A stretch of 64,000 nucleotides of DNA, taken from contig NZ_LT984798.1 in NCBI RefSeq assembly GCF_900243745.1, positions 682,001-746,000 of the forward strand, given 5' to 3'. The stretch is from Desulfovibrio sp. G11. Lineage in GTDB: Bacteria > Desulfobacterota > Desulfovibrionia > Desulfovibrionales > Desulfovibrionaceae. The position numbers and the translations under genes are program-made. Positions 1 to 64,000 of this stretch are shown here, in pieces; the stretch's first letter is position 1, and each line of letters starts with the position of its first letter. The notes beneath the pieces are model-generated. The model searched no databases, was not told where the DNA came from, and saw nothing but the letters and a program-made list of their open reading frames with translations.

Positions 1-273
1 AAGCTGATCCGCATTGTCATGCCCCCCCTCACTGAAGAACGCCGCAAAGAACTGAGCAAGGTCGCGCGTAAATACAGTGAAGAAGGCAAGGTAGCCGTGC
101 GCAACGTGCGCCGCGACGCCAACGACAGCTTGAAAAAGCTGGAAAAAGAAAAGACCATTACCGAAGACGAACAAAAGCGCGCCACTGACGATGTGCAGAA
201 GCTTACCGACAAATATGTGGCCGAAGTGGACAAGCGTTGCGCTGCCAAGGAAAAGGAAATTATGGAAATATAG
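1..273 (+). CDS. frr: Ribosome recycling factor, C-terminal part
   Basis: C-terminal 90 residues of ribosome recycling factor, which with EF-G splits post-termination ribosomes in the cytoplasm. The frame is open from base 1 ([18 protein letters not shown], the conserved PPLTEERR segment) and ends at TAG 271-273, so the 5' half lies outside the window. The rest is the lysine/glutamate-rich long helix of domain I. uppS follows 145 bases downstream, the usual frr-uppS-cdsA order. The identification is by motif and context. Confidence 0.95.
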
Positions 274-274
274 C

Positions 275-341
275 CGTGGCGGCTCATCCGCCACGTGCCG
301 CCGCCCGCCGCGTTTCTGCTACAGCGGGGCGGGGGCGGCGC
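275..341 (+). other. GC-rich hairpins between frr and uppS
   Basis: Directly after the frr stop there is an 8-bp stem CGTGGCGG / CCGCCACG (275-282 and 288-295), then a second C-rich/G-rich pairing region to about 341. Neither is followed by a T-run, so these are more likely mRNA processing or stability structures than an efficient intrinsic terminator. frr and uppS could still be co-transcribed. Confidence 0.4.
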
Positions 342-418
342 GTTCTGGCAGCGGTGTGTTTTTTGCCTGAGAATCCGCGCCGCTGGCCCGGGCAGCATTT
401 TTATACAGGCTGAGCAGT

Positions 419-1261
419 ATGACCCCACACGACACTCTCCTGCCGGGGCAGAAGCCCTGCACACAGGCGGACGCCACAGCCGCCGGAGCAACCGCCGCAC
501 AACCCGCAGCTGACGATGGCCGGGAAAGCGGCCGCGCCGGTGACCTGCCGGTCACGCAGCTGCCTGTTCATCTGGCGATCATTATGGACGGTAACGGCCG
601 CTGGGCACAGGCCCGAAACCTGCCGCGCGAGGCAGGGCACAAGGCAGGGGCCGAGGCCGTGCGCGCCGTGGTTACAGAGTGCCGCAGGCTGGGCATACGC
701 CACCTGACGCTCTATACGTTCTCCAGTGAAAACTGGAACCGCCCCAAGGCGGAAATAAGCGCCCTGTTCTCACTATTGCTGGAATTTCTGCGCCGGGAAC
801 TGCCGCGCCTTGAAGAACAGGGCATCGCCCTCAGGGTGCTGGGTGATCTGGACGGCCTGCCGCTGGCACAGCGCACTGCCCTGCGCCACGCCATAAAACG
901 CACGGCCGACGGCCCGCATATGGTTTTGAACCTGGCACTCAATTATGGTTCGCGGGCAGAACTGGTGCGCGCCATGCGCTCTTTTCTGCATGACGGTGCA
1001 CGGCCCGAAGATATTACTGAAGAAAGCCTGGCACAGCGCCTTTATACCGCGGGACAGCCCGATCCGGACCTGCTCATCCGTACCAGCGGCGAGCAGCGCC
1101 TGAGCAACTACCTGCTGTACCAGTGCGCTTACAGTGAGTTGTACTTTACCCAGGTGGCCTGGCCAGATTTTGACGCCGCGCAACTGCGTCTGGCCCTGGA
1201 AGCTTACGCCGCGCGGTCGCGCCGCTTTGGCAAAACACAGGAGCAAATAGATGCCCATTGA
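419..1261 (+). CDS. uppS: Isoprenyl (undecaprenyl diphosphate) synthase
   Basis: Cis-prenyltransferase that extends farnesyl diphosphate with isopentenyl diphosphate to give the C55 lipid carrier for peptidoglycan and other surface polymers. The P-loop-like motif DGNGRW is at residues 57-62, followed by the HK(A)G region, and the C-terminal RTSGEQRLSNYLLYQ block is intact. At 280 aa it is longer than the usual 230-250 because of an Ala/Pro-rich N-terminal extension of about 50 residues; I see no in-frame ATG, GTG or TTG close to the conserved core that would shorten it. The last 11 bases overlap cdsA, which indicates translational coupling. Confidence 0.93.
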   Translation: MTPHDTLLPGQKPCTQADATAAGATAAQPAADDGRESGRAGDLPVTQLPVHLAIIMDGNGRWAQARNLPREAGHKAGAEAVRAVVTECRRLGIRHLTLYTFSSENWNRPKAEISALFSLLLEFLRRELPRLEEQGIALRVLGDLDGLPLAQRTALRHAIKRTADGPHMVLNLALNYGSRAELVRAMRSFLHDGARPEDITEESLAQRLYTAGQPDPDLLIRTSGEQRLSNYLLYQCAYSELYFTQVAWPDFDAAQLRLALEAYAARSRRFGKTQEQIDAH

Positions 1262-2069
1262 ACCCACCGCCAATCCCATCGACATCCGCCGCATCATAAC
1301 CGGCGTATTGCTGGCCGCAGTGCTGTTGCTGGTGCTCTGGCTGCGGGGCTGGCCCCTGCTGTTCGTCATTCTGCTGGTGTCGGCCCTGGGCCTGTGGGAA
1401 TTCTATTCTCTTTTCTGGGGTCCCAAGGGGCGCATCACCAGCCGTGTATGCGCCATCGGCCTGGGCTGGGGCATGCTTTGCCTCACCTGGATGAACCGCC
1501 CGCAGGACGCCCTGGTGTGCCTTGGCGCGGGCTTTGTCCTGTCGGCCATGAGCTTTCTCTTTCGCTGGGACGTTGTTGAAGAGGATAATGCCTTTGTGTC
1601 CAGCGGTATCTTCATGGCCGGGCTGGCCTATGTCCCCCTGCTGCTTCTGCCTGCCACCTATCTTTCCACCACCAAACTCATCTTCGTCATCGCTGCCGTG
1701 GCTATTTCCGACACTGCCGCCTATTTTGTGGGTACCCGCTTCGGGCATCACAAGCTCTGGCCCCGCGTCAGCCCCAAGAAAAGCTCCGAAGGCGCTGTAG
1801 GCAGCCTGGTGGCCTGCGTAATCTTTTGCGCCATTTACGGCGAGCTTTACGGCAAAACAGGCTGGCTGTCCTTTGCTCTTCTGGGTATTGCGGTCAACGC
1901 CTTTGCCCAGGTGGGCGATCTTTTTGAGTCGGCCCTCAAGCGTTCGGTCAATGTAAAAGATTCCGGGCACCTCCTGCCGGGACACGGCGGCGTGCTGGAC
2001 AGGGCAGACAGCCTGCTCTTTGCCATGCCTATGGTGGCAGTTGTGGACCAGTGGTTCTTTTTCTTTTAG
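1251..2069 (+). CDS. cdsA: Phosphatidate cytidylyltransferase
   Basis: Integral membrane enzyme making CDP-diacylglycerol from phosphatidic acid and CTP, the precursor used by the PssA and PgpA branches encoded later in this window. 272 aa with several hydrophobic helices. The C-terminal CDS signature is clear: ALKRSVNVKDSGHLLPGHGG followed by LDRADS, with the metal-binding Asp residues in place. The start overlaps the end of uppS. The TAG stop is the first three bases of a TAGAGCATG sequence that recurs at other gene ends here. Confidence 0.93.
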   Translation: MPIEPTANPIDIRRIITGVLLAAVLLLVLWLRGWPLLFVILLVSALGLWEFYSLFWGPKGRITSRVCAIGLGWGMLCLTWMNRPQDALVCLGAGFVLSAMSFLFRWDVVEEDNAFVSSGIFMAGLAYVPLLLLPATYLSTTKLIFVIAAVAISDTAAYFVGTRFGHHKLWPRVSPKKSSEGAVGSLVACVIFCAIYGELYGKTGWLSFALLGIAVNAFAQVGDLFESALKRSVNVKDSGHLLPGHGGVLDRADSLLFAMPMVAVVDQWFFFF

Positions 2070-2333
2070 AGCATGCCGGAAAGATACATTCGCAACATTT
2101 TTCCGGCGTTGACGCTAACGCTTGACCGCACACACAGCGCATGCGCCTTTGCGGCGGATGCCTGCCCGTGCATCCGTCAGGGCAATGACAAGCTGCGGTT
2201 GCACCGGGCAGCGCCGTCCAGGATTTTGCAACCACGGGCAACAGACGGAGCAGGGCAGATATTTTGCACGGCTGACGCCCGGTTCCGCGTGTTGTCATCT
2301 TTGTGGTTTCCGGCCGAAGGTGCGCCATTTCAG
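2070..2333. other. Gap after cdsA with no recognisable gene
   Basis: Short frames here have no family resemblance and no convincing ribosome binding site. The first bases continue the TAGAGC repeat that overlaps the cdsA stop. The gap runs up to the terminator at 2334-2364. Confidence 0.4.
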
Positions 2334-2364
2334 GCGGCCCCTGCCGGGGCCGCTTGATTTTTTT
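2334..2364 (+). terminator. Intrinsic terminator of frr/uppS/cdsA
   Basis: Perfect 8-bp stem GCGGCCCC (2334-2341) / GGGGCCGC (2346-2353) with loop TGCC, followed by TTGATTTTTTT. It separates uppS-cdsA from dxr-rseP-tsaB, so dxr must have its own promoter in 2365-2448, where I cannot assign convincing -35/-10 boxes. A second small hairpin, ATGGGCA/TGCCCAT, lies at about 2387-2407. Confidence 0.85.
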
Positions 2365-2448
2365 GCCAGCGTACCTATTTTTTCTTATGGGCAAGCCGCC
2401 TGCCCATAAAACAGCATTTCTACACGGCGGCACCCACAGGATGCAGAC

Positions 2449-3780
2449 ATGGCACATCTCTGGCCGGGTCAGGGCGGCCCTTCCATAGACTATATCTCCG
2501 GTCCGCCGGACGACGCGTGGCGCGATACATGGCCGCGCAGTCTGGTCATTCTCGGCTCCACGGGGTCCATTGGCTGCAGTGCCCTCGCTGTTGTTGAAAG
2601 CCACCCACAGGCCTTCCGCGTTGAGGGGCTGGCCTGCGCCCGCCAGGTGGAACTGCTGGCAAAACAGGCCAACCGCTGGCGCCCTTCGCACCTCGCAGTG
2701 CTTGATGAAGATGCCGCCGCCAGACTCAAGGCCCTGCTGCCTTCCGGCTATTCCCCCCGCATCCTGACCGGGCGTGAAGGCTATGCCGAACTTGCCGCCC
2801 TGCCCGAGGCCCGCACGGTGCTGTCGGCACAGGTGGGCGCCGCCGGACTTGCCGGAACCCTGGCCGCCGCCCTGGCGGGCAAGATCATCTGCCTTGCCAA
2901 CAAGGAATCCCTTGTGCTGGCAGGCGATCTGGTGCGCCGCATCTGCGCCCGCACGGGAGCCGTTGTACTACCTGTGGACTCAGAGCATAACGCCATATTT
3001 CAATGCCTCGCAGGGCGCGGGCAGGAAGTGCGCCGCCTCATTCTCACTGCCAGCGGCGGCCCTTTCCGTGGCCGGTCACTCGAAGACCTGCGCCACATCA
3101 CACCGGCCCAGGCCCTCAAGCATCCCAACTGGAGCATGGGCGCAAAAATAAGCATCGATTCGGCCACCCTCATGAACAAGGGGCTTGAGGTCATTGAGGC
3201 ATATCACCTCTATGGCGCGGCTCCCGAGCGCATAAAAGTGCTGGTGCACCCCCAGTCCGTCATCCATTCGCTGGTGGAACTGGAGGACGGAACCCAACTG
3301 GCACAGCTTGGCACAGCGGACATGCGCCTTGCCATCGCCAACTGCCTGCTGTGGCCGCGCTGTCTGCCTGTGGGCGTGCCGCCCCTTGACCTTACCGCCG
3401 CGGCCCTCACCTTTCACGAACCGGACAGCGGCGTTTTTCCCTGTCTTGAACTGGCCCACCGTTCTCTCGCCTTGCGTGGAGGGCGTTGTGTAGTCATGAA
3501 TGCGGCCAACGAGGCCGCCGTGGAACTTTTTCTTGAAGGCGGCTGCGCCTTTCTTGACATCCCCCGGCTGATAGAAGCGGCTCTGACGGCGCACAGCGCC
3601 ACAGAACCCGGCAATCAGTCTTTCTGCGCCCCGCTGCATCAGGATATGCCCCCGGCCCCGGCCGGTATGGCCGCCCTGCAAAGCGAGGCCCATACCCTGG
3701 CGGAGCGCATCACGCAGCTTGACAGCCAGAGCCGCGAGCTGGTGCGCAAGCTGGCCCGCGACGGAGAATCCGCATGCTGA
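2449..3780 (+). CDS. dxr: 1-deoxy-D-xylulose 5-phosphate reductoisomerase
   Basis: Second enzyme of the MEP isoprenoid pathway: NADPH-dependent rearrangement and reduction of DXP to 2-C-methylerythritol 4-phosphate. The NADPH motif GSTGSIG is at about residues 36-42. Also visible are NKESLV, the metal/substrate block VDSEHNAIFQCL, SGGPF, HPNWSMGAKISIDSATLMNK and VHPQSVIHSLVE. At 443 aa it exceeds the usual ~400, with a 30-residue N-terminal lead and a helical C-terminal tail. The ATG at 2449 has only a weak upstream AGGA. The stop overlaps the rseP start by 7 bases. Its product feeds UppS encoded just upstream. Confidence 0.95.
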   Translation: MAHLWPGQGGPSIDYISGPPDDAWRDTWPRSLVILGSTGSIGCSALAVVESHPQAFRVEGLACARQVELLAKQANRWRPSHLAVLDEDAAARLKALLPSGYSPRILTGREGYAELAALPEARTVLSAQVGAAGLAGTLAAALAGKIICLANKESLVLAGDLVRRICARTGAVVLPVDSEHNAIFQCLAGRGQEVRRLILTASGGPFRGRSLEDLRHITPAQALKHPNWSMGAKISIDSATLMNKGLEVIEAYHLYGAAPERIKVLVHPQSVIHSLVELEDGTQLAQLGTADMRLAIANCLLWPRCLPVGVPPLDLTAAALTFHEPDSGVFPCLELAHRSLALRGGRCVVMNAANEAAVELFLEGGCAFLDIPRLIEAALTAHSATEPGNQSFCAPLHQDMPPAPAGMAALQSEAHTLAERITQLDSQSRELVRKLARDGESAC

Positions 3781-4964
3781 CGACCATTATAGCAGTCACC
3801 CTTGTTCTTGGCGGCCTCATCTTTTTTCACGAGCTGGGGCATTTTGCCGTGGCCCGTGGATTCGGCATGGGTGTTTCCACTTTTTCCCTTGGTTTCGGAC
3901 CCAAAATTCTCAAACGCAAATGGGGCAAAACAGAGTATGCCCTGTCCCTGATTCCCCTGGGCGGCTACGTGGCCCTGGTGGGCGAACAGGACGACAGCGA
4001 ACTGCCCGAGGGCTTTACCCGTGAAGAAAGTTTTTCTCTGCGCCCCGCGTGGCAACGCCTGCTGGTGGTGGCTGCCGGCCCTGTAGCCAACATGCTGCTG
4101 GCCTGGCTGCTGTGCTGGATACTGGCTTTCGGCTGGGGCACGCCCCAGTTGCTGCCCCAGGTGGGCGGCCTTGTGGAGGACGGCCCCGCCGCCAGAGCCG
4201 GCGTTGAGGCCGGCGACACCATCGTGAGCATCAATGGTCAGCCCATTGTGGATTGGGAAGACATGACCCGCGCCATTGCCGCCAGCGACGGGCAGGCCAT
4301 GCTCGTGAAACTCAAGCGGCCCCACAGGGCGGAAAGCGTCGCTCCCCAGGCGGATGAAGGCGCCACCGCGCAAGGCAGCCATGCCCAGACAGCGGCCAAC
4401 AGCGACGCCATCGCGCCCGCAAGCCTGCTGACGGTGGAAATCAGGCCTGAAATGGCCGTGCGCAAAACCATATTCGGTGAGGATGAAAAAGCCTGGCTTG
4501 TGGGGATACGCAATACCGGCGCTGTACGCCTTGTGGAGCACGGCTTCTGGGGCGCTGCTGTGGCCGGGGCAAGCCAGACTTCAAACATGCTTGCCCTGAC
4601 CTGGAAAAGTTTTGTAAAGCTGGTTGAACGGGTGGTTCCCCTTGATCAGGTGGGCGGTCCCATCATGATCATGCAGATGGTGGGCAAACAGGCCCATGAA
4701 GGCATGGCCGGGCTGCTGGCCCTGGCCGCGCTTATCAGCATCAACCTCGGGGTACTCAACCTCCTGCCCATTCCCGTGCTTGACGGCGGCCAGATCGTCT
4801 TTTGCCTGTGGGAAATGACCTTCCGCCGCCCGGTCAACGCCAGGGTGCAGGACTATGCCATGCGGGCCGGGCTGGCCCTCCTGGTCACACTCATGCTGCT
4901 GGCCACCTACAATGACATCTGGCGCATAGTAAAGGGGGCCGGCTGGTTCGGGAGCGGATCATGA
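3774..4964 (+). CDS. rseP: RIP zinc metalloprotease RseP
   Basis: Site-2 type intramembrane metalloprotease that cleaves anti-sigma factors and signal-peptide remnants within the inner membrane. The zinc motif HELGH is at residues 19-23 in the first membrane helix. A PDZ domain follows (about 125-215, AARAGVEAGDTIVSINGQPI), and the C-terminal NLLPIPVLDGG helix carries the third metal ligand. An Ala/Gln-rich stretch of about 40 residues interrupts the PDZ region (RAESVAPQADEGATAQGSHA and onward), which looks like a lineage-specific insertion. It overlaps dxr (7 bases) and tsaB (4 bases), so the three are almost certainly one operon. Confidence 0.93.
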   Translation: MLTTIIAVTLVLGGLIFFHELGHFAVARGFGMGVSTFSLGFGPKILKRKWGKTEYALSLIPLGGYVALVGEQDDSELPEGFTREESFSLRPAWQRLLVVAAGPVANMLLAWLLCWILAFGWGTPQLLPQVGGLVEDGPAARAGVEAGDTIVSINGQPIVDWEDMTRAIAASDGQAMLVKLKRPHRAESVAPQADEGATAQGSHAQTAANSDAIAPASLLTVEIRPEMAVRKTIFGEDEKAWLVGIRNTGAVRLVEHGFWGAAVAGASQTSNMLALTWKSFVKLVERVVPLDQVGGPIMIMQMVGKQAHEGMAGLLALAALISINLGVLNLLPIPVLDGGQIVFCLWEMTFRRPVNARVQDYAMRAGLALLVTLMLLATYNDIWRIVKGAGWFGSGS

Positions 4965-5842
4965 GCGCATATTCCACCGGGCTTGAGCTTATTCTCAATG
5001 CGGCCGAGGGCGTGTTGCAGATCATTGTCACGGATGACGAAAAACTGCTCTGCGCCCAGGAATGGCGCAGAGCTGACCGCGCCACGGAAATCCTGGCCCC
5101 GGCGCTGGAAAACATCTGCACCGCCCTGGGCATAAAACCCGCTGATTTCAGGCGGCTGGCCTGCGTACGCGGCCCGGGTTCCTTTACGGGCATACGGCTT
5201 GTACTGGCTACGGCGGCCGCCCTGCGCAGGGGCGGAAGGGCCGGGCTGGCCGGGCTGGATTATATGCAGGCCCTTGCCACCACGGCCGTACAGCGCCGCC
5301 AGCTTCTTTTCGGCGCGCCCGTGTGGGCGATTACCCATGCACGGCGCAACCTCGTGCATTGCCAGTTTTTTTTGTCCTACGGGCCGATGATTCCCGCGCA
5401 GCCGCTGGCTCCGGTAGACCTGTGCACGCCGTACGAAGCCCTTGCCCGCATTCTGGACAGCCGCACAGCCCCCCTGCCCCAGGGGGTTCCCGCAGGCAGC
5501 CGCATAGTGTGGGCCTGCGGCAGCGGGCTTGCCCGGAATGCCGCGGTATTCTCCTCGCTGGATCCCCTGCGCCCCTCCCCGGACGGCAGCCAGTACTGCG
5601 CCGACACCGAAAACGCGCCGGTCACGGCACTGGATGACCTGGTAAACCCCGACATCCAGTCCCTGTGCCTGCTTGCCCGGCACGGCGACTATGCCAATGC
5701 CGACCTGGAACCTTTCTATGTGCGCCCCTGCGATGCGGTTGAAAATCTGCCCCAGCTGGCTCCGCGCCAGGGGCTTACAAGCGAAACCGCCTCCGCTGCC
5801 CTGGAACTGCTGCTGCAACGGCCGCCCCGCAGTGACATATAG
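4961..5842 (+). CDS. tsaB: tRNA threonylcarbamoyladenosine biosynthesis protein TsaB
   Basis: Non-catalytic partner of TsaD in the complex that installs t6A37 on ANN-decoding tRNAs. The ASKHA-fold N-terminus contains the family signature RGPGSFTGIRLVLATA at about residues 70-85 and an adjacent AGLAGLDYMQALA segment. It is longer (293 aa) than the ~230-aa E. coli protein through a divergent C-terminal half. The ATGA overlap with the rseP stop indicates coupled translation. TsaB is assigned rather than TsaD because the metal-binding HxxxH of TsaD is absent. Confidence 0.85.
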   Translation: MSAYSTGLELILNAAEGVLQIIVTDDEKLLCAQEWRRADRATEILAPALENICTALGIKPADFRRLACVRGPGSFTGIRLVLATAAALRRGGRAGLAGLDYMQALATTAVQRRQLLFGAPVWAITHARRNLVHCQFFLSYGPMIPAQPLAPVDLCTPYEALARILDSRTAPLPQGVPAGSRIVWACGSGLARNAAVFSSLDPLRPSPDGSQYCADTENAPVTALDDLVNPDIQSLCLLARHGDYANADLEPFYVRPCDAVENLPQLAPRQGLTSETASAALELLLQRPPRSDI

Positions 5843-5854
5843 GACGATTTATCC

Positions 5855-5876
5855 TTTGAGAATGCATGTTCTCAAA
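5855..5876. repeat. Palindrome TTTGAGAA-N6-TTCTCAAA
   Basis: Perfect 8-bp arms around TGCATG, 12 bases after tsaB. Near-copies occur at 35470-35491 (CTTGAGAG-N6-TTCTCAAG) and 41487-41507 (TTTGAGAG-N5-TTCTCAAA), all intergenic. A half site is at about 14225. It may be an operator for a dimeric regulator or a short dispersed repeat; the sequence alone does not decide. Confidence 0.55.
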
Positions 5877-5901
5877 GCTGGCAACATGTACCCTACGGGT
5901 T

Positions 5902-6024
5902 TAGAGTAATTACGGCTTCAAATGATTGCTTAACGGTCGGCAAAGCCGTCCTACAAGCATCTGGCGACAAGAATTTGGAGACAAATCCTTGTCGAGTCTT
6001 CTTCCCGCGCGAATGTGCGTTCTC
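5902..6024. repeat. Dispersed structured element, copy A
   Basis: Shares a core of about 85 bases with 48413-48528. Identical blocks include TTCAAATGATTGCTTAACGG, CGGCAAAGCCG and CAAATCCTTGT. The core folds into two hairpins: CGGC-AAA-GCCG, and CGACAAG...CTTGTCG (about 5964-5993). In copy B the second stem is CTACAAG...CTTGTAG, a compensatory change. The outer stem seen in copy B is eroded here. It lies between tsaB and rlpA and has no coding potential. Confidence 0.6.
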
Positions 6025-6553
6025 CAGGTGAGTTATACATCCCGCCGGCGCCTAGCCACGCAAGTAAATTATACTTGCACTCCACAGCAGGCGTTCGTTC
6101 ACGCAGCCGCCAGAGCATCTTTAAAATGAAAATGCTCTGAAGCAGCTACCAGTTTACCGCGCTCTCACACACTTCGTTTGGGCCGCGCCCGCAGGCGGCT
6201 CCCCGCACACAGCCAGCTGCGCACCCTTTCACCACGCCGCTGGGCATTTTTCTGCATCCCCAATCCACATGCAGTTGCTACCCATATTCGCAGACAGCAG
6301 TGCAGCGCACAGCGCACACACACAACGATATCTGCCTGGAAGCTGCCCGAACAGTAGCGTCGGCCGGGTAGCTTTTTCTGTTGCCGCCCACATTTTCGGG
6401 CTGGATTCTTCTTTTCCGCTTGGCGCGCGGAGAGGTATTTTTGCTTCACCCTGCAAACATGCAAAACAATATACTATATTCTATTTACAGTACTCTAGCA
6501 TTTGTCTAGAAAAAATTTGCTGATAACAACTTGAATTACATATCTTTGTCAGT
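6025..6553. other. Non-coding stretch between tsaB and rlpA
   Basis: About 530 bases with no credible gene. It holds a palindromic repeat (AGAGCAT...ATGCTCT, 6114-6138) and otherwise mixed-composition sequence that becomes AT-rich toward the rlpA promoter at 6554. Confidence 0.5.
6114..6138. repeat. AGAGCAT palindromic repeat
   Basis: Arms AGAGCAT and ATGCTCT enclose an A/T-rich loop; the inner bases TTTAAAATGAAA extend the pairing partly. The ends match the terminal bases of the elements at 48413-48528 and 63850-63882, so this appears to be a short member of the same family. It is not flanked by TA here, unlike the copies that overlap stop codons. Confidence 0.5.
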
Positions 6554-6583
6554 TTGACACCGAAGTTTTTATTACGGTATATT
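6554..6583 (+). promoter_or_regulatory. Sigma-70-type promoter of rlpA
   Basis: Exact -35 TTGACA (6554-6559), 18-base spacer, -10 TATATT (6578-6583). Transcription would start near 6590, giving a 5' leader of about 145 bases before the ATG at 6736. Confidence 0.75.
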
Positions 6584-6609
6584 CCCCTATCAAGAAAAGG
6601 CATCCCCCA

Positions 6610-6716
6610 ACGAGACGGACCGGTCAGGAGCGCAAGGCGCTTCCACCGTCATTGGAGAGTCTCCGGGGTCAGGACCACGGGCGTGGTCCGCCCGGCATCC
6701 GCCGGACAGCCTCGAA
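6610..6716 (+). ncRNA. Structured 5' leader of rlpA, class unknown
   Basis: Between the promoter and rlpA the sequence can form at least four stems: GACGG/CCGTC enclosing GGAGCGC/GCGCTTCC; GGAG/CTCC; a perfect 7-bp hairpin GGACCAC-GGGC-GTGGTCC (about 6672-6689); and CCGGC/GCCGG. CGAG (about 6610) and CTCG (about 6713) could close the whole. The density of stems suggests a cis-regulatory RNA, but I do not recognise the conserved core of any known riboswitch. Confidence 0.4.
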
Positions 6717-6735
6717 CTGTAACCAAGGAATGATC

Positions 6736-7536
6736 ATGAAGTATTCACGCTGGCCTTCCATGCTGGCGGTCGCGGTCGCATGTATGCTATTGGCCGCCCC
6801 CATGAAAGCCGACGCGGCTTCTGCAAGCGCTCCTTCCGCTGAACTCTCTTCAAACGCATCCTCATCCGGCGCCTCCAAAGCTGTAAAAAAATCATCCCAA
6901 GCGCGCCCCGCCAAGTCTGAACAGAATAAAAAAGCTGTTAAAACCAGCCAGTCCGGCAAAGCGGCTAAAACTGCCAAAAGCGGCAAGGCAGCAAAGTCTT
7001 CTGCCAAAAGCAAAGCCGTATCCGAACAAAGCGTTGACAGCCGCGACATATGGCTCCAACGCGCCCAGCAAAGCGAAGTTTTCACCGGCAAAGCATCCTG
7101 GTACGGCCGCGACTTTCACGGCGGCGCCACAGCCAGCGGCCTTAACTACGACATGTACACCTTCACCGCTGCCCACCGTACTCTGCCCATGGGGACTGTC
7201 GTGCGTGTGACCGACCAGGAGAACGGCAAGAGCGTCATGGTTTGCGTGACAGACCGCGGCCCCTTTGTGCGCGGCCGCATCATTGACCTTTCTTTTGCCG
7301 CTGCCCAGCAGCTTGACCTTGGCACACGTGGCGTGGGCAAGGTGGAGCTTGAGGTGGTCAGCGACGAAAGCGGAACCCCCCTGCAGGCCGATCAGGCCTA
7401 CTATGTGCGTTACAATGCCGCCATGGGAGACGAACGCATCGGCCCCTTCCGTGCCTTTGCGGATGCCGCCGCCATGCATGAGGCCCTGCGCCAGGCCCAT
7501 CCCGAAGCAGAAGTTGTACTGGGGCACTCCCGCTAG
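6736..7536 (+). CDS. rlpA: RlpA-like septal/cell-wall protein
   Basis: Exported double-psi beta-barrel protein related to RlpA lytic transglycosylases, which act on denuded peptidoglycan during septation. 266 aa from the ATG at 6736, chosen because AAGGAA lies just upstream. A signal peptide (MKYSRWPSMLAVAVACMLLA) is followed by a Lys/Ala/Ser-rich linker (about residues 35-105). The RlpA core is GKASWYGRDFHG, TAAHRTLPMGT, VTDRGPFVRGR and IDLSFAAAQQL. The last ~45 residues (YYVRYNAAMGDERIGPF) could be a degenerate SPOR-like segment. No lipobox cysteine is evident, unlike classic RlpA. It has its own promoter and a structured leader. Confidence 0.85.
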   Translation: MKYSRWPSMLAVAVACMLLAAPMKADAASASAPSAELSSNASSSGASKAVKKSSQARPAKSEQNKKAVKTSQSGKAAKTAKSGKAAKSSAKSKAVSEQSVDSRDIWLQRAQQSEVFTGKASWYGRDFHGGATASGLNYDMYTFTAAHRTLPMGTVVRVTDQENGKSVMVCVTDRGPFVRGRIIDLSFAAAQQLDLGTRGVGKVELEVVSDESGTPLQADQAYYVRYNAAMGDERIGPFRAFADAAAMHEALRQAHPEAEVVLGHSR

Positions 7537-7924
7537 CAGCCTGTATCTGTAGCGCAGCACACGCAGCACCGATTTTTCGGCAATCTTTTCAGTCGCCCGG
7601 CGCGCCGCACCAAAGGCAAGCGCCTGCGGCACAGTTATGTACGGCCTCGCTACGGTCGTAATACTGCGACCACCCGGCCCGCGCAGAGCGGGTTCAGGCT
7701 GCAGGCATCACCCCCGGCCCCTGTATGACGCACAGGGCCGGGGGTTTGTTTTATGGACAAGAGAGTCCACAGGAGCACTGTAAAAACAGTTCCTGCCTGC
7801 CCACAGCAAAAAGGCCGATCCGGCTCGGGCCGACAGGCATTTTCCACCGCCGGAGCGGGGGCCTTGCCACCCCTGTGCTTATTCTGTATGAGCCTCTTGC
7901 ACCTCATGTTCAAAGAAGGATGTC
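7537..7924. other. Gap between rlpA and eamA
   Basis: No gene is supported in this stretch. It contains the intrinsic terminator at 7711-7752; the remainder shows nothing I can name. Confidence 0.5.
7711..7752 (+). terminator. Intrinsic terminator downstream of rlpA
   Basis: Stem CCCCCGGCCCCTGT (7711-7724) / ACAGGGCCGGGGG (7732-7744), followed by TTTGTTTT. It isolates rlpA from the EamA gene. Confidence 0.8.
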
Positions 7925-8045
7925 ATGGGCTTTTTTTACAGCATGCTCTCTTCGGCAGCCTTCGGGCTTATCCCCCTTTTCAGCCTGCCGCTCATGGCCA
8001 GAGGACTTTCTCCGGCTACCGTACTTTTTTACCGTTTTTTCATTG

Positions 8046-8048
8046 CTT
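8046..8048. repeat. CTT target duplication, left side of IS30 copy 1
   Basis: Matches CTT at 9131-9133. The rebuilt EamA sequence ATTGCTTCCATTG needs only one copy, which fixes the insertion boundaries to within a base. Confidence 0.7.
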
Positions 8049-9130
8049 CGCGGTTTCAAGTTCAAAGTGCAACACCCAGTCCTTGGGTATTGGCGTCTTC
8101 TAAAAAAACTTCATAGGGTGTCTTAAACCCAAGGCATTTTCTAGGCCGCCAGTTCAAGCGGCACATTGCCGCTATGATCTCATCTTGCGTGACCGATGCC
8201 AAGCTTACCCCCTTGGGGAAGTATTGGCGTAGAAGGCCATTGGAGTTCTCGTTCAAGCCACGCTCCCACGAATGGTAGGGGTGCGCAAAAAATCCCTGAG
8301 CCTCGAGTGTAGCTGACACATCGGCATGGTAGCTGAACTCCTTGCCGTTATCATAGGTAATAGTCTGAACAAAGTCCTTAATGGGTGTCAAGAGTCCTTC
8401 AATGACCCGCCTTACTTCGCTGGCGCTTTTGTTGGGAGCCTTGCCAAACAGGAAAAGACGACTTTTACGCTCTGCAAGTGTCACCAAAACGGGGCCTCCT
8501 TTACTGCCTTCAACGGTATCAGCCTCCCAATCACCAAGGCGTGAGCGCTCGGCAACAATGGACGGGCGTATGTCTATGCTGATACGCCCCTTGATTTGAC
8601 CTCGTCTGTCGGGTTTGCCATATCGTCGTTTGCGTTTGCGCTGGCAGCGCAAATGGCTGTGCAGCGTTCCTCCTCGTTTTTTGTCCGCCAGAATGTACTG
8701 GTAAATCCATTCATGACTGAGGGCAAAACCTTTGCGTTTGAGAACTCCAGAGATTTGCTCCGAACTGAAGTCCTGGTGCAGACACTGTTCAACATACGTC
8801 CATACCTCAAGGCCAATGCGCTTCTTCCCTTTACTGGTCTGCCTTTTCTGACTGCGCTTGTGTGCCTGCCTGTAGCGGTAGCCACGCGCCCCGGTATTTC
8901 GCGCAAGTTCGCGGCTTACAGTTGAGACGCTACGGCCTATCGCTTTGGCTATGGCCCTCAGTGACGTTCCACTTTTCACTGCCTGGCAGATGTAGTACCG
9001 TTCTTCCCTGGCAAGGTGTGCATAGCCCATACGCCCCTCAATCTTTGGTTGGATGGAGAGGCTAAAGTGCTATACCACCTTGCCTTTTCATTCAACCTTG
9101 AGGGTGTTGCACTTGCAAGTTGAATCCGCC
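8049..9130 (-). mobile_element. IS30-family insertion sequence, copy 1
   Basis: 1082-bp element carrying one transposase. The ends are inverted: the left end reads CGCGGTTTCAAGTTCAAAG and the right end, reverse-complemented, GGCGGATTCAACTTGCAAG; both continue into TGCAACACCC. Flanked by 3-bp CTT duplications, typical of IS30. It differs from copy 2 (29048-30129) at the one base I can find, 8763 A versus 29762 G. It interrupts the EamA transporter. Confidence 0.9.
8062..9030 (-). CDS. IS30-family transposase
   Basis: 322-aa DDE transposase. The N-terminal helix-turn-helix (SLRAIAKAIGRSVSTVSREL) binds the ends. The catalytic triad is seen in DWEADTVEG, TYDNGKEF and the Glu in ERGLNENSNGLLRQYFPKG. 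Relative to the second copy it has Ser instead of Pro in QDFS(S/P)EQISGVL; Pro is the usual residue in IS30 proteins, so this copy carries the derived change. It fills almost the whole element, on the strand opposite the interrupted gene. Confidence 0.95.
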   Translation of the reverse strand: MGYAHLAREERYYICQAVKSGTSLRAIAKAIGRSVSTVSRELARNTGARGYRYRQAHKRSQKRQTSKGKKRIGLEVWTYVEQCLHQDFSSEQISGVLKRKGFALSHEWIYQYILADKKRGGTLHSHLRCQRKRKRRYGKPDRRGQIKGRISIDIRPSIVAERSRLGDWEADTVEGSKGGPVLVTLAERKSRLFLFGKAPNKSASEVRRVIEGLLTPIKDFVQTITYDNGKEFSYHADVSATLEAQGFFAHPYHSWERGLNENSNGLLRQYFPKGVSLASVTQDEIIAAMCRLNWRPRKCLGFKTPYEVFLEDANTQGLGVAL

Positions 9131-10026
9131 CTTCCATTGTACTGGGGATACTGCTCCTCCTACGCGGCGAGCGCCTGCATACCTCGGGCCGCAACCTTGC
9201 CAAACTGACGGGCATGAGCCTCATGTACGCCATGGCGGCCCTGCTGTTCATGCAGGCGTTCAAGTACATGCCGAGCGGCGTGGCGGCGACCCTGCATTTT
9301 TCTTACCCGGTAATGGTCATGCTCATGATGATTGTCTTCTTTCATGAGCGTTTTTCCGCGGTCACCGCTCTGGCCGTGGTTCTGGCCATCAGTGGCGTAT
9401 ACCTGCTGAGCGGCGGCGCGCAGCCCGGCAGCGTAGCGGACATGAGCATGTTCGGCCTGGCGCTGGCCCTGGCTTCCGCCCTGTGCAATGCCATCTACAT
9501 CACCAGCCTTTGCGCAGCCCGCATCAGCAATATGACGGGCCTTGTGCTCACTTTTTATGTAATGGCCTTCGGCGCGTTATGCTCGCTGGCAAACTCGCTG
9601 GCAACAAACAGCTTCCAGTTGCTGCAAAGCTGGCAGGAACTGGCCCTGGCCGCCCTGCTGGCCATAGTAACAGCGGTGCTTTCCAACTACACCCTCATCC
9701 TGGCCGTACAGCGCATCGGCTCTACCCTGGCGGCAGTGATGGGCGTGCTGGAGCCTGTTACCGCAGTGGTCGTGGGCATACTGGTGTTCAACGAGCCGTT
9801 CAGCCTGTCGCTGGTTACAGGACTGGCCCTTATTGCGGTTTCGGTGGTTCTGGTCATGCTTGGCGGCCACATACGCCACCTGCTGGAGCGCCGTAAAGCA
9901 AGGCGCACGGGTGACAATCCCGGAGCATCCGGCCGCTGACCCGCCGGTGACACCGCCCGCCCTGTCTACCCGCATATGCGGCATCGCCGTCTGCACTGCC
10001 TGACAAAATTTCTGTATAAACAAAAA

Positions 10027-10055
10027 CGCCCGGATGCCGATACAGCATCCGGGCG
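10027..10055. terminator. Bidirectional terminator between eamA and trmFO
   Basis: Perfect 11-bp stem CGCCCGGATGC (10027-10037) / GCATCCGGGCG (10045-10055), preceded on the top strand by CAAAAA, so the minus-strand reading ends in a short U-run. It lies between convergent genes. The T-run for the plus strand is poor. Confidence 0.6.
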
Positions 10056-10208
10056 TAAACAATGATAATGATAAGGTACTATAGTATGCCTATGCGTCAG
10101 GCGGTCATGCTGACTTCGGGCAGGACTGGCGGCCCGGGCCAGACTTCAGACGTGCTTCGGACCGATTCCTGCCGGGAGCTGGCCGCTTCCTGCAAAGACA
10201 AGGCAGGC

Positions 10209-11576
10209 TCAGGCCAAACCGGCTGTCTTCAGTTCATGCAGCCAGGGGGCGAATGCTTCTTGCGCCCGGGCCGAATAAAGCGCCTTGCGGTCTTTTTTGC
10301 GCGCCCTTTCCCCCAAGTCCGGCATAAGGCCAAAGTGGGCGTTGGAAGGCTGAAACCGTTTGGCCGGGGTTTGCAGATGCCCGAGCAAAGCCCCAAAGGC
10401 GCTTTCCGCCGGGGGGCGCTCCAGATCAATTCCACGGGCGCGCGCATCCAGCAGGAGGGCAAGCCACAGGCCGCTGGCGGCGGATTCCACATAGCCTTCC
10501 ACGCCGGTAATCTGCCCGGCAAGATAAATGCCCGGCCGCGCCTTGAGGGACAGGTCAGCATCCAGCACATGCGGCGCGTTCACATAGGTATTGCGGTGCA
10601 TGCTGCCGAAGCGGGCAAATTCCGCCTTTTCCAGCCCCGGCACAAGGCGGAAAACACGCGCCTGCTCCCCCTGGGTCAGCTTGGTCTGGCAGCCCACAAG
10701 GTTGCAGGTATCGCTGTTGGCGTTTTCAGCCCGTAGTTGCAGAATGGCCCAGGGGCGGCGGCCTGTGCGCGGGTCCACAAAGCCCACAGGCTTGAGCGGG
10801 CCAAAGGTGAGCGTACGGTGACCGCGCTCGGCCAGTGTTTCCACCGGCATACATCCTTCAAAATGTTTTTCCTGCTCAAATTCGTGCGCGGCCACCTTTT
10901 GGGCGTCCAGCAGGGCCTGATAGAAAACTTCGTATTCCTCGCGGCTCATGGGACAGTTCAGGTAATCGCCCTCTCCTTCGGCCTCGCCATTTTCCTGCCC
11001 ATAACGCGAAGCACGAAAAACAATGTCCATATTCAAGGAATGCGTCCAGATGATAGGAGCTATGGCATCGTAAAAATAGCAGTGCTTTTCGCCCAGCGCT
11101 CCGGCCAGAGAAGCCGACAGTCCGTCGGACGCCATCGGCCCTGCGGCCACGATGACAGCGCGCCCTTCTCCCTTGAACGGCTCCAGCGCCGCATCGTCCA
11201 GCGACTGCACCTGCTGCCGCACAAGACGGATGTTTGCTTCGGCCTCAACACGTTCACTCATGCTGCGGGCAAAAGCCTCTCGGTCTACGGCAAGGGCCTT
11301 GCCAGCAGGTACGCGGCAGGCGTCGGCAGCCTCCATAAACTGGCTGCCCAAGGCGCGCATTTCAGCCTTGAGCAGCCCCACGCCCGAGGTTGGTTCGTCC
11401 GATCGCAGGGAGTTGGAGCATACAAGCTCCGCCAGATGGTCGCTGACGTGGGCTGGTGAGCGGAACAGGGGCTTTTGTTCAAAAAGCTCCACCGTATGTC
11501 CGGAGCGGGCCAGGCGCAACGCGCATTCGCAGCCGGCAAGGCCACCACCCACCACGGCTATGGACAATTTTTGCAT
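10209..11576 (-). CDS. trmFO: Methylenetetrahydrofolate-tRNA-(uracil-5-)-methyltransferase TrmFO
   Basis: Folate/FAD-dependent enzyme that makes ribothymidine at tRNA position 54. 455 aa. The FAD-binding GGGLAG is at residues 10-15, followed by HTVELFEQKP; family blocks CSNSLRSDEPTSG, LTFGPLKPVGFVDPRTGRRP, RVFRLVPGLEKAEFARFGSM and the C-terminal AGQITGVEGYVESAASG are all intact. The frame is open another 55 codons upstream, but the start at 11576 is preceded by GAGGAG and begins MQKLSIAVVGGG, as in the family. It is transcribed divergently from the diguanylate cyclase. Confidence 0.94.
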   Translation of the reverse strand: MQKLSIAVVGGGLAGCECALRLARSGHTVELFEQKPLFRSPAHVSDHLAELVCSNSLRSDEPTSGVGLLKAEMRALGSQFMEAADACRVPAGKALAVDREAFARSMSERVEAEANIRLVRQQVQSLDDAALEPFKGEGRAVIVAAGPMASDGLSASLAGALGEKHCYFYDAIAPIIWTHSLNMDIVFRASRYGQENGEAEGEGDYLNCPMSREEYEVFYQALLDAQKVAAHEFEQEKHFEGCMPVETLAERGHRTLTFGPLKPVGFVDPRTGRRPWAILQLRAENANSDTCNLVGCQTKLTQGEQARVFRLVPGLEKAEFARFGSMHRNTYVNAPHVLDADLSLKARPGIYLAGQITGVEGYVESAASGLWLALLLDARARGIDLERPPAESAFGALLGHLQTPAKRFQPSNAHFGLMPDLGERARKKDRKALYSARAQEAFAPWLHELKTAGLA

Positions 11577-11640
11577 ATATTCTCCTCTGCGGGCAGAGTG
11601 TAAGAAAAAAAGGCTTCTGGCAAGTGTGAGAGCGATAATC

Positions 11641-11654
11641 AATAACATGTTATT
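11641..11654. promoter_or_regulatory. Perfect palindrome in the trmFO/dgc divergent region
   Basis: AATAACATGTTATT is a self-complementary 14-mer in the AT-rich divergent spacer, about 65 bases from the trmFO start and 130 from the cyclase start. It is a candidate operator. No regulator is identified. Confidence 0.35.
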
Positions 11655-11782
11655 TTTTATATCGAAGTTGTTATCCTTAAAGATCGCCATGATCGGACTG
11701 CTTTTTTGCATGCCCAGGGCGCTCTTCCCTTCGTCATTCAAAATGCGTATTGTTAAAAGGTTATTCTAACACGGGCAAACGC

Positions 11783-14080
11783 ATGGTCAAATCGTCCAAA
11801 ACCTTCATAGCTATCGTTGTTCTCGCGATGTTATTCACCGCGCTGCTCATAGTGGTGCGCGAATACACCGTGGAAACAACACGCCATCTGTCACAGGACA
11901 TCACTACCCGGCTTGCCGAAGTGAGCCTGCGTGTGGCCGACGACTTTGAACACAGCATTGACAACAAACTGACTGAATTGCAAGGCATTACCGGTTTTCT
12001 GGCTAAAGAGGACTGCCTGCCCCGCAAAGACTGTGTGCTGCATTATGCCCCGCTGCTGCGTGCCGCCGGCCTGAAAAGGTTTGCCATCATCAGCCCGGAC
12101 GGCCAGGGCTTTTGCTCCATGACGGGGCTACCCATTGATATTGAACAGAACAGCAAAAAAAGCCTGTTCGAACGTGCCCTGGCCGGAACAGCCAATATTG
12201 CCGCCGTGCCTGACGGCAAGGGCAGCAAGCTTGCCGTAGCGCTGCCCATACAGCGAAACAAGGAAATTGTGGCTGTTCTCATCGGCGAACTTGAAGACGA
12301 GCCGATGAAAAAAAGCCTGTTTACCAGGGCATTTGGCGATAAAACCTGTAACATGGTTTTCGACGGCAACGGGCGCCTGCTGTTCTCGGCCGCGCCGCCG
12401 GGCAGTCTGGACAGGCTGTTTCCGCAAATGGCGGAAAAAGGGCTGCCCACCTCACTGCGTGAACACCTGCTGACCATTTTTTCCGATATCAGGCCCGGGC
12501 CGGACTGTCAGCGGAAAACAGACTGCCTGATAAAAGACGACCACCATTCCTACTACGTGACGCACGTGCCGCTACAGCAATATGGCTGGCAGGTGGTTTC
12601 GCTGCTGCCGGAAGAAGTGGTGAAGCATCTGGTGGACAGGCAGAACGACATTACCACCACGCTGGCCTGGCGGCTGTCCATCCTGGCCGGGCTGCTGCTG
12701 GTTCTCATCATCGGCGTCATGCAAAGCTACCACCGCACCATCCACCGCCAGCAGGAAGACTACCGCTCCATCATTGCAAGCATATCCGGCGGTGTCATCA
12801 AATTCGGCGGGCTGCACGGCACATTCCAGTTTATCAGCCCCAATTTTCTCAAGATGCTGGGGTACCGCAAAGACGAGTTCGAGCAACGCTTCGGCAAGGA
12901 TTTTGCCCTGTCCATTTTTGAGCCTGACCGGGAAAACGCCCTCCGCACCATGCAGCAGCAACTGGAAGCTGGCATTCCCATTGATGTGGAATACCGCACC
13001 AGCGCCAAAAACGGCGCTCTTATCTGGCTGTACCACAAGGGGTCTCCGGTGCAGGCCGGACCAGGGCAAACGTATATCCAGAGCATCGTTTTTGACATTA
13101 CCCAAAATAAAGAGGCCGCACAGGCCAAACGGATTTCCGACGAGCGCTACCAGTTCATTCTGGAGCAGCATGATATTATTATCTTTGAGCAGAATCTTAT
13201 TACCGGCAACTTCTCCTGTTCTGCAAAATGGATGCAGACCTTCGGTCACGTGTTCAACATTCTTGAGCCGAATCCGGAACAGGGGCGCATTCCCGTGCAT
13301 GCAGAAGACCACGAACTGCTTGAAGATTTTCAAAAGCGCGTACATCAGGACATGCACGAACATAAAAAACAGGTTGAACTGCGCCTGCGCGATGCCAGCG
13401 GCCTGTACCACTGGTACCGCATTGAGGCCTCAAGCCTCATCAGCGCCCAGGGCAAGCCCATATATTTTATCGGCATCATTACCGATATAGACCGGCAAAA
13501 AACGCTGGAACTGCGCCTGCGCACCCAGGCCACGCGCGACAGCGCCACAGGCATGTACAACAAACGCGCCACAGAACAGGCCATTTCGCGGTTTCTGAGC
13601 CTGCACAACGGCTCCAGTATCGGCATTTACGCCATGTTCATGATAGATTTTGACAACTTCAAGAGCATCAACGACAGGTTTGGCCATACCGTGGGTGACA
13701 AGGCCATTTACCAGATGGCCCAGATCATCCGCCGTAACTTCCGCAGCAGTGATATTGTGGGCCGTGTGGGCGGCGATGAATTTCTTGTTTTCTGCACCGA
13801 AACCATGCCGCTTTCCAAAATACACGAAAGAGCCGCAACCCTCGTCAGGCAATTGCGGCTTCATTGCGGACAGGGGGAAGACGACCAGCCCCTTACCGCC
13901 AGCGTGGGAGTGTCCTGCCACCCCACTGACGGGCATGATTTTTCGGAACTCTACAAACATGCCGACATGGCCACCTATGAGGCCAAAAGACGGGGCCGCA
14001 ACCAGTGCGTTTTTTATGCGGAACTGACCGCCGGGGAACAAAAAAGCGCTCACGATTCCCTTTTTCCCGAAGAGCAATGA
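11783..14080 (+). CDS. Membrane diguanylate cyclase (sensor-PAS-PAS-GGDEF)
   Basis: Makes cyclic di-GMP from two GTP in response to a periplasmic and a PAS-sensed signal. 765 aa from the ATG at 11783. First membrane helix at about residues 6-25, periplasmic Cache-like sensor to about 290, second helix LAWRLSILAGLLLVLIIGVM (about 293-312), two PAS/PAC units (about 325-450 and 455-590), then the cyclase domain. The catalytic GGDEF is at 663-667 and the RSSD inhibitory site at 654-657, five residues ahead as required, so it is probably active and product-inhibited. No EAL domain. The start is uncertain: an in-frame TTG lies at 11750 and neither has a strong ribosome binding site. Confidence 0.9.
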   Translation: MVKSSKTFIAIVVLAMLFTALLIVVREYTVETTRHLSQDITTRLAEVSLRVADDFEHSIDNKLTELQGITGFLAKEDCLPRKDCVLHYAPLLRAAGLKRFAIISPDGQGFCSMTGLPIDIEQNSKKSLFERALAGTANIAAVPDGKGSKLAVALPIQRNKEIVAVLIGELEDEPMKKSLFTRAFGDKTCNMVFDGNGRLLFSAAPPGSLDRLFPQMAEKGLPTSLREHLLTIFSDIRPGPDCQRKTDCLIKDDHHSYYVTHVPLQQYGWQVVSLLPEEVVKHLVDRQNDITTTLAWRLSILAGLLLVLIIGVMQSYHRTIHRQQEDYRSIIASISGGVIKFGGLHGTFQFISPNFLKMLGYRKDEFEQRFGKDFALSIFEPDRENALRTMQQQLEAGIPIDVEYRTSAKNGALIWLYHKGSPVQAGPGQTYIQSIVFDITQNKEAAQAKRISDERYQFILEQHDIIIFEQNLITGNFSCSAKWMQTFGHVFNILEPNPEQGRIPVHAEDHELLEDFQKRVHQDMHEHKKQVELRLRDASGLYHWYRIEASSLISAQGKPIYFIGIITDIDRQKTLELRLRTQATRDSATGMYNKRATEQAISRFLSLHNGSSIGIYAMFMIDFDNFKSINDRFGHTVGDKAIYQMAQIIRRNFRSSDIVGRVGGDEFLVFCTETMPLSKIHERAATLVRQLRLHCGQGEDDQPLTASVGVSCHPTDGHDFSELYKHADMATYEAKRRGRNQCVFYAELTAGEQKSAHDSLFPEEQ

Positions 14081-14147
14081 TGCCGGGCAGATGCCCATGC
14101 TGCAAGGTACCACGCAGGACATCGCACAGAGCATCGCACAATAACGC

Positions 14148-14182
14148 CATAAAAAAGCCCGCATTATGCGGGCTTTTTTATG
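14148..14182. terminator. Bidirectional terminator between dgc and leuB
   Basis: Perfect 16-bp stem CATAAAAAAGCCCGCA (14148-14163) / TGCGGGCTTTTTTATG (14167-14182) with loop TTA. It has T6 on one side and A6 on the other, so it works in both directions for the convergent genes. Confidence 0.9.
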
Positions 14183-14366
14183 GCTTGCGGCCATTTTTCA
14201 CACATTGACCATTACGAAGATATATTCTCAAAACACTGCGGGCTTGCCGGGCAAAGCCCAGGCACAGATGTTTTCATCCACAAGCCCTGCAGGCAGCGGC
14301 GGAAGATGATCGGGCCTCCGAAGGCGGACGTTTCCTCGCGCGCCAGCCAGCACAATGCAAATTGCC

Positions 14367-15440
14367 CTACAGGCGTTCCACCACCTTATCACCCATGGCA
14401 GCGCAGCCCAGCAGTTCTTTACCGGGCTCCATAATGTCGGCAGTGCGAAAACCGTCAGCCAGGGCCTTGCGCACGGCCGTTTCAATATGGTCAGCCTCTT
14501 CGGCCATATCAAAGCCCAGCCGCAGCATCATGGCGGCTGAAAGAATGGTCGCCAGGGGATTGGCTATATCATGGCCCGCTATATCCGGAGCCGAGCCGTG
14601 TATGGGTTCAAACAGCCCCGGCCCTTCTGCCCCGGTAGAGGCCGAAGGCAGCATGCCCAGAGAACCGGTAATGACCGAAGCCTCGTCCGACAGGATATCG
14701 CCAAAAATATTGCCGGTCAGAATCACATCAAACTGCGAGGGATCGCGCACAAGCTGCATGGCGGCATTGTCCACATACATGTGGCTCAGTTCCACATCGG
14801 CATATTCCCGGTGCACCTCCATGACAACTTCTTTCCAGAGGCGCGAGCATTCCAGCACGTTGCTCTTCTCCACCGAGCATACCCGGCGTCTGCGCTTGCG
14901 GGCCGTTTCAAAGGCAATCACGGCGATACGACGGATCTCTTCCTCAGTATACAGCATGGTATTGTAGCCGGTGCGCAGGCCGTCGCGCACTTCAATGCCG
15001 CGTGGTTCGCCGAAATACACATCACCGGTCAGTTCGCGCACCACCATAAGGTCAAGCCCCCTGGCCGCAATGTCGGCCCGCAGCAGGCAGGCCCCCGCAA
15101 GCTCGGGCAAAAGCATGGCCGGGCGCAGATTGGCAAACAGGCCAAGCTCTTTGCGAATGCGCAGCAGCCCTTTTTCGGGCCGCAGATCCTGGCTCATGCC
15201 ATCCCATTTGGGACCGCCCACCGCGCCGAGATACACGGCATCAGCAGTGCGGCACAGCCGTACTGTGTCCTCAGGTAAGGGATCGCCCGCGGCGTCAATG
15301 GCCGCCCCGCCGATAAGGGCCGTCTCAAAAACAAACTGATGGCCGGATTTTTCAGCCGTGGCTTCCAGAACCTTGACGCCCTGGGCTACTATTTCCGGGC
15401 CGATACCGTCGCCGGGCAACAGGCAGATAGTCTTTTTCAT
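14367..15440 (-). CDS. leuB: 3-isopropylmalate dehydrogenase
   Basis: NAD-dependent oxidative decarboxylation of 3-isopropylmalate to 2-oxoisocaproate, the third leucine-specific step. 357 aa. [18 protein letters not shown] at the start, GAVGGPKWD, the substrate-binding [29 protein letters not shown], and the metal site [20 protein letters not shown]. The start at 15440 has AAGGATG upstream; an in-frame start 15 bases earlier is possible. Last gene of the minus-strand set leuA-leuC-leuD-leuB, with about 275 bases between leuD and leuB that contain a TGAGCATG-TG-CATGCTCA hairpin (about 15557-15574). Confidence 0.95.
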
Positions 15441-15716
15441 GAAACATCCTTGCATATTTTGATCATCCCGCTAGGAAGGCGCGTACATGCCGCGATGGCT
15501 CCTTCCCCGGTTCAAGCTTTCCAGTCGCCGCGTGAACCTTTCCCTGGGGGCTGCAAGGCTGAGCATGTGCATGCTCAACCTTTTTCAAACCTCATTCCGG
15601 CACGCCACCGCACTGAGACGCTGCGCCTTTGTGGCAGACGCCTTTACACGCAGCCGCAGAGCAATGGCAACATGACGCTGCTTCAGCGACAATACACGCA
15701 GAAAAATGAAAAGCCT

Positions 15717-16214
15717 CTATACCTGGGCGAGCCTTTCCTTCACGTAGCCCACCAGCCCTCCCTTTGCCAGAATGGCGGCCATTGACGCAGGCAATGGCGG
15801 GCAGGTGATTTCAGCCCCGGTGGTCAGGTTGCGGATTGCTCCTGTGGAGGCGTCAATTTCCAGTGCATCTCCATCACTGATCTTGTCCACCTCATCGCCC
15901 ACTTCCATAAGCAGCAGCCCCATATTGAAGGCGTTGCGGTAAAAAATGCGCGCAAAACTGTGGCCGATAACCACGGGCATGCCCGCCCCCAGAATGGCGA
16001 TGGGGGCATGCTCGCGCGATGAGCCGCAACCGAAATTGCGCCCGGCCACCATAATGTCGCCGGGGGCCACGCGGCTTGCCCAGCCTGGCTCAAGACCGGA
16101 CATGCAGTTTTCGCCGAGCTTCTGTGCATCGGTGGTTACAAGAAAGCGCGCGGGAATGATGGCGTCCGTGTCAATATGTTCGCCCACCTTGTGGGCCTTG
16201 CCCTTGTAATTCAT
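15717..16214 (-). CDS. leuD: 3-isopropylmalate dehydratase small subunit
   Basis: Small (swivel) subunit of isopropylmalate isomerase. 165 aa, the short homoaconitase-like type rather than the ~200-aa enterobacterial LeuD. The substrate loop is [13 protein letters not shown] near the start; [17 protein letters not shown] is the hallmark, followed by [14 protein letters not shown]. The start at 16214 has AAGGACC upstream. It pairs with LeuC encoded immediately upstream on the same strand. Confidence 0.95.
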
Positions 16215-16348
16215 GATTATGGTCCTTATTGCCTGCCCGGCATGGGTTGTGCAGATTTCCTTGCATCTTCCGGCCAGTGACGCCCTGCTGTTCACCCCCG
16301 TTCGGGACGCTGCCCGACGGCGGACTGAACGGCCGCAGCACACTGTTT

Positions 16349-17611
16349 TTATAACTGGTCCGGCCCGGCCACATACCCCGTTACAGCCGAGGCAGCCGCC
16401 ACCAGCGGGCTTGCCAGGTAAACCTCGGAACTCAGGCTGCCCATACGCCCCCTGAAATTGCGGTTGGTGGTAGCCACAGCGCGCTCGCCATCGCCCAGAA
16501 TGCCCATATGCCCGCCCAGACAGGGTCCGCAGGTGCTGGGTCCCACAATGCACCCCGCCTCCATAAATACCTCGATAAGTCCTTCGCGGAGGCATTGCTT
16601 CCACACTGTGGGCGTGGAGGGCAACACGATACAGCGTACGCCTTTATCCACCTTGCGGCCGCGCAGCACCTCGGCGGCATCGCGCATGTCGCTGATACGG
16701 CCATTGGTACAGGAGCCGATAACAACCTGCTGTATGGCGGTATCGCGTACTTCGGAAACAGGCTTCACATTGGACGGCAGATGCGGGCAGGCCACCACCG
16801 GCTCCTTGCCCGTCACATTCATGTCCACCACGCGCTCATATACCGCACCGGAATCGGCGGCCATGTTTTCCAGCACGCCGGGGCGCTTGTGCTCGGCGCA
16901 ATAGGTGCGGGTCTTGGCATCCACGGCAAAAAGCCCGGCCTTGCCCCCGGCCTCGATAGCCATGTTGGCCATGCTCAGGCGGCCCTCAACGGAAAGAGCG
17001 TCCACCACGGAGCCACCGAACTCCAGAGCCTTGTACAGGGCGCCGTCCACACCGATCGCGCCGATAAGCATGAGCATCAGATCCTTGCCCCGCAGCCACC
17101 GGGGCATGTCGCCGCTGATATTGACGCGGATGGTGGACGGCACCTTAAGCCAGGTTTCGCCCAGGGCCATGCCCGCCGCGATGTCTGTGGACCCCATGCC
17201 GGTGGCAAAAGCGCCGATGCCGCCATAGGTGCAGGTGTGGCTGTCAGCGCCGATAACAAGATCACCGGGCCCCACCAGCCCCTGTTCCGGCAGCAGGGTA
17301 TGTTCCACACCACAGTCACCGCCTTCATAGTAATGCACAATGTCCTGCTCTTCGGCAAAACGGCGGCTGATGAGCACCTGATTGGCCGAATCAATATCTT
17401 TTTGCGGGGTAAAGTGGTCCATCACCAGGGCAATCTTTGTGCGGTCAAAAACCTTTTTCGCGCCCATGCCGTAAAAAGACTTGATAGCCAGCGGCCCGGT
17501 AATATCATTGGCAAGCACCATGGATACACGGCACTGGACGATCTGGCCGTCCTGTTCTACCGCATCGTCCGTATGGGCTTGCAATATTTTTTGCGCAAGC
17601 GTCTGAGCCAT
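16349..17611 (-). CDS. leuC: 3-isopropylmalate dehydratase large subunit
   Basis: 4Fe-4S aconitase-family subunit that, with LeuD, isomerises 2- to 3-isopropylmalate. 420 aa, the homoaconitase-like (short) class. Cluster cysteines lie in VIGSCTNGR and in [37 protein letters not shown] is the aconitase signature. The start at 17611 follows AAAGGAG and begins [10 protein letters not shown]; the frame is open 30 codons further but that part lacks similarity. The gap to leuD is 134 bases. Confidence 0.95.
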
Positions 17612-17802
17612 GATCTGTTCTCCTTTGAAGCTTGAACCGCCCCTTGAAAAATGCCCGGCGGGATTCGCTGTTGCATGAATCCCCTGCCGCGGACATACCA
17701 CTCAAAAAGGGGAGCTGCCGTAACCCGGCATTGCGGCCTGCGCCGCGAGGTTCCGTTTATACCGGCATGCCGCCGGCCGTCCGTTCAGGAAAAAAACGCC
17801 TC

Positions 17803-19350
17803 TCAGTCGTGCTGGCAATGCAGGCGCGGCCCCTCTTCTTCTTTCTTTGCAAGGTGGTTCAGGGCATTGACATAGGCACGGGCGCTGGCCACGAAAATAT
17901 CGGGATGCGTTCCACGCCCCACCGCGCTGTATTCTCCATCGCGCAGACGTACGGTCACTTCGCCCAGGGCGTCGGTTCCTCCCGTAATGGCATTGATGGC
18001 ATACTGTTCAAGCTCCGCCTCACGGCCCACCATGTCGGCAATGACATTGAAAAGCGCATCCACCGGGCCAACACCAAATCCCGCACCGCTGCTTTCCTTG
18101 CCGTCCACGTCCATAATCACGGCGGCAGTAGGCGGCACGCCGCCGGTATCCGAGCTTTGCACACTCACATGGCGCAAACGGAAGCGGTCGGGTGCGCGGT
18201 ATATCTCTTCCTGCACAAGCGCCATAAGGTCGTCGTCATGCAGATTTTTCTTGCGGTCGGCCAACTGCTTTACAGCTTCAAAAATCAGGTTGAGCTGGTC
18301 GTCATCAAGCTTGTAGCCCATAGCTTCAAACTTGTTACGCACAGCATTGCGGCCCGAATGCTTGCCGATGACAAGGTTGCTCTCAGTGCGGCCCACTGAC
18401 TGTGGCGTCATTATCTCGTAGGTTTCACGGTTTTTGAGCATGCCGTCCTGATGGATTCCGGACTCATGCGCAAAGGCGTTGGCCCCCACAATGGCCTTGT
18501 TGTTGGGTATGGGCTGGCCGATGGTCATGGAAAGCAGCCGGCACGAAGGGTAAAGCTGCTCGGTGACAATATTGTGCTCCAGACCAAAATAATCCTGGCG
18601 CACCCGCAAGTTCATGACAACTTCTTCCAGTGAGGCATTGCCCGCGCGCTCGCCGATGCCGTTGAGCGTCACCTCGGCCTGGCGCACCCCTACCCTGAAG
18701 GCCGCCAACGTGTTTGCCACGGCAAGCCCCAGGTCGTTATGACAGTGCACACTGAAAACTGCCTTGTCACTGTTGGGCGTATTGCTGATGACATGCTCTA
18801 TGCGGGCCGCATACTCGGCGGGCTGGGCGTAGCCCACGGTGTCCGGCAGGTTGACGGTGGTAGCCCCGGCCTTGATGACCGCCTCAACCACGCGGCAGAG
18901 AAATTCCGGTTCGGAACGGGAAAAATCCTCGCAGGAAAATTCCACGTTATCCGTATACATGGCGCAACGCTTCACCCCCTCTACGGCCATTCTGAGCACG
19001 TCATCGGGATCTTTGCGCAACTTGTGGCGCATGTGCAGCGGCGAAGTGGAAAGAAAGATATGAATGCGGGGATTGCGCGCGTTTTTGATGGCTTCCCAGC
19101 AGCGGTCAATGTCGCCCGCAACGCAGCGGGCGAGGCCCGCTACCTGTATGTCTCCGGCCTGTGCGGCAATACGCTGCACAGACTCGAAATCACCGGGGCT
19201 GGAGGCAGGAAAACCGGCCTCCATAATATCCACGCCGAGCACTTCAAGCTGATGGGCAAGGCGCAGTTTTTCCTGTAAATTCATGGTGGCGCCGGGCGAT
19301 TGCTCGCCATCGCGCAAGGTGGTGTCGAAAAAATACACACGATTATTCAT
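17803..19350 (-). CDS. leuA: 2-isopropylmalate synthase
   Basis: Condenses acetyl-CoA with 2-oxoisovalerate, the committed and normally leucine-inhibited step. 515 aa. The TIM-barrel catalytic core has FFDTTLRDGEQSPGATM at about residues 7-23, metal ligands in VHCHNDLGLAVANT and GIGERAGNASLEE. The C-terminal allosteric (LeuA dimer) domain is present, so feedback inhibition is expected. The start at 19350 has GAGGAG upstream. A CCGCCC/GGGGCGG hairpin (about 19433-19449) sits between pssA and leuA on this strand. Confidence 0.96.
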   Translation of the reverse strand: MNNRVYFFDTTLRDGEQSPGATMNLQEKLRLAHQLEVLGVDIMEAGFPASSPGDFESVQRIAAQAGDIQVAGLARCVAGDIDRCWEAIKNARNPRIHIFLSTSPLHMRHKLRKDPDDVLRMAVEGVKRCAMYTDNVEFSCEDFSRSEPEFLCRVVEAVIKAGATTVNLPDTVGYAQPAEYAARIEHVISNTPNSDKAVFSVHCHNDLGLAVANTLAAFRVGVRQAEVTLNGIGERAGNASLEEVVMNLRVRQDYFGLEHNIVTEQLYPSCRLLSMTIGQPIPNNKAIVGANAFAHESGIHQDGMLKNRETYEIMTPQSVGRTESNLVIGKHSGRNAVRNKFEAMGYKLDDDQLNLIFEAVKQLADRKKNLHDDDLMALVQEEIYRAPDRFRLRHVSVQSSDTGGVPPTAAVIMDVDGKESSGAGFGVGPVDALFNVIADMVGREAELEQYAINAITGGTDALGEVTVRLRDGEYSAVGRGTHPDIFVASARAYVNALNHLAKKEEEGPRLHCQHD

Positions 19351-19465
19351 GAGAAACTCCTCTGGGTATGACAAGTAATATCTCTTGCATAACGGCCACC
19401 GACAGGGCGGCTGGTCCAGGGAGGGAGGCATTCCGCCCATAGGGGCGGCGAGCCGTTACGCAACC

Positions 19466-20227
19466 TTAATCGCTCTGGGGCGATAGGGCGCGTAGTAGCT
19501 GACGGTCGCGGCGGGGAAGGATAACGAAGGTGTAGACAAGGCCACCGGCAATGTACACGGCGCAGAGCATGAAGCCCATGACGCGCGGAAACGATATCAC
19601 AGTGGCAAGAACGAGCAGAAAGGCAAGCATGGTGCGGACGGGGTGCGCGCGCAAGAAGTCGTATTCCTTAAAAGAAAAATAACGCACCCGGCTCACCATC
19701 AGTGTACCCACGCCCAAGGCCAGCAAAAGGGCCACATACGGCGTAACAGGCTGCAACACTTCGGGAAAAAGAGCGGCAAAAAACACAAATGTCACGATGG
19801 TGCAGCCGCCGGCGGGAATGGGCAGGCCAATAAAAAAACGCTTGCCCGCAGCAGCGGTGCTGACGTTGAAACGCGCAAGGCGCAAGGCCCCGCATGCGGC
19901 ATAAATAAAGGCAGCGGCAATGCCCACGCGGTTAAAACTCTGCAACTGCCATTGCCAGAGCAGCATGGCGGGGGCAAGGCCAAAGGCCACAAGGTCGGAA
20001 AGCGAATCGTACTGTACGCCGAACTCGCTGGCCGTATTGGTCAGGCGGGCCACCTTGCCGTCAAGCCCGTCCATAACGGCGGAAAGCAGAATGGCCATGC
20101 AGGCAGCTTCAAAGCGCCCCTGCCCGGCCCAGACCATAGACAAAAAGCCAAGAAACATGCTCAACGTCGTGATCATGTTCGGCAGGAGGTAAACTCCCTT
20201 GCGCGGCTTTTTGACTTCTGTGGTCAT
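19466..20227 (-). CDS. pssA: CDP-diacylglycerol-serine O-phosphatidyltransferase
   Basis: Membrane enzyme making phosphatidylserine from CDP-diacylglycerol (from CdsA) and serine. The CDP-alcohol phosphatidyltransferase motif D-G-x2-A-R-x8-G-x3-D-x3-D is complete at residues 56-78. Multiple hydrophobic helices; 253 aa. Its product is decarboxylated by Psd, encoded 44 bases upstream on the same strand. It is followed by leuA, so phospholipid and leucine genes are contiguous on the minus strand. Confidence 0.94.
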   Translation of the reverse strand: MTTEVKKPRKGVYLLPNMITTLSMFLGFLSMVWAGQGRFEAACMAILLSAVMDGLDGKVARLTNTASEFGVQYDSLSDLVAFGLAPAMLLWQWQLQSFNRVGIAAAFIYAACGALRLARFNVSTAAAGKRFFIGLPIPAGGCTIVTFVFFAALFPEVLQPVTPYVALLLALGVGTLMVSRVRYFSFKEYDFLRAHPVRTMLAFLLVLATVISFPRVMGFMLCAVYIAGGLVYTFVILPRRDRQLLRALSPQSD

Positions 20228-20271
20228 ACTTCACCAAGTTATGGCCCGGGGCCGTTAAGCGCCGAAAAAGG

Positions 20272-20919
20272 CTAGCTTTGCCTTGCACGGGCAACAACAC
20301 ATTGCCCGGCAAAAACCTGCTGCCCCAACTGCGCAGCCGCAACATATCCTTCAGGCAGGTAAAGGTCAACACGTGACCCAAAACGTATCATGCCGTACCT
20401 CTGCCCGCGTTCAAGGGCATCGCCCACGTCCGTGCGGCAGACAATACGCCGGGCCACAAGCCCTGCAATCTGCACCATGCTCCACAGCTTGCCGTCAGCA
20501 TCGCGCAGGCTGTAAGCGCAGCGTTCGTTGTCGGTGGCGGCCTTGTCAAAGGCGGCATTGACAAAGGCACCGGGGAAATAGCGGATATCCTCCACCGTTC
20601 CGGCGACGGGCGAACGGTTCACATGCACGCTGAACACGTTCATGAAAATGCTGATGCACAGGCGTTTTTCGCCGCTGAAAGGATCAGCTTTTTCTTCAAT
20701 GCGGATGATTTTTCCATCGGCAGGGCTGATGGCCAGCCCTTCACCCCGAGGGGTAACGCGTTCGGGATCGCGGAAAAAATGCATGCTGAACCAGCACAGG
20801 ACCAGAAAAACAAGAGCCAGGGGCCACCAGCCAAGGGCGGCAAAAACAAGAGCCGAAAACCCGGTAAGGCCGATGCAGGGCCATCCTTCGGGGGTAATTC
20901 CGCAATGGGCGGGACGCAT
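20272..20919 (-). CDS. psd: Phosphatidylserine decarboxylase (short, archaeal-type)
   Basis: Pyruvoyl enzyme that converts phosphatidylserine to phosphatidylethanolamine. 215 aa with an N-terminal hydrophobic hairpin (residues about 15-45), then [33 protein letters not shown] and the self-cleavage site [11 protein letters not shown] with Gly181-Ser182; Ser182 becomes the pyruvoyl group. The short form lacks the long N-terminal region of E. coli Psd. CAGGAG precedes the ATG at 20919. First gene of the psd-pssA-leu series. Confidence 0.94.
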
Positions 20920-21323
20920 GGCATCTCCTGTACGTAATGCGCGGCCGGGCCGCGCTGTTGCGCAATCAATGCAATACCATAGACTGATGTGGACCGCATG
21001 GCAAGCGGAAGTAAAAAAGCAGGCACTGGGCGGACCGCCTTACCCGCAGCATGCCTGGAGCAGATTCACGTTGCAATGCCTTACATGTTAAAAAAATTGT
21101 CATTCTGATGAAATACAATTTTCGGCAGGATCCACGCCGTATTACGGCACGTTGCACTCTCGTGCAGCGTTAGCGCATGCAAGCCTTTTCAAGGTAAAAT
21201 GCGCCAATATCCTGCATTCTGCCCCAAAAAAACGATTTCGACACAGGGCGGCAGGGCCGATGACCGGCACGGCCGCGAGCCGCCCCATCACCATTGCCGC
21301 AAAATATGACCGCGCTGCGCCCC
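20920..21323. other. Divergent gap between psd and the lipoprotein gene
   Basis: About 400 bases upstream of both psd (minus) and the lipoprotein gene (plus). AT-rich around 21080-21120. No gene is supported and I cannot place a clear psd promoter. Confidence 0.4.
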
Positions 21324-21352
21324 TTGCCGTATGCCGCCGCCGGGACTATACT
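21324..21352 (+). promoter_or_regulatory. Promoter placing the transcript start at the lipoprotein ATG
   Basis: -35 TTGCCG (21324-21329), 17-base spacer, -10 TATACT (21347-21352), overlapping an exact TATAAT at 21352-21357. Initiation 6-8 bases after the -10 would fall at the ATG at 21360, and no Shine-Dalgarno sequence precedes either ATG (21360 or 21369). This suggests a leaderless mRNA. Confidence 0.5.
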
Positions 21353-21359
21353 ATAATAC

Positions 21360-21710
21360 ATGAGCAGCATGTTCACCCGCCGCCTTCCGGCCCGAGCCGT
21401 CATATGCAGTCTTGCCCTGGCATGCCTGCTGGCCGGGTGCGGCCCCAAAGACATAGGCGCGGGAACTTCCGGCGACGCTCCCGCAACCGCGCAAGGCGTA
21501 ACCCCTGAAGATCAGCTGCGTTATCCCATCATGGGGTCCAGCCGGACACAGCAACTGCTCTACATCCAGAACAGGCCCGACGTCATGGCCAACACGCAGC
21601 AATGGCGGTTGCAGCAATTCAACCGCGCGCATGGCCTTGACCGCGACCAGAACCCGGAACACCCGGAATACAGGGCCGTTCCCAAACAACGCAGCCCTTT
21701 CAAGCAATAG
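21360..21710 (+). CDS. Small putative lipoprotein
   Basis: 116 aa. A basic N-terminus and hydrophobic helix end in the lipobox LLAGC with Cys27 as the lipidation site, so the mature part (about 90 residues) should be membrane-anchored by the Lgt encoded 1.7 kb downstream. The mature region is polar (PEDQLRYPIMGSSRTQQLLY and a QWRLQQFNRAHGLDRDQ stretch) with no domain I recognise. The start may be 21360 or 21369; both lack a ribosome binding site. It ends three bases before the next gene, so the two are probably co-transcribed. Confidence 0.7.
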   Translation: MSSMFTRRLPARAVICSLALACLLAGCGPKDIGAGTSGDAPATAQGVTPEDQLRYPIMGSSRTQQLLYIQNRPDVMANTQQWRLQQFNRAHGLDRDQNPEHPEYRAVPKQRSPFKQ

Positions 21711-21713
21711 CCT

Positions 21714-22886
21714 ATGGATCCCATTACCCATGCCGCCAGCGGCGCAGTGGCCATGCTGGCCATGCCGCGCCGCCCCGCCACCCGGTGGGCCGTACCGCTG
21801 GCCGCCCTTGCGGCAGCCTCGCCTGACATAGATGTGATCTTTTGCCACACCCCCCTGCAATTCCTGCTGCTACATCGGGGCATCACGCATTCACTGGCGG
21901 CGGCCCCGCTGATGGGCCTGCTGCTGGCCTTGCTGTCGCGGCCCCTGTGGCGGGCGCACACGCCGGAACACTGGGACTTTGCCAAAGTCTGGCTATTCAT
22001 GGTCTGCATGGTACTGCTGCATATCTGGCTGGATGTCATCACCACCTACGGAACCATGATATATCTGCCATTCTCGCATGAAAGGGTACGCCTTAATGCG
22101 GTCTTTATCATAGACCTGCTGCTGACCCTGCCCCTGCTCTGGGCCGTCTTGCGGTGGCGCGGGCGGCGTGGCCTTATGAGGCTGGCCCTGGCCTGGGTTA
22201 TTGTTTACCCGGCCCTGTGCATCGGGCTCAACGCATGGCACACGACACAGGCCGAACAGCGGCTGATCGCGGAAGGCCGCGCAGCAAGCCGGATTGTAGT
22301 GCTGCCCGACGGCTTCGCCCCCCTGTTCTGGCGCACCATTTATGAAGAGGACGGCCCCCAGGGCCGCATTGTCTACAGCCAGGGGCTTGATGCCCTGGGC
22401 CGCCCTCACGACGCGCCGGTTCCCCACAAGGCCGCGCCGCCGGAGCTTGTGGCTGCACTGGCCCGCCAGTCCGTGGCGGCGGATGCCTTTTTCGACTTTA
22501 CCCTGCTGCCCGTCATGCGTCCGCTGCCTGCCGATGACATGCCGCCCGGCGCTCCCGGCACCCGGGCCGCTGGCAGCGCAGTCCCTGAAACTTCAGGGCG
22601 TACCACATACATGCTTTTTCATGACCTGCGCTTCGGCAGCAGCCTGAAGCTGGTGCGCGCCGCCATGGCCAGTCGCCCCAATGCGGATATTCCCTTCCGG
22701 TACATGGCGGAACTGGAAATGCCCGCTGCAAAAAAAGACGGTACGCCGGAGGCGGAAGTACCGCCTGAAGTGCATCTTCTGCTTGAGCGTCTGCGCTTTT
22801 CCGACAGCGGCAAGGATTCACACTGGCAGCCCCCCCAGCCGCCCGCTTCACCCGGGATTCTAGACTGGCTGGCCGGGCTGCGCTGA
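21714..22886 (+). CDS. DUF457/YdjM-type membrane-bound metal-dependent hydrolase
   Basis: Predicted inner-membrane metalloprotein of the YdjM/YbcI (DUF457) family; biochemical role unknown. The N-terminal half carries the signature MDPITHAASGAV, SPDIDVI and HRGITHSLAAAPL, then HIWLDVITTYG, giving clustered His/Asp ligands, with four or five hydrophobic helices up to about residue 165. The C-terminal ~220 residues are soluble and less conserved. At 390 aa it is at the long end of the family. The ATG is three bases after the lipoprotein stop. Confidence 0.8.
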   Translation: MDPITHAASGAVAMLAMPRRPATRWAVPLAALAAASPDIDVIFCHTPLQFLLLHRGITHSLAAAPLMGLLLALLSRPLWRAHTPEHWDFAKVWLFMVCMVLLHIWLDVITTYGTMIYLPFSHERVRLNAVFIIDLLLTLPLLWAVLRWRGRRGLMRLALAWVIVYPALCIGLNAWHTTQAEQRLIAEGRAASRIVVLPDGFAPLFWRTIYEEDGPQGRIVYSQGLDALGRPHDAPVPHKAAPPELVAALARQSVAADAFFDFTLLPVMRPLPADDMPPGAPGTRAAGSAVPETSGRTTYMLFHDLRFGSSLKLVRAAMASRPNADIPFRYMAELEMPAAKKDGTPEAEVPPEVHLLLERLRFSDSGKDSHWQPPQPPASPGILDWLAGLR

Positions 22887-22948
22887 GGCTACCCCGCCGG
22901 GCGGCCACAATCGCCCATACACGTTACAACAATGCCGACGAGGTGTTT

Positions 22949-23440
22949 ATGAACAGCAGTTTTTCGCATCTGGATGGGCAGGGCAATGTGACCATGGTGG
23001 ACGTTGGAGGCAAGCAGGCCACAGAGCGCGTGGCCATTGCCGAAGCGGTGGTGGAACTGCGCCCCGCAACCCTCGAGCTTCTGCTCAAGGTGGCCCTGCC
23101 CAAGGGCGACGTACTCACCTGCGCCAAAATCGGCGGCATCATGGCTGCCAAGCGCGTTGGCGAGATTATTCCCCTGTGCCATCCGCTGAGCCTCACCTAT
23201 GCCGACATCCGCTTTGAAGTAAGCGAAGCGCCGCCGCGCATCCGCATTGAGGCCGAAACCCGCACCGTGGGCAATACCGGCGTGGAGATGGAAGCCATCG
23301 TGGCCGCGCAAACCGCTGCAGCCGTTATTTACGACATGTGCAAGGCCGTGCAGCGCGATATCATCATCAGCCGGGTGCGCCTGCTGCACAAGCGCGGCGG
23401 CAAAAGCGGCGAATTCAACGCGCCTGATATGGAAGAATGA
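22949..23440 (+). CDS. moaC: Cyclic pyranopterin monophosphate synthase
   Basis: Second step of molybdenum cofactor synthesis, converting the MoaA product to cPMP. 163 aa. Active-site segments [10 protein letters not shown] and [13 protein letters not shown] are present, as are conserved Lys residues near [11 protein letters not shown]. The ATG at 22949 is preferred to the GTG at 22943 because GAGG at 22939-22942 gives a six-base spacing to the ATG and none to the GTG. The stop overlaps lgt by four bases. It would support molybdenum or tungsten enzymes. Confidence 0.95.
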
Positions 23441-24297
23441 TGCTGCCTTACATTGATCCCGTTGCTTTCAGCATTGGCAACCTGCAGTTGCGCTGGTATG
23501 GACTCATGTATCTGGCGGGCTTTGGCCTGGGCTGGTGGCTGGGCCGCTGGCGCGCTTCACGGCCCGGCTCAGACTGGCGGGCCACCGATGTGGACGACCT
23601 GCTGACCTGCGTCATGATCGGCATTATTCTGGGCGGACGCCTGGGCTATGTGCTGTTTTATGATCTGCCCGTCTACATCTCTGACCCCATGGAAATCCTG
23701 CGCATCTGGAACGGCGGCATGTCCTTTCACGGAGGCCTGCTTGGCGTACTTGGTGCTTTCTGGTACTTTGCCAGAACACGGCACCGCTCCTTTCTGGATA
23801 TTTCGGACTTTGTGGCCCCGCTGGTTCCCCAGGGTCTCTTTTTCGGGCGCCTGGGCAACTATATCAACGGCGAATTGTGGGGCAAGGTGACGGCTGGCCC
23901 CTGGGGCGTGGTCTTTCCCGGCGCCGGTTCCCTGCCGCGCCACCCCAGTCAGCTCTATGAGGCGCTGCTGGAGGGACTGGTTCTTTTTGCCCTGGTGTGG
24001 ATATATTCGCTGAAACCGCGCAAGCGGGGAGCTGTTTCGGGCCTGTTCGCCCTTGGCTATGGCCTGTTCCGCTTTATCGTCGAGTTTGTGCGCGTACCCG
24101 ATGCCCAGCTTGGCTACCTTGCGTTCGGCTGGCTGACCATGGGGCAGGTGCTTTGCCTTCCGCTCATGGCTGTCGGCCTGTGGCTGCTCTGCCGTCAGGC
24201 TCCGGTCATGCAACAGGGCATGCATGTGGTCCTAGACCGGCCCGGGACAAAAAAGCCGGACGGCCGCAACAATAAAAAACGCAAGCCGAAAAAGTAG
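23437..24297 (+). CDS. lgt: Prolipoprotein diacylglyceryl transferase
   Basis: Seven-helix inner-membrane enzyme that transfers diacylglycerol from phosphatidylglycerol to the lipobox cysteine of prolipoproteins. 286 aa. Signature residues: [19 protein letters not shown], the Lgt motif [16 protein letters not shown], and [13 protein letters not shown]. The C-terminus is a short basic tail ending in KRKPKK. The start overlaps the moaC stop (ATGATG), with a second Met one codon on. A substrate gene (lipoprotein at 21360) lies nearby. Confidence 0.95.
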
Positions 24298-24639
24298 CCT
24301 TGCTCCGGATTGAAGCACATCCGGCACACGAGACGCCGGGCGCAGAGCGTTTTTCCGCTTGCTACTGCGGGCAACGTCATCTTGTCGGCTTGAAACAGGC
24401 ATTGCAGGCACACGCCACACCCGGCAGCCTATACATATTTTGCGCACAAACCCTGCTGTAGCACCACCGCACGGCCCGCACACAGCGACGCCGGACAGCT
24501 CACGACACACAGAAGGCGGCCCTGCTTCTGCAGGCTGCCGCCTGACCGTGCCTGTGTCAAACAGCCGCGCAGTTGACACCAGCCCACTTTTTTGTGAAGC
24601 TGTCTGCCGTTTATCCTAATCATTTTTTACGGAGATCAC
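24298..24639. other. Gap between lgt and infA
   Basis: No gene is supported. An exact TTGACA at about 24574 lies upstream of infA but no good -10 follows at 16-18 bases. infA has a modest ribosome binding site (ACGGAG) before the ATG at 24640. Confidence 0.4.
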
Positions 24640-24858
24640 ATGGCTAAAGAAGGTTCCATTGAAGTTGACGGCGTAGTGCAGGAAGCCCTGCCCAACGCCA
24701 TGTTCCGCGTGGAGCTGGAAAACGGTCACGAAGTGCTGGCCCATATTTCCGGCAAAATGCGCAAATTCTATATCCGCATCCTGCCCGGCGACCGCGTCAA
24801 GGTAGAGCTTTCTCCCTACGACCTTACCCGCGGGCGCATCACCTACCGCATGAAGTAG
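24640..24858 (+). CDS. infA: Translation initiation factor IF-1
   Basis: 72-aa S1-fold (OB) protein that binds the 30S A site during initiation. Full-length match from [20 protein letters not shown] to the C-terminal [28 protein letters not shown] is characteristic. It sits alone between lgt and pgpA. A long-armed GGGCGCGGC/GCCGCGCCC pairing with a pyrimidine-rich tail after the stop (about 24863-24935) may act as its terminator. Confidence 0.97.
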
Positions 24859-24959
24859 CAGCGGGCGCGGCGGCTTTTCTATAGCCACTGCTGTGGCCGA
24901 ACCGCCCCTGGCCGCGCCCCCTCTTCTCTTTTCGCAGCCATGCTGCGTCTTCATTTCCG

Positions 24960-25430
24960 TTACGAAAGCCCCATCCAGGCAAGTGCGCCTACGCACAGCA
25001 AGGCCCACAAACCGGCTACCACGTCGTCAATCATGACGCCGTAACCATCCGGTAGCCACTTTTCCGAAGCCTTGACCGGCCAGGGCTTGGCGATGTCAAA
25101 AATCCTAAAAGCCACAAAAGCCGCCAGCACCATAAAAAAACTCGGATCAGGAAAAGGCAGCAGCACCAGCCACACCCCCACCAGTTCGTCAATGACGACC
25201 TCACCGGGATCTTTGCGGCCCAACAGCTTTTCCGCGCGCGTGGCAGCCATGGCCCCAAGAAAAAAGAGCGCCAGCAGCAACCCCGCCCGCAGCCAGATAT
25301 TCAGGGGCAAAAAAATGTAGGGGGCCAGCAAACAGGCCATGGCCGTTCCCCAGGTTCCGGGAGCCTTGGGGTCCAGCCCGGCCACACCGAGACGGCAAAA
25401 GTACAGAACCAACTGGTCTTTCAGGCGCAT
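24960..25430 (-). CDS. pgpA: Phosphatidylglycerophosphatase A
   Basis: Removes the phosphate from phosphatidylglycerophosphate to give phosphatidylglycerol. 156 aa from the ATG at 25430, which has CGGAG six bases upstream; the frame is open 10 codons earlier. Motifs KAPGTWGT, KDPGEVVIDELVGVW and the C-terminal FDIAKPWPVKASEKWLPDG with GVMIDDVVAG define the family. Hydrophobic helices lie between the motifs. It is convergent with infA. With CdsA, PssA and Psd it gives the window most of the phospholipid head-group pathway. Confidence 0.92.
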   Translation of the reverse strand: MRLKDQLVLYFCRLGVAGLDPKAPGTWGTAMACLLAPYIFLPLNIWLRAGLLLALFFLGAMAATRAEKLLGRKDPGEVVIDELVGVWLVLLPFPDPSFFMVLAAFVAFRIFDIAKPWPVKASEKWLPDGYGVMIDDVVAGLWALLCVGALAWMGLS

Positions 25431-25709
25431 TATTGCTCCGGGCAGATTTGAGCGCCGCACAGTGCGGCAAAAAAACGTCAGCAGGCAGACAGGGACCAGG
25501 TTCAGCGCGCAACCGAAATGCGGATACCGTCCTCCTGCCTGGCAAAAAACTCTCGCGCATGCAGTCTAGCCATTTTATGTATCCAGGGCCAGAATGAAAA
25601 CACGCATGGCCGGATACAAAACGAGCGCGATGCATACTTTTCCGCCCCGATATCCATGCTCGACCTGCGCATTATTGCCTAAAAAACAGCTTTCCCGTAT
25701 AGGCATGGC

Positions 25710-26135
25710 ATGGACAAAAACCGCAGCGAACTTTTTGGGCGCTTCAGCTATGATGACAGCCTGACCTATGAGGATCTGCTGGCTGTGGAAGAAAACCTTA
25801 CCGCTGACCTCACGGCCCTGCTGCTGCGGGCAGACGCCGCGCACCTGGACTTTACCCCACTGGGCGACGCGCTCATGTTCCAGTGCGCCTTTGAAGCACA
25901 CAAGCTCTACGTTTACCGAAAAATTGCCTTGGAAACGGCCGCATTGTTGCCTTCGGGCGTGCGGGGGCAGATGTTGTGTCTGGACAAGGACTTCAATTCC
26001 CTGCATATATACTGGCTGCGCGCAGGGCAATGGCAGGAAGAGGAACGCACTGTTCCCCTTGAGCCGCCGCCGGGCCTCAGGGTCTGGCACACTGGCGAGG
26101 GCACGCCTGCAGCGAGAGATCAAGGGGCGGAATAA
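25710..26135 (+). CDS. Hypothetical protein
   Basis: 141-aa acidic, soluble protein without signal peptide or membrane helix (MDKNRSELFGRFSYDDSLTY at the start). It has an alpha-rich N-terminal part with LTYEDLLAVEENLTADLTAL and a mixed C-terminal part rich in Pro and Glu. I do not recognise a family. Codon use and G+C match the neighbours and the frame is uninterrupted, which supports a real gene. It lies just upstream of tRNA-Leu and has no obvious operon partner. Confidence 0.6.
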   Translation: MDKNRSELFGRFSYDDSLTYEDLLAVEENLTADLTALLLRADAAHLDFTPLGDALMFQCAFEAHKLYVYRKIALETAALLPSGVRGQMLCLDKDFNSLHIYWLRAGQWQEEERTVPLEPPPGLRVWHTGEGTPAARDQGAE

Positions 26136-26199
26136 ATTTGCACCTGCCACTCGCCCATGAGGAAAAGGCCGACACTGCGCGGCCTTCGGTTACGTGCAT

Positions 26200-26285
26200 G
26201 CCCGGATGGTGGAATCGGTAGACACAAGGGACTTAAAATCCCTGGCCGTTAAGGTGTGCGGGTTCAAGTCCCGCTCCGGGTACCA
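26200..26285 (+). tRNA. tRNA-Leu (UAA anticodon)
   Basis: 86 nt including an encoded CCA. Acceptor stem GCCCGGA/TCCGGGT, D-arm TGGTGGAATCGGTAGACACA typical of class II tRNA, anticodon loop CTTAAAA giving UAA (leucine), a long variable arm (TGGCCGTTAAGGTGTGC) and T-loop GTTCAAGTC. A terminator follows directly. The flank downstream is the start of an accessory-looking stretch. Confidence 0.97.
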
Positions 26286-26294
26286 AGCAAAAAC

Positions 26295-26326
26295 AGGGCC
26301 TTATGGGTAAAACCATAAGGCCCTTT
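26295..26326 (+). terminator. Intrinsic terminator of tRNA-Leu
   Basis: Perfect 12-bp stem AGGGCCTTATGG (26295-26306) / CCATAAGGCCCT (26313-26324), loop GTAAAA, followed by TT. Confidence 0.8.
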
Positions 26327-27403
26327 CAAGCTGTTCTTGTGTACCACTGCATGTCAATCACGGTTTTAATGTTAAGCGATACATAGAGTTACCGAGAAGG
26401 TGATCCGGGATATTCCAAAATATATAGGGATATAGCGGGATAAGGGGACTAGGCCGAAACAATAAGCAGGCGCGAAAGTTGACACTGATTCGCGCGCACG
26501 TTGGCACATACAAAAACGGGGTAACAACCCAGCTTTTGTGTCATTTTCAGCACATCACTTCCGGCTTGGGATACGGCTCGATGGGCAATCTCAGGCGACG
26601 TTGCCAGTTCGTCTTGAGAAACCGCACATACCGGAACTGCCGGAGTTTATACACTGTAGTGCGATGAAAATTATCGCGCAGATACTCCTCTCGCTGACCG
26701 CTTTTAAGGTGCGCTGCCAGAACATCTTATGGTATGTCTGCCCGTCCAGATCGTAAAACGCTGCGGTGTGGCTACCCGATCCCTGCTGTAGCAGTAAACC
26801 GTGACATCTACCACATCGGGGAACAGACCACGCCAGCGGCGACAATCTGCCACTGTGCCGCCAGCGGGTGGGTTGCGCATGTTGTCAAGCAGGGTTGTCA
26901 GCATGCTGGCGTTGCTCTCGGCATTGGTGCCACCCTAAGGTCAAGAAAGCCCTTGTACGCCGCTGGCCGCTGACAGCCAGTGACCTCCTTCCGACAACAT
27001 CCGGCAGCGCACTGGTCTGTACAGCTTCGCATGACGGGCGCCGTTACGGACACGCCACGCCGTGGGGTTGCGGCGGCTGTGGCCTGGCACAGGCCGTCTG
27101 CATCTTTGACCTGTGTGTAGACAAGGGTATACGCCAAGGGCGTCATGATAGTTCACGGATTCGGAAACATGGCCTCTGACGGACGACTCATACCCAGCAG
27201 GGCTGGCAGCCCATGTATTATTCCTGAGCAACATGTGTTTGACAGCTTCACCGCAAAAAACAGGCAGACGCATGAAAACGACCTGTTTTTCACACCTCTT
27301 CTTTCTACCACAGCCCGGCCGGCCAGCATTTCAGGATAACGTTGGCAGTACGGTGCAATTGCTGGGGGGGAGTAATCGTCATGACGCCAGCGGAAAAGGA
27401 AAT
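26327..27403. other. Long gene-poor stretch after tRNA-Leu
   Basis: About 1.1 kb without an intact gene. AT-rich and repetitive near 26390-26450 (several GGATAT-like words). From about 26540 to 27150 the minus strand shows pieces of protein-like sequence in different frames (see the pseudogene entry). The remainder shows nothing I can name. Confidence 0.5.
26540..27150 (-). pseudogene. Decayed minus-strand coding remnant, unidentified
   Basis: Three frames each give a stretch that reads like real protein but none is long. The 3' piece includes HLKSGQREEYLRDNFHRTTV followed by YKLRQFRYVRFLKTNW and ends at a stop near 26548. Upstream pieces are FYDLDGQTYHKMFWQ and, in a third frame, LTTLLDNMRNPP with FPDVVDVTVY. 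The pattern fits a gene broken by at least two frameshifts. I cannot name the family; location beside a tRNA and its decay suggest a mobile-element origin, which is inference. Confidence 0.35.
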
Positions 27404-27440
27404 AACAAAGCCCCCGGCAATCTGTGCCGGGGGCTTTGTT
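27404..27440. terminator. Strong bidirectional hairpin downstream of the RRM gene
   Basis: Perfect 16-bp stem AACAAAGCCCCCGGCA (27404-27419) / TGCCGGGGGCTTTGTT (27425-27440), loop ATCTG. It lies 19 bases past the stop of the minus-strand RNA-binding protein gene. Confidence 0.85.
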
Positions 27441-27459
27441 TCATTAGTATGCGCTAGGC

Positions 27460-27726
27460 TTACCAGCGGCGGGCGGCCGGCTTTTTGGGCTCGGCCTTGT
27501 TCACGCGCAAGCTGCGGCCGTCAACTTCCTTGCCATCAAGAGCAGAGATCGCGTTGGCAGCATCGTCATCTTCCATTTCAACAAAACCAAAGCCGCGAGC
27601 ACGACCGGTTTCACGATCTGAAATCAGGTTAACGGAAAGCACCTGACCAAAAGCGCTGAACAGGGATTCAACGTCGCCCTGCGTGGTAGACCAAGAAAGA
27701 TTACCAACATAAATAGAAGTAGCCAT
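27460..27726 (-). CDS. RRM-domain RNA-binding protein
   Basis: 88-aa protein made almost entirely of one RNA recognition motif: RNP2 is IYVGNLS (residues 4-10) and RNP1 is RGFGFVEM (about 44-51). A basic Lys/Pro/Arg C-terminal tail follows. Similar single-RRM proteins in bacteria bind single-stranded RNA and are often cold- or stress-induced; that role is inferred. The start MATSIYVGN at 27726 is chosen because GGAG precedes it at suitable spacing; an upstream in-frame ATG at 27738 overlaps that site. Leader of about 100 nt. Confidence 0.92.
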   Translation of the reverse strand: MATSIYVGNLSWSTTQGDVESLFSAFGQVLSVNLISDRETGRARGFGFVEMEDDDAANAISALDGKEVDGRSLRVNKAEPKKPAARRW

Positions 27727-27832
27727 AAAAGACTCCATGGGGGGGGTTACGGGGGAGGTAGACTTTCTGCTGAAGCCTTACCCATGTAAAGTCTCTGGCG
27801 AAAAATTTACTATACCCAATCAATGATTTCTA

Positions 27833-27861
27833 AACGTAAAGACAGGGCCGCACGTTGTCAA
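27833..27861 (-). promoter_or_regulatory. Candidate promoter of the RRM gene
   Basis: On the minus strand: exact -35 TTGACA (27856-27861), 17-base spacer, -10 TACGTT (27833-27838). The implied leader is about 100 nt long. Confidence 0.45.
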
Positions 27862-27968
27862 TAACTATTTTAGCAGATTTGTTATTATTACATAAAAACC
27901 AAACCTTGTTAAATTATTACCAGCATTGGTAGCTAGATAGCAGCATAAAATTATTTTTATAATTATTT
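27862..27968. other. AT-rich intergenic DNA
   Basis: Markedly AT-rich compared with the rest of the window, from the RRM-gene promoter to the promoter of the small ORF at 28029. No gene is visible in it. Confidence 0.6.
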
Positions 27969-27996
27969 TTGCACAACAATTATATGGTTGTATTGT
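27969..27996 (+). promoter_or_regulatory. Candidate promoter of the 26-codon ORF
   Basis: -35 TTGCAC (27969-27974), 16-base spacer, -10 TATTGT (27991-27996). The spacer contains CAAC...GTTG arms that could bind a regulator. The match is moderate. Confidence 0.35.
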
Positions 27997-28028
27997 GATC
28001 CTCTGGTATCTAAAAAAATGGAGTAACT

Positions 28029-28109
28029 ATGAATTACAAATTACGTCTTGTTTTAAATGTTCTCAAAAGCAAAGAAGAAAAAATACTCTCCATCATAAAA
28101 AATAAATAA
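28029..28109 (+). CDS. Small lysine-rich peptide (26 aa)
   Basis: ATG at 28029 with GGAG five bases upstream (28020-28023), 26 sense codons, TAA at 28107-28109, and a long terminator-like hairpin beginning at the stop codon. The peptide starts MNYKLRLVLNVLKSKEEK and is Lys/Leu/Ile-rich; spacing of hydrophobic residues would make one amphipathic helix. It has no cysteine and no signal-peptide cleavage motif. Composition is far more AT-rich than surrounding genes. Possibilities are a toxin-like or membrane-active peptide, a regulatory small protein or a leader peptide; none is proven. Confidence 0.5.
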   Translation: MNYKLRLVLNVLKSKEEKILSIIKNK

Positions 28110-28148
28110 CAAACCGGCGTCGATCGCTACTATCGATGCCGGTTTGTT
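28108..28148 (+). terminator. 17-bp terminator-like hairpin after the small ORF
   Basis: AACAAACCGGCGTCGAT (28108-28124) pairs along its whole length with ATCGATGCCGGTTTGTT (28132-28148), one G-U wobble, loop CGCTACT. The 3' arm ends in TTTGTT. It begins inside the TAA of the 26-codon ORF. Confidence 0.8.
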
Positions 28149-28549
28149 GCTTGAAAGTTACAATGCTACGCCGCGTAGCCCGGCAACTTTGACAGTATTC
28201 ATAATTTCCGCACATTTTGCAGTCCTGCCTGACGAGGCTTGGAGCCATGCCGGATATTTCAGCCCAAGCACAATATCGCTGTGTATCTCACGCTTTCCTG
28301 CCAGATAATCCAGACGCACTCCCCCTGGCTGAAAGCCCGCTCACAACGCCCCGTGTGCGAACAGCTCCGCTCCGGCCCGGCACAAGATGGCCGCCGCGGT
28401 ATTGAGCAGTCCATCCAGATGGGTGGAATACGCGGCCCTGCCTTAAAAGCCGCACCACCACGCAAATATCATGCACAAATCCCATCTTGACACACGACCA
28501 TATCCATGTGAGCGGATAGCATCGGCAAATCTTATTGTGGAGGCAGCCC
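28149..28549. other. Gap between the small ORF and the DUF554 gene
   Basis: No gene is supported. A CTACG-CC-GCGTAG hairpin lies near 28172. GGAGG at about 28539 is the ribosome binding site of the DUF554 gene. Confidence 0.4.
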
Positions 28550-29047
28550 ATGACAGGTCCCATAATTAACAGCACTTGCTTGGCGGCAGGCAGCATCATA
28601 GGAGCTGTTTTTGCCTGCTATATTCCAGCACGTGTAAAATCATCACTTCCCCTGACAGCAGGGCTTATCACGCTAAGTTTGGGCAGCTCCCTGGTCGGAA
28701 AAGCCGCACATTTTCCTGCGGTTGTTCTTTCCACCCTTGTCGGCGCTGCCATTGGGGAACTGTTTTATTTTGAAAAAGGCCTTGAAACTGCAATCAAACG
28801 CCTTCTGACACGTTCAAAAAAATCCGGCGACATCAACAACGAAGAACTTGCCCTTCAGTATATAACGCTTGTTTCCGCATTCTGCTTCGGAAGTATGGGA
28901 CTGTTCGGCGCGGTTGAAGAAGGCATCACCGGAACTACAGGACTATTATTAACAAAAAGCGTTCTTGATTTATGCAGCGGCATTATCTTCGGAGCCAGCC
29001 TGGGGGCCAACGTCGGGATTATTGCTATTCCTCAATTCTTGATACTT

Positions 29048-30129
29048 CGCGGTTTCAAGTTCAAAGTGCAACACCCAGTCCTTGGGTATTGGCGTCTTCT
29101 AAAAAAACTTCATAGGGTGTCTTAAACCCAAGGCATTTTCTAGGCCGCCAGTTCAAGCGGCACATTGCCGCTATGATCTCATCTTGCGTGACCGATGCCA
29201 AGCTTACCCCCTTGGGGAAGTATTGGCGTAGAAGGCCATTGGAGTTCTCGTTCAAGCCACGCTCCCACGAATGGTAGGGGTGCGCAAAAAATCCCTGAGC
29301 CTCGAGTGTAGCTGACACATCGGCATGGTAGCTGAACTCCTTGCCGTTATCATAGGTAATAGTCTGAACAAAGTCCTTAATGGGTGTCAAGAGTCCTTCA
29401 ATGACCCGCCTTACTTCGCTGGCGCTTTTGTTGGGAGCCTTGCCAAACAGGAAAAGACGACTTTTACGCTCTGCAAGTGTCACCAAAACGGGGCCTCCTT
29501 TACTGCCTTCAACGGTATCAGCCTCCCAATCACCAAGGCGTGAGCGCTCGGCAACAATGGACGGGCGTATGTCTATGCTGATACGCCCCTTGATTTGACC
29601 TCGTCTGTCGGGTTTGCCATATCGTCGTTTGCGTTTGCGCTGGCAGCGCAAATGGCTGTGCAGCGTTCCTCCTCGTTTTTTGTCCGCCAGAATGTACTGG
29701 TAAATCCATTCATGACTGAGGGCAAAACCTTTGCGTTTGAGAACTCCAGAGATTTGCTCCGGACTGAAGTCCTGGTGCAGACACTGTTCAACATACGTCC
29801 ATACCTCAAGGCCAATGCGCTTCTTCCCTTTACTGGTCTGCCTTTTCTGACTGCGCTTGTGTGCCTGCCTGTAGCGGTAGCCACGCGCCCCGGTATTTCG
29901 CGCAAGTTCGCGGCTTACAGTTGAGACGCTACGGCCTATCGCTTTGGCTATGGCCCTCAGTGACGTTCCACTTTTCACTGCCTGGCAGATGTAGTACCGT
30001 TCTTCCCTGGCAAGGTGTGCATAGCCCATACGCCCCTCAATCTTTGGTTGGATGGAGAGGCTAAAGTGCTATACCACCTTGCCTTTTCATTCAACCTTGA
30101 GGGTGTTGCACTTGCAAGTTGAATCCGCC
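29048..30129 (-). mobile_element. IS30-family insertion sequence, copy 2
   Basis: 1082 bp, the same length and ends as copy 1 (8049-9130); the only difference I find is base 29762. Flanked by CTT at 29045-29047 and 30130-30132. Inserted in the DUF554 gene in the orientation opposite to that gene. Confidence 0.9.
29061..30029 (-). CDS. IS30-family transposase
   Basis: 322-aa DDE transposase identical to the one at 8062-9030 except for Pro in place of Ser in QDFSPEQISGVL; this is the usual IS30 residue. The helix-turn-helix, DWEADTVEG, TYDNGKEF and ERGLNENSNG motifs are intact, so it is probably functional and the likelier source copy. Confidence 0.95.
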   Translation of the reverse strand: MGYAHLAREERYYICQAVKSGTSLRAIAKAIGRSVSTVSRELARNTGARGYRYRQAHKRSQKRQTSKGKKRIGLEVWTYVEQCLHQDFSPEQISGVLKRKGFALSHEWIYQYILADKKRGGTLHSHLRCQRKRKRRYGKPDRRGQIKGRISIDIRPSIVAERSRLGDWEADTVEGSKGGPVLVTLAERKSRLFLFGKAPNKSASEVRRVIEGLLTPIKDFVQTITYDNGKEFSYHADVSATLEAQGFFAHPYHSWERGLNENSNGLLRQYFPKGVSLASVTQDEIIAAMCRLNWRPRKCLGFKTPYEVFLEDANTQGLGVAL

Positions 30130-30270
30130 CTTGCCGGGCTATGCTGGTCAGGAAATAAAATCATACAGCTGATTACTCCTGAAATGCTGCAAAACTTCAC
30201 CTCTACTGGGGGCATCATTTTTCTTGCGACAGGAATACGGATGTGTGGCATCAAAACCATTCCCATTATT

Positions 30271-30279
30271 ACCATGATC
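30271..30279. repeat. 9-bp target duplication of the IS4 element
   Basis: ACCATGATC at 30271-30279 is repeated at 31540-31548. One copy suffices to restore the DUF554 reading frame (IITMIPSLVL). Confidence 0.9.
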
Positions 30280-31539
30280 CATTGCTGTCCGGCTAAGGGG
30301 TAACAAAAAAGTCCAAAATCTCAGCAGTATGTGGTATAAGAAGTTACCACAACAACTTGCCACACAAGGAGATTTTGGACTTGAGCCATCATACTACACT
30401 CTTCTCTCAACTGCTATCCCTGATACCGGGACATGTTTTTGAAAAACTCGAACGCAAGCACAAAACTGGCCGCTCTTCACGCCAATTTGGATTCAAGGAG
30501 CAATTCACCGTCATGGCCTTTATCCAACTCGCTGCAAGGCGCTCTTTACGCGATGGGCTTCGCGCCTTGGAGGCGGCCAAGAGACGGCTGTATCACCTCG
30601 GCTTGAAATCAGTAGCGCGTTCCACGGTTGCCGATGCCAACAATTCAAGGCCTGTGGAATTTTTCAAAGACCTGTTCGCTGAAATGTATGGCCTGTGCCA
30701 TCTTCGTGCGCCTCGTCACAAATTCCGCTTCAAGTGCAAGCTGTACAGCATGGACGCCACCACCATCAGCCTATGCCTGTCCATCTTTCCCTGGGCGTCG
30801 TTCCGGCGGAACAAGGCTGGCGTGAAAGTAAATACCGTGCTTGACCACGATGGCTACATTCCCGCTTTTCTCGATATCAACAATGCCAAAACCCACGAAA
30901 GCCGCATGGCCAAAAGTCTTTCATTGCCAAAGGGTTCCATCGTCACCTTCGATAAAGGCTATATCTGCTATTCCTGGTTTCGCATGTTGACCGCGAAGGG
31001 CATTTTCTTCGTAACCCGACTGAAGAGCAATGCTGCCTATAAGCTCGTTGATCGCCGCGCCGTAGACCGGAAAACCGGGGTCACGTCCGATCACATCATT
31101 GACGTGAGCAGCCGGGGAAAAACCACTCGTCTACGCAGAATCGGCTATCGCGATGCGAAAACCGGCAAACGGTACGAATTTTTGACCAACCATTTCCGCC
31201 TGTCCGCCAAGACAATTGCTGATATCTATAAAGAACGCTGGCAAATTGAAATATTCTTCCGCGAAGTCAAACAAAATCTGCATATTAAAAGCTTTGTCGG
31301 GCGCTCGGAGAATGCGGTGCACATCCAGATTTATACGGCCCTGACCGTGTATTTACTCCTGGCCTATCAGAAATTCCTGAGCAAGCTTGGGCTGTCGGTG
31401 CAACAACTCTTCGAGCTCATTTGCTTGAATCTGTTCGGCAAGGATTCTCTGGAAGAACTTCTGAATCCACGAAGACGAAAAACTATAAACACCTATAGTT
31501 ATAGCCTGTTAGCTATGGGTGCTTAACCGGACAACATTG
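30280..31539 (+). mobile_element. IS4-family insertion sequence
   Basis: 1260-bp element with 18-bp imperfect terminal inverted repeats (CATTGCTGTCCGGCTAAG on the left; CAATGTTGTCCGGTTAAG as the complement of the right end; 15 of 18 match). Flanked by a 9-bp direct repeat. It carries one transposase and interrupts the DUF554 gene near its 3' end. Confidence 0.92.
30375..31526 (+). CDS. IS4-family transposase
   Basis: DDE transposase of about 383 aa. Catalytic Asp in YSMDATTISL and TFDKGYICY, and the IS4 signature Y-x2-R-x3-E-x6-K in YKERWQIEIFFREVKQNL. The N-terminal region (LFSQLLSLIPGHVFEKLERK) fits the same family. No ATG is available near the start: TTG codons at 30375 and 30381 follow AAGGAG (30366-30371), and the frame is open from 30357, so the exact start is uncertain. 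It ends 13 bases before the element's right end. Confidence 0.92.
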   Translation: MDLSHHTTLFSQLLSLIPGHVFEKLERKHKTGRSSRQFGFKEQFTVMAFIQLAARRSLRDGLRALEAAKRRLYHLGLKSVARSTVADANNSRPVEFFKDLFAEMYGLCHLRAPRHKFRFKCKLYSMDATTISLCLSIFPWASFRRNKAGVKVNTVLDHDGYIPAFLDINNAKTHESRMAKSLSLPKGSIVTFDKGYICYSWFRMLTAKGIFFVTRLKSNAAYKLVDRRAVDRKTGVTSDHIIDVSSRGKTTRLRRIGYRDAKTGKRYEFLTNHFRLSAKTIADIYKERWQIEIFFREVKQNLHIKSFVGRSENAVHIQIYTALTVYLLLAYQKFLSKLGLSVQQLFELICLNLFGKDSLEELLNPRRRKTINTYSYSLLAMGA

Positions 31540-31664
31540 ACCATGATCCCATCCCTTGTGCTTATTTTTCCCTTCACAAAACTCTGGATGTGGCTTGGAT
31601 TCTAAAACGGTGCGGCCTTGAAGCCATCTCCTCAACGTGATGCGCACGACAGGGCCATCCCGCG

Positions 31665-32129
31665 TTACGGCGCCGTCCCTTCCGGGCAATCCGTTGCGGC
31701 AGGCAGCACATCCATGACGTCGCCGGGCCGAACAAGCCCGCCCTTCAGAACCCTGGCAAACACACCCTGCCGGGGCATGATGCAATCCCCCATAGTGTGG
31801 TATATCTGACAGTGGTTATGACACTCCTTGCCTATCTGCGAAACCTCCAGCAGCACAGTATTACAGGACAGGCGGGTTCCCACGGGCAGAGCCGCAAAAT
31901 CAATGCCGTCCACGACAAGATTTTCACCAAAACACCCGTGGGTCACAATGGCTCCCCTGGCCTTGAATGCCTCGATGGCCTGCCAGGAAAGCAGACTGAC
32001 CTGACGGTGCCATTTTCCGGCGTGAGCATCACCCTCAATACCGTGATCCACCACAAGCGTGGCGGAAGAAGCGGTTTGCTTGGCTGTACCTTTTTTGGAG
32101 CTGACACAGATAGCCTTGATAATGCCCAT
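31665..32129 (-). CDS. MOSC-domain protein
   Basis: 154-aa stand-alone MOSC domain (molybdenum cofactor sulfurase C-terminal type). These proteins are thought to handle sulfur or molybdenum cofactor; the exact reaction is unknown. Visible features: VVDHGIEGDAHAGKWHRQVS, GCFGENLVVDG, LPVGTRLSCN and a Cys/His cluster GKECHNHCQIY with the conserved MOSC cysteine. No membrane helix. It lies at the edge of the accessory stretch, on the strand opposite to the DUF554 remnant; moaC is 9 kb away. Confidence 0.9.
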   Translation of the reverse strand: MGIIKAICVSSKKGTAKQTASSATLVVDHGIEGDAHAGKWHRQVSLLSWQAIEAFKARGAIVTHGCFGENLVVDGIDFAALPVGTRLSCNTVLLEVSQIGKECHNHCQIYHTMGDCIMPRQGVFARVLKGGLVRPGDVMDVLPAATDCPEGTAP

Positions 32130-32654
32130 ACTATCTTCCTATGTTTTACAGATACACTCATTAATACTGCGCGGGCCGGATCAGGCCCACGCCAGGGCCT
32201 GCGGCGTCAGCGCGACACTCCCCGCCCATTGCCCATTGTCCGCAATCGCGGCTCTATCCCCCGGCAACGCCCTTTACAGTCAACGTATCCATTACCCTGC
32301 GTCCCGGCAATTCCTCCCAAAACAGATGAAAAACACCGCGCGTAGCTTGAAATCCCGATATACCCACGTTTTTCATCATTTCTTCCGGCCACAACGAGAC
32401 TGCCCCGCCAGTGCCAGATGTCGGGCCGCAACGCACCGCGCGCATATTATGCAACAAAGGGGATCGTGGCCGGCAACGCATTAGGCCGGATGACGACCAC
32501 ACCACAGGCGCATCCGGCCTCCGGCCCTGCTCCACCATCTTTCCGGCGCGCACTTCCTTATATAAAACACAAAAACAGATGGTCATCTCTTTTACGGCAA
32601 AAAAATGGGATTCGTAAGCAAATTAAAGAAAATGCAGAAAGGCATAAAAAAATC
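32130..32654. other. Gap between the MOSC gene and tRNA-Val
   Basis: About 525 bases, GC-rich to about 32540 and AT-rich after. A GGCCGGATG/CATCCGGCC hairpin lies near 32483-32516. No gene is supported. Confidence 0.45.
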
Positions 32655-32683
32655 TTGACGGGCCACACATGAGTAGCTATATA
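32655..32683 (+). promoter_or_regulatory. Promoter of tRNA-Val (and possibly the thrS operon)
   Basis: -35 TTGACG (32655-32660), 17-base spacer, -10 TATATA (32678-32683), placing initiation about 10 bases before the tRNA. An upstream AT-rich stretch could act as an UP element. Confidence 0.8.
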
Positions 32684-32699
32684 ACCCCTTGCCTCATGT

Positions 32700-32776
32700 A
32701 GGAGCGTAGCTCAGGTGGCTAGAGCACTTCCTTGACACGGAAGGGGTCAGCAGTTCAAGTCTGCTCGTTCCTACCA
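32700..32776 (+). tRNA. tRNA-Val (GAC anticodon)
   Basis: 77 nt including encoded CCA. Acceptor AGGAGCG/CGTTCCT, D-arm GCTCAGGTGGCTAGAGC, anticodon stem-loop CTTCC-TTGACAC-GGAAG giving GAC (valine), T-arm CAGTTCAAGTCTG. A promoter lies just upstream; thrS starts 180 bases downstream. Confidence 0.97.
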
Positions 32777-32876
32777 AAAGAAACTTCGGGGATGGTTCCC
32801 CTTAACGGCGGAAGGCCTTGGCCCCGCCCATAGCACAGGCTGCCGCAGGGTGGCCGAATGACCGGTATCGGCGCAG

Positions 32877-32905
32877 TGGGGAGGTTTACCTCCCCATTTT
32901 GTTTT
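32877..32905 (+). terminator. Terminator-like hairpin in front of thrS
   Basis: GGGGAGGT (32878-32885) / ACCTCCCC (32888-32895) plus a closing T-A pair, followed by TTTTGTTTT. It sits 51 bases before the thrS start with no clear promoter in between, so it may end the tRNA-Val transcript or act as an attenuator for thrS. TTCCCC near 32795 could pair with the 5' arm as an antiterminator. Confidence 0.65.
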
Positions 32906-32955
32906 GGCTTTTTTGTCTGGCCGGGCAGCGCCTCCGGCGATGCAAGGAGATTGTC

Positions 32956-34899
32956 ATGGAAGTCCGTGTGGAAGGGCAGATGGTAGAGGGGCAGGCTGGC
33001 GACAGCGTGGCCGCCATACTCCAGAAAGCCTTGAGCGGCAAGAAGTTCAAGGCCGTTGTGGCCGCCCGCGCCCTTGACAGCGCGGAAGAACTGCTTGACC
33101 TTTCCTCTCCGGTACCCGCCGGTTGCACCGGCATCGAGCCGGTGTATGCCGACTCGCCCGAGGGCCTGCAGATACTCCGCCATTCCACCGCCCACGTCAT
33201 GGCGGCGGCGGTGAAGCAGCTTTTTCCCAAAACCCGCGTTACCATCGGGCCTTCCATCGAATCCGGCTTTTACTACGACTTTGACGTGGAAAAGCCCTTT
33301 TCCAGCGAAGATTTTTCCGCCATTGAAGCGGAAATGCAGCGCATTGCCAATGCGCGCGAACCCTTTACCCGCGAAGTGCTTTCCAGGGCTGAAGCCATAG
33401 AGCGCTTCAAGGCTATGGGCGAAGACTACAAGGTTGAAATCATCGAAGGCATCGATGCAGATACGGTGTCGGTCTATACCTGCAGCGGCTTTGCAGACCT
33501 GTGCCGCGGCCCGCATGTGCCGCACACGGGCTTTGCCAAAGCCTCCAAGCTCATGAGCGTTGCCGGGGCCTACTGGCGCGGCGACGAAAAAAACCGTATG
33601 CTGTCCCGAATTTACGGCACGGCCTTTGCGGACGAAAAAGCCCTTGCCGCCTACCTGAAGCAGATGGAAGAAGCCAAACGCCGCGACCACCGCAAGCTGG
33701 GGCGCGAGCTTTCGCTCTTCACCTTCAAGGAAGACGTGGCCCCCGGCATGGTGTTCTGGCTGCCCAAGGGCATGCTTGTGCGCACCATTCTGGAGGACTT
33801 CTGGCGCAAGGAGCACCTCAAGCGCGGGTATGATATAGTACAGGGGCCGCAGCTTCTGCGTGTTGAAACATGGCAGAAATCCGGCCATTACGACCATTAC
33901 CGCGAAAACATGTACTTTACGCAGATCGAGGAAGACGCCTACGGTGTCAAACCGATGAACTGCATCTCGCACATGCTTATTTACGGGAACGAACTGCACA
34001 GCTACCGCGACCTGCCGCAGCGCTATTTTGAGCTTGGCGTAGTACACCGCCACGAAAAAAGCGGCGTGCTCCACGGTCTTTTGCGTGTACGCCAGTTCAC
34101 CCAGGATGATGCCCACATCATCTGCGCGCCTGAACAGCTTGAAGGCGAGATTCTTGAGGTCATACATCTTATCCGTGACCTTATGAATCTCTTCGGCTTT
34201 GAATACAAGGTGGCAGTATCCACCAGGCCCGAAAGCAGCATCGGCACGGATGAAGCGTGGGAAATGGCCACCAGCGCCCTTGTGCAGGCAGTGGAAAAGG
34301 CCGGCCTGCCCTACACCATCAATGAGGGCGACGGCGCTTTTTACGGTCCCAAGATCGACGTGCGCCTGCTGGACTGCATCGGCCGCGAATGGCAGTGCTC
34401 CACCATTCAGGTGGACTTTACCCTGCCCGAACGTTTTGATCTCACCTATGTGGGGCAGGACGGCGAACGCCACCGCCCTGTCATGGTGCACCGCGCCATC
34501 ATGGGTTCTCTTGAACGCTTCATCGGCATTCTTGTAGAAAACTTCGCCGGGGCGCTGCCCACCTGGCTTGCGCCCGAGCAGGCGCGCCTGCTTACGGTGA
34601 CCGAAGCCGGCGACGAAGCCGTCAGCAGCATGCTTGAAGAGTTCAAGGCTCTGGGCATCCGCGCCCAGGCCGACACGCGCAATGAAAAACTGGGTTTCAA
34701 GGTGCGTGAGGCCCAACTGGCCAAAGTTCCATACATTCTTGTTGTGGGAGAAAAGGAAGTGCAGGCGGGCGGCGCCAATGTGCGCCTGCGCAATGGAGAC
34801 AACCTGGGGCTCAAGTCCGTAGCGGAAATCGCCGCACTCATACGCACGGACGCCGAAGAGCCTTTCAAACAAGGAGGGATGCGCTATAGCTTCGCCTAA
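32956..34899 (+). CDS. thrS: Threonyl-tRNA synthetase
   Basis: Class II synthetase charging tRNA-Thr. 647 aa: N-terminal TGS domain (MEVRVEGQMVEGQAGDSVA), editing domain with HSTAHVMAAAVKQLFP and YTCSGFADLCRGPHVPHTG, catalytic core with motif 2 in VHRHEKSGVLHGLLRVRQF and motif 3 in PVMVHRAIMGSLERFIGIL, then the anticodon-binding domain. The zinc ligands remain, but the usual NCPGH segment reads NCISH. AAGGAG precedes the ATG at 32956; the frame is open 46 codons further upstream without similarity. Its last bases contain the infC ribosome binding site. Confidence 0.96.
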   Translation: MEVRVEGQMVEGQAGDSVAAILQKALSGKKFKAVVAARALDSAEELLDLSSPVPAGCTGIEPVYADSPEGLQILRHSTAHVMAAAVKQLFPKTRVTIGPSIESGFYYDFDVEKPFSSEDFSAIEAEMQRIANAREPFTREVLSRAEAIERFKAMGEDYKVEIIEGIDADTVSVYTCSGFADLCRGPHVPHTGFAKASKLMSVAGAYWRGDEKNRMLSRIYGTAFADEKALAAYLKQMEEAKRRDHRKLGRELSLFTFKEDVAPGMVFWLPKGMLVRTILEDFWRKEHLKRGYDIVQGPQLLRVETWQKSGHYDHYRENMYFTQIEEDAYGVKPMNCISHMLIYGNELHSYRDLPQRYFELGVVHRHEKSGVLHGLLRVRQFTQDDAHIICAPEQLEGEILEVIHLIRDLMNLFGFEYKVAVSTRPESSIGTDEAWEMATSALVQAVEKAGLPYTINEGDGAFYGPKIDVRLLDCIGREWQCSTIQVDFTLPERFDLTYVGQDGERHRPVMVHRAIMGSLERFIGILVENFAGALPTWLAPEQARLLTVTEAGDEAVSSMLEEFKALGIRAQADTRNEKLGFKVREAQLAKVPYILVVGEKEVQAGGANVRLRNGDNLGLKSVAEIAALIRTDAEEPFKQGGMRYSFA

Positions 34900-35431
34900 C
34901 ATGAGATTCCGCCGCGACATGCCGCAAGACAGCGTACGTCGCAACGAAATGATCCGCGCCCGTGAAGTGCGCGTGATCGCCGCCGATGGCGAGCAGCTTG
35001 GTATTTTGCAACGTAACGAAGCCATTGTGATGGCCAAAGAAGCGGGCATGGACCTGGTGGAAGTTTCTTCCAACTCCGAGCCGCCCGTTTGCCGCATAAT
35101 GGATTACGGCAAGTTCAAATACGAGCAGCAGAAGAAAAAGCAGGAAGCCAAAAAACGCCAGGCTGTGGTGCAGATCAAGGAAATCAAGGTCCGCCCCAAG
35201 ACGGATGACCATGACTACGAAACCAAGGTCCGCCACATCCGCCGCTTTCTGGAAGAAGGCGACCGCTGTAAGATCACCGTGTTTTTCAGGGGCCGTGAAA
35301 TCGTCCATAAAGACCGCGGCATAGCCATTCTGGAGCGAGTGGTGCAAGACCTGGCCGATATTGCCAGGGTCGATCAGGAACCCCGCGCCGAAGGCCGCAC
35401 CCTGCAGATGATGCTGGTACCCAAAAAGTAA
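34886..35431 (+). CDS. infC: Translation initiation factor IF-3, probably AUA start
   Basis: Binds 30S subunits, blocks 50S joining and proofreads the start codon. Conserved blocks: NEMIRAREVRVIAADGEQLG, EPPVCRIMDYGKFKYEQQKK and IKEIKVRPKTDDHDYETK. The first ATG (34901) lies one base after the thrS stop, but the strong Shine-Dalgarno AAGGAGGG (34871-34878) is 22 bases away from it. An in-frame ATA at 34886 is 7 bases from that site, giving five extra residues before MRFRRDMPQ. infC genes are known for rare AUU/AUC starts that let IF-3 control itself, so AUA is plausible. With ATG the protein is 176 aa, with ATA 181. Confidence 0.93.
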   Translation: MASPNMRFRRDMPQDSVRRNEMIRAREVRVIAADGEQLGILQRNEAIVMAKEAGMDLVEVSSNSEPPVCRIMDYGKFKYEQQKKKQEAKKRQAVVQIKEIKVRPKTDDHDYETKVRHIRRFLEEGDRCKITVFFRGREIVHKDRGIAILERVVQDLADIARVDQEPRAEGRTLQMMLVPKK

Positions 35432-35469
35432 CCGGCCTCATACGGCAAAACACATTGGAGCAGCCGGCT

Positions 35470-35491
35470 CTTGAGAGTACGCATTCTCAAG
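35470..35491. repeat. Palindrome CTTGAGAG-N6-TTCTCAAG
   Basis: Second member of the TTGAGAR...TTCTCAA palindrome family, between infC and rpmI. The gap 35432-35693 has no other feature I can support; an L20-binding regulatory leader would be expected in this type of operon but I cannot recognise one. Confidence 0.5.
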
Positions 35492-35693
35492 GCCTGAACG
35501 CGGTCAGTCCGGCGGCGGCAGGATTACTATGCCTGTCTGCGGCTCGTGAAGAACGCCTGCCCACATATCCGCGAGAACAATTTTGCATTGAAGTTGTTCC
35601 AGCTCTTGCGCCTTATGGCGCTTTGGGGCATTATGCCCTTCCCCTGGCGCGTCTGCAGACCTGCCGGGTATATGTTTTCGTAAGGAGTACGCC

Positions 35694-35891
35694 ATGCCCA
35701 AGATCAAAACCCGGCGTTCCGCCGCCAAGCGTTTTTCGCAAACCGGCAGCGGCAAGTTCAAGCGTCGTCGCCAGAACCTGCGCCACATTCTTACCAAAAA
35801 GGCCGCCAGCCGCAAAATGCGCCTGGGTCAGTCCACCACCGTGGACAAAGCCAACGAAAAGGCCGTGCGCCGCATGCTGCCCAACGGCTAG
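35694..35891 (+). CDS. rpmI: 50S ribosomal protein L35
   Basis: 65-aa highly basic protein, full length: MPKIKTRRSAAKRFSQTGSG at the start, then KFKRRRQNLRHILTKK and the C-terminal VRRMLPNG. AAGGAG precedes the ATG. Standard infC-rpmI-rplT order, though with unusually large gaps (262 bases before and 295 after), so transcript processing or separate promoters are possible. Confidence 0.97.
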   Translation: MPKIKTRRSAAKRFSQTGSGKFKRRRQNLRHILTKKAASRKMRLGQSTTVDKANEKAVRRMLPNG

Positions 35892-36186
35892 GGCTTTTGC
35901 CCCGGCCTGCCTGCCCGGCAATCAGGTTCCCTTCCGAACCTCTGGCGGTGTGTTTTTTTAACTATCCGCGCAGAACTACAGCCTGTTACAGCTGTATTGT
36001 CCCGGGCAAGCCTGTTTGGAAACAGCAGCGGCCCTGCCGCAGGCTTGAAAATTCAAGACGCGCAAGCGTCGCGGCGTGTGCGGAGCCGTAACCGATGTTC
36101 AATCCGCCCCCCTCACCGAGGGTTCATGATACTTTACACCCCCCAACGGGCTTTCCTCCGCCTGGTTGGGAGAAGGAGGTTACACC

Positions 36187-36543
36187 ATGCGTGTCAAGAG
36201 AGGTCTTTCCGGTCATCGTCGCCACAAGAAATATTTGACCGCCGCCAAAGGTTTTCGCGGCGGCCGCAGCCGTCTGTACCGCACCGCCCGCGAGGCTGTT
36301 GAGCGTTCGCTGCAGTACGCCTATGTGGGCCGCAAGCTGCGCAAGCGCGACTTCCGCACCCTGTGGATCCTGCGCATCAACGCCGGCGCCCGCCTGAGCG
36401 GTCTTTCCTACAGCCGCTTCATGCACGGGCTCAAGCTTGCAGGCATTGAACTGAACCGTAAGGTTCTTGCTGATCTGGCCGTCTACAAGAAAGACGACTT
36501 CGCCAAGATCGTCGACATGGCCAAGGCTGCCCTGGGCAAATAA
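36187..36543 (+). CDS. rplT: 50S ribosomal protein L20
   Basis: 118-aa primary rRNA-binding protein needed early in 50S assembly; in many bacteria it represses its own operon. [20 protein letters not shown] at the start, [20 protein letters not shown] and the C-terminal [16 protein letters not shown] are typical. AAGGAGG precedes the ATG at 36187; the frame is open seven codons earlier. Confidence 0.97.
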
Positions 36544-36651
36544 GCCCCGGGCTGGCGCTCCCCGCGCCGGAGCTGGCCTCCAGGCCGCGCTGGCCCGCAC
36601 ATGATAACGTGCGGCGGGTCGGCTTGCGGGAGCAGGGCCATACGTGCTATA

Positions 36652-36693
36652 AGGGCGTGGGCGGTGCACATGTGCTGCCCACGCCCTGTTTTT
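36652..36693 (+). terminator. Intrinsic terminator between rplT and pheS
   Basis: Perfect 11-bp stem AGGGCGTGGGC (36652-36662) / GCCCACGCCCT (36677-36687) followed by GTTTTT. It lies 53 bases before the pheS start. It either ends the ribosomal-protein transcript or attenuates pheS; no leader peptide rich in Phe codons is obvious. Confidence 0.8.
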
Positions 36694-36745
36694 GAGCCAC
36701 ACAAAATTCAACGTCAGCGCCGCGCAGGCGGCATCGGGAATCCGT

Positions 36746-37783
36746 ATGGATCTGATTTCTGCACTGGAAGGCCTGGTCCCTGAGCTTGAAAAAGGTCTGG
36801 ATCAGGCTTCTTCTTTGGAAGGGCTTGAAGCCCTGCGGGTGGATTTTCTGGGCCGCAAGGGCAGGATTGCCCAGATCATGAGCCGCCTTCCCTCGCTCGC
36901 CCCGGAGCAGCGCCCCGCCGTGGGGCAAACAGCCAACAGCGTCAAGGAACGCTGCAATGCGCTGTTTGAATCCCGCAAGGGCGCGCTGGAGGCCGGGCGT
37001 GAAGCCGAAGCACTCAAGCGCTTCGACCCCTCCGTACCCGGGCGCGCACCGTGGAGCGGCACCCTGCACCCCACCACTCTGGTGATGGAGGAAATCTGCG
37101 GCGTTTTTCAGGGACTCGGCTTTGACGTCGCCTCCGGCCCTGAAGTGGAGCTGGACTACTATAACTTTGAGGCCCTCAACATGCCGCCCGAGCACCCTGC
37201 CCGCGACATGCAGGATACGCTCTATATCACCGACAAGGTGCTCATGCGCACCCACACCTCGCCCGTGCAGGCCCGCACCATGCTGCACCGCAAACCCCCG
37301 CTTGCCGTTGTGGTTCCCGGCAAGGTCTACCGGCGCGACAGCGACCTTACCCATACTCCCATGTTTCATCAGATCGAAGGGCTGATGGTTGGTCAGGGCA
37401 TCAATATGGCCCACCTGCGCGGCACACTCACGGCCTTTGTCCGCGCCATTTTCGGCAGCGACACCCGTGTGCGCTTCCGGCCGAGCTTTTTTCCCTTTAC
37501 CGAGCCTTCTGCCGAGGTGGACATGAGCTGCTGCATGTGCGGCGGCCAGGGCCATATTGACGGCAGCCCCTGCCGTGTGTGCAAAACCACGGGCTGGGTT
37601 GAGATTCTCGGCTGCGGCATGGTGGACCCGGCAGTGTTTGAAGCCGTTGGTTATGATGCCGATGTCAGCGGCTTTGCCTTCGGTATGGGCGTGGAGCGCG
37701 TGACCATGCTCAAATACGGCATTGGCGACCTGCGCATGTTCTTTGAAAACGACGTACGCTTTCTGGGCCAATTCGCCCGCTGA
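36746..37783 (+). CDS. pheS: Phenylalanyl-tRNA synthetase alpha subunit
   Basis: Catalytic alpha subunit of the alpha2-beta2 class II enzyme. 345 aa from ATG 36746 (GGGAA upstream; the open frame reaches back to a TTG at 36692). N-terminal coiled coil, then [39 protein letters not shown] (motif 2 region), [20 protein letters not shown] and motif 3 [18 protein letters not shown]. It contains the Cys cluster CCMCGG...CRVCKTTGW found in many bacterial PheS. Separated from pheT by a small exported ORF. Confidence 0.95.
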
Positions 37784-37841
37784 GGCCAAAGCCGTGTTGC
37801 GTTCCGCCAGCCGTCCCTGCCGTCCTCGTGCCGCCTCCGGC

Positions 37842-38240
37842 ATGCTGCGTCACGCCCTTGCCTGCGCAGTGACGGCAGCCCTGCTGCTGGTTCCTGCGTT
37901 CTTGCCCTTGACGGACGGCTGTTTTCCGACAGGCACAAAGACCGGCGGCGCTGCTCTGGCAAAATCAGCCTTCAGCCCGCGCAATTCCGGCCTGGAGCCT
38001 CCCGGCGGCCCGAAGCCCATTGAAGGCCTGCCCGGCAAGGACATGAGCCGTACTGCCGAGGGCGGCATGGGCTATACCGACGCCTACGGCAATACTGTCA
38101 CCGAGTCGCAGCCGGAAGAAAAGTCGCCCAAGCGGCGGCCACGGCCAGGAGCTTACGGACACAGGCCCGCGCAGGAGCATGACCGCCCCCTGCCGGACCC
38201 CGAACAGGTTGACGACACTCCGGTCTGGAATTTCAACTGA
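37842..38240 (+). CDS. Putative exported protein between pheS and pheT
   Basis: 132 aa from ATG 37842: MLRHALACAVTAALLLVPAF is a credible signal peptide, followed by a Pro/Gly/Glu/Arg-rich, low-complexity mature part (NSGLEPPGGPKPIEGLPGKD) with no recognised domain. The frame is open further upstream, giving a more basic N-terminus if a GTG or TTG near 37794 is used. No clear ribosome binding site. Placement inside the pheS-pheT pair is unusual. The mature region looks disordered; it may be periplasmic. Codon use is like the neighbours. Confidence 0.5.
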   Translation: MLRHALACAVTAALLLVPAFLPLTDGCFPTGTKTGGAALAKSAFSPRNSGLEPPGGPKPIEGLPGKDMSRTAEGGMGYTDAYGNTVTESQPEEKSPKRRPRPGAYGHRPAQEHDRPLPDPEQVDDTPVWNFN

Positions 38241-38349
38241 GGCCTGCGGCGCGTGGGCTGCATCTATTTGCGGCCCTGTTTTGTAATGAACACCACTACC
38301 TATGACGCCCAACGCGGCGGCCCAAGGCCCCGCGCAAACAGGACATGCT

Positions 38350-40755
38350 ATGCTGCTCTCACTTTCATGGCTGCGTGAATTTACGCCTTACGAAGGCACG
38401 GCTGAAGCTCTGGGCGACCGCCTGACCATGCTCGGCCTGGAGCTGGAAGACATCCGCCGTCCCTTTGACGCCATCGGCTCCATTGTGGTGGGGCTGGTAG
38501 TCGCCTGCGAAGACCATCCCCAGTCCGACCACCTGCATGTCTGCAAGGTAGACGCGGGCCAGGGCGAACTGCTGGACATCGTCTGCGGCGCCCCCAACGT
38601 GGCCGAAGGCCAAAAGGTGCCCGTAGCCCTTGTGGGCACGACCATGCCTGACGGCCTCGTCATCAAAAAGGCCAAACTGCGCGGCGCGCCGTCATTCGGC
38701 ATGATCTGTTCCGAGCGCGAACTGGGCCTGACCGAAGACCACGCCGGTATTATGGTGCTGCCCGACAGTTTTGAGGTGGGCAAACCACTGGTTGACCAGC
38801 TTGTGCTGGACCGTGAATTGCTGGATATCTCCGTTACGCCCAACAGGGCAGACTGCCTTTCCGTCCTGGGTCTCGCCCGTGAAGCCGCGCTGGCCTTCAG
38901 CCTGCCGTTGAACATTCCGGGCCTGCCCCTTCAGGTAGACGAAAGTGCGCCGCAGCGCCTCATTCCCATTGATATTGAAGATCCCGACCTCTGCCGCCTC
39001 TATTCCGGCAGGGTCATCACGGGAGCAAAAATCGGCCCCTCCCCCATGCAGGTGCGGCATCGCCTGCATGCCATGGGTGTGCGCCCGGTTTCCAATATTG
39101 TGGACGTGACCAACTACATCCTGCTTGAATACGGCCAGCCCCTGCACTCCTTTGACCTCGACAAGCTCGAGGGCGGCCGCATTGTAGTCAGCCGCGCCAA
39201 GGACGGCGAAAAAATCACCACCCTCGACGGGCAGGAGCGCATCCTCACCCCGCAGGATCTGTGTATCCGCGATGCTTCGCGCGCCGTGGCACTGGCGGGC
39301 GTAATGGGGGGCCTCAATACGGAAATCACCGCAGAAAGCAGCAATGTTTTTCTTGAAAGTGCTGTTTTCCTGCCTGCGGCCATCCGCAAGACCTCGCGCC
39401 GGCTTGGACTTTCGTCCGAATCTTCCTACCGGTTTGAACGTGGCATTGACCAGCAGCGCACGGTATGGGCGCTGGACCGCGCCTGCGCCATGATGGCCGC
39501 CCTGAGCGGCGGCACGGTACAGCCGGGCCTTTCCGTTTCCGAACCGCGCCCCTTCAAGGCCGCGAGCATCGACTTTCGCCCGGCCCGGGCCAATGCCCTG
39601 CTGGGGGTAAAGCTCGCGCCGGAATTTGACCAGGCCGTGCTTACCGGCATGGGCTGCACGGTAGACGCCTCCACCGACGTGTGGCGCGTGGGGCAGCCCT
39701 CCTGGCGGCCCGACCTCACCCGCGAGGCCGACCTTATCGAAGAAGTGGGCCGGGTTCACGGGCTGGACACCATCGCCCCCGAACTGCCCCCCGTCTGCCG
39801 CGATCTTGCGCATGCGGGCGAACCGGAATCGCGCTTTGCCTTCTGGCTGCGTCTCAAGCACTGGGGAGCGGGGCTGGGCCTGAATGAAGCCGTCAACTAC
39901 AGCTTTGTGGGCCATAAGGATCTGGATCACCTGGGGCTGCCACGCGAAGGCCGCATTTCCATCATGAATCCCCTGTCAGCGGAGCAGGACGCCCTGCGCA
40001 CCGCACTGGCCCCCGGCCTGCTGCACGACCTGCGCAACAACCTGGCCCAGGGCGCACAGGGGCTGCGCTTTTTCGAGCTTGCCCATACCTTTGAGGCTGA
40101 TGCCGCCTCCGAGACCACTGCCCGCGAAACCGGCATGCTGGGCGTGCTGCTGTACGGCTCGCGTTTTGACACGGCATGGCCCCAGGCTGAAGGCGACATG
40201 GATTATATGGACCTCAAGGGCATTGTGGAAAACCTTATGCGTTTTCTGCACCTGCCGGCGCCGGTCTGCACGCTTGCCGCGGAACATCCCTTCCTGCTGC
40301 CCTGCGTTGAAGTTGCCGTTGACGGCCGTGCCGCAGGCGTTATGGGGCGTGTCAAGCCCGCCATGGCCGATGAGTTTCATGCCCGCAAAGACGTATGGCT
40401 GGCCGAGCTGAACCTGGAAATCCTGCGCGAGCTGCACGATGCGGCCCGGGTGCGCTTCCGGCCTCTGCCCGTGTATCCGCCGGTACGCCGCGACATTACG
40501 GTCATGGCCGGGCCGGGGCTTACTGTGAGCGCCGTCATGGCGCATGTGCGCGGCCTTGCCCTGCCCCTGCTCGAAGACCTTGTTCTTGTAGACTGCTTTG
40601 AACCCAAGCCGGCCGAGGGGCAGGAGGCTGTGCGAAACCTCACCTTCCGCCTGACCTTCCGCCACGCGGACCGCACCCTCAAGGATGCAGAAGTGGACAA
40701 GGAACGGGAAAAAGTGGCACAGTCGCTCGTAGCGGCTCTGGGAGTAAAAATCTAG
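38350..40755 (+). CDS. pheT: Phenylalanyl-tRNA synthetase beta subunit
   Basis: 801-aa beta subunit carrying tRNA recognition and editing. Order: MLLSLSWLREFTPYEGTAEA, the tRNA-binding EMAP/OB domain (about 40-150, HPQSDHLHVCKVDAGQGELL), B5 and B3/4 editing domains (PVSNIVDVTNYILLEYGQPL; SSYRFERGID), a catalytic-like core, and the C-terminal FDX-ACB anticodon domain (PVYPPVRRDITVMAGPGLTV; FRLTFRHADRTLKDAEV). The start at 38350 begins the conserved region; an in-frame ATG 16 codons upstream lacks similarity. It follows the exported ORF by 109 bases and is followed by merR. Confidence 0.95.
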   Translation: MLLSLSWLREFTPYEGTAEALGDRLTMLGLELEDIRRPFDAIGSIVVGLVVACEDHPQSDHLHVCKVDAGQGELLDIVCGAPNVAEGQKVPVALVGTTMPDGLVIKKAKLRGAPSFGMICSERELGLTEDHAGIMVLPDSFEVGKPLVDQLVLDRELLDISVTPNRADCLSVLGLAREAALAFSLPLNIPGLPLQVDESAPQRLIPIDIEDPDLCRLYSGRVITGAKIGPSPMQVRHRLHAMGVRPVSNIVDVTNYILLEYGQPLHSFDLDKLEGGRIVVSRAKDGEKITTLDGQERILTPQDLCIRDASRAVALAGVMGGLNTEITAESSNVFLESAVFLPAAIRKTSRRLGLSSESSYRFERGIDQQRTVWALDRACAMMAALSGGTVQPGLSVSEPRPFKAASIDFRPARANALLGVKLAPEFDQAVLTGMGCTVDASTDVWRVGQPSWRPDLTREADLIEEVGRVHGLDTIAPELPPVCRDLAHAGEPESRFAFWLRLKHWGAGLGLNEAVNYSFVGHKDLDHLGLPREGRISIMNPLSAEQDALRTALAPGLLHDLRNNLAQGAQGLRFFELAHTFEADAASETTARETGMLGVLLYGSRFDTAWPQAEGDMDYMDLKGIVENLMRFLHLPAPVCTLAAEHPFLLPCVEVAVDGRAAGVMGRVKPAMADEFHARKDVWLAELNLEILRELHDAARVRFRPLPVYPPVRRDITVMAGPGLTVSAVMAHVRGLALPLLEDLVLVDCFEPKPAEGQEAVRNLTFRLTFRHADRTLKDAEVDKEREKVAQSLVAALGVKI

Positions 40756-40906
40756 TCGCGCTGCCGCGCCGCAACACGGCAGGCAAAGTGAGACCGCTCT
40801 GAAAATTACGCCGCCCGCCGGAGCATGGAACGCCATGCTTCCGGCGCTTGGCGCTTGCATGCGTTATGACGGCATGATGCCGCGCGAGGGCGTCAGGGGG
40901 TGCCCT

Positions 40907-41260
40907 ATGTCGGATCACAGTGAAGAAAAAACCTACCGCATCGGTGAAGTGGCGGAAATGCTCAACCTCAAGACCCATGTGCTGCGCTTCTGGGAGACGG
41001 AATTTCCCCAACTGGCCCCCCTGCGCACGGGCAAGGGGCAACGCCTTTACACAGAAGACCACATAGGCCTTTTGCGTCGCATACAGCAATTGCTGCATGA
41101 ACAGGGCATGACCATTGAGGGCGCGCGCCGCGTGCTGCACGGCAGCGCCGTACTGGACGAAAGCCTGCCTGAGCGTGTTGCCGCAGTGCCGGACCCGGAC
41201 TTCATGCGCATGCTCCGGCGCGAGCTTACGGCGGTGCGCCGTCTGCTCAGCGGCCAGTAG
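40907..41260 (+). CDS. MerR-family transcriptional regulator
   Basis: 117-aa regulator. The winged helix-turn-helix is at residues 9-77 (TYRIGEVAEMLNLKTHVLRF, WETEFPQL, GQRLYTEDHIGLLRRIQQLL) with a short helical C-terminus and no effector-binding domain or metal cysteines. MerR proteins of this size often sit after pheT in Desulfovibrio-type genomes, in the place of ihfA in gamma-proteobacteria. The target is unknown. The chosen ATG has G-rich sequence upstream; the frame is open 24 codons earlier. A GGCCGG/CCGGCC hairpin (about 41283-41304) follows. Confidence 0.85.
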   Translation: MSDHSEEKTYRIGEVAEMLNLKTHVLRFWETEFPQLAPLRTGKGQRLYTEDHIGLLRRIQQLLHEQGMTIEGARRVLHGSAVLDESLPERVAAVPDPDFMRMLRRELTAVRRLLSGQ

Positions 41261-41762
41261 GCGCATAGCCGCACAGCAAAGGCCGGACAAAAAACCGGCC
41301 AGAGATGCCGCAAGCGCATCGGCCCGCAGCAGGGCAATCGTGCAGTAAGGTTGCCTGACCACGGCGCGGGCAAACGTCCGCCACAAAGGCGTGGCGCAGC
41401 TTCAGCACGTGCCGCAGAGCTTGCGGATGAAGGCAGCAGCGCAGTATACCTGCATGGCTGGCTGCCAAAGCAGGCGTGTAAAAAATTTTGAGAGGTATAT
41501 TCTCAAAATAAAGATGCGCCGGGTGGGCATGACTGTAAAAAAGCGCGGTACACCGCGCGGCAAAAAACGATCAGGTGTGCAATACTGGCCGGGCATATGG
41601 TATCCGGCCGAATATCCGGTCGTTGCGCACGGTGGAACATCAGGTTGAGGCAAAGGGACGCGGGGAAGGCGACTCCTTTGCACACGGCGGCCGGGTCAGT
41701 CAGACTCTGCGGACGGCCAAGCCCGAAGGCCCTTCCCCATAACACAAGACAGAACTACTCCC
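41261..41762. other. Gap between merR and rpe
   Basis: About 500 bases without a supported gene. It contains the hairpin after merR and the palindrome at 41485-41509. The ribosome binding site of rpe is weak. Confidence 0.45.
41485..41509. repeat. Palindrome TTTTGAGAG-N5-TTCTCAAAA
   Basis: Third intergenic member of the TTGAGAR...TTCTCAA family, with longer arms (ATTTTGAGA / TCTCAAAAT) than the other two. Confidence 0.5.
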
Positions 41763-42491
41763 ATGATTCTATCACCCTCGCTGCTTTCCGCCGATTTTTC
41801 CCGCCTGGCCGAAGAGTTGCAAGCTCTTGAGGCCGCCGGGGTTACCTGGCTGCACCTTGATGTGATGGACGGGGCCTTTGTACCCAACATCACCTTTGGT
41901 CCCCCGCTGATCAAGGCCCTGAGGCCCGGCAGCGGGCTTTTTTTTGACGTGCATCTCATGGTGGAAAACCCCGCCCGCTATATTCAGGACTTCAGGGACG
42001 CGGGGGCGGATATGCTTGTTATTCATACAGAGGCCGACCGCCACCCGCAGCGCACGCTTGCCGCCATCCGCGACATGGGCTGCCGCGCGGGCGTGGCGCT
42101 GAACCCCGGCACAGACCTTGGCGCCATACGCTGGCTTGTCAATGATCTGGACATGCTGCTCGTCATGAGCGTCAACCCCGGCTTTTCCGGCCAGGCCTTC
42201 ATTCCCGCCACCTTTGACAAGGTCCGCAGTGCCCGCCGCCTGCTGGATGCCTGCGGCGGCGAAGATGTTCTTATTCAGGTGGACGGTGGCGTATGCCCCG
42301 AAAATACGGCCCAGCTGGTAGAAGCCGGGGCCGACGTGCTGGTGTCAGGCTCGGCCTTTTTCGGGCACAAGCCCTATGACGCCCGCCTGGCGGCCTTCAT
42401 GAAATCTCTGGACGGCCGCGAGCAGCGCCCCGCGCTGCAAAAGGCCGCCCGGCGTCAGACCTTTGCCCTTACTCATCCCAAGCAAAAATAG
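41763..42491 (+). CDS. rpe: Ribulose-phosphate 3-epimerase
   Basis: Interconverts ribulose 5-phosphate and xylulose 5-phosphate in the pentose phosphate pathway. 242 aa TIM barrel: ILSPSLLSADFSRLAEEL, HLDVMDGAFVPNITFGP (metal/catalytic His and Asp), FDVHLMVENP, MSVNPGFSGQAF and the phosphate loop VDGGV...GADVLVSGSAFF. A polar C-terminal tail of about 25 residues follows the core. Its product is a transketolase substrate, and tkt starts 10 bases downstream. Confidence 0.96.
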   Translation: MILSPSLLSADFSRLAEELQALEAAGVTWLHLDVMDGAFVPNITFGPPLIKALRPGSGLFFDVHLMVENPARYIQDFRDAGADMLVIHTEADRHPQRTLAAIRDMGCRAGVALNPGTDLGAIRWLVNDLDMLLVMSVNPGFSGQAFIPATFDKVRSARRLLDACGGEDVLIQVDGGVCPENTAQLVEAGADVLVSGSAFFGHKPYDARLAAFMKSLDGREQRPALQKAARRQTFALTHPKQK

Positions 42492-42501
42492 AGGAATGAT
42501 C

Positions 42502-44505
42502 ATGCCCACCCGCAGACAGTGCGCCAACGCCATCCGCGCCCTTGCCATGGACGCTATTGAGAAAGCCCGCTCCGGCCACCCCGGTGCGCCCCTCGGCATG
42601 GCCGATATGGCCGAAGCCCTCTGGCGGCACGGTTTCAGGCATAATCCTGCCAATCCCCTGTGGTTCAACCGCGACCGCTTTGTACTCTCCAACGGGCATG
42701 CGTCCATGCTGCTCTACGCCCTGCTGCACCTCACGGGCTACGACATCCCCATGGAAGAAATACGCAATTTCCGCCAGTGGGGAGCAAAAACCGCCGGGCA
42801 TCCCGAATACGAGCCGCATCTGGGTATTGAAATGACCACCGGCCCTCTGGGGCAGGGCATTGCCTCCGCCGTGGGCATGGCCCTGGCCGAGAGCATGCTG
42901 GCCGCGCAGTTCAACACTCCCGAGTACAAGGTTGTGGACCACCACACCTACGTTTTTGTGGGCGACGGCTGCCTGATGGAAGGCGTTTCGCATGAGGCCT
43001 GTTCCCTTGCGGGAACCTGGGGCCTCGGCAAGCTCATCGCCATGTATGACTCCAACGGTATTTCCATTGACGGCAAGATCGACGGCTGGTTCAACGAAGA
43101 CGTGGCCGCCCGCTACCGCGCCTACAACTGGCAGGTCATCGGCCCTGTTGACGGGCATGACGCCGCCGCTCTGGACAAAGCCCTGGCCGAAGCAAAGGCC
43201 GATACGGACCGCCCGAGCCTCATCATCTGCCGCACCCACATCGGCTTCGCCTCTCCCAAGGCCGATTCGGCCTCCAGCCACGGCTCCCCCCTGGGCGAAG
43301 ACGGCGTAGCCGCCACGCGCGATGCCCTTGGCTGGCACGAACCGCCCTTTACCATTCCGCAGGACATCTACAGCGCCTGGAACGCACGTGTGGCCGGAAA
43401 ATCTCTGGAAGCGGCATGGGACAATCTTTTTGCCGCCTATGCCGAAGCCCATCCTGAAAAGGCCGCCGAACTGACCCGGCGCATGCGCGGCGAACTGCCC
43501 GCAGACTGGGCTGAAATTGCCCGCAACGCCGTTACCGAGGCCGTCAGCCAGGGGGCCGATACGGCTACCCGTGTGGCCTCCAAAACAACCCTGGAATATC
43601 TTGTGCCGCGCCTGCCCGAACTGGCGGGCGGCTCTGCCGACCTCACAGGCTCTGTTGGTACGCTCACAAGCTCGTCGGTACATATGGATGTAAAGAATCA
43701 CACCGGCAACTACATTTCCTATGGCGTGCGCGAATTCGGCATGAGTGCCATCATGAACGGCCTGGCCCTGCACGGCGGCTTTATTCCCTATGCAGGAACG
43801 TTCCTTGCGTTTGCCGATCAAGCCAAAAACGCCCTGCGTCTGGCTGCCATTATGGGCATCCGCGTCATATGGGTGCTGACGCACGACTCCATCGGCGTGG
43901 GTGAAGACGGTCCCACCCACCAGCCTGTGGAACAGCTGGGGATGCTGCGCCTCATGCCGGGCTTCAACCTCTGGCGCCCCTGCGACACAGTGGAAACCGC
44001 CGTGGCCTGGACTTGCGCCCTGGAAGCCGGGCATACGCCTTCGGGCCTCTCCCTTTCGCGCCAGACCCTGCCCTTCTGCCCGCGCAGCGAGGAACAGGTG
44101 GCGGCTATTGCCCGTGGCGGCTATGTGCTGCGCGACTGCGAAGGAACCCCCGAGATCATCATCATGGCTACCGGTTCCGAAGTTGCCCTGGCGCTTGGCG
44201 CTGCCGAACAGCTTGCCGCTGACGGCCGCAAGGCGCGTGTCGTCTCCATGCCCTGCGCCGAGGTATTTGACGCCCAGAGCGATGAATACAAAGAAAGCGT
44301 GCTGCCTTCCGCTGTCCGTGCGCGGCTGGCGATTGAAGCCTCTGCGTCTGACTGGTGGCTCAAGTATGTAGGCCTTGACGGAGCGGTTATCGGCATGGAA
44401 GGCTTTGGGGCTTCGGCTCCGGGCAAGGTGGTTTTTGAACGTCTTGGCTTTACCGTAGCCAACACGCTGGAAAAAGCCCGCGCCCTCATGGCCGGAAAAC
44501 GCTGA
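42502..44505 (+). CDS. tkt: Transketolase
   Basis: Thiamine diphosphate enzyme moving two-carbon units between sugar phosphates. 667 aa: RSGHPGAPLGMADMAEAL, SNGHASMLLYALLHLTGYD, the TPP motif GDGCLMEGVSHEACSLAGTW...YDSNGISIDG, then the pyrimidine domain (YGVREFGMSAIMNGLALHGG; HDSIGVGEDGPTHQPVEQL) and the C-terminal domain. GAGG is correctly spaced for the ATG at 42502 rather than the in-frame ATG at 42496. A terminator follows. Confidence 0.96.
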   Translation: MPTRRQCANAIRALAMDAIEKARSGHPGAPLGMADMAEALWRHGFRHNPANPLWFNRDRFVLSNGHASMLLYALLHLTGYDIPMEEIRNFRQWGAKTAGHPEYEPHLGIEMTTGPLGQGIASAVGMALAESMLAAQFNTPEYKVVDHHTYVFVGDGCLMEGVSHEACSLAGTWGLGKLIAMYDSNGISIDGKIDGWFNEDVAARYRAYNWQVIGPVDGHDAAALDKALAEAKADTDRPSLIICRTHIGFASPKADSASSHGSPLGEDGVAATRDALGWHEPPFTIPQDIYSAWNARVAGKSLEAAWDNLFAAYAEAHPEKAAELTRRMRGELPADWAEIARNAVTEAVSQGADTATRVASKTTLEYLVPRLPELAGGSADLTGSVGTLTSSSVHMDVKNHTGNYISYGVREFGMSAIMNGLALHGGFIPYAGTFLAFADQAKNALRLAAIMGIRVIWVLTHDSIGVGEDGPTHQPVEQLGMLRLMPGFNLWRPCDTVETAVAWTCALEAGHTPSGLSLSRQTLPFCPRSEEQVAAIARGGYVLRDCEGTPEIIIMATGSEVALALGAAEQLAADGRKARVVSMPCAEVFDAQSDEYKESVLPSAVRARLAIEASASDWWLKYVGLDGAVIGMEGFGASAPGKVVFERLGFTVANTLEKARALMAGKR

Positions 44506-44514
44506 CAACACTTC

Positions 44515-44546
44515 CGCGCGGGCGCTTCTTCAGACGCGCCCGCGCG
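44515..44546 (+). terminator. Hairpin after tkt
   Basis: Perfect 11-bp stem CGCGCGGGCGC (44515-44525) / GCGCCCGCGCG (44536-44546), loop TTCTTCAGAC. The following TATAAAAAC is A-rich, so it is only a weak plus-strand terminator. Confidence 0.5.
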
Positions 44547-44739
44547 TATAAAAACATATTGCCTGACATGCCGGCGGCAGGCAGGATCAGCCTGACTGTT
44601 GCGCGGCAAGGGTTTTTCGTAAAAATTCCTGCAGGGCATGCGCATACTTCACCGGTGGCATGCTCTGGCTTGCAAGGCCCGCCCGGGCATTTGCTTTCAC
44701 TGAAAATCACGCTGCAAGTCCAACAAAGAGGAGAGCGCC

Positions 44740-45921
44740 ATGCCCGTAACAAAAATGCAGGATCTTGATCTTGGCGGAAAAACGGTTGTCATCCGCGAAG
44801 ACCTCAATGTGCCGATGAAGGACGGAATCATCACCAATGACAAGCGCATCCGCGCAGCCCTGCCCACAATACAGCTGGCGCTGGAAAAAGGCGCGGGCGT
44901 CATTGTGCTGTCGCACCTGGGGCGCCCCACTGAAGGGCAGTATGACCAGCAGTTTTCTCTCGCTCCCGTGGCTGACCGTCTGGCCCAGCTGCTGGGGCAG
45001 CCCGTGACCCTGGCAAAGAGCCTGGACGAGGCCAAAACTGCTCCCGGACAGGTAACCCTGCTCGAAAACGTGCGCTTTCTGCCCGGAGAAAAAAAGAATG
45101 ATCCCGAACTGGCAGCCAAACTTGCCGGGCTTGGCGATGTGTATGTAATGGACGCTTTCGGCTCGGCCCACCGCGCCCACGCTTCTACCGAAGGCGCTGT
45201 GCGCACCGCCGCTGTGGCCTGCGCCGGTCCCCTGCTGCAGGCCGAACTGGAAGCCTTTGACAAGGTGCTTGACAATCCCGCCAGGCCTGTGGTGGCCATT
45301 GTCGGCGGCGCCAAGGTTTCCACCAAGCTGGCCCTGCTCGAAAACCTGCTGGAAAAAGTGGATGTGCTCATCGTGGGCGGCGGCATCGCCAACACCTTTC
45401 TTGCCGCGGCCGGATATATGGTGGGCAAGTCTCTGTATGAAGAAGACCTGCTGCCCGAAGCCCAGAAGATCATGGCGCTGGCAAAGACCCTCAACAAGGA
45501 ACTGCCCCTGCCCGTGGACGTGATCACCGCCGAAGAACTGGCCCCCCGCCAGCAGACCATGCTGCACGCCGTGGGTGATGTGCCGGGCGACCAGATGATT
45601 CTTGATATCGGCCCCGAAACGCTGACCCTGTATGAAAAATTTCTCTCCAAGGCGGCCACGGTGGTCTGGAACGGCCCGGTCGGCGCATTTGAGATAGAAC
45701 CTTTTGGCGACGGGACAAAGGCCCTGGCCGAATACCTGAGCGATTCCAAGGCCTTTGTGGTTGTGGGTGGCGGCGACAGCGTAGCTGCCGTGGAAAAATA
45801 CGGCCTGGCCGACCGCATGGGCTATATCTCTACCGGCGGCGGCGCTTCGCTGGAACTGCTTGAAGGCAAAAAACTGCCTTCCGTTGCGGCGCTGGAAGAC
45901 CGCGCCCAGGCGGACGCATGA
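44740..45921 (+). CDS. pgk: Phosphoglycerate kinase
   Basis: Reversible transfer of phosphate from 1,3-bisphosphoglycerate to ADP. 393 aa, complete: VVIREDLNVPMKDGIITNDK, SHLGRPTEGQYDQQFSLAPV, LLENVRFLPGEKKNDPELAA, the hinge region VAIVGGAKVSTKLALLENL and the nucleotide loop VVVGGGDSVAAVEKYG. GAGGAGAG precedes the ATG. The last four bases overlap the mipA start. About 230 bases separate it from tkt. Confidence 0.96.
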   Translation: MPVTKMQDLDLGGKTVVIREDLNVPMKDGIITNDKRIRAALPTIQLALEKGAGVIVLSHLGRPTEGQYDQQFSLAPVADRLAQLLGQPVTLAKSLDEAKTAPGQVTLLENVRFLPGEKKNDPELAAKLAGLGDVYVMDAFGSAHRAHASTEGAVRTAAVACAGPLLQAELEAFDKVLDNPARPVVAIVGGAKVSTKLALLENLLEKVDVLIVGGGIANTFLAAAGYMVGKSLYEEDLLPEAQKIMALAKTLNKELPLPVDVITAEELAPRQQTMLHAVGDVPGDQMILDIGPETLTLYEKFLSKAATVVWNGPVGAFEIEPFGDGTKALAEYLSDSKAFVVVGGGDSVAAVEKYGLADRMGYISTGGGASLELLEGKKLPSVAALEDRAQADA

Positions 45922-46736
45922 AAAAACGCTTCATCCTGAATTCGCTGCTTCTGCTGCCGCTGTGGATCTGCTGCCTGCTGGCAGCGCCCGCCGCCCAGGC
46001 CCAGGAACTGTGGGAAGATGATCCGGACGCCCCTGCCGTAACCGCGCAGCAGGACCGGTGGGGTTTTAATGCGGGCATCGGGGCATCGTTGCGCACATCG
46101 GAATACAAGGGCATCAACTCGCTGGGTTCGCCTCTGCCCCTGCTGGGCTACGAAGGCAACTGGCTGTACCTGCGTGGCCTGAGCGGCGGTGTGCACGTCT
46201 TCAAGAACCGCTATCACGAGTTCAATGTCCAGCTTTCCTATCTGCCACAGCATTTTTATGCGTCCTGGAGCGACAATGACAGGATGAAACGGCTGGATGA
46301 CCGCTATTCTTCGCTCATGGCCGGTCTGAACTACACCCTGCGCTCCCGCTATGGCCTGGCTTCGGCCACACTGTCCACGGACGTTCTCGGCGTCAATAAC
46401 GGCGTCATGGCCGATGTTTCCTATGCCTATCCACTGCGCTTCGAAAATATTGTCATCATGCCCTCGGTGGGTGCGCAGTGGACTGACAGCAACTACAATG
46501 ACTATTATTACAGTGTCAGTTCCAGTGAGTCGCGCAAAAGCGGCCTGAAAGAATACAGCCCGGAAAGCGCGTTCTCACCCTATGCCGGGCTGACGCTGCG
46601 CGTGGCGCTTACCGACAGCTGGAGCGTCCTTGTCAACGGCAAGGCCCTTTTTCTGGGAAGCGAAGTGACCGACAGCCCCATGGTGGAACGCAGTACCACG
46701 TACTCTTTCAATGCGGGTTTTCTGTACGCTTTTTAG
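45918..46736 (+). CDS. MipA/OmpV-family outer membrane protein
   Basis: 272-aa beta-barrel protein of the MipA/OmpV family (scaffold or porin-like roles). The signal peptide MKKRFILNSLLLLPLWICCL ends near AAPAAQAQE; the mature protein has alternating aromatic/hydrophobic strands (GFNAGIGASLRTSEYKGINS; PLPLLGYEGNWLYLRG) and ends in aromatic Phe (FLYAF), the usual outer-membrane C-terminus. It overlaps pgk by four bases, an odd partner. The TAG stop is the start of a TAGAGCA repeat end. A terminator follows at 46777. Confidence 0.88.
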   Translation: MKKRFILNSLLLLPLWICCLLAAPAAQAQELWEDDPDAPAVTAQQDRWGFNAGIGASLRTSEYKGINSLGSPLPLLGYEGNWLYLRGLSGGVHVFKNRYHEFNVQLSYLPQHFYASWSDNDRMKRLDDRYSSLMAGLNYTLRSRYGLASATLSTDVLGVNNGVMADVSYAYPLRFENIVIMPSVGAQWTDSNYNDYYYSVSSSESRKSGLKEYSPESAFSPYAGLTLRVALTDSWSVLVNGKALFLGSEVTDSPMVERSTTYSFNAGFLYAF

Positions 46737-46776
46737 AGCAATCTGCATGTGAGAGGGTTGCCTGCAGCCAAAGGCC

Positions 46777-46812
46777 AAAGGCCGTGATCTTTTTTGGGAT
46801 CACGGCCTTTTT
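46777..46812 (+). terminator. Intrinsic terminator of pgk-mipA
   Basis: Perfect 13-bp stem AAAGGCCGTGATC (46777-46789) / GATCACGGCCTTT (46798-46810) followed by TT. Confidence 0.88.
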
Positions 46813-46862
46813 GTTTGCTTTCAGACCGGCACAACCGCAAAAAACATCAGAACCGTCACGCT

Positions 46863-46912
46863 TTGACACGCCATCACGCACGCTTGATTTTTCACAAAGA
46901 GCGCGTACACTC
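46863..46912 (+). promoter_or_regulatory. Candidate promoter region of the DAP dehydrogenase-like gene
   Basis: Two overlapping possibilities: exact -35 TTGACA (46863-46868) with a poor -10 after 17 bases, or TTGATT (about 46885) with TACACT (46907-46912) at 16 bases. The second places the Fur-like box just at the start of transcription. Confidence 0.4.
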
Positions 46913-46913
46913 T

Positions 46914-46932
46914 TATTGAAATTGATTTTCAA
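46914..46932 (+). promoter_or_regulatory. Fur-box-like operator
   Basis: ATTGAAATTGATTTTCAAT is a 19-base inverted repeat with perfect 7-bp arms (ATTGAAA / TTTCAAT), the size and AT-pattern of a Fur box. It lies 35 bases before the ATG at 46967, overlapping or just downstream of the promoter, so an iron-bound repressor there would block the gene. The match to Fur is by pattern; the exact specificity in this organism is unknown. Confidence 0.55.
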
Positions 46933-46966
46933 TCTAAATCAACCCTTTCCAAGCCAGGAGGAATCC

Positions 46967-48043
46967 ATGAGCAGGCTTCGGATCGCCCAGTACGGTTGCG
47001 GAAAAATGTCACGATATTCAATGCGTTATGTATACGAAAAAGGCGCCGAGATTGTCGCCGCTTTTGATATGAATCCTGCGGTGATCGGCCGTGATATCGG
47101 CTCCATCATGGGGTGCGAAAACAAGGGCGTTATTGTTCAGGACGCATCCCAGGCAGAAAAGGTGCTGGCCCAGGTCAAGCCCGATGCCTGCCTCATCACC
47201 ACCATGAGCCTTATCCGCGATGTCAGGGGCGCGCTTATGGCCTGCGCCCGTAGCGGCGTCAACGCCATCACCATCTGCGAAGAGGCCATCTTTCCCGCCA
47301 ATTCTTCACCGGCCATTACCCGCGAGCTGGACGAAGCCGCCCAAAAGACCGGCTGCACCATATGCGGCACGGGCTACCAGGACGTCTTCTGGGGAAACCT
47401 TATCGCCACGTTGGCCGGAGCCATGCACACCATTAAAAAAATCCGCGGCAAATCCAGCTATAATGTGGAAGATTACGGCATTGCCCTTGCCAAGGCGCAT
47501 GGGGCAGGGCTGGACCTTGCCGCCTTTGAAAAAGAGATCGCTGCGGCCGACAATATCCCGGAAGCCGAACGTGCCGCCCTTATTGAAAAAGGCGATTTCC
47601 TGCCTTCCTATATGTGGAACGTCAACGGCTGGCTGGCGGCGCGCCTGGGCCTTACGGTAAAAAGCCAGGTACAGAAATGCGTACCCATGACCCACTCCGC
47701 CGAACTGAAATCCGAAACCCTGGGCATGACTATTCCTGCCGGACACGCCACGGGCATGTCGGCCGTTGTCACCACCGAAACACATGAAGGCATCACCATT
47801 GAAAGCGAATGCATAGGCAAGGTCTATGCTCCCGATGAGGTGGACTGCAACGACTGGACCCTTGTGGGCGAGCCGGACACCCAGGTGGTCATCACCCGGC
47901 CCTCTACTGTTGAACTGACCTGCGCCACACTGGTGAACCGCATCCCCGACCTCATCAATGCCGCCCCCGGGTACGTGACCACAGACCAGATGCCCGTAAA
48001 CAGCTATCGGGTAAAGCCGCTGGACTATTACGTCAAAAAATAA
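46967..48043 (+). CDS. 2,4-diaminopentanoate dehydrogenase-like oxidoreductase
   Basis: 358-aa NAD(P)-dependent protein of the dihydrodipicolinate reductase superfamily, closest in layout to 2,4-diaminopentanoate dehydrogenase of clostridial ornithine fermentation. Rossmann motif IAQYGCGKMSRYSMRYVYEK at the N-terminus; the long C-terminal substrate domain contains GTGYQDVFWGNLIATLAGAM and GTGYQ, as in that family. AGGAGG precedes the ATG at 46967, and the open frame upstream has no similarity. A monocistronic unit with a Fur-like box and a GCAAGCCCCG/CGGGGCTTGC hairpin downstream (48062-48100). Substrate not proven: none of the other ornithine pathway genes are nearby. Confidence 0.75.
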   Translation: MSRLRIAQYGCGKMSRYSMRYVYEKGAEIVAAFDMNPAVIGRDIGSIMGCENKGVIVQDASQAEKVLAQVKPDACLITTMSLIRDVRGALMACARSGVNAITICEEAIFPANSSPAITRELDEAAQKTGCTICGTGYQDVFWGNLIATLAGAMHTIKKIRGKSSYNVEDYGIALAKAHGAGLDLAAFEKEIAAADNIPEAERAALIEKGDFLPSYMWNVNGWLAARLGLTVKSQVQKCVPMTHSAELKSETLGMTIPAGHATGMSAVVTTETHEGITIESECIGKVYAPDEVDCNDWTLVGEPDTQVVITRPSTVELTCATLVNRIPDLINAAPGYVTTDQMPVNSYRVKPLDYYVKK

Positions 48044-48061
48044 ACTGCCGGAACCTGCACA

Positions 48062-48100
48062 CAGCAAGCCCCGCCCTTTCTGAAAGGACGGGGCTTGCTG
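48062..48100. terminator. Hairpin after the dehydrogenase-like gene
   Basis: Long stem CAGCAAGCCCCG / CGGGGCTTGCTG with an inner CCTTTC/GAAAGG pairing. No T-run on the plus strand. Confidence 0.6.
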
Positions 48101-48412
48101 CAAAAAAGCGCAGGGTAAAAAATGTCGGATTGTGCGCCGTGGCTAGCCTTGCAGACTGTACACACTTTTACGGGGCAAAGGGAACAACACGCCACCGCAC
48201 GGTCAGGTAAGGCCGTAGCCTGAACAATGCCCAAACCTGCTCAACCGGCCCACAAAAACGCAAGCACAGTGCGTGCACGGCCAAGCGCTGTGGTAAACGC
48301 CGCAAAAACATTGTGGCTATTCATCCCTTCTCCCCGCTCGGTTTGCTGTTGTCTGTTAACTCCAGCTTTACCGACTTGGGGGAGGGTGAACAACCTATTG
48401 GAATACTACACC
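48101..48412. other. Gap before the structured repeat
   Basis: About 310 bases between convergent transcription units. A short minus-strand frame with several Cys residues lacks a start codon and ribosome binding site. Nothing else is seen. Confidence 0.4.
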
Positions 48413-48528
48413 TAGAGCATTTAACGCTTCAAATGATTGCTTAACGGCCGGCAAAGCCGCCCTGCAATCATTTGGCTACAAGGAGTTACAGGCAAATCCT
48501 TGTAGGCATTTCAAGTGTGAATGCTCTA
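48413..48528. repeat. Dispersed structured element, copy B
   Basis: 116 bases bounded by TAGAGCATT (48413) and AATGCTCTA (48528), with the terminal ~22 bases forming an imperfect inverted repeat. Inside are GATTGC...GCAATC around CGGC-AAA-GCCG, and CTACAAGGA...TCCTTGTAG, so the element folds into a multi-stem cruciform. The core is shared with copy A (5902-6024). Its last three bases are the stop codon of livF. Confidence 0.65.
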
Positions 48529-49236
48529 CCCGCCCAGATAGGCTTCCCGCACGCTGGCATTGTTCAGCAGGCTCTGGGCCTTGTCTTCCATAACCACGTT
48601 GCCCACTTCCAGCACATAGCCGCGCGAAGCCAGCTTGAGGGCCGCACGTGCGTTCTGTTCCACCAGCAGCACGGTGACGCCACGCTTGTTGATGGCCCGC
48701 ACGGTCTCAAAGATGGAACGCACCAAAAGCGGGGCCAGGCCCAGCGAAGGCTCATCAAGCAGCAAAAGGCGCGGCTCGGCCATCAAGGCGCGGCCAATGG
48801 CCAGCATCTGCTGTTCGCCGCCCGAAAGCGTGCCTGCAAGCTGGTCTTTGCGCTCAAGCAGCCGCGGAAAAAGATCGAATATCCATTCCAGGGTGCGCTC
48901 ACTGCGAGCCTTGTCTTCAATGCAGAAAGCGCCCAATCGCAGATTCTCAAGCACGCTCATAACGCCAAAAACGCGCCGCCCCTCGGGCGACTGGGCAATA
49001 CCCAGCCCCACCACCTTGTGGCTCGGCAGCCGCAGAAGGTTTTGCCCTTCAAAAAGAATCTCGCCCGAAGTAGGCCGCACAAGCCCGCTGATGGACAGCA
49101 GGGTGGTGCTTTTGCCCGCGCCGTTAGCACCGAGGATGGTGACTATCTCGCCCTCTTCCACCCGCAGGTTGATGCCGTGCAGCACCTCGACGCTGCCGTA
49201 GCTCACCCGTATGTCAGAAAGTTGCAACAGGCACAT
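48526..49236 (-). CDS. livF: Branched-chain amino acid ABC transporter ATP-binding protein LivF
   Basis: 236-aa ATPase of the LIV-type importer. Walker A GANGAGKST, LSGGEQQMLAIGRALM signature, Walker B LLLLDEPSLGLAP, and switch His replaced by the usual VEQN. Last gene of livK-H-M-G-F; it begins three bases after the livG stop. Its TAG stop is formed by the end of the structured repeat, which may also end the transcript. Confidence 0.95.
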   Translation of the reverse strand: MCLLQLSDIRVSYGSVEVLHGINLRVEEGEIVTILGANGAGKSTTLLSISGLVRPTSGEILFEGQNLLRLPSHKVVGLGIAQSPEGRRVFGVMSVLENLRLGAFCIEDKARSERTLEWIFDLFPRLLERKDQLAGTLSGGEQQMLAIGRALMAEPRLLLLDEPSLGLAPLLVRSIFETVRAINKRGVTVLLVEQNARAALKLASRGYVLEVGNVVMEDKAQSLLNNASVREAYLGG

Positions 49237-49239
49237 GGC

Positions 49240-50010
49240 TTACCACTTCTCGTCTTCTACGCCCAGGTAGGCTTCCACCACGGCCGGATTCCGGCGCACG
49301 GCCTCCGGCTCGCCCTGGGCTATCATGGTGCCGTGCTCCAGCACCACCAGTTTTTCACATATTTTCATGACCAGCCGCATGTCATGCTCAATCAGCAGCA
49401 CCGTAATCCCCCTGTCGCGAATGGCCGCAATGGTGTCTACAAGAGCCACTGTTTCCTGATCATTCATACCACCGGCAGGCTCGTCCAGAATGAGCAGCCG
49501 TGGGTCTGATGCCAGCGCACGGGCGATTTCAAGCAGCCGCTGGTTGCCGTAAGAAAGTCCCCCGGCGGCTTCGGCATGGTTATCGGCCAGGCCTACAAAA
49601 CGCAGTTCTTCCATGCAGCGCGCCACGGCGGCCCGCTCTTCACTGCGCTGCCAGGGCAGATGCAGCATGCACGACATCATGCCCGACTTCATACGGCAGT
49701 GCCGCCCGGCAAGCACATTTTCCAGAACGGAAAGTTTGCCGAAAAGCCGTATGCTCTGAAAGGTGCGAGCAATGCCAAGTTCCACAACACGATGGGGCTT
49801 GAGTCCGGCAATAGGCTCGCCGTCAAAGAAGATACGGCCCTTTTCAGGCGTATAGTTGCCGGTAATGCAGTTGAATACCGTGGTCTTGCCCGCCCCGTTG
49901 GGACCGATAAGGCCCACAACGCTGCCTGCGTCAACACTGAAGGTGAGATCGTTGACAGCCACAAGACCGCCAAAAACCTTGGTCATTTCCTGCAAGCGCA
50001 AAAGGCTCAT
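49240..50010 (-). CDS. livG: Branched-chain amino acid ABC transporter ATP-binding protein LivG
   Basis: 256-aa ATPase, partner of LivF. Walker A GPNGAGKTT, GLSYGNQRLLEIARALASDP as the signature region (here SYGNQ rather than SGGQQ, typical of LivG), Walker B LLILDEPAGGMN, switch His in LLIEHDM. The C-terminal VEAYLGVEDEKW is typical of LivG. It overlaps livM by four bases. Confidence 0.95.
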   Translation of the reverse strand: MSLLRLQEMTKVFGGLVAVNDLTFSVDAGSVVGLIGPNGAGKTTVFNCITGNYTPEKGRIFFDGEPIAGLKPHRVVELGIARTFQSIRLFGKLSVLENVLAGRHCRMKSGMMSCMLHLPWQRSEERAAVARCMEELRFVGLADNHAEAAGGLSYGNQRLLEIARALASDPRLLILDEPAGGMNDQETVALVDTIAAIRDRGITVLLIEHDMRLVMKICEKLVVLEHGTMIAQGEPEAVRRNPAVVEAYLGVEDEKW

Positions 50011-51017
50011 GCGGGCCTCCCGCTGGCAGTCCCGCTATCCCCCTCACCCGGGGCATCCTGCGGGGCGTTTTCTCCGGAAAGGGCATCCACGTGGTAACGG
50101 CGGCGGCGCGGGGGCAGAAGCCCCTGGGGCCGCCAGACCATCATGACCATCATGGCCAGACCAAAAATAAGCATGCGCGCGTTGGAAAACTCCCGCAGCA
50201 GTTCCGGCAGGCCGATGAACAGAAAGGCGCTGATAAGCACGCCTATCTGGCTGCCGCCCGAAAGGATGACCACGGCAAAAATAATGACGGATTCCATAAA
50301 GCTGAACGATTCCGGTGAAATGGTCGTCATTTTGGCCGCATACAGGGTTCCCGCCATACCCGCCCAGAACGCTCCGAGCACAAAAGCCATGAGCTTGTAG
50401 TGGGTGACGTTGATGCCGCAGCCCTCGGCGGCCACGTCATCTTCCTTGATGTAGTTGAGGGCGCGGCCAAAACGCGAATGCCAAAGGCCGTAAAAAAGCA
50501 GCAGGCTCACGGCCACCATGCCCCAGACCAGATAGTAAAACTGTATGCCCTTTACTATCCTGAAGCCGAAAAACCTGGGGCGGCTGATGCCGAAAATGCC
50601 GTTGGCCCCTCCGGTAAGGCCGAAAACATCGTTGATGAGCGCAATGCGCACAATTTCCACAATGCCTATGGTCACGATAAGCAGATAGTCGCCGCGCAGG
50701 TGAATGATGGGGCGCGCCACCAGCAGGGCAAATACGGCGGCCACGGCTCCGGCCACGGGCATGGTCCAGAATATGGGCCACTGGCACAGGGTGTTGAGTA
50801 TGGCGGTGGTATATGCGCCCACGGCAAAAAAAGCCGCGTGCCCCATATGAAAAATACCCGCCTGGCCCAGAATCACGTTCAATGAAAGCGAAAGCAGCGC
50901 GTACAGGCCAATGCTCACGCACACGTCTGTCCAGTAGGCATTGCTGATCAGGGGCAGCACACAGATGACCGCCGCCAGAGCAACCCTGGCGGCGATACGA
51001 AGAGGCTCTGTTCTCAT
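50007..51017 (-). CDS. livM: Branched-chain amino acid ABC transporter permease LivM
   Basis: 336-aa permease with about ten hydrophobic helices. Family markers SLNVILGQAGIFHMGHAAFF near the N-terminus and the coupling segment VAAEGCGINVTHYKLMAFVL toward the middle. The C-terminus is a hydrophilic tail rich in Glu/Gly/Pro after RPQGLLPPRRR. It overlaps livH and livG by four bases each. Confidence 0.94.
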   Translation of the reverse strand: MRTEPLRIAARVALAAVICVLPLISNAYWTDVCVSIGLYALLSLSLNVILGQAGIFHMGHAAFFAVGAYTTAILNTLCQWPIFWTMPVAGAVAAVFALLVARPIIHLRGDYLLIVTIGIVEIVRIALINDVFGLTGGANGIFGISRPRFFGFRIVKGIQFYYLVWGMVAVSLLLFYGLWHSRFGRALNYIKEDDVAAEGCGINVTHYKLMAFVLGAFWAGMAGTLYAAKMTTISPESFSFMESVIIFAVVILSGGSQIGVLISAFLFIGLPELLREFSNARMLIFGLAMMVMMVWRPQGLLPPRRRRYHVDALSGENAPQDAPGEGDSGTASGRPA

Positions 51018-51919
51018 AGCTTGTCCGCCGTGCGCTCGCCCAGAATGCCGGTGGGACGGATGATGAGGATAAGAATGAGCACAAAGAAGGCGATGGCGTC
51101 CTTCCAGGCAATGGCGATGTAGCCGGCGGCCAGGGCTTCGATCACGCCGAGCAGCAACCCGCCGATCATGGCGCCGGGAATATTGCCGATGCCGCCCAGA
51201 ATGGCTGCGGTAAAGGCCTTAAGCCCGTAGCTCCAGCCCATGGTAAAGTCTATCTGCCCGTAGTAGATGCCCACCATAAGCCCGGCGGCTCCGCCGAGGC
51301 CCGGCCCGATAAGAAAAACCAGGCCGATAATACGGTCCACGTTGATGCCCATAAGCTGGGCCGCGCCGGGATCGATGGCTACCGCGCGGATGGCCGCGCC
51401 GGTGCGCGAACGCTGGATAAAGGCCCAGAGGCCGAGCATGAGTATCACGCTGGCGGCAATGACCAGAAGACGCACGCCAGGTACGGCCAGGCCGAAAAGA
51501 TGCACGGTAAAGTCGGGTCTGAGATAGTCCGGATAAACATAAAAGCGCGCGCCATAGATGAGCATGACGGCGTTTTGAAAAAATATGGAGGCCCCGAGGG
51601 CCGAAACCACGGCAGAAAGGCGGCCCGCATTGCGCAGGGGCCGATAGGCCGTACGCTCAAGCAGAAAACCGATGATGGCCACCAGCAGGGCCACCATGAC
51701 AAAAACGGCCAGCACGGCCACCACAGGATTGAGCATGCCCGAGAGATTGCAGCTGACCAGCAGGGTCAGCCCAAGATAGGCCCCGATGGTGAACAGGTCG
51801 CCGTGCGCGAAGTTGATGAGCTTCAGCACGCCGTACACCATCGTATAGCCCAAGGCCACCAGGGCGTAAATGCCCCCCACGGCAAGGCCGTTCAAAAGCT
51901 GTTGTAAAAACTGTTCCAT
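51014..51919 (-). CDS. livH: Branched-chain amino acid ABC transporter permease LivH
   Basis: 301-aa permease with about eight helices. The N-terminal LLNGLAVGGIYALVALGYTM with GVLKLINFAHGDLFTIGAYL, and the coupling segment RAVAIDPGAAQLMGINVDRI, are typical. The C-terminus is LIIRPTGILGER. First of the four tightly packed membrane/ATPase genes; livK lies 255 bases upstream. Confidence 0.95.
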   Translation of the reverse strand: MEQFLQQLLNGLAVGGIYALVALGYTMVYGVLKLINFAHGDLFTIGAYLGLTLLVSCNLSGMLNPVVAVLAVFVMVALLVAIIGFLLERTAYRPLRNAGRLSAVVSALGASIFFQNAVMLIYGARFYVYPDYLRPDFTVHLFGLAVPGVRLLVIAASVILMLGLWAFIQRSRTGAAIRAVAIDPGAAQLMGINVDRIIGLVFLIGPGLGGAAGLMVGIYYGQIDFTMGWSYGLKAFTAAILGGIGNIPGAMIGGLLLGVIEALAAGYIAIAWKDAIAFFVLILILIIRPTGILGERTADKL

Positions 51920-52040
51920 AACGCGTTATTACCCTTGCCACGTCCCGACGGCGTAAAAAACGCGCGCCTCACCGTGGGCGGAGAGGCTGCGCCCCGCCGC
52001 CGGAGCCGTTATACGGCGGCTCCCCTTTACCGGCCCGGGG

Positions 52041-52066
52041 CCGGAACCGGACTGCTCCGGTTCCGG
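52041..52066 (-). other. Stable hairpin in the livK-livH spacer
   Basis: Perfect 11-bp stem CCGGAACCGGA / TCCGGTTCCGG (loop CTGC), with a second CCGCGCC-GG-GGCGCGG palindrome at about 52140-52157 that is followed on the minus strand by TTTTTT. Together they may partly terminate or stabilise the mRNA so that livK is expressed above livHMGF. Confidence 0.5.
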
Positions 52067-52174
52067 CGGCCACGGCCAAAGTTGCTGTGTATGCGCGTAC
52101 CATTTTCGGCGCGCGGGTATGCGGCAAAAAACCGCCGGACCGCGCCGGGGCGCGGAGCACACTGTACGGCCTGT

Positions 52175-53296
52175 TTACTTGGGCTGCAAGACAAATACGC
52201 CCTTATCGTTGACCGTATAGGTACGATAGAATTCGCCCACGCGGTCGCCCTTGGCGTCAAAACCCAGGCTGCCGGAAAGCCCCGGCATATCCTTGAGATT
52301 CTTGAGCCACGCGGCCATGCTTTCGGGCTTGTCGTTGCCTGCGGCCAGCGCGGCCTCAATCACCTTGAAGGCGTCGCCCGCCAGCACGGCCCACACGGAA
52401 ACAGGCACAGCATCATACCTGGCCTTGAAGGATTCAAGGAAAGACCGGGCTTCAGCGGTGTCCATATCCTGCGGCAGGGGCGGGCTGATAAAGAAGTAGC
52501 CTTCGGCCGCCTCGTTGCCCGCTATTTTCACCAGATCCTGATGGTTGGCGGCATCGCCGCCCATCATGGGCACGGGCCAGCCCATTTCCTTTTTCTGGCG
52601 CAGCAGCATGCCCGTTTCAGGGTAGTAGCCGGTAAAGAACACAAGATCGGGACCAGCAGCCTTGAGCTTGGTCAGAATAGCCGTGTAATCGCGCTCTCCG
52701 GGGGTGAGGGCGTCATAAAAAACCACCTTTACGCCGTCTTTTTTCAGGGCGGCCCTGGTTTCTTCGGCCAGGCCCTTGGCGTAAGAGGAATTGTCGTGCA
52801 GAATCGCCACGGCCTTGTAATCGCCCTTGATGACGGCATCGGCCGCCGCGCGGCCCTGGGCGTCGTCACGCGGGCAAGTACGGAAGAAGAGCGGCAGGCC
52901 CTTTTCCGTCAGTCGCACACTGGTAGAACCCGTGCCGATCTGTACCAGTCCGGCTTCGTCCAGAATATTCTGGCTGGCTTCGGTTACGGCCGAGCCGTAG
53001 GTACCGATAACAGCCACCACACCCGCTGAGGCGAGCTTTTGCGCGGCAAGGGCAGCGGTGCGCGGGTCGCCCGCGTCGTCTTCCACCACAACCTTGATCT
53101 GGCGGCCATTGATGCCGCCTTTGGCGTTCACTTCATCAGCCAGCAGGCTGACGATATTCTTCATGTCCTGACCTTCGGAAGCCCATTTGCCCGTCAACGG
53201 GCACATGAGACCGACCTTGATGTCACCGGCCAGAGCCGTCATAGGCACCAGCAGGGTAAGGGCCAGCGCCCCAAGCAAACGACCAAGTGCTTTCAT
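52175..53296 (-). CDS. livK: Branched-chain amino acid ABC transporter substrate-binding protein
   Basis: 373-aa periplasmic binding protein, type I fold (Leu/Ile/Val or related). The signal peptide MKALGRLLGALALTLLVPMT is cleaved around ALAGD; the mature start DIKVGLMCPLTGKWASEGQD and GINGRQIKVVVEDDAGDPR are typical. GAVTEASQNILDEAGLVQIG and YYPETGMLLRQKKEMGW are in order. Actual ligand unknown. It has its own promoter on the minus strand. Confidence 0.92.
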   Translation of the reverse strand: MKALGRLLGALALTLLVPMTALAGDIKVGLMCPLTGKWASEGQDMKNIVSLLADEVNAKGGINGRQIKVVVEDDAGDPRTAALAAQKLASAGVVAVIGTYGSAVTEASQNILDEAGLVQIGTGSTSVRLTEKGLPLFFRTCPRDDAQGRAAADAVIKGDYKAVAILHDNSSYAKGLAEETRAALKKDGVKVVFYDALTPGERDYTAILTKLKAAGPDLVFFTGYYPETGMLLRQKKEMGWPVPMMGGDAANHQDLVKIAGNEAAEGYFFISPPLPQDMDTAEARSFLESFKARYDAVPVSVWAVLAGDAFKVIEAALAAGNDKPESMAAWLKNLKDMPGLSGSLGFDAKGDRVGEFYRTYTVNDKGVFVLQPK

Positions 53297-53324
53297 AAAA
53301 AACTCCCCCGTCCGGTATTCGGTG

Positions 53325-53352
53325 ATGATAGTAACAAAATAGCATACCTCAA
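53325..53352 (-). promoter_or_regulatory. Promoter of livK
   Basis: On the minus strand: -35 TTGAGG (53347-53352), 16-base spacer, -10 TATCAT (53325-53330), about 30 bases before the livK ATG. Confidence 0.6.
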
Positions 53353-53874
53353 ATTCCCGTAAAGAAAAAGCCCCAGTTTTGCCGCCCCAAATCCGACGGC
53401 AGGCATAGCCTGCCGCATTTCAAGCCAGCAGCGCTTTTTCGCCGTCTGTGTGCAGCCCTTTCGCTCGGCGAACGCCGCATTGCACGCAGAATGCCATAAC
53501 CTGAATATATTCAAACAGTTTTTACTGATGTTTCATGCTGCGTGCATATTGCAGCCATTTTGTCGTCATGCCGTAAAACTCGACAGGCAGACAAATCTGC
53601 TATATGGTAATGCTCAGGCATACAGGTAAAGCGTCGCTTCCCCTGTGTGCGGCGCATGCCTCGGCCATGCATTGCGCCGGTATTTTCAGCCGGGGCGTTC
53701 CGTCCGGGCATCCGGCATGCCGGATCAGCAGTGCATGGGCGGCCGTATGACATTTCGCGCGGGCACGCCCGGTCCGCCCTTCCAGCAGTCTTACACAGGC
53801 CCGCTGCGATCTCGCCTCCCCTTCTCGTCTCACGCAGCGTCATTCCCACGCACCCATATCGCCAGGGAGGACGT
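53353..53874. other. Gap between livK and the glycogen operon
   Basis: About 520 bases in the divergent region. No supported gene. AT-rich around 53500-53530. A clear promoter for the glycogen genes is not recognisable. Confidence 0.4.
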
Positions 53875-56037
53875 ATGCGGTTCAGCTTTGACAAGGCTGC
53901 CTGCCAGAATACCCGCAGGGCGCTGCGCAAGGAGTGGCTGCTCACCAACGGTCTTGGCGACTATGCGGGTAGCACCATACTGTGCTGCAATACGCGCAAG
54001 TATCACGGCCTGCTTACTGTCAACACGCCTCACGGCCGCCATGTGCTGCTCTCTGCCCTTGAAGAATCCATTGTGGGCGGGGGCCGGGAGTTTCCGCTTT
54101 CCACCCGCCAGCACCCCGACACGCTCTACCCTCACGGACATGATTATCTGGAGGCCTTCAGGCTGGACCACTGGCCCAGATGCGTCTACCGCGTGGGCGA
54201 TGTGCATCTGTGCCGCGAAATCCTGCTTGTGCAAGGCCAGAGCCGCCTGGCCATACGCTGGAGCATACGCGGCCCGGCACACGTGCCTGCCCTGACCCTG
54301 CGCCTGCGCCCCCTGCTGGCCTACCGCAGCTTTCACAAGCTCACCCATGCCAACGCGCATCTGCGCTCGGCCGCCACGCTGCTGCCCGACGGCTTCAGCA
54401 TCAGTCCTTACGAAGGGCTGCCCTCCCTCTACATCCAGTGCCGCGCCGATGCGGAACATACCTTCACGCCGCAGCCGGACTGGTGCTACAATGTGGAATA
54501 CCTTGAAGAGCGCGAACGCGGCTTTGCCTACAGTGAAGACCTTTTCATGCCCGGCACGCTTGATGTGCCCCTGCCGCCGTTGTCCGGCGGCAACGCCTGC
54601 GTATATCTGACGGCCGGAACCGCCGTCTGCGACGGGGATATGCGCAAACTGTGGGAAGATGCCGAACGCACCCGTGATCACAGCCGCAAAAATGGTGACG
54701 GCCTGTCCGGGCATCTGGCCCGCACCGGCCAGCAGTTCTGCATCACCTCCCCGGAGGGGCGACCCGAGGTGCTTGCGGGCTACCACTGGTTTGACGCCTG
54801 GGGGCGCGACACCCTCATCAGCCTGCCCGGCCTGACATTTCATGCCGGCCGGACGGATTTCGGCCTGCGTGTTCTGGCGGATATGGGCAATCACGTCATA
54901 GACGGGCTTATTCCCAACATGTTCTCCCCCACGGGCGACCATGCCTATAATTCCGTAGACGCGGCCCTGTGGTACGCCTTTGCCCTGCAAAGCTGCCTTG
55001 AGTCCGGTGCGGAGCATCTTGTATGGCTGCGTGAACATGCCTGGCACGCGCTCAAAGCCGTTATTTCCGGTTACCGTGCGGGGGCGGGCAAAGCCCGGCG
55101 GCTGGACATCCGCGTGGATGACGAGGGCCTGCTGCATGCGGGCAACGCCCACAGCCAGCTCACCTGGATGGACGCCCGCGTGGACGGCCGCCCCGTAACC
55201 CCAAGGCAGGGCTGCCCTGTAGAGATCAACGCCCTGTGGTACAATACCCTGGCTTTTGCCGACCAGCTCGCCGCCCGCTTCGGCGAAGCCCCCCTTACAG
55301 GACATGAAGCCCTGCGGCGCATGCGTACGGCGTTTTTACAGCGTTTCTGGGTTCCCCACGGCGGGGGCTACCTTGGCGACGTATGGCGCGATGGCAGGCT
55401 GGATACCGCCGTACGGCCCAACCAGATTTTCGCCGTATCCCTGCCGCACGCCATACTGGCCGAAGACTGTCAGGCCCAGGTGGTGGAATGCGTGCGCAAC
55501 AAGCTCCTCACACCCTACGGCCTGCGTACCCTGGCCCCCGACGATCCCCACTACAAGGGGCGCTATGACGGCGGCACGGCCGAGCGTGACGGAGCCTATC
55601 ACCAGGGCACGGTCTGGCCCTGGCTTCTGGGCCACTATGCCGATGCCCTGCTGCGCACGGCCTGGGATGTGGACGGCGCGGTCATGGCCCTGCTGGACAC
55701 CCTTACGCCGCTGTACTGCGACCACCTTGCCCAGGCAGGGCTGGCGAGTATTTCTGAAGTTTTTGACGGCTCACCGCCCTACAAGCCCAACGGCTGCATT
55801 GCGCAGGCCTGGAGCGTGGCCGAATGCCTGCGGCTGTTACTGCACCTGCAAAAAGCGGCGCCCGCCGTATACCGGCGCTGGCACCAACTAGCGGCCCATC
55901 GCATGAGCCACCCCGTTATCGGCGACACGGCGGGCATCTGCCGCATCAGCATGGCTACGGGCGGCGGCAGGGAGCACGCCCCTGCCCGGCAGAAAGACAC
56001 CGAACCTGCAACTACGGCCACAGACCGCAAGTATTGA
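53875..56037 (+). CDS. Glycogen debranching enzyme (amylo-alpha-1,6-glucosidase type, GH133)
   Basis: 720-aa debranching enzyme of the archaeal/bacterial GDE type that removes alpha-1,6 branches from glycogen. N-terminal GDE_N domain (RKEWLLTNGLGDYAGSTILC, TRKYHGLL) to about residue 270 and the (alpha/alpha)6 catalytic domain with WFDAWGRDTLISLPGLTFHA, GLIPNMFSPTGDHAYNSVDA, DVWRDGRLDTAVRPNQIFAV and the C-terminal YDGGTAERDGAYHQGTVWPW. The C-terminal ~40 residues are low-complexity. AGGGAGG precedes the ATG at 53875. First gene of a four-gene plus-strand cluster. Confidence 0.93.
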   Translation: MRFSFDKAACQNTRRALRKEWLLTNGLGDYAGSTILCCNTRKYHGLLTVNTPHGRHVLLSALEESIVGGGREFPLSTRQHPDTLYPHGHDYLEAFRLDHWPRCVYRVGDVHLCREILLVQGQSRLAIRWSIRGPAHVPALTLRLRPLLAYRSFHKLTHANAHLRSAATLLPDGFSISPYEGLPSLYIQCRADAEHTFTPQPDWCYNVEYLEERERGFAYSEDLFMPGTLDVPLPPLSGGNACVYLTAGTAVCDGDMRKLWEDAERTRDHSRKNGDGLSGHLARTGQQFCITSPEGRPEVLAGYHWFDAWGRDTLISLPGLTFHAGRTDFGLRVLADMGNHVIDGLIPNMFSPTGDHAYNSVDAALWYAFALQSCLESGAEHLVWLREHAWHALKAVISGYRAGAGKARRLDIRVDDEGLLHAGNAHSQLTWMDARVDGRPVTPRQGCPVEINALWYNTLAFADQLAARFGEAPLTGHEALRRMRTAFLQRFWVPHGGGYLGDVWRDGRLDTAVRPNQIFAVSLPHAILAEDCQAQVVECVRNKLLTPYGLRTLAPDDPHYKGRYDGGTAERDGAYHQGTVWPWLLGHYADALLRTAWDVDGAVMALLDTLTPLYCDHLAQAGLASISEVFDGSPPYKPNGCIAQAWSVAECLRLLLHLQKAAPAVYRRWHQLAAHRMSHPVIGDTAGICRISMATGGGREHAPARQKDTEPATTATDRKY

Positions 56038-56122
56038 CCACAGTGGAGGAAGAAACACATTTGAGGCAGCCCACAACAGCGGCTGCCGAACCTGGCGGCT
56101 GTGCCGCCACGAGGGAGAATCC

Positions 56123-57493
56123 ATGCGAGTTCTTATGTTCGGCTGGGAATTTCCTCCCCATATCAGCGGCGGCCTTGGCACCGCCTGCTTTGGCATGACC
56201 CAGGCCCTGGCCCGTAAAGGGGCGGAAATCATCTTTGTACTGCCCCGTATCGACAGTGACGTGGAACAAGAGGGCTTTCTGCGTTTACGCCCGGCTTCGG
56301 GCACACCCATTACCGAAGATCTGGCCCGGCGCATGGAGCCTACGCAGTATGAGCACAAGGTGGTATGGCCCGGCGGCGTTCGCTGCATGCCAGTAGACAG
56401 CCCCCTCATGCCCTACCTGACGCCGCACGAGTATGTGCGTGCCCTGGGCCGCCACGATGTGCATGAAAGCGCCGGGCCTGCCGGCCTTTCCGTTCCGCCC
56501 GCGCCTGCCGCCTCAAAAATGCGCGGCCCACGCCGAAAAACCTTTACCTATACCCTGCACGGCGGCTACGGGCCTGACCTCATGCGCGAAGTGCTGCGCT
56601 ACGGCCGCCTGGCCGCAGCCCTGGCCGCCCGTGAAAATTTTGACGTTATCCACGCCCACGACTGGATGACCTACCCCGCGGGCATGCTGGCAAAAAACAT
56701 CACGGGCAAGCCCCTTGTGGTTCACATCCATGCCACGGAATACGACCGCAGCGGAGACAGTATCAATGAACAGGTGGCGGGCGTTGAGCGCGCAGGCATG
56801 CTGGCCGCCGATGTTGTGGTAGCCGTGAGCCGCCTCACCCGCAAGACCGTTATAGAGCGTTACGGCATCCCCCCGGAAAAGGTGCTGGTGGTGCACAATG
56901 CCGTAGCCCGGCACGAGGCGCGGCGGCGCTATCCTGTTCCCCCGCGCATCCGGCATGAAAAACGCGTGCTCTTTCTGGGCCGTGTAACCTTTCAGAAAGG
57001 ACCGGAATACTTCATGGAAGCAGCGCGCCTTGTGCTGCAAAAGATTCCTGAGGCCCGCTTTTTCATGGCGGGCAGCGGCGACATGCTGCCCCGGCTCATC
57101 CGCCGGGCGGGCCAGTTGCGCATGGGTAGCCGCTTTCATTTCGCGGGCTTTCTGCGCGGCGAAGAAGTGGACCGCATGTTTGCCCTGAGCGACCTGTACG
57201 TCATGCCCTCGGTTTCCGAACCGTTCGGCATCACGCCGCTTGAGGCCATGCTTTATGATGTGCCCGTGCTGCTTTCGCGCCAGTCCGGCGTATCGGAAGT
57301 ACTGGAGCACGCCCTCAAGGCCGACTTCTGGGACACACGCGACATGGCCGACAAAATCTGCGCCGTGCTGCGCTACCCCTGCCTTGCCGCCGAACTGGTG
57401 AAAAACTGCCACGAAGAAATGAAGTCCATCCGCTGGGAAAACGCCGCCGACCAGTTGCTGGTCATTTACCGCAACGTACAGGGAGGTCACTGA
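56123..57493 (+). CDS. GT4-type glycosyltransferase of the glycogen cluster
   Basis: 456-aa glycosyltransferase family 4 protein. MRVLMFGWEFPPHISGGLGT at the start is the donor/acceptor loop; the C-terminal nucleotide-sugar domain has LFLGRVTFQKGPEYFMEAAR and the E-x7-E motif in SEPFGITPLEAMLYDVPVLL. The middle region carries HAHDWMTYPAGML. It may be an alpha-glucan synthase or a primer-making enzyme; substrate unknown. It overlaps the next gene by one base (TGATG). Confidence 0.85.
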   Translation: MRVLMFGWEFPPHISGGLGTACFGMTQALARKGAEIIFVLPRIDSDVEQEGFLRLRPASGTPITEDLARRMEPTQYEHKVVWPGGVRCMPVDSPLMPYLTPHEYVRALGRHDVHESAGPAGLSVPPAPAASKMRGPRRKTFTYTLHGGYGPDLMREVLRYGRLAAALAARENFDVIHAHDWMTYPAGMLAKNITGKPLVVHIHATEYDRSGDSINEQVAGVERAGMLAADVVVAVSRLTRKTVIERYGIPPEKVLVVHNAVARHEARRRYPVPPRIRHEKRVLFLGRVTFQKGPEYFMEAARLVLQKIPEARFFMAGSGDMLPRLIRRAGQLRMGSRFHFAGFLRGEEVDRMFALSDLYVMPSVSEPFGITPLEAMLYDVPVLLSRQSGVSEVLEHALKADFWDTRDMADKICAVLRYPCLAAELVKNCHEEMKSIRWENAADQLLVIYRNVQGGH

Positions 57494-58956
57494 TGCCAGC
57501 CCTCTGCTTCTGCTATGAGGTTCACGAACCTTACCAGCTGCGCCGCTATACCGTCTTTGACATGGGTCAGAACTCCATCTACGAGGACGACGACCATAAC
57601 TGCGAAGCCCTCCTGCGTGCGGCCCGCCTGTGCTATCTGCCCGCCAACGAGCTTATGCTCAGGCTCATCCGCCGCTACGACGGCGCCTTTCGCCTGTCCT
57701 TTTCCATTTCCGGTGTCGCCCTTGACCTTTTCGAGCAATACACCCCCGAGGTGCTGGAAAGCTTCACGGCGCTGGCCCGCACGGGCTGCGTGGAGTTTGT
57801 GGCCGAAACCGCGCCGCACTCACTGGCCTTTCTCTACTCCAGACAGGACTTTGACCGGCAGGTACGGGAACAGTCCGCCCGTCTTGAACATCTTTTCGGC
57901 GTAAAGCCGGTGACGTTCAAAAATACCGAGTGCGTTTACAATAACGATCTGGCCGCCGCCGTGGCGGGACACGGCTTCAGGGCTGTGCTGGCCGAAGGAG
58001 CCGACCATGTGCTCGGCTGGCGCAGCGCCAACTATCTTTACCGCCCGGCGAGCGCTCCGGGGCTTGCACTGCTGTTGCGCAACGCGGGGCTTTCCGGCGA
58101 TGTGGGCCTGCGTTTTTCAGACCACAGTTGGCCTGCATGGCCTCTCAGGGCCGAAACATTCGCCGCATGGTGCCACGGCCTTGAAGGGTCGGCGGACATC
58201 ATAAATATCTTCAATGATTATCATGTGTTCGGACTTCGTCACGATAAAGAATCGGGCATTTTCGATTTTATGGAGGCCCTGCCCGGTGCTCTGCTGGCCC
58301 ACGAAGAATTCAGCTTTACCACCCCGGCTCTGGCCGCAGAAAATCTCAGGCCCGTGGGCGAGGTGGACGTGCCGCAGTTCATGTCCTGGGAAGATGAAGG
58401 GCGCGACCTCACAGCATGGCTCGGCAACGACATGCAGAAGGACGCCATACACGCGCTCTACGCCATGGGACCCCGAACAGCCGCTTGCAACAGCGCACTC
58501 AGGCGCGACTTTGACCGCCTTCAGACCGCCGACCACTTTCGGCATATGTCGACCAAATGGTTTTCCAACGAGGCCCCCGACAGGCCCAGCCCCTTTGCCA
58601 GCCCGTATGATGCCTACATCACCTATATGAATGTGCTCGCCGATTTTGAGCTGCGCCTCAAGGCAGACGAAAGCGCACGGGCAACGGCAGCCGCTGCGGG
58701 CAAGCCCGCGGACGCAGCCCCTGTGGCAAAGGCCAGAGGCAGGGTCGGCGCAGACGCGGCCCGAAATAACGGTACAAAGCCCGCCGTCAAGAACGCAGGC
58801 TCCCCCGCGCCCCGGCGCGGCGGAAAATCCCCTGCCGAAATACAGGACGCAAACTCGGCAGACACGCGGGCAGCAGGCAGTAAAAAAACCGGAACCACCC
58901 GTGCAAACCAAGAAAAAAAGCCCGCCACGCTGCGCAAAAGCCGCAAAAATGCATGA
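57493..58956 (+). CDS. GH57 alpha-amylase/glucanotransferase-like protein
   Basis: 487-aa protein. The GH57 core covers residues about 1-395: PALCFCYEVHEPYQLRRYTV, the catalytic Glu in FKNTECVYNN and the Asp region INIFNDYHVFGLRHDKESGI, plus a C-terminal helical part. Possible activities are alpha-amylase, 4-alpha-glucanotransferase or branching, and the sequence alone does not decide. The last ~90 residues are a Lys/Ala/Arg-rich, low-complexity tail (KADESARATAAAAGKPADAA and onward), perhaps for glucan or nucleic-acid contact. Starts in the GT4 stop codon. Confidence 0.85.
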   Translation: MPALCFCYEVHEPYQLRRYTVFDMGQNSIYEDDDHNCEALLRAARLCYLPANELMLRLIRRYDGAFRLSFSISGVALDLFEQYTPEVLESFTALARTGCVEFVAETAPHSLAFLYSRQDFDRQVREQSARLEHLFGVKPVTFKNTECVYNNDLAAAVAGHGFRAVLAEGADHVLGWRSANYLYRPASAPGLALLLRNAGLSGDVGLRFSDHSWPAWPLRAETFAAWCHGLEGSADIINIFNDYHVFGLRHDKESGIFDFMEALPGALLAHEEFSFTTPALAAENLRPVGEVDVPQFMSWEDEGRDLTAWLGNDMQKDAIHALYAMGPRTAACNSALRRDFDRLQTADHFRHMSTKWFSNEAPDRPSPFASPYDAYITYMNVLADFELRLKADESARATAAAAGKPADAAPVAKARGRVGADAARNNGTKPAVKNAGSPAPRRGGKSPAEIQDANSADTRAAGSKKTGTTRANQEKKPATLRKSRKNA

Positions 58957-59003
58957 CAAGGCCGCGCAGCACGGCTTCACGACCTTCATGACAAGGAGAT
59001 GGC

Positions 59004-62000
59004 ATGAATTTCAACTCGTCCCTGGTAACCCTGTTTGAAGTAAGCTGGGAGGTCTGCAACAAGGTGGGGGGCATCCACTCTGTTGTCACCAGCAAGGCCC
59101 TCCAGGCCGTGGAGCATTTTGGCGAGGACTATTTTCTTCTTGGTCCGGCCCTCAAGAACAATCCCGGCTTTGAAGAAACAGACGAACATGCCTGGGATTC
59201 ACTACGTATGGGCCTTGCCACGCGGGACCTCAAGTGCCGCCTGGGTCGATGGAACATACCCGGCCGCCCCAAGGTAATACTGGTGGAATTTGACAAGCGC
59301 TATTCCAGCAACCAGCTACTGTTTGAAATGTGGAAAAACTACGGGGTGGACTCGCTCTCCGGCGGCTGGGACTATATTGAGCCGATCATGTTTGCCACAG
59401 CCTGCGGCGAGGTTATCGCGACCATACACGAAAGCCGGGTAGAACCGATGCAGGGCCGCAGCGTGGCCCTGTTTCACGAATGGATGTGCGGCGCGGGCCT
59501 GCTCACGGTGAAAAAGCTCACCCCTGAAGTGGGTACGGTCTTCACCACCCACGCCACCACCCTGGGCCGCGCCATGGCAGGCACAGGACGTGACATCTAC
59601 ACCAACATGCGCAATATCAATCCCGCCAACGAGGCCGCCGCGCTCAACATCACGGCCAAGTGGTCCATGGAAAGCGCCGCCGCCCGCGAGGCGGACGCCT
59701 TCACCACTGTCAGCCCCATAACAGGTGAAGAGTCCACAGTATTTCTGGGTCGCCAGCCTGACGTCATCACCACCAACGGCCTCGACCTGCGGGTCATACC
59801 GGACTATACCGACGACCGCGAGGTCCCCTCGGCCACGCGCGCCAAAATCATGAGCGCGGCGGGACGCTTCCTGCGCGGATCCCTGCCGGAGCACACGCGC
59901 ATCTTCACCATTTCCGGCCGGTACGAAATGCACAACAAGGGTGTGGATATTTTCCTTGAAGCCCTGGCACGCGCCGACCGCAACCTTTCCGGCACAAACA
60001 GCTCCATCCTGGCCTTGTGTCTTGTGATGGGCGGGCATACGGGCGTCAACGCGGCCGCGGTTTCCGGCAATCCTGACGATACGGACAACGGCATGCCCTT
60101 CATATGCACCCACCGCGTATGGAATGCCCCGCAAGACCCGATCATCAATGCCTGCCGCCGACTGGGCCTTGATAACCGCGAAGAAAGGCGCGTCAAGGTC
60201 ATCTTTGTACCCGCCATGCTCGACGGCCACGACGGCTTTTTCGACATTCCCTATGAAGAAATACTGGCCGCCTGCGATATGGGCTTTTTTCCTTCATGGT
60301 ACGAACCGTGGGGCTACACGCCGCAGGAAAGCGCAGCCTGGGCCGTGCCCACCCTTACCACAGACCTTTCGGGTTTCGGCATGTGGGCGCGGGAGCAGAT
60401 GAAAGAAGAAAGCATGGACCGCACGGGCGTCTGCGTCATGCCGAGGCGCGGCATGAGCTTTGACCAGAGCGTCGACCGGCTGCACGAAAGAGTGCTGGGG
60501 GCCGCTGCCTGCCCGGAGGGTGAACTGTGCTCCTGGCGCGGGCATGCCCGTGATCTGGCTGAAAAGACCTCGTGGAGCTATTTTTTCGACAATTATATCA
60601 AGGCATTTGACATCGCCCTTGCCAAGTCCGATGCGCGCACCGACCACGATTCCGCGCACGGGGCGCTTACCCGGGTGCTCACGGCGTCCTGCTCGGCCAC
60701 GCCTTTTCTGCGCCCCATCATGGCTGTTGCCGAGGTTCCGCACGAGCTTTCGCGCCTGCGCGAACTGGCGCAGAACATCTGGTGGAGCTGGCACGATCAG
60801 GCCAAGGCCCTGTTTATGGCGCTGAACCCCCAACTGTGGGAGGCATGCCGCAATCCGCTGAAAATGCTTGAAGAAGCCTGGCCTGCCCGCCTCAAAGAGC
60901 TTATCGCCAATGAAGAATACATGGCCATGTACCACAAGGTTATGGACAGGTTCGACGCCTACATGGCCGAACCTATCCGCTCACTCAGCGTGGACGTGAC
61001 GCCCGAACACCCCATTGTCTATTTTTCCACTGAATACGGGCTTAACGAATCCGTGCCCATTTATTCCGGCGGCCTTGGCGTGCTTTCGGGCGACCACCTT
61101 AAATCCGCCTCGGACATGGCCCTGCCACTGGTGGGTATCGGCCTGCTCTACAAAAGCGGCTATTTCATGCAGGAAATCGATTCCAGCGGCCGCCAGGTGG
61201 CACAATATCCGGTCAACAATTTTGGCCAGATGCCCATAAAGCAGGTGCATGACGCCCAGGGACAGCCCGTATACATACAGCTCGAGCTGCCGGGCCGCAT
61301 CCTTTACGCCCGGGTATGGCGGTTACAGGTAGGCCGCATAAGCCTCTATCTTATGGACACGGACACCAGCCGCAATACGGACGAGGATAGACGCATCACC
61401 GACCGCCTGTATGAGGCCAACCGCGAAACACGCCTGCTGCAGGAAATACTGCTCGGTCAGGGCGGCATGCGCCTGTTGCGCACCCTCGGCATTATCCCCG
61501 GCGTTTACCACATGAACGAGGGGCATTCGGCCTTTATGGCCCTTGAGCGCGTGCGGGACTGCATGACCCAGGGCATGAGCCATGACGAAGCTGTGGTGCG
61601 TGTACGCTCCAACACACTGTTTACCACCCACACCCCCGTGCCTGCGGGCAACGAATCCTTCTCGCTGGAACTGATGGAACGCTATTTCAGCGGTATGGCA
61701 AAAAACCTTGACCTTTCCTGGCAACAGTTCGTGCAGCTCGGGCAGATCGAGGGCGGCGACAGCCACGCCTTTGAAATGACGGTGCTGGCCTTGCGGCTCT
61801 CGTGCTGGGCCAACGGCGTCAGCCGCCTCCACGGCGTGGTGTCGCGCCACATGTGGAATAATCTGTGGAAGGGCCTGCCCACGGCCGAAACCCCCATCGG
61901 GCATGTTACCAACGGTGTGCATACGCCGTCCTATGTGGGCAGCTGGATGCACGAACTGCTGCATAAACATCTGGGCGCGGGCTGGTTGCAGGCGCTGCCC

Positions 62001-63269
62001 GGCTCCACCGTGTGGGACAAGGTGGACGACATCCCCGACGAGGCTTTCTGGGCAGCGCGGCAGCATCAGAAAGAAGCCCTGCTCGATGCCCTGCGCAAGC
62101 GCATTCCCGTTTTTGCGCAACGCTTCAAACTGGACGCCGCCGTTCGTAAAAGAATGGAAGCCCTGCTGCGGCCCGAAACCCTCATTATCGGCTTTGCCCG
62201 GCGTTTCGCGCCTTACAAGCGGGCCACCCTGCTCTTTGCCGATCCCGACCGCCTGGCCCGCATACTCAACAATCCCCACCGCCCCGTGGTGCTTGTTTTT
62301 TCCGGCAAGGCGCACCCGGCGGACGAAGCGGGCATCAATCTCATTCAGGAAGTCATGCGCATGTGCCAGGACGAACGCTTTCTCGGGCGCATATTCTTTC
62401 TGGAAAACTACAGTCTTTCGGTATCGCGCATCATGTCCCAGGGCTGCGATGTCTGGCTCAACACACCCCGGCGTCCGCACGAGGCCTCCGGCACAAGCGG
62501 CATGAAGCTGCCCGTCAACGGCGGCATCAATCTGAGCATCTCTGACGGCTGGTGGTGCGAAGGCTATAACAGGCAGAACGGATGGACCATCGGCCCGGTC
62601 GTCACCACCGAACTGCCCAGCAATGAGCAGAACGACTATGCAGACGCCGAGGCCCTGTACAACCTGCTGGAAAATGCCGTGTTGCCGCTCTACTTCGACC
62701 GCACCCAGGGCGACCTGCCGACCCAGTGGATCGCCATGGCCAAACGGTCGTTCAAAAGCCTTACGGCCATGTACGGCAGCAACCGCATGCTCAATGATTA
62801 TATCCGCCAGTATTACCTGCGGGCTGCGCGCCGCCGCAACATGCTGGCCGAAAACGACTGGTCGGCATGCCGCCGCCTTGCCGCCTGGGAAAAGGACCTG
62901 CCCGCCCGCTTCGGCACGGTCAAGGTAGAGGAACTTTTCATCAGCGGCGTGGAAAACAATACAATGATCTGCGGCGAGCCGGTAAGTGTGCGCCTGCATA
63001 TGCACCTGGGCGAAATGCAGCCGGAAGAAATACTCGTACAGCTTGTCATCGGCCGCGCCCTGGTTAACGGCAGTTTCATTGACAAGCCCGAAATACTGCG
63101 CCTTGAGCCGCGCGCAGCCGACCACAACGGCGAAAGCGGAAACGGCATGAACTATGCCGCCACCTACATTCCCACCCACAGCGGGCAATACCGCTACGGC
63201 GTGCGGGTGCTGCCCTACCACAAAAATCTGGCAACACCGCTTGAAACAGGACTTGTGCTGTGGGCCTGA
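59004..63269 (+). CDS. Fused glycogen synthase (GT3) - alpha-glucan phosphorylase (GT35)
   Basis: 1421-aa single reading frame with two enzymes. Residues 1 to about 565 are a eukaryotic-type GT3 glycogen synthase: FEVSWEVCNKVGGIHSVVTS, HEWMCGAGLLTVKKLTPEVG, TVFTTHATTLGRAMAGTG, and the E-x7-E pair at Glu434/Glu442 in YEPWGYTPQESAAW. From about 573 comes a DUF3417 helical segment (SRLRELAQNIWWSWHDQAKA), then the phosphorylase: YFSTEYGLNESVPIYSGGLG, NEGHSAFMALERV, NTLFTTHTPVPAGNESF and the PLP site EASGTSGMKLPVNGGINLS with Lys1168. AAGGAG precedes the ATG. It places synthesis and breakdown in one chain. A terminator follows. Confidence 0.92.
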   Translation: MNFNSSLVTLFEVSWEVCNKVGGIHSVVTSKALQAVEHFGEDYFLLGPALKNNPGFEETDEHAWDSLRMGLATRDLKCRLGRWNIPGRPKVILVEFDKRYSSNQLLFEMWKNYGVDSLSGGWDYIEPIMFATACGEVIATIHESRVEPMQGRSVALFHEWMCGAGLLTVKKLTPEVGTVFTTHATTLGRAMAGTGRDIYTNMRNINPANEAAALNITAKWSMESAAAREADAFTTVSPITGEESTVFLGRQPDVITTNGLDLRVIPDYTDDREVPSATRAKIMSAAGRFLRGSLPEHTRIFTISGRYEMHNKGVDIFLEALARADRNLSGTNSSILALCLVMGGHTGVNAAAVSGNPDDTDNGMPFICTHRVWNAPQDPIINACRRLGLDNREERRVKVIFVPAMLDGHDGFFDIPYEEILAACDMGFFPSWYEPWGYTPQESAAWAVPTLTTDLSGFGMWAREQMKEESMDRTGVCVMPRRGMSFDQSVDRLHERVLGAAACPEGELCSWRGHARDLAEKTSWSYFFDNYIKAFDIALAKSDARTDHDSAHGALTRVLTASCSATPFLRPIMAVAEVPHELSRLRELAQNIWWSWHDQAKALFMALNPQLWEACRNPLKMLEEAWPARLKELIANEEYMAMYHKVMDRFDAYMAEPIRSLSVDVTPEHPIVYFSTEYGLNESVPIYSGGLGVLSGDHLKSASDMALPLVGIGLLYKSGYFMQEIDSSGRQVAQYPVNNFGQMPIKQVHDAQGQPVYIQLELPGRILYARVWRLQVGRISLYLMDTDTSRNTDEDRRITDRLYEANRETRLLQEILLGQGGMRLLRTLGIIPGVYHMNEGHSAFMALERVRDCMTQGMSHDEAVVRVRSNTLFTTHTPVPAGNESFSLELMERYFSGMAKNLDLSWQQFVQLGQIEGGDSHAFEMTVLALRLSCWANGVSRLHGVVSRHMWNNLWKGLPTAETPIGHVTNGVHTPSYVGSWMHELLHKHLGAGWLQALPGSTVWDKVDDIPDEAFWAARQHQKEALLDALRKRIPVFAQRFKLDAAVRKRMEALLRPETLIIGFARRFAPYKRATLLFADPDRLARILNNPHRPVVLVFSGKAHPADEAGINLIQEVMRMCQDERFLGRIFFLENYSLSVSRIMSQGCDVWLNTPRRPHEASGTSGMKLPVNGGINLSISDGWWCEGYNRQNGWTIGPVVTTELPSNEQNDYADAEALYNLLENAVLPLYFDRTQGDLPTQWIAMAKRSFKSLTAMYGSNRMLNDYIRQYYLRAARRRNMLAENDWSACRRLAAWEKDLPARFGTVKVEELFISGVENNTMICGEPVSVRLHMHLGEMQPEEILVQLVIGRALVNGSFIDKPEILRLEPRAADHNGESGNGMNYAATYIPTHSGQYRYGVRVLPYHKNLATPLETGLVLWA

Positions 63270-63339
63270 CACATTCCCGCCCATGAACGGCCCGCAATAA
63301 TTTAAGACATGGCCCTGCCGGAAAGCAGACCAAAACCAG

Positions 63340-63366
63340 AAGAGGCCGCCCAAAGGGCGGCCTCTT
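63340..63366 (+). terminator. Hairpin at the end of the glycogen operon
   Basis: Perfect 12-bp stem AAGAGGCCGCCC / GGGCGGCCTCTT with loop AAA (63340-63366), 70 bases after the fusion gene stop. Confidence 0.75.
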
Positions 63367-63842
63367 CAAGAATAATTTGCTACAGTCAACGCTTGTGCCC
63401 CACCCCGGCTTGGACCGTGACAACCACGAAGCGCCACTCCGGCAACAGGCTTTTGCTGTCCATTCCCCAAGGCCATCCAGCCAGCCGCCAAAGCCAGTCT
63501 CGCTGATGGCACTGCATCGGATAACCTGATGCGCCCCCGCCTGGACAGCATAAAGTCATTGACGGCATTGCGCGGCGCGGAGGGAGGTTACCGGGCGAAG
63601 CGAGGAAGCTTACACAGCAAAAGACGCGCAGCCTTCGCAGGCCTTAGGGAACTGGAAAGCTCTGGGGGTGCTCCGGGGAGAGTGCAGAGGGGCCTCGAGG
63701 GAGCGCAGCCCCTGATAGCCCCCTCTGCCGCCCGCTACGCAGGCGGGCAGAATAACAAGCAGAAAAAATGGTTACGCGCCCGCAGGGCGGCAGCCTGACT
63801 GCAAGGAAAGGGCTTTTATTAAAATCACCTCAAACGTCAGAC
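63367..63842. other. Gap with GC-rich hairpins, no clear gene
   Basis: A plus-strand frame (63529-63798) exists but has no family resemblance. The sequence is purine-rich and forms several stems, such as GGGGC/GCCCC (about 63691-63715) and CCCGC-TACGCA-GGCGGG near 63731-63750. Either a structured intergenic region or an unrecognised RNA. Confidence 0.35.
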
Positions 63843-63849
63843 CCTCTAA

Positions 63850-63882
63850 GCATTTAACCTTTTTCAACGTAAAAACGCTCTA
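63850..63882. repeat. AGCATTT...GCTCTA repeat end
   Basis: An AAGCATTT / AAACGCT inverted repeat (imperfect) ending in CTCTA at 63878-63882. Its last three bases, CTA, are the stop codon of the minus-strand gene to the right, as at livF. Confidence 0.5.
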
Positions 63883-64000
63883 CATCTGGATGCGTGTCAC
63901 ATCAGCCCGGCTGCCAAGCGCCAGCCCGTCAAGCAGACTCATGGCGTCCAGCAGCAGCGCCCGGTAACTGCCAGTGCCGCCGCCCAGGCCGCCCATCTCC
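63880..64000 (-). CDS. 3' end of an unidentified gene
   Basis: 39 codons before a TAG (63880-63882), open to the window edge: EMGGLGGGTGSYRALLLDAM and then SLLDGLALGSRADV. I do not recognise it. The codon pattern fits a genuine C-terminus, and the stop lies at the edge of a repeat. Confidence 0.6.
   Translation of the reverse strand, partial: EMGGLGGGTGSYRALLLDAMSLLDGLALGSRADVTRIQM

Follow-up and report, generated by a model that had tools for sequence, protein, structure and literature searches.

Two copies of a dispersed element in the window

The window, the whole 64,000-nucleotide stretch of Desulfovibrio sp. G11 DNA analysed here, contains two copies (A and B) of a short dispersed element. 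Copy A lies ~60 bp downstream of a gene whose product has a TsaD/TsaB-type domain, and copy B adjoins a livF-like gene on the minus strand. The features are as follows.

5902–6012, plus strand: copy A of the element (covariance model 89.3 bits, E 3e-18)
5965–5994, plus strand: hairpin 2 of copy A, with 13-nt arms CGACAAGAATTTG/CAAATCCTTGTCG
48311–48412, plus strand: another dispersed repeat (8 copies), which ends in CTAG; copy B is inserted within this CTAG
48413–48528, plus strand: copy B, complete, with TA at both ends (covariance model 114.3 bits, E 7e-24)
48413–48421, plus strand: left terminal inverted repeat of copy B, pairing with 48520–48528
48430–48474, plus strand: hairpin 1 of copy B, with arms CAAATGATTGC/GCAATCATTTG and an inner hairpin within
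48473–48508, plus strand: hairpin 2 of copy B, with arms TGGCTACAAGGAGTT/AAATCCTTGTAGGCA
48520–48528, plus strand: right terminal inverted repeat of copy B, its last 3 bases being the stop codon of the minus-strand livF gene
48526–49236, minus strand: livF-like ABC transporter ATPase gene (PF00005), whose TAG stop is the TA target on the right-hand side of copy B

The covariance model recovers both copies where the preliminary description had placed them, and the similarity is far above chance, with own-genome matches by sequence search down to E 1e-30. Copy A keeps the left terminal repeat and hairpins 1 and 2 and can be aligned with the family over ~95 nt. Its right terminal hairpin is decayed, leaving a right end without an intact terminal palindrome, and the end at 6024 given earlier falls inside this decayed part. 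In copy B, the arms of the outer inverted repeat reported in the preliminary description are 100% complementary, and this repeat is the terminal repeat of a transposon.

A further stretch of the window, at 44550–44667, gives a weak match to the model (22 bits, E 0.003) and resembles a decayed third copy (GCGGCAAGGGTTTTTCGTAAAAATTCCTGCAGGGCATG...GGCATGCTCTG). A solo terminal palindrome, CAGAGCATCTTTAAAATGAAAATGCTCTG, lies at 6111–6139, ~100 bp from copy A, and similar solo palindromes are found in relatives too (L049). In addition, a different short palindrome, TTTGAGAATGCATGTTCTCAAAG, is located at 5855–5877 and again at 35470–35492 and 41487–41508; related palindromes lie close to insertions elsewhere in the genus, with 12 in 0.7 Mb of retrieved loci against 0 in a reversed control.

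Anatomy and distribution of the family

Full copies are 118–129 bp long, begin with TAGAGC and end with GCTCTA, and carry 23-nt terminal inverted repeats that match at 19 of 23 positions; the family consensus is TAGAGCAATTAACGCTTCAAATGATTGCTTAACGGTCGGCAAAGCCGCCCTACAATCATTTGGCGACAAGGATTTGGAGACAAATCCTTGTAGAGCATTTCAAGTGTGAAATGCTCTA. The interior of the element is composed of three adjacent hairpins and codes for nothing. Specifically, hairpin 1 is formed by CAAATGATTG/CAATCATTTG and has an inner GC-rich stem, hairpin 2 is formed by CAAGGATTTG/CAAATCCTTG, and hairpin 3 is formed by TAGAGCATTTCA/TGTGAAATGCTCTA. The order of the hairpins is the same in relatives (G001, G003, G017, G025, G028 and others), with different letters.

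That the element is dispersed, as first described, is borne out by its copy number: the own genome (a single contig of 3,416,440 bases) contains ~40 copies by sequence search and at least 44 by the covariance model. By the same model, 26 of the 79 genus members carry the element, in a patchy distribution, and some of them hold at least 46 near-identical copies, counts near 46 being lower bounds since no more than 46 candidates were scored in any genome. One such genome is G025, while its neighbour in the genus search listing, G068, has none, which suggests that the near-identical copies of G025 arose in a recent burst. A search of 24 genomes from other genera of the order returned no copy, and the named genome collection yielded a single match, a Desulfovibrionales MAG contig (L031) bearing a copy that shares 98% identity with the consensus. 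No match was found in a search for phage or plasmid carriage of the element. In the literature that was searched, no MITE or repeat derived from IS630 has been described for Desulfovibrio. The repeat is a new family of an already known kind, the IS630 MITE.

The element inserts at TA

Well preserved copies start and end with TA. By searching the joined flanks of G017 insertions in sister species, we identified 11 insertions with empty orthologous sites in G088, G070, G066 or G064, of which 8 have exactly one TA at the junction; the element thus has precise empty sites and a duplicated TA target. Furthermore, one insertion is flanked by TG on both sides and its empty site holds one TG, indicating that the dinucleotide belongs to the target. 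At 38 insertion sites, TA is preceded by C in 29 cases, T in 8 and G in 1 and followed by G in 25, A in 10 and T in 3, making the preferred insertion site mostly CTAG. A CTAG preference has been reported for IS630, going by the title of Tenzen and Ohtsubo 1991 as cited in PMC2170065. In G001, one TA is common to two MITEs. For copy A, an empty site was sought in relatives, where the flanks fail to align across the junction.

Terminal repeats are shared with IS630 elements of the genus

The genus contains autonomous elements of 995 bp (L115) and 993 bp (L117) with 23-bp inverted repeats starting with TAGAGC. The 322-codon open frame of L117 encodes an IS630 transposase (NF033545, E 8e-57; PF13358), and genes for IS630 transposases in the genus end at ...GGATATGAACTATTTCAAGTGTGAAATGCTCTA and similar sequences. 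The terminal repeat of the MITE is alike at 18–19 of 23 positions to the left end of L115, and the 3′ end of the G001 IS630 element, ATTTCAAGTGTGAAATGCTCTA, is identical to the right end of the MITE at 22 of 23 bases. The MITE therefore has the ~23-bp TAGAGC... terminal repeats and the TA-bounded ends of the IS630 elements of the genus (L115, L117 and the 3′ end in L113), but whereas those are ~995 bp long and encode a DDE transposase, the MITE retains the ends only, and its hairpins are not seen inside them.

In the own genome, a DDE_3 profile search gave no match. Using the C-terminal 63 residues of the transposase as query, we detected a relic, a decayed IS630 transposase C-terminus at genome positions 479005–479187, the end of which touches a MITE copy; the resident IS630 transposase appears to have been lost. 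At this junction (L127/L219, genome positions 478917–479187) the relic abuts a MITE in which the IS end stands in place of the right terminal hairpin, an arrangement that may record either the origin of the MITE or a later insertion. G017 and G025, which have the most uniform copies, gave no DDE_3 match either, so that in these two genomes the transposase responsible for mobilisation is lost or was not found.

We conclude, with a probability of roughly 0.95, that A and B both represent a non-autonomous MITE belonging to the IS630/Tc1-mariner family, presumably mobilised in trans by an IS630 transposase. In the proposed mechanism, the transposase would recognise in trans the ~23-bp ends TAGAGCAATTAACGCTTCAAATG / CATTTCAAGTGTGAAATGCTCTA, and the element would be inserted at TA, preferably within CTAG, with duplication of the TA. 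ISY100 (Tc1/mariner/IS630), which is a complete element and encodes a transposase of its own, also inserts into TA and duplicates it (PMC2170065). The closest parallel, in a comparison of mechanism, is RUP, a pneumococcal MITE of IS630-Spn1 that is 107 bp long, inserts at TA and reaches ~100 copies per genome (PMC2229807, PMC3049150). Both are similar in length, have IS630-like terminal repeats, insert at TA and can form hairpins. The present family differs from RUP in its host phylum, in a three-hairpin interior with a fold conserved across species, in the presence of inverted hairpins, and in a local transposase reduced to a relic.

The hairpin 2 pair is commonly a mismatch

The preliminary description had cited one pair of hairpin 2, CGACAAG/CTTGTCG in copy A and CTACAAG/CTTGTAG in copy B, as a site where both sides changed together. 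The letters are quoted correctly, but the wider alignment does not sustain that account. In 32 own-genome copies, column 67 with column 95, with counts read by eye from the printed alignment, is G.A in 14, T-A in 8, G-C in 7, C-G in 2 and T-C in 1, and it is G.A in 18 of 18 related sequences. Further copies unpaired at the same positions, which the preliminary description had named as evidence that would count against its reading, are thus present. The mismatch, being common locally and universal in these relatives, is probably the ancestral state, and the G-C of copy A and the T-A of copy B are accordingly separate single steps from it, on opposite arms.

The paired state is nevertheless somewhat enriched (17 of 32 copies, versus 12.1 expected from column composition; p 0.02, with copies that are not independent), and among the 15 copies that seem to be one step from G.A (T-A in 8, G-C in 7) no derivative is unpaired. 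These pairing-restoring derivatives fit either selection for pairing or the copying of one arm from the other.

Covariation and inversion of hairpins

Beyond this pair, the fold is well kept between species. In 40 sequences aligned by sequence with MAFFT, 87.8% of cells pair, compared with 34–42% in slid controls, for a structure drawn by hand from the same sequences, which favours the true register over slid ones. A check for further covarying pairs shows that in 20 of 39 pairs both partners differ between species (0 of 500 shuffles as high), and the covariation score is 0.243, compared with 0.115 shuffled and at most 0.093 slid, in a test whose cells are non-independent owing to species subfamilies. 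The earlier statement that the folded form matters is therefore upheld in part: other pairs do covary between species, while the quoted pair is not evidence for it and a mechanism acting on DNA can mimic the signal.

In addition to being conserved in pairing, the hairpins are inverted in some MITE copies. The loop of hairpin 2 is TCTC or a near variant, rather than GAGA, in 9 of 33 aligned local copies, and the relic-adjacent copy in L219 brings the number of inverted hairpins 2 to 10. In L018, L020, L024 and L219, the asymmetric sequence GAGTTGGAGACAAATC, as found in L017, is turned into GATTTGTCTCCAACTC, its exact reverse complement, with one further change in the inverted stem of L219. In L029, the mismatch at the foot of the hairpin is T.C, as expected for a hairpin inverted down to its base. 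Hairpin 3 behaves likewise, with TTTCAAGTATGAA in L005, L012 and L211 versus TTTCATACTTGAA in L017 and L018. The tree of local copies is star-like, inversion requiring 8 label changes on it versus 8.07 when shuffled.

When a DNA polymerase switches template at a quasipalindrome, the described outcomes are homogenised arms and an inverted spacer, and such switching has been argued to create compensatory changes in RNA genes (PMC8604942, PMC8794818 for the products; PMC8794818 for the argument). The changes seen here are alike in both respects; the described cases come from yeast coding sequence and RNA genes, whereas ours are bacterial MITE copies. Template switching at DNA hairpins would yield both matched arms and inverted hairpins and may be the mechanism behind the inversions. 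We tentatively put forward, at somewhat under even odds, the idea that template switching on DNA, and not selection on RNA, preserves the complementarity of the MITE hairpins and repeatedly inverts them. Since arm correction together with inversion is the footprint of template switching, covariation in this family is no proof of RNA function.

A different explanation is that the element owes its retention to a function as structured RNA, such as a stabiliser of mRNA 3′ ends or a processing site, with the covariation resulting from selection on the RNA fold. The covarying pairs and the lack of unpaired one-step copies agree with this, as do single-strand fold z values of −6 to −9 for copy B (z −6.1) and two well preserved copies. 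However, copy A has a fold z of only −1.9, and the patchy spread, the bursts and the precise empty sites form the pattern of a transposon. Moreover, template switching gives the same pairing-restoring changes plus the inversions, which selection on RNA does not predict. A search of Rfam found no match at the element, with only tRNA and SRP RNA above the gathering score, and a known RNA family was rejected on this basis. We therefore regard maintenance as a functional RNA as unlikely.

Copy B at the livF stop codon

In most relatives, livF has a TA-containing stop codon at the same place, and copy B thus probably used that TA; judging from these sequences, the insertion most likely supplied the TAG stop. 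The position of copy B directly after the livF stop codon had raised the idea that it is an intrinsic transcription terminator. An insertion that targeted the TA within the stop accounts for this position, and a G+C-rich stem with a T tract is absent from the element on both strands. A terminator role at livF is accordingly very improbable. Across the own genome, an open frame of at least 100 codons has its stop in the TAG of the element at 16 of 68 copy ends, where the frames are ORFs only and the ends of partly decayed copies are approximate; a gene that stops in the element is put forward for livF alone.

The ~100-bp dispersed repeat on the other side of copy B (window 48311–48412; L272–L279) has 8 copies in the genome and ends in ...CCTATTGGAACACTACACCTAG. 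A MITE sits in the terminal CTAG of 3 of these 8 copies, and L277 has an inverted copy of the end of this repeat on its other side.

Mobilisation as a REP-like palindrome family by a RAYT/IS200-type (HUH, Y1) transposase, which the short, palindromic, high-copy nature of the element and Y1_Tnp matches in the own genome might suggest, is scarcely credible and, like an IS200/605 origin, is contradicted by the duplication of TA and the absence of a Y1_Tnp match from the copy-rich G017 and G025; the element ends, in addition, match IS630 ends. Elements of the REP/RAYT and IS200/605 class are not known to duplicate TA on insertion.

Implications

Assignment of the element to IS630 MITEs explains a recurrent small repeat of Desulfovibrionales genomes and identifies the family that mobilises it. 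The history of the hairpin 2 pair illustrates that a "compensatory change" between two copies can reflect two independent single steps away from a mismatch. If template switching, and not selection on RNA, maintains and inverts the hairpins, the family would be a natural, many-copy record of covariation without RNA function, and would call for caution in covariation-based RNA discovery. The inverted hairpins are concrete loci at which selection on RNA and template switching can be told apart.

Follow-up and report, generated by a model that had tools for sequence, protein, structure and literature searches.

A conserved structured RNA in the 5′ leader of the cell-wall gene rlpA of Desulfovibrio

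In other phyla, ydaO riboswitches often lead cell-wall hydrolase genes. The leader of an RlpA-like gene in Desulfovibrio sp. G11 raises the question of whether it, too, folds into a functional RNA, and of what such an RNA might do. The leader lies in a window of 64,000 nt, the whole stretch of DNA analysed, and all coordinates are positions within this window on the forward strand.

Promoter and layout of the rlpA leader

The promoter TTGACA-N18-TATATT named in the original prediction is present (Table 1), and its letters are conserved. TTGACA and the 18-nt spacer are kept in all 28 leaders examined from group A, a set of relatives described below, with the −10 box placed 10–17 nt upstream of helix P1 (14–17 nt in 27 of the 28). 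The leader that follows measures about 145 nt, as predicted, and ends at the rlpA start at 6736. Genes upstream of rlpA encode a protease of the M50 type with PDZ domains and a member of the TsaD family; we read them as rseP and tsaB, respectively. About 700 nt (5842–6550) without a clear gene separate the tsaB-like gene from the rlpA promoter.

The RNA element in this leader is a four-way junction, in which P1 encloses the three hairpin arms P2, P3, and P4. The junction is separated by about 8 nt from the predicted transcription start on its 5′ side and by about 13 nt from the Shine-Dalgarno sequence on its 3′ side. A perfect 7-bp hairpin, likewise foreseen from the sequence, is present and forms P3. 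The P2 arm also holds an inner stem. AAGG occurs up to three times per group A leader, namely in the P1 5′ strand, the P2 apical hairpin, and the Shine-Dalgarno sequence. SAM-I type riboswitches are four-way junctions as well, with P1 closing three arms; unlike these, the rlpA leader has no Rfam match.

Table 1. Features of the rlpA locus and parts of the RNA element (window coordinates).
Feature	Position	Strand	Evidence or remark
Sigma-70-type promoter TTGACA-N18-TATATT	6554..6583	+	11/12 consensus matches
Whole conserved RNA element	6594..6730	+	covariance model R1 match, 135.9 bits (by construction, as the window leader is among the 25 sequences in the model)
P1 5′ strand AGGC, invariant	6598..6601	+	group A alignment
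P2 arm, whole	6605..6668	+	fold and alignment
P2a	6605-6608/6665-6668	+	part of P2 arm
P2b GAGAC/GUCUC	6612-6616/6659-6663	+	part of P2 arm
P2 apical hairpin	6627-6633/6637-6643	+	part of P2 arm
Junction J2/3 UCA	6669..6671	+	97% identical, 25 leaders
P3 hairpin, 7 bp, GGACCAC-GGGC-GTGGTCC	6672..6689	+	two-sided changes in 5/7 pairs; 0/1000 nulls
P3 loop GGGC, invariant	6679-6682	+	25 leaders
P4 hairpin CCGGC/GCCGG	6692..6705	+	two-sided changes in 4/5 pairs; 0/1000 nulls
P1 3′ strand GCCU, invariant	6709..6712	+	conservation in group A alignment
Shine-Dalgarno AAGGA	6725..6729	+	11 nt upstream of start codon
rlpA, 266 aa	6736..7536	+	DPBB_1 (lytic transglycosylase) domain, 2.5e-24; genus-specific orthologue

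The expectation that most bases pair in four or more stems was borne out only in part. The minimum-energy fold of the window leader does contain about four stems (−54.8 kcal/mol), but in this GC-rich sequence that is no better than chance: an equal or better fold was reached by 40 of 200 dinucleotide shuffles (z −0.86). Therefore, any claim for the structure must rest on comparison.

Conservation and covariation within the genus

Of 79 Desulfovibrio genomes, 77 contain an RlpA relative; the genus was identified by organism names in a second genome collection (for example D. desulfuricans SIG61, Desulfovibrio sp. ZJ369, MES5). Two genomes with weak RlpA matches (G075, G076) were left out. The best place in each of 75 genomes, with two places in G012, gave 76 loci (L016–L091). 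Group A comprises 29 of these (L016–L043, L045), which share the pattern AAGGCA..CC..GGUCAG-P3-CG..P4..CAGCCU..AACcAAGGA. Alignment A1 holds 25 group A leaders, omitting L021 (close to L020), L025 and L026 (identical to L024), and L037 (at a contig end).

In A1, 95.2% of the pair cells are standard, compared to 37.3–45.3% with the partner strand slid by 1–3 columns, a comparison that is not independent of A1 as the structure was fixed after inspection of this alignment. Two-sided changes occur in 12 of 28 pairs, and pairing survives them in P2, P3, and P4. None of 500 shuffles reached A1 on four of five measures, while the fifth, further pair types, was reached by 344 of 500. Since relatives share history, we additionally used a phylogeny-aware null, in which the same number of substitutions was simulated independently on a FastTree tree in 1000 runs. 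Neither P3, nor P4, nor all variable helices combined was matched in any run (0/1000 each); individually, the P2 sub-helices are not significant (P2a 114/1000, P2c 129/1000, P2d 676/1000). P1 is free of substitutions in group A, and covariation consequently lends this helix no support. When all pairs of columns were scored by a G-test against a similar null, a P3 pair (columns 90–101) came out at the top of the whole alignment (E 0.017), with the other structure pairs above 0.05, such as 107–173 (E 1.96), 92–99 (3.4), and 15–80 (7.6).

Conservation is concentrated in P1 and the P3 loop (mean pairwise identity 1.000 each) and in J2/3 (0.973), while P3 (0.73) and P4 (0.71) vary with their pairing kept and the inner P2 arm falls to 0.545. 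For comparison, rlpA fourfold sites reach 0.558 and the DNA upstream of the promoter 0.496. Further invariant unpaired letters in group A are the CA preceding the P1 3′ strand. The leader is thus conserved among rlpA orthologues, with its structure kept and covariation in P3 and P4, the opposite of the outcome named beforehand as refuting the prediction. We regard it as very probable that the rlpA leader is a functional cis-acting RNA structure.

Beyond group A, the leaders differ strongly in letters and share the layout AGG, three hairpins, CCU, 12–17 nt, and AAGG. From the 76 loci, 47 leaders were picked by eye, comprising 28 of group A, 7 of B, 4 each of C and D, and 2 each of E and F; L037 (contig end), L084 (model match E 2.8e-4), and 27 loci without a recognisable element were omitted. 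Folded alone, 44 of the 47, or 41 of 44 distinct ones, form exactly three arms between AGG and CCU, a layout found in only 7.8–18.1% of shuffles (mean z by group −1.6 to −4.3). The distance from CCU to the Shine-Dalgarno sequence is 12–17 nt in all 47, at overall segment lengths of 97–192 nt (135–192 nt in group A). Divergent leaders with this layout and spacing extend the element to 18 genomes beyond the 30 with clear matches. By genome, A is present in 29, E in 1 (in two copies), B in 7, C in 4, D in 4, and F in 3 (including L084), giving 48 of 75; by eye, no recognisable element was seen in the other 27 of the 75 genomes with the rlpA locus read.

The covariance model R1, which was built on group A, matches the group E leaders (7e-9, 1e-7) and L084 (2.8e-4) exactly at the leader. 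It finds groups B, C, and D as well as L089/L090 weakly but in the right place (E 0.2–7) and L052 in part, with L064 and L065 lacking a listed match. Group B supports its own fold: in seven leaders, 97.3% of the pair cells are paired and 7 of 21 pairs show two-sided changes, which mostly separate one sequence (L052) from the others, and 0 of 500 shuffles reached it on four of five measures. Junction letters differ between the variant groups, and the P3 loop is not conserved in B, C, D, and F. A loose search of 29 set-aside loci gave nothing convincing. By eye, two loci (L077, L083) may carry a GGC/GCC-closed version of the junction, with the letters GGGCAUUCC, upstream of rlpA. G012, a genome with 5% contamination, has two rlpA copies on two contigs (L044, L091), each with its own group E leader.

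Distribution and relation to known RNA families

Across the 79 genus genomes, R1 matches in 31 at E≤0.1. Thirty of these matches reach E≤4e-6, each directly ahead of rlpA; the remaining one (G069, E 0.0087) lies away from rlpA and looks like chance. The genome of strain G11, which is complete, holds a single copy (next match E 2.7). Weak matches that might mark other copies in G002, G188, G183, G069, G066, and G074 (L109–L114) were not accepted: L109 and L110 lie inside open frames, L111 ends in a Shine-Dalgarno-like stretch with no rlpA-like frame after it, and L112–L114 were judged from alignments only. Within the genus, the RNA precedes rlpA only.

Outside the genus, no credible copy was found in samples of 247 family and 297 phylum genomes, searched with stricter filters at which weak matches are lost. 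The family sample gave 25 matches at E≤0.01, of which 22 are strong and all in the genus and three are weak. The phylum sample gave eight at E≤0.001, seven in the genus and one outside (G455, E 3.7e-4), which falls within the terminal part of an open frame for a 443-aa membrane protein. In the leaders of 69 RlpA loci from other bacteria, one match at E 0.22 was obtained and none better. The RlpA orthologue itself is genus-specific, its best matches outside being about 50% identical over the domain only. The element is thus lineage-specific.

It is also uncatalogued in Rfam. The suggested check of the leader against Rfam covariance models (Rfam 15) returned three sub-threshold matches up to E 10, none of them credible. 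The whole window at gathering score gave two tRNAs only, and 20 of the 76 relatives' loci gave nothing at the leader at E≤5. Together with the conserved, covarying structure, this supports the proposal that the structured leader is of a different or new class. The proposed link to ydaO riboswitches did not hold. Both lead cell-wall hydrolase genes, but RF00379 (ydaO-yuaA) matches neither the leader (E≤10) nor any of the 79 genus genomes, while the same search was positive in two of 14 control genomes (Bacillus subtilis and C. glutamicum). Only the ydaO aptamer is thereby ruled out; c-di-AMP is possibly still the signal. It is one candidate because the genome encodes a c-di-AMP synthase (DAC) domain (PF02457, 1.1e-40) and the genus lacks ydaO riboswitches. 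Group B leaders begin with AAAGGCAAACC, which we take to be reminiscent of the c-di-GMP-I family. No Rfam match in the leader or in the 20 relatives' loci backs this assignment; RF01051 matched neither the leader nor the genome of strain G11, in a search in which the control genomes were also silent.

The literature surveyed, mostly titles and the starts of abstracts with few subscription papers and no supplements, contained no description of an rlpA leader motif, nor did the portions consulted of PMC11109978, PMC8632094, and PMC2864571. As far as its consulted portions go, PMC11109978 describes two comparable cases. The YjbJ motif (WRC-39-1) of Streptococcus is a conserved RNA structure before the gene of a predicted lytic transglycosylase; it is confined to one genus and appears in that paper among weak riboswitch candidates. 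Like the rlpA leader, it is found shortly upstream of the Shine-Dalgarno sequence of such a gene in a single genus; it differs in phylum and gene, and the likeness is one of description only. The gcsH motif (WRC-77-1) of Desulfobacteraceae, which controls gcsH, is similarly a leader motif that is rare and restricted to its lineage, here another group of sulfate reducers, with a different gene and again alike by description only.

Possible functions of the leader

We consider it probable (roughly 0.6) that the RNA serves as a lineage-specific cis-regulatory 5′ UTR of rlpA, acting on translation initiation or mRNA stability. This level of action is suggested by the lack of an intrinsic terminator in the leader and by the held distance between the P1 3′ strand and the Shine-Dalgarno sequence. 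No terminator-like site was found on the + strand within 6590–6735, so that attenuation of transcription by such a route is unlikely, and the constancy of the spacing despite leader lengths of 97–192 nt points to the ribosome binding site. Two other modes were rejected. For an RNA thermometer, the Shine-Dalgarno sequence would be expected in one stable helix, but it is not buried in this way (mean unpaired probability 0.08–0.77). A leader peptide or coding extension disagrees with the group A indels, which are not in multiples of three.

As P1 5′ strand and Shine-Dalgarno sequence share AGG or AAGG, the CCU of the P1 3′ strand could pair with either. With P1 closed by the junction, pairing to AGGC would occupy the GCCU strand and leave the ribosome binding site free; with P1 open, CCU could pair with the AGG of the Shine-Dalgarno sequence. 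By eye, this alternative pairing is extended to CCUUG/CAAGG in groups D and E and in L029. We propose this specific switch tentatively and judge it doubtful. Upon folding with some coding sequence, the probability of P1 exceeds one half in 7 of 38 usable leaders, and that of the CCU:Shine-Dalgarno pairing exceeds 0.2 in 5 of 38, nine of the 47 rows having been dropped as the wrong AGG or CCU was picked. These energies do not clearly favour the switch and do not decide the matter.

Translational control with competition between P1 and the Shine-Dalgarno sequence is the mode that we propose as most likely, and its main rivals are mRNA stabilisation and a true riboswitch. As a riboswitch, the junction would switch P1 upon binding an ion or small molecule, which could be c-di-AMP or some other signal of the cell wall or of stress. 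A conserved structured leader before a gene is what this reading expects, P1 adjoins the ribosome binding site of a cell-wall hydrolase gene, the P3 loop GGGC, J2/3 UCA, and the CA before the P1 3′ strand are unpaired yet invariant in group A, and a c-di-AMP synthase gene occurs in a genus devoid of ydaO riboswitches. We nevertheless hold it to be unlikely: the element serves one gene per genome and is restricted to a genus, the ligand is purely hypothetical, and junction letters change between the variant groups, which argues against one conserved ligand pocket. A Desulfovibrio-only riboswitch class that senses a cell-envelope signal and gates lytic transglycosylase translation via P1/Shine-Dalgarno competition is more speculative still. 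A constitutive stabiliser, a 5′-terminal junction that would protect the rlpA mRNA from decay without switching, is likewise improbable. The E. coli ompA leader protects its transcript in this manner, and both the distance of about 8 nt between predicted 5′ end and structure in group A and the variation of arm lengths under a constant layout would suit such a role. However, a stabilising stem would not need the P3 loop and the junction letters to be this invariant, and the spacing from P1 to the Shine-Dalgarno sequence is held.

Recognition by an RNA-binding protein or a base-pairing small RNA would account for the GGGC loop of group A and for the conserved A-rich spacer GAAC..AACCAAGGA, but the partner is hypothetical and the loop is not conserved in B, C, D, and F; we assign this explanation a lower chance than either stabilisation or a riboswitch in general. 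Chance folding of GC-rich DNA, conserved by common descent alone, is hardly credible. It agrees with the single-sequence z of −0.86, but is contradicted by the two-sided changes, by the phylogeny-aware nulls, by the shuffles (A1, group B, and the three-arm layout), and by P1, the P3 loop, and J2/3 being more conserved than rlpA fourfold sites.

With the rlpA leader, sulfate reducers have a statistically supported structured RNA that is absent from Rfam and belongs to a single cell-wall gene. Should it act as a switch, it would give access to the control of cell-wall cleavage in Desulfovibrio and might represent a second way in which RNA couples a signal to cell-wall hydrolases. The rapid divergence of its arms, with the layout kept constant, lends itself to studies of leader RNA evolution.

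Downstream of rlpA, a transposase gene (8062–9030, − strand) encodes an HTH_38 domain with a weak integrase-core match and reads as IS30-like. It seems to split a gene for an EamA-type transporter, with EamA matched weakly at 7925–8053 and clearly at 9214–9936. A second transposase copy is located at about 29045–30090, and a 300-nt stretch at the edge of the first (8046–8345) recurs with 100% identity at 29045–29344.
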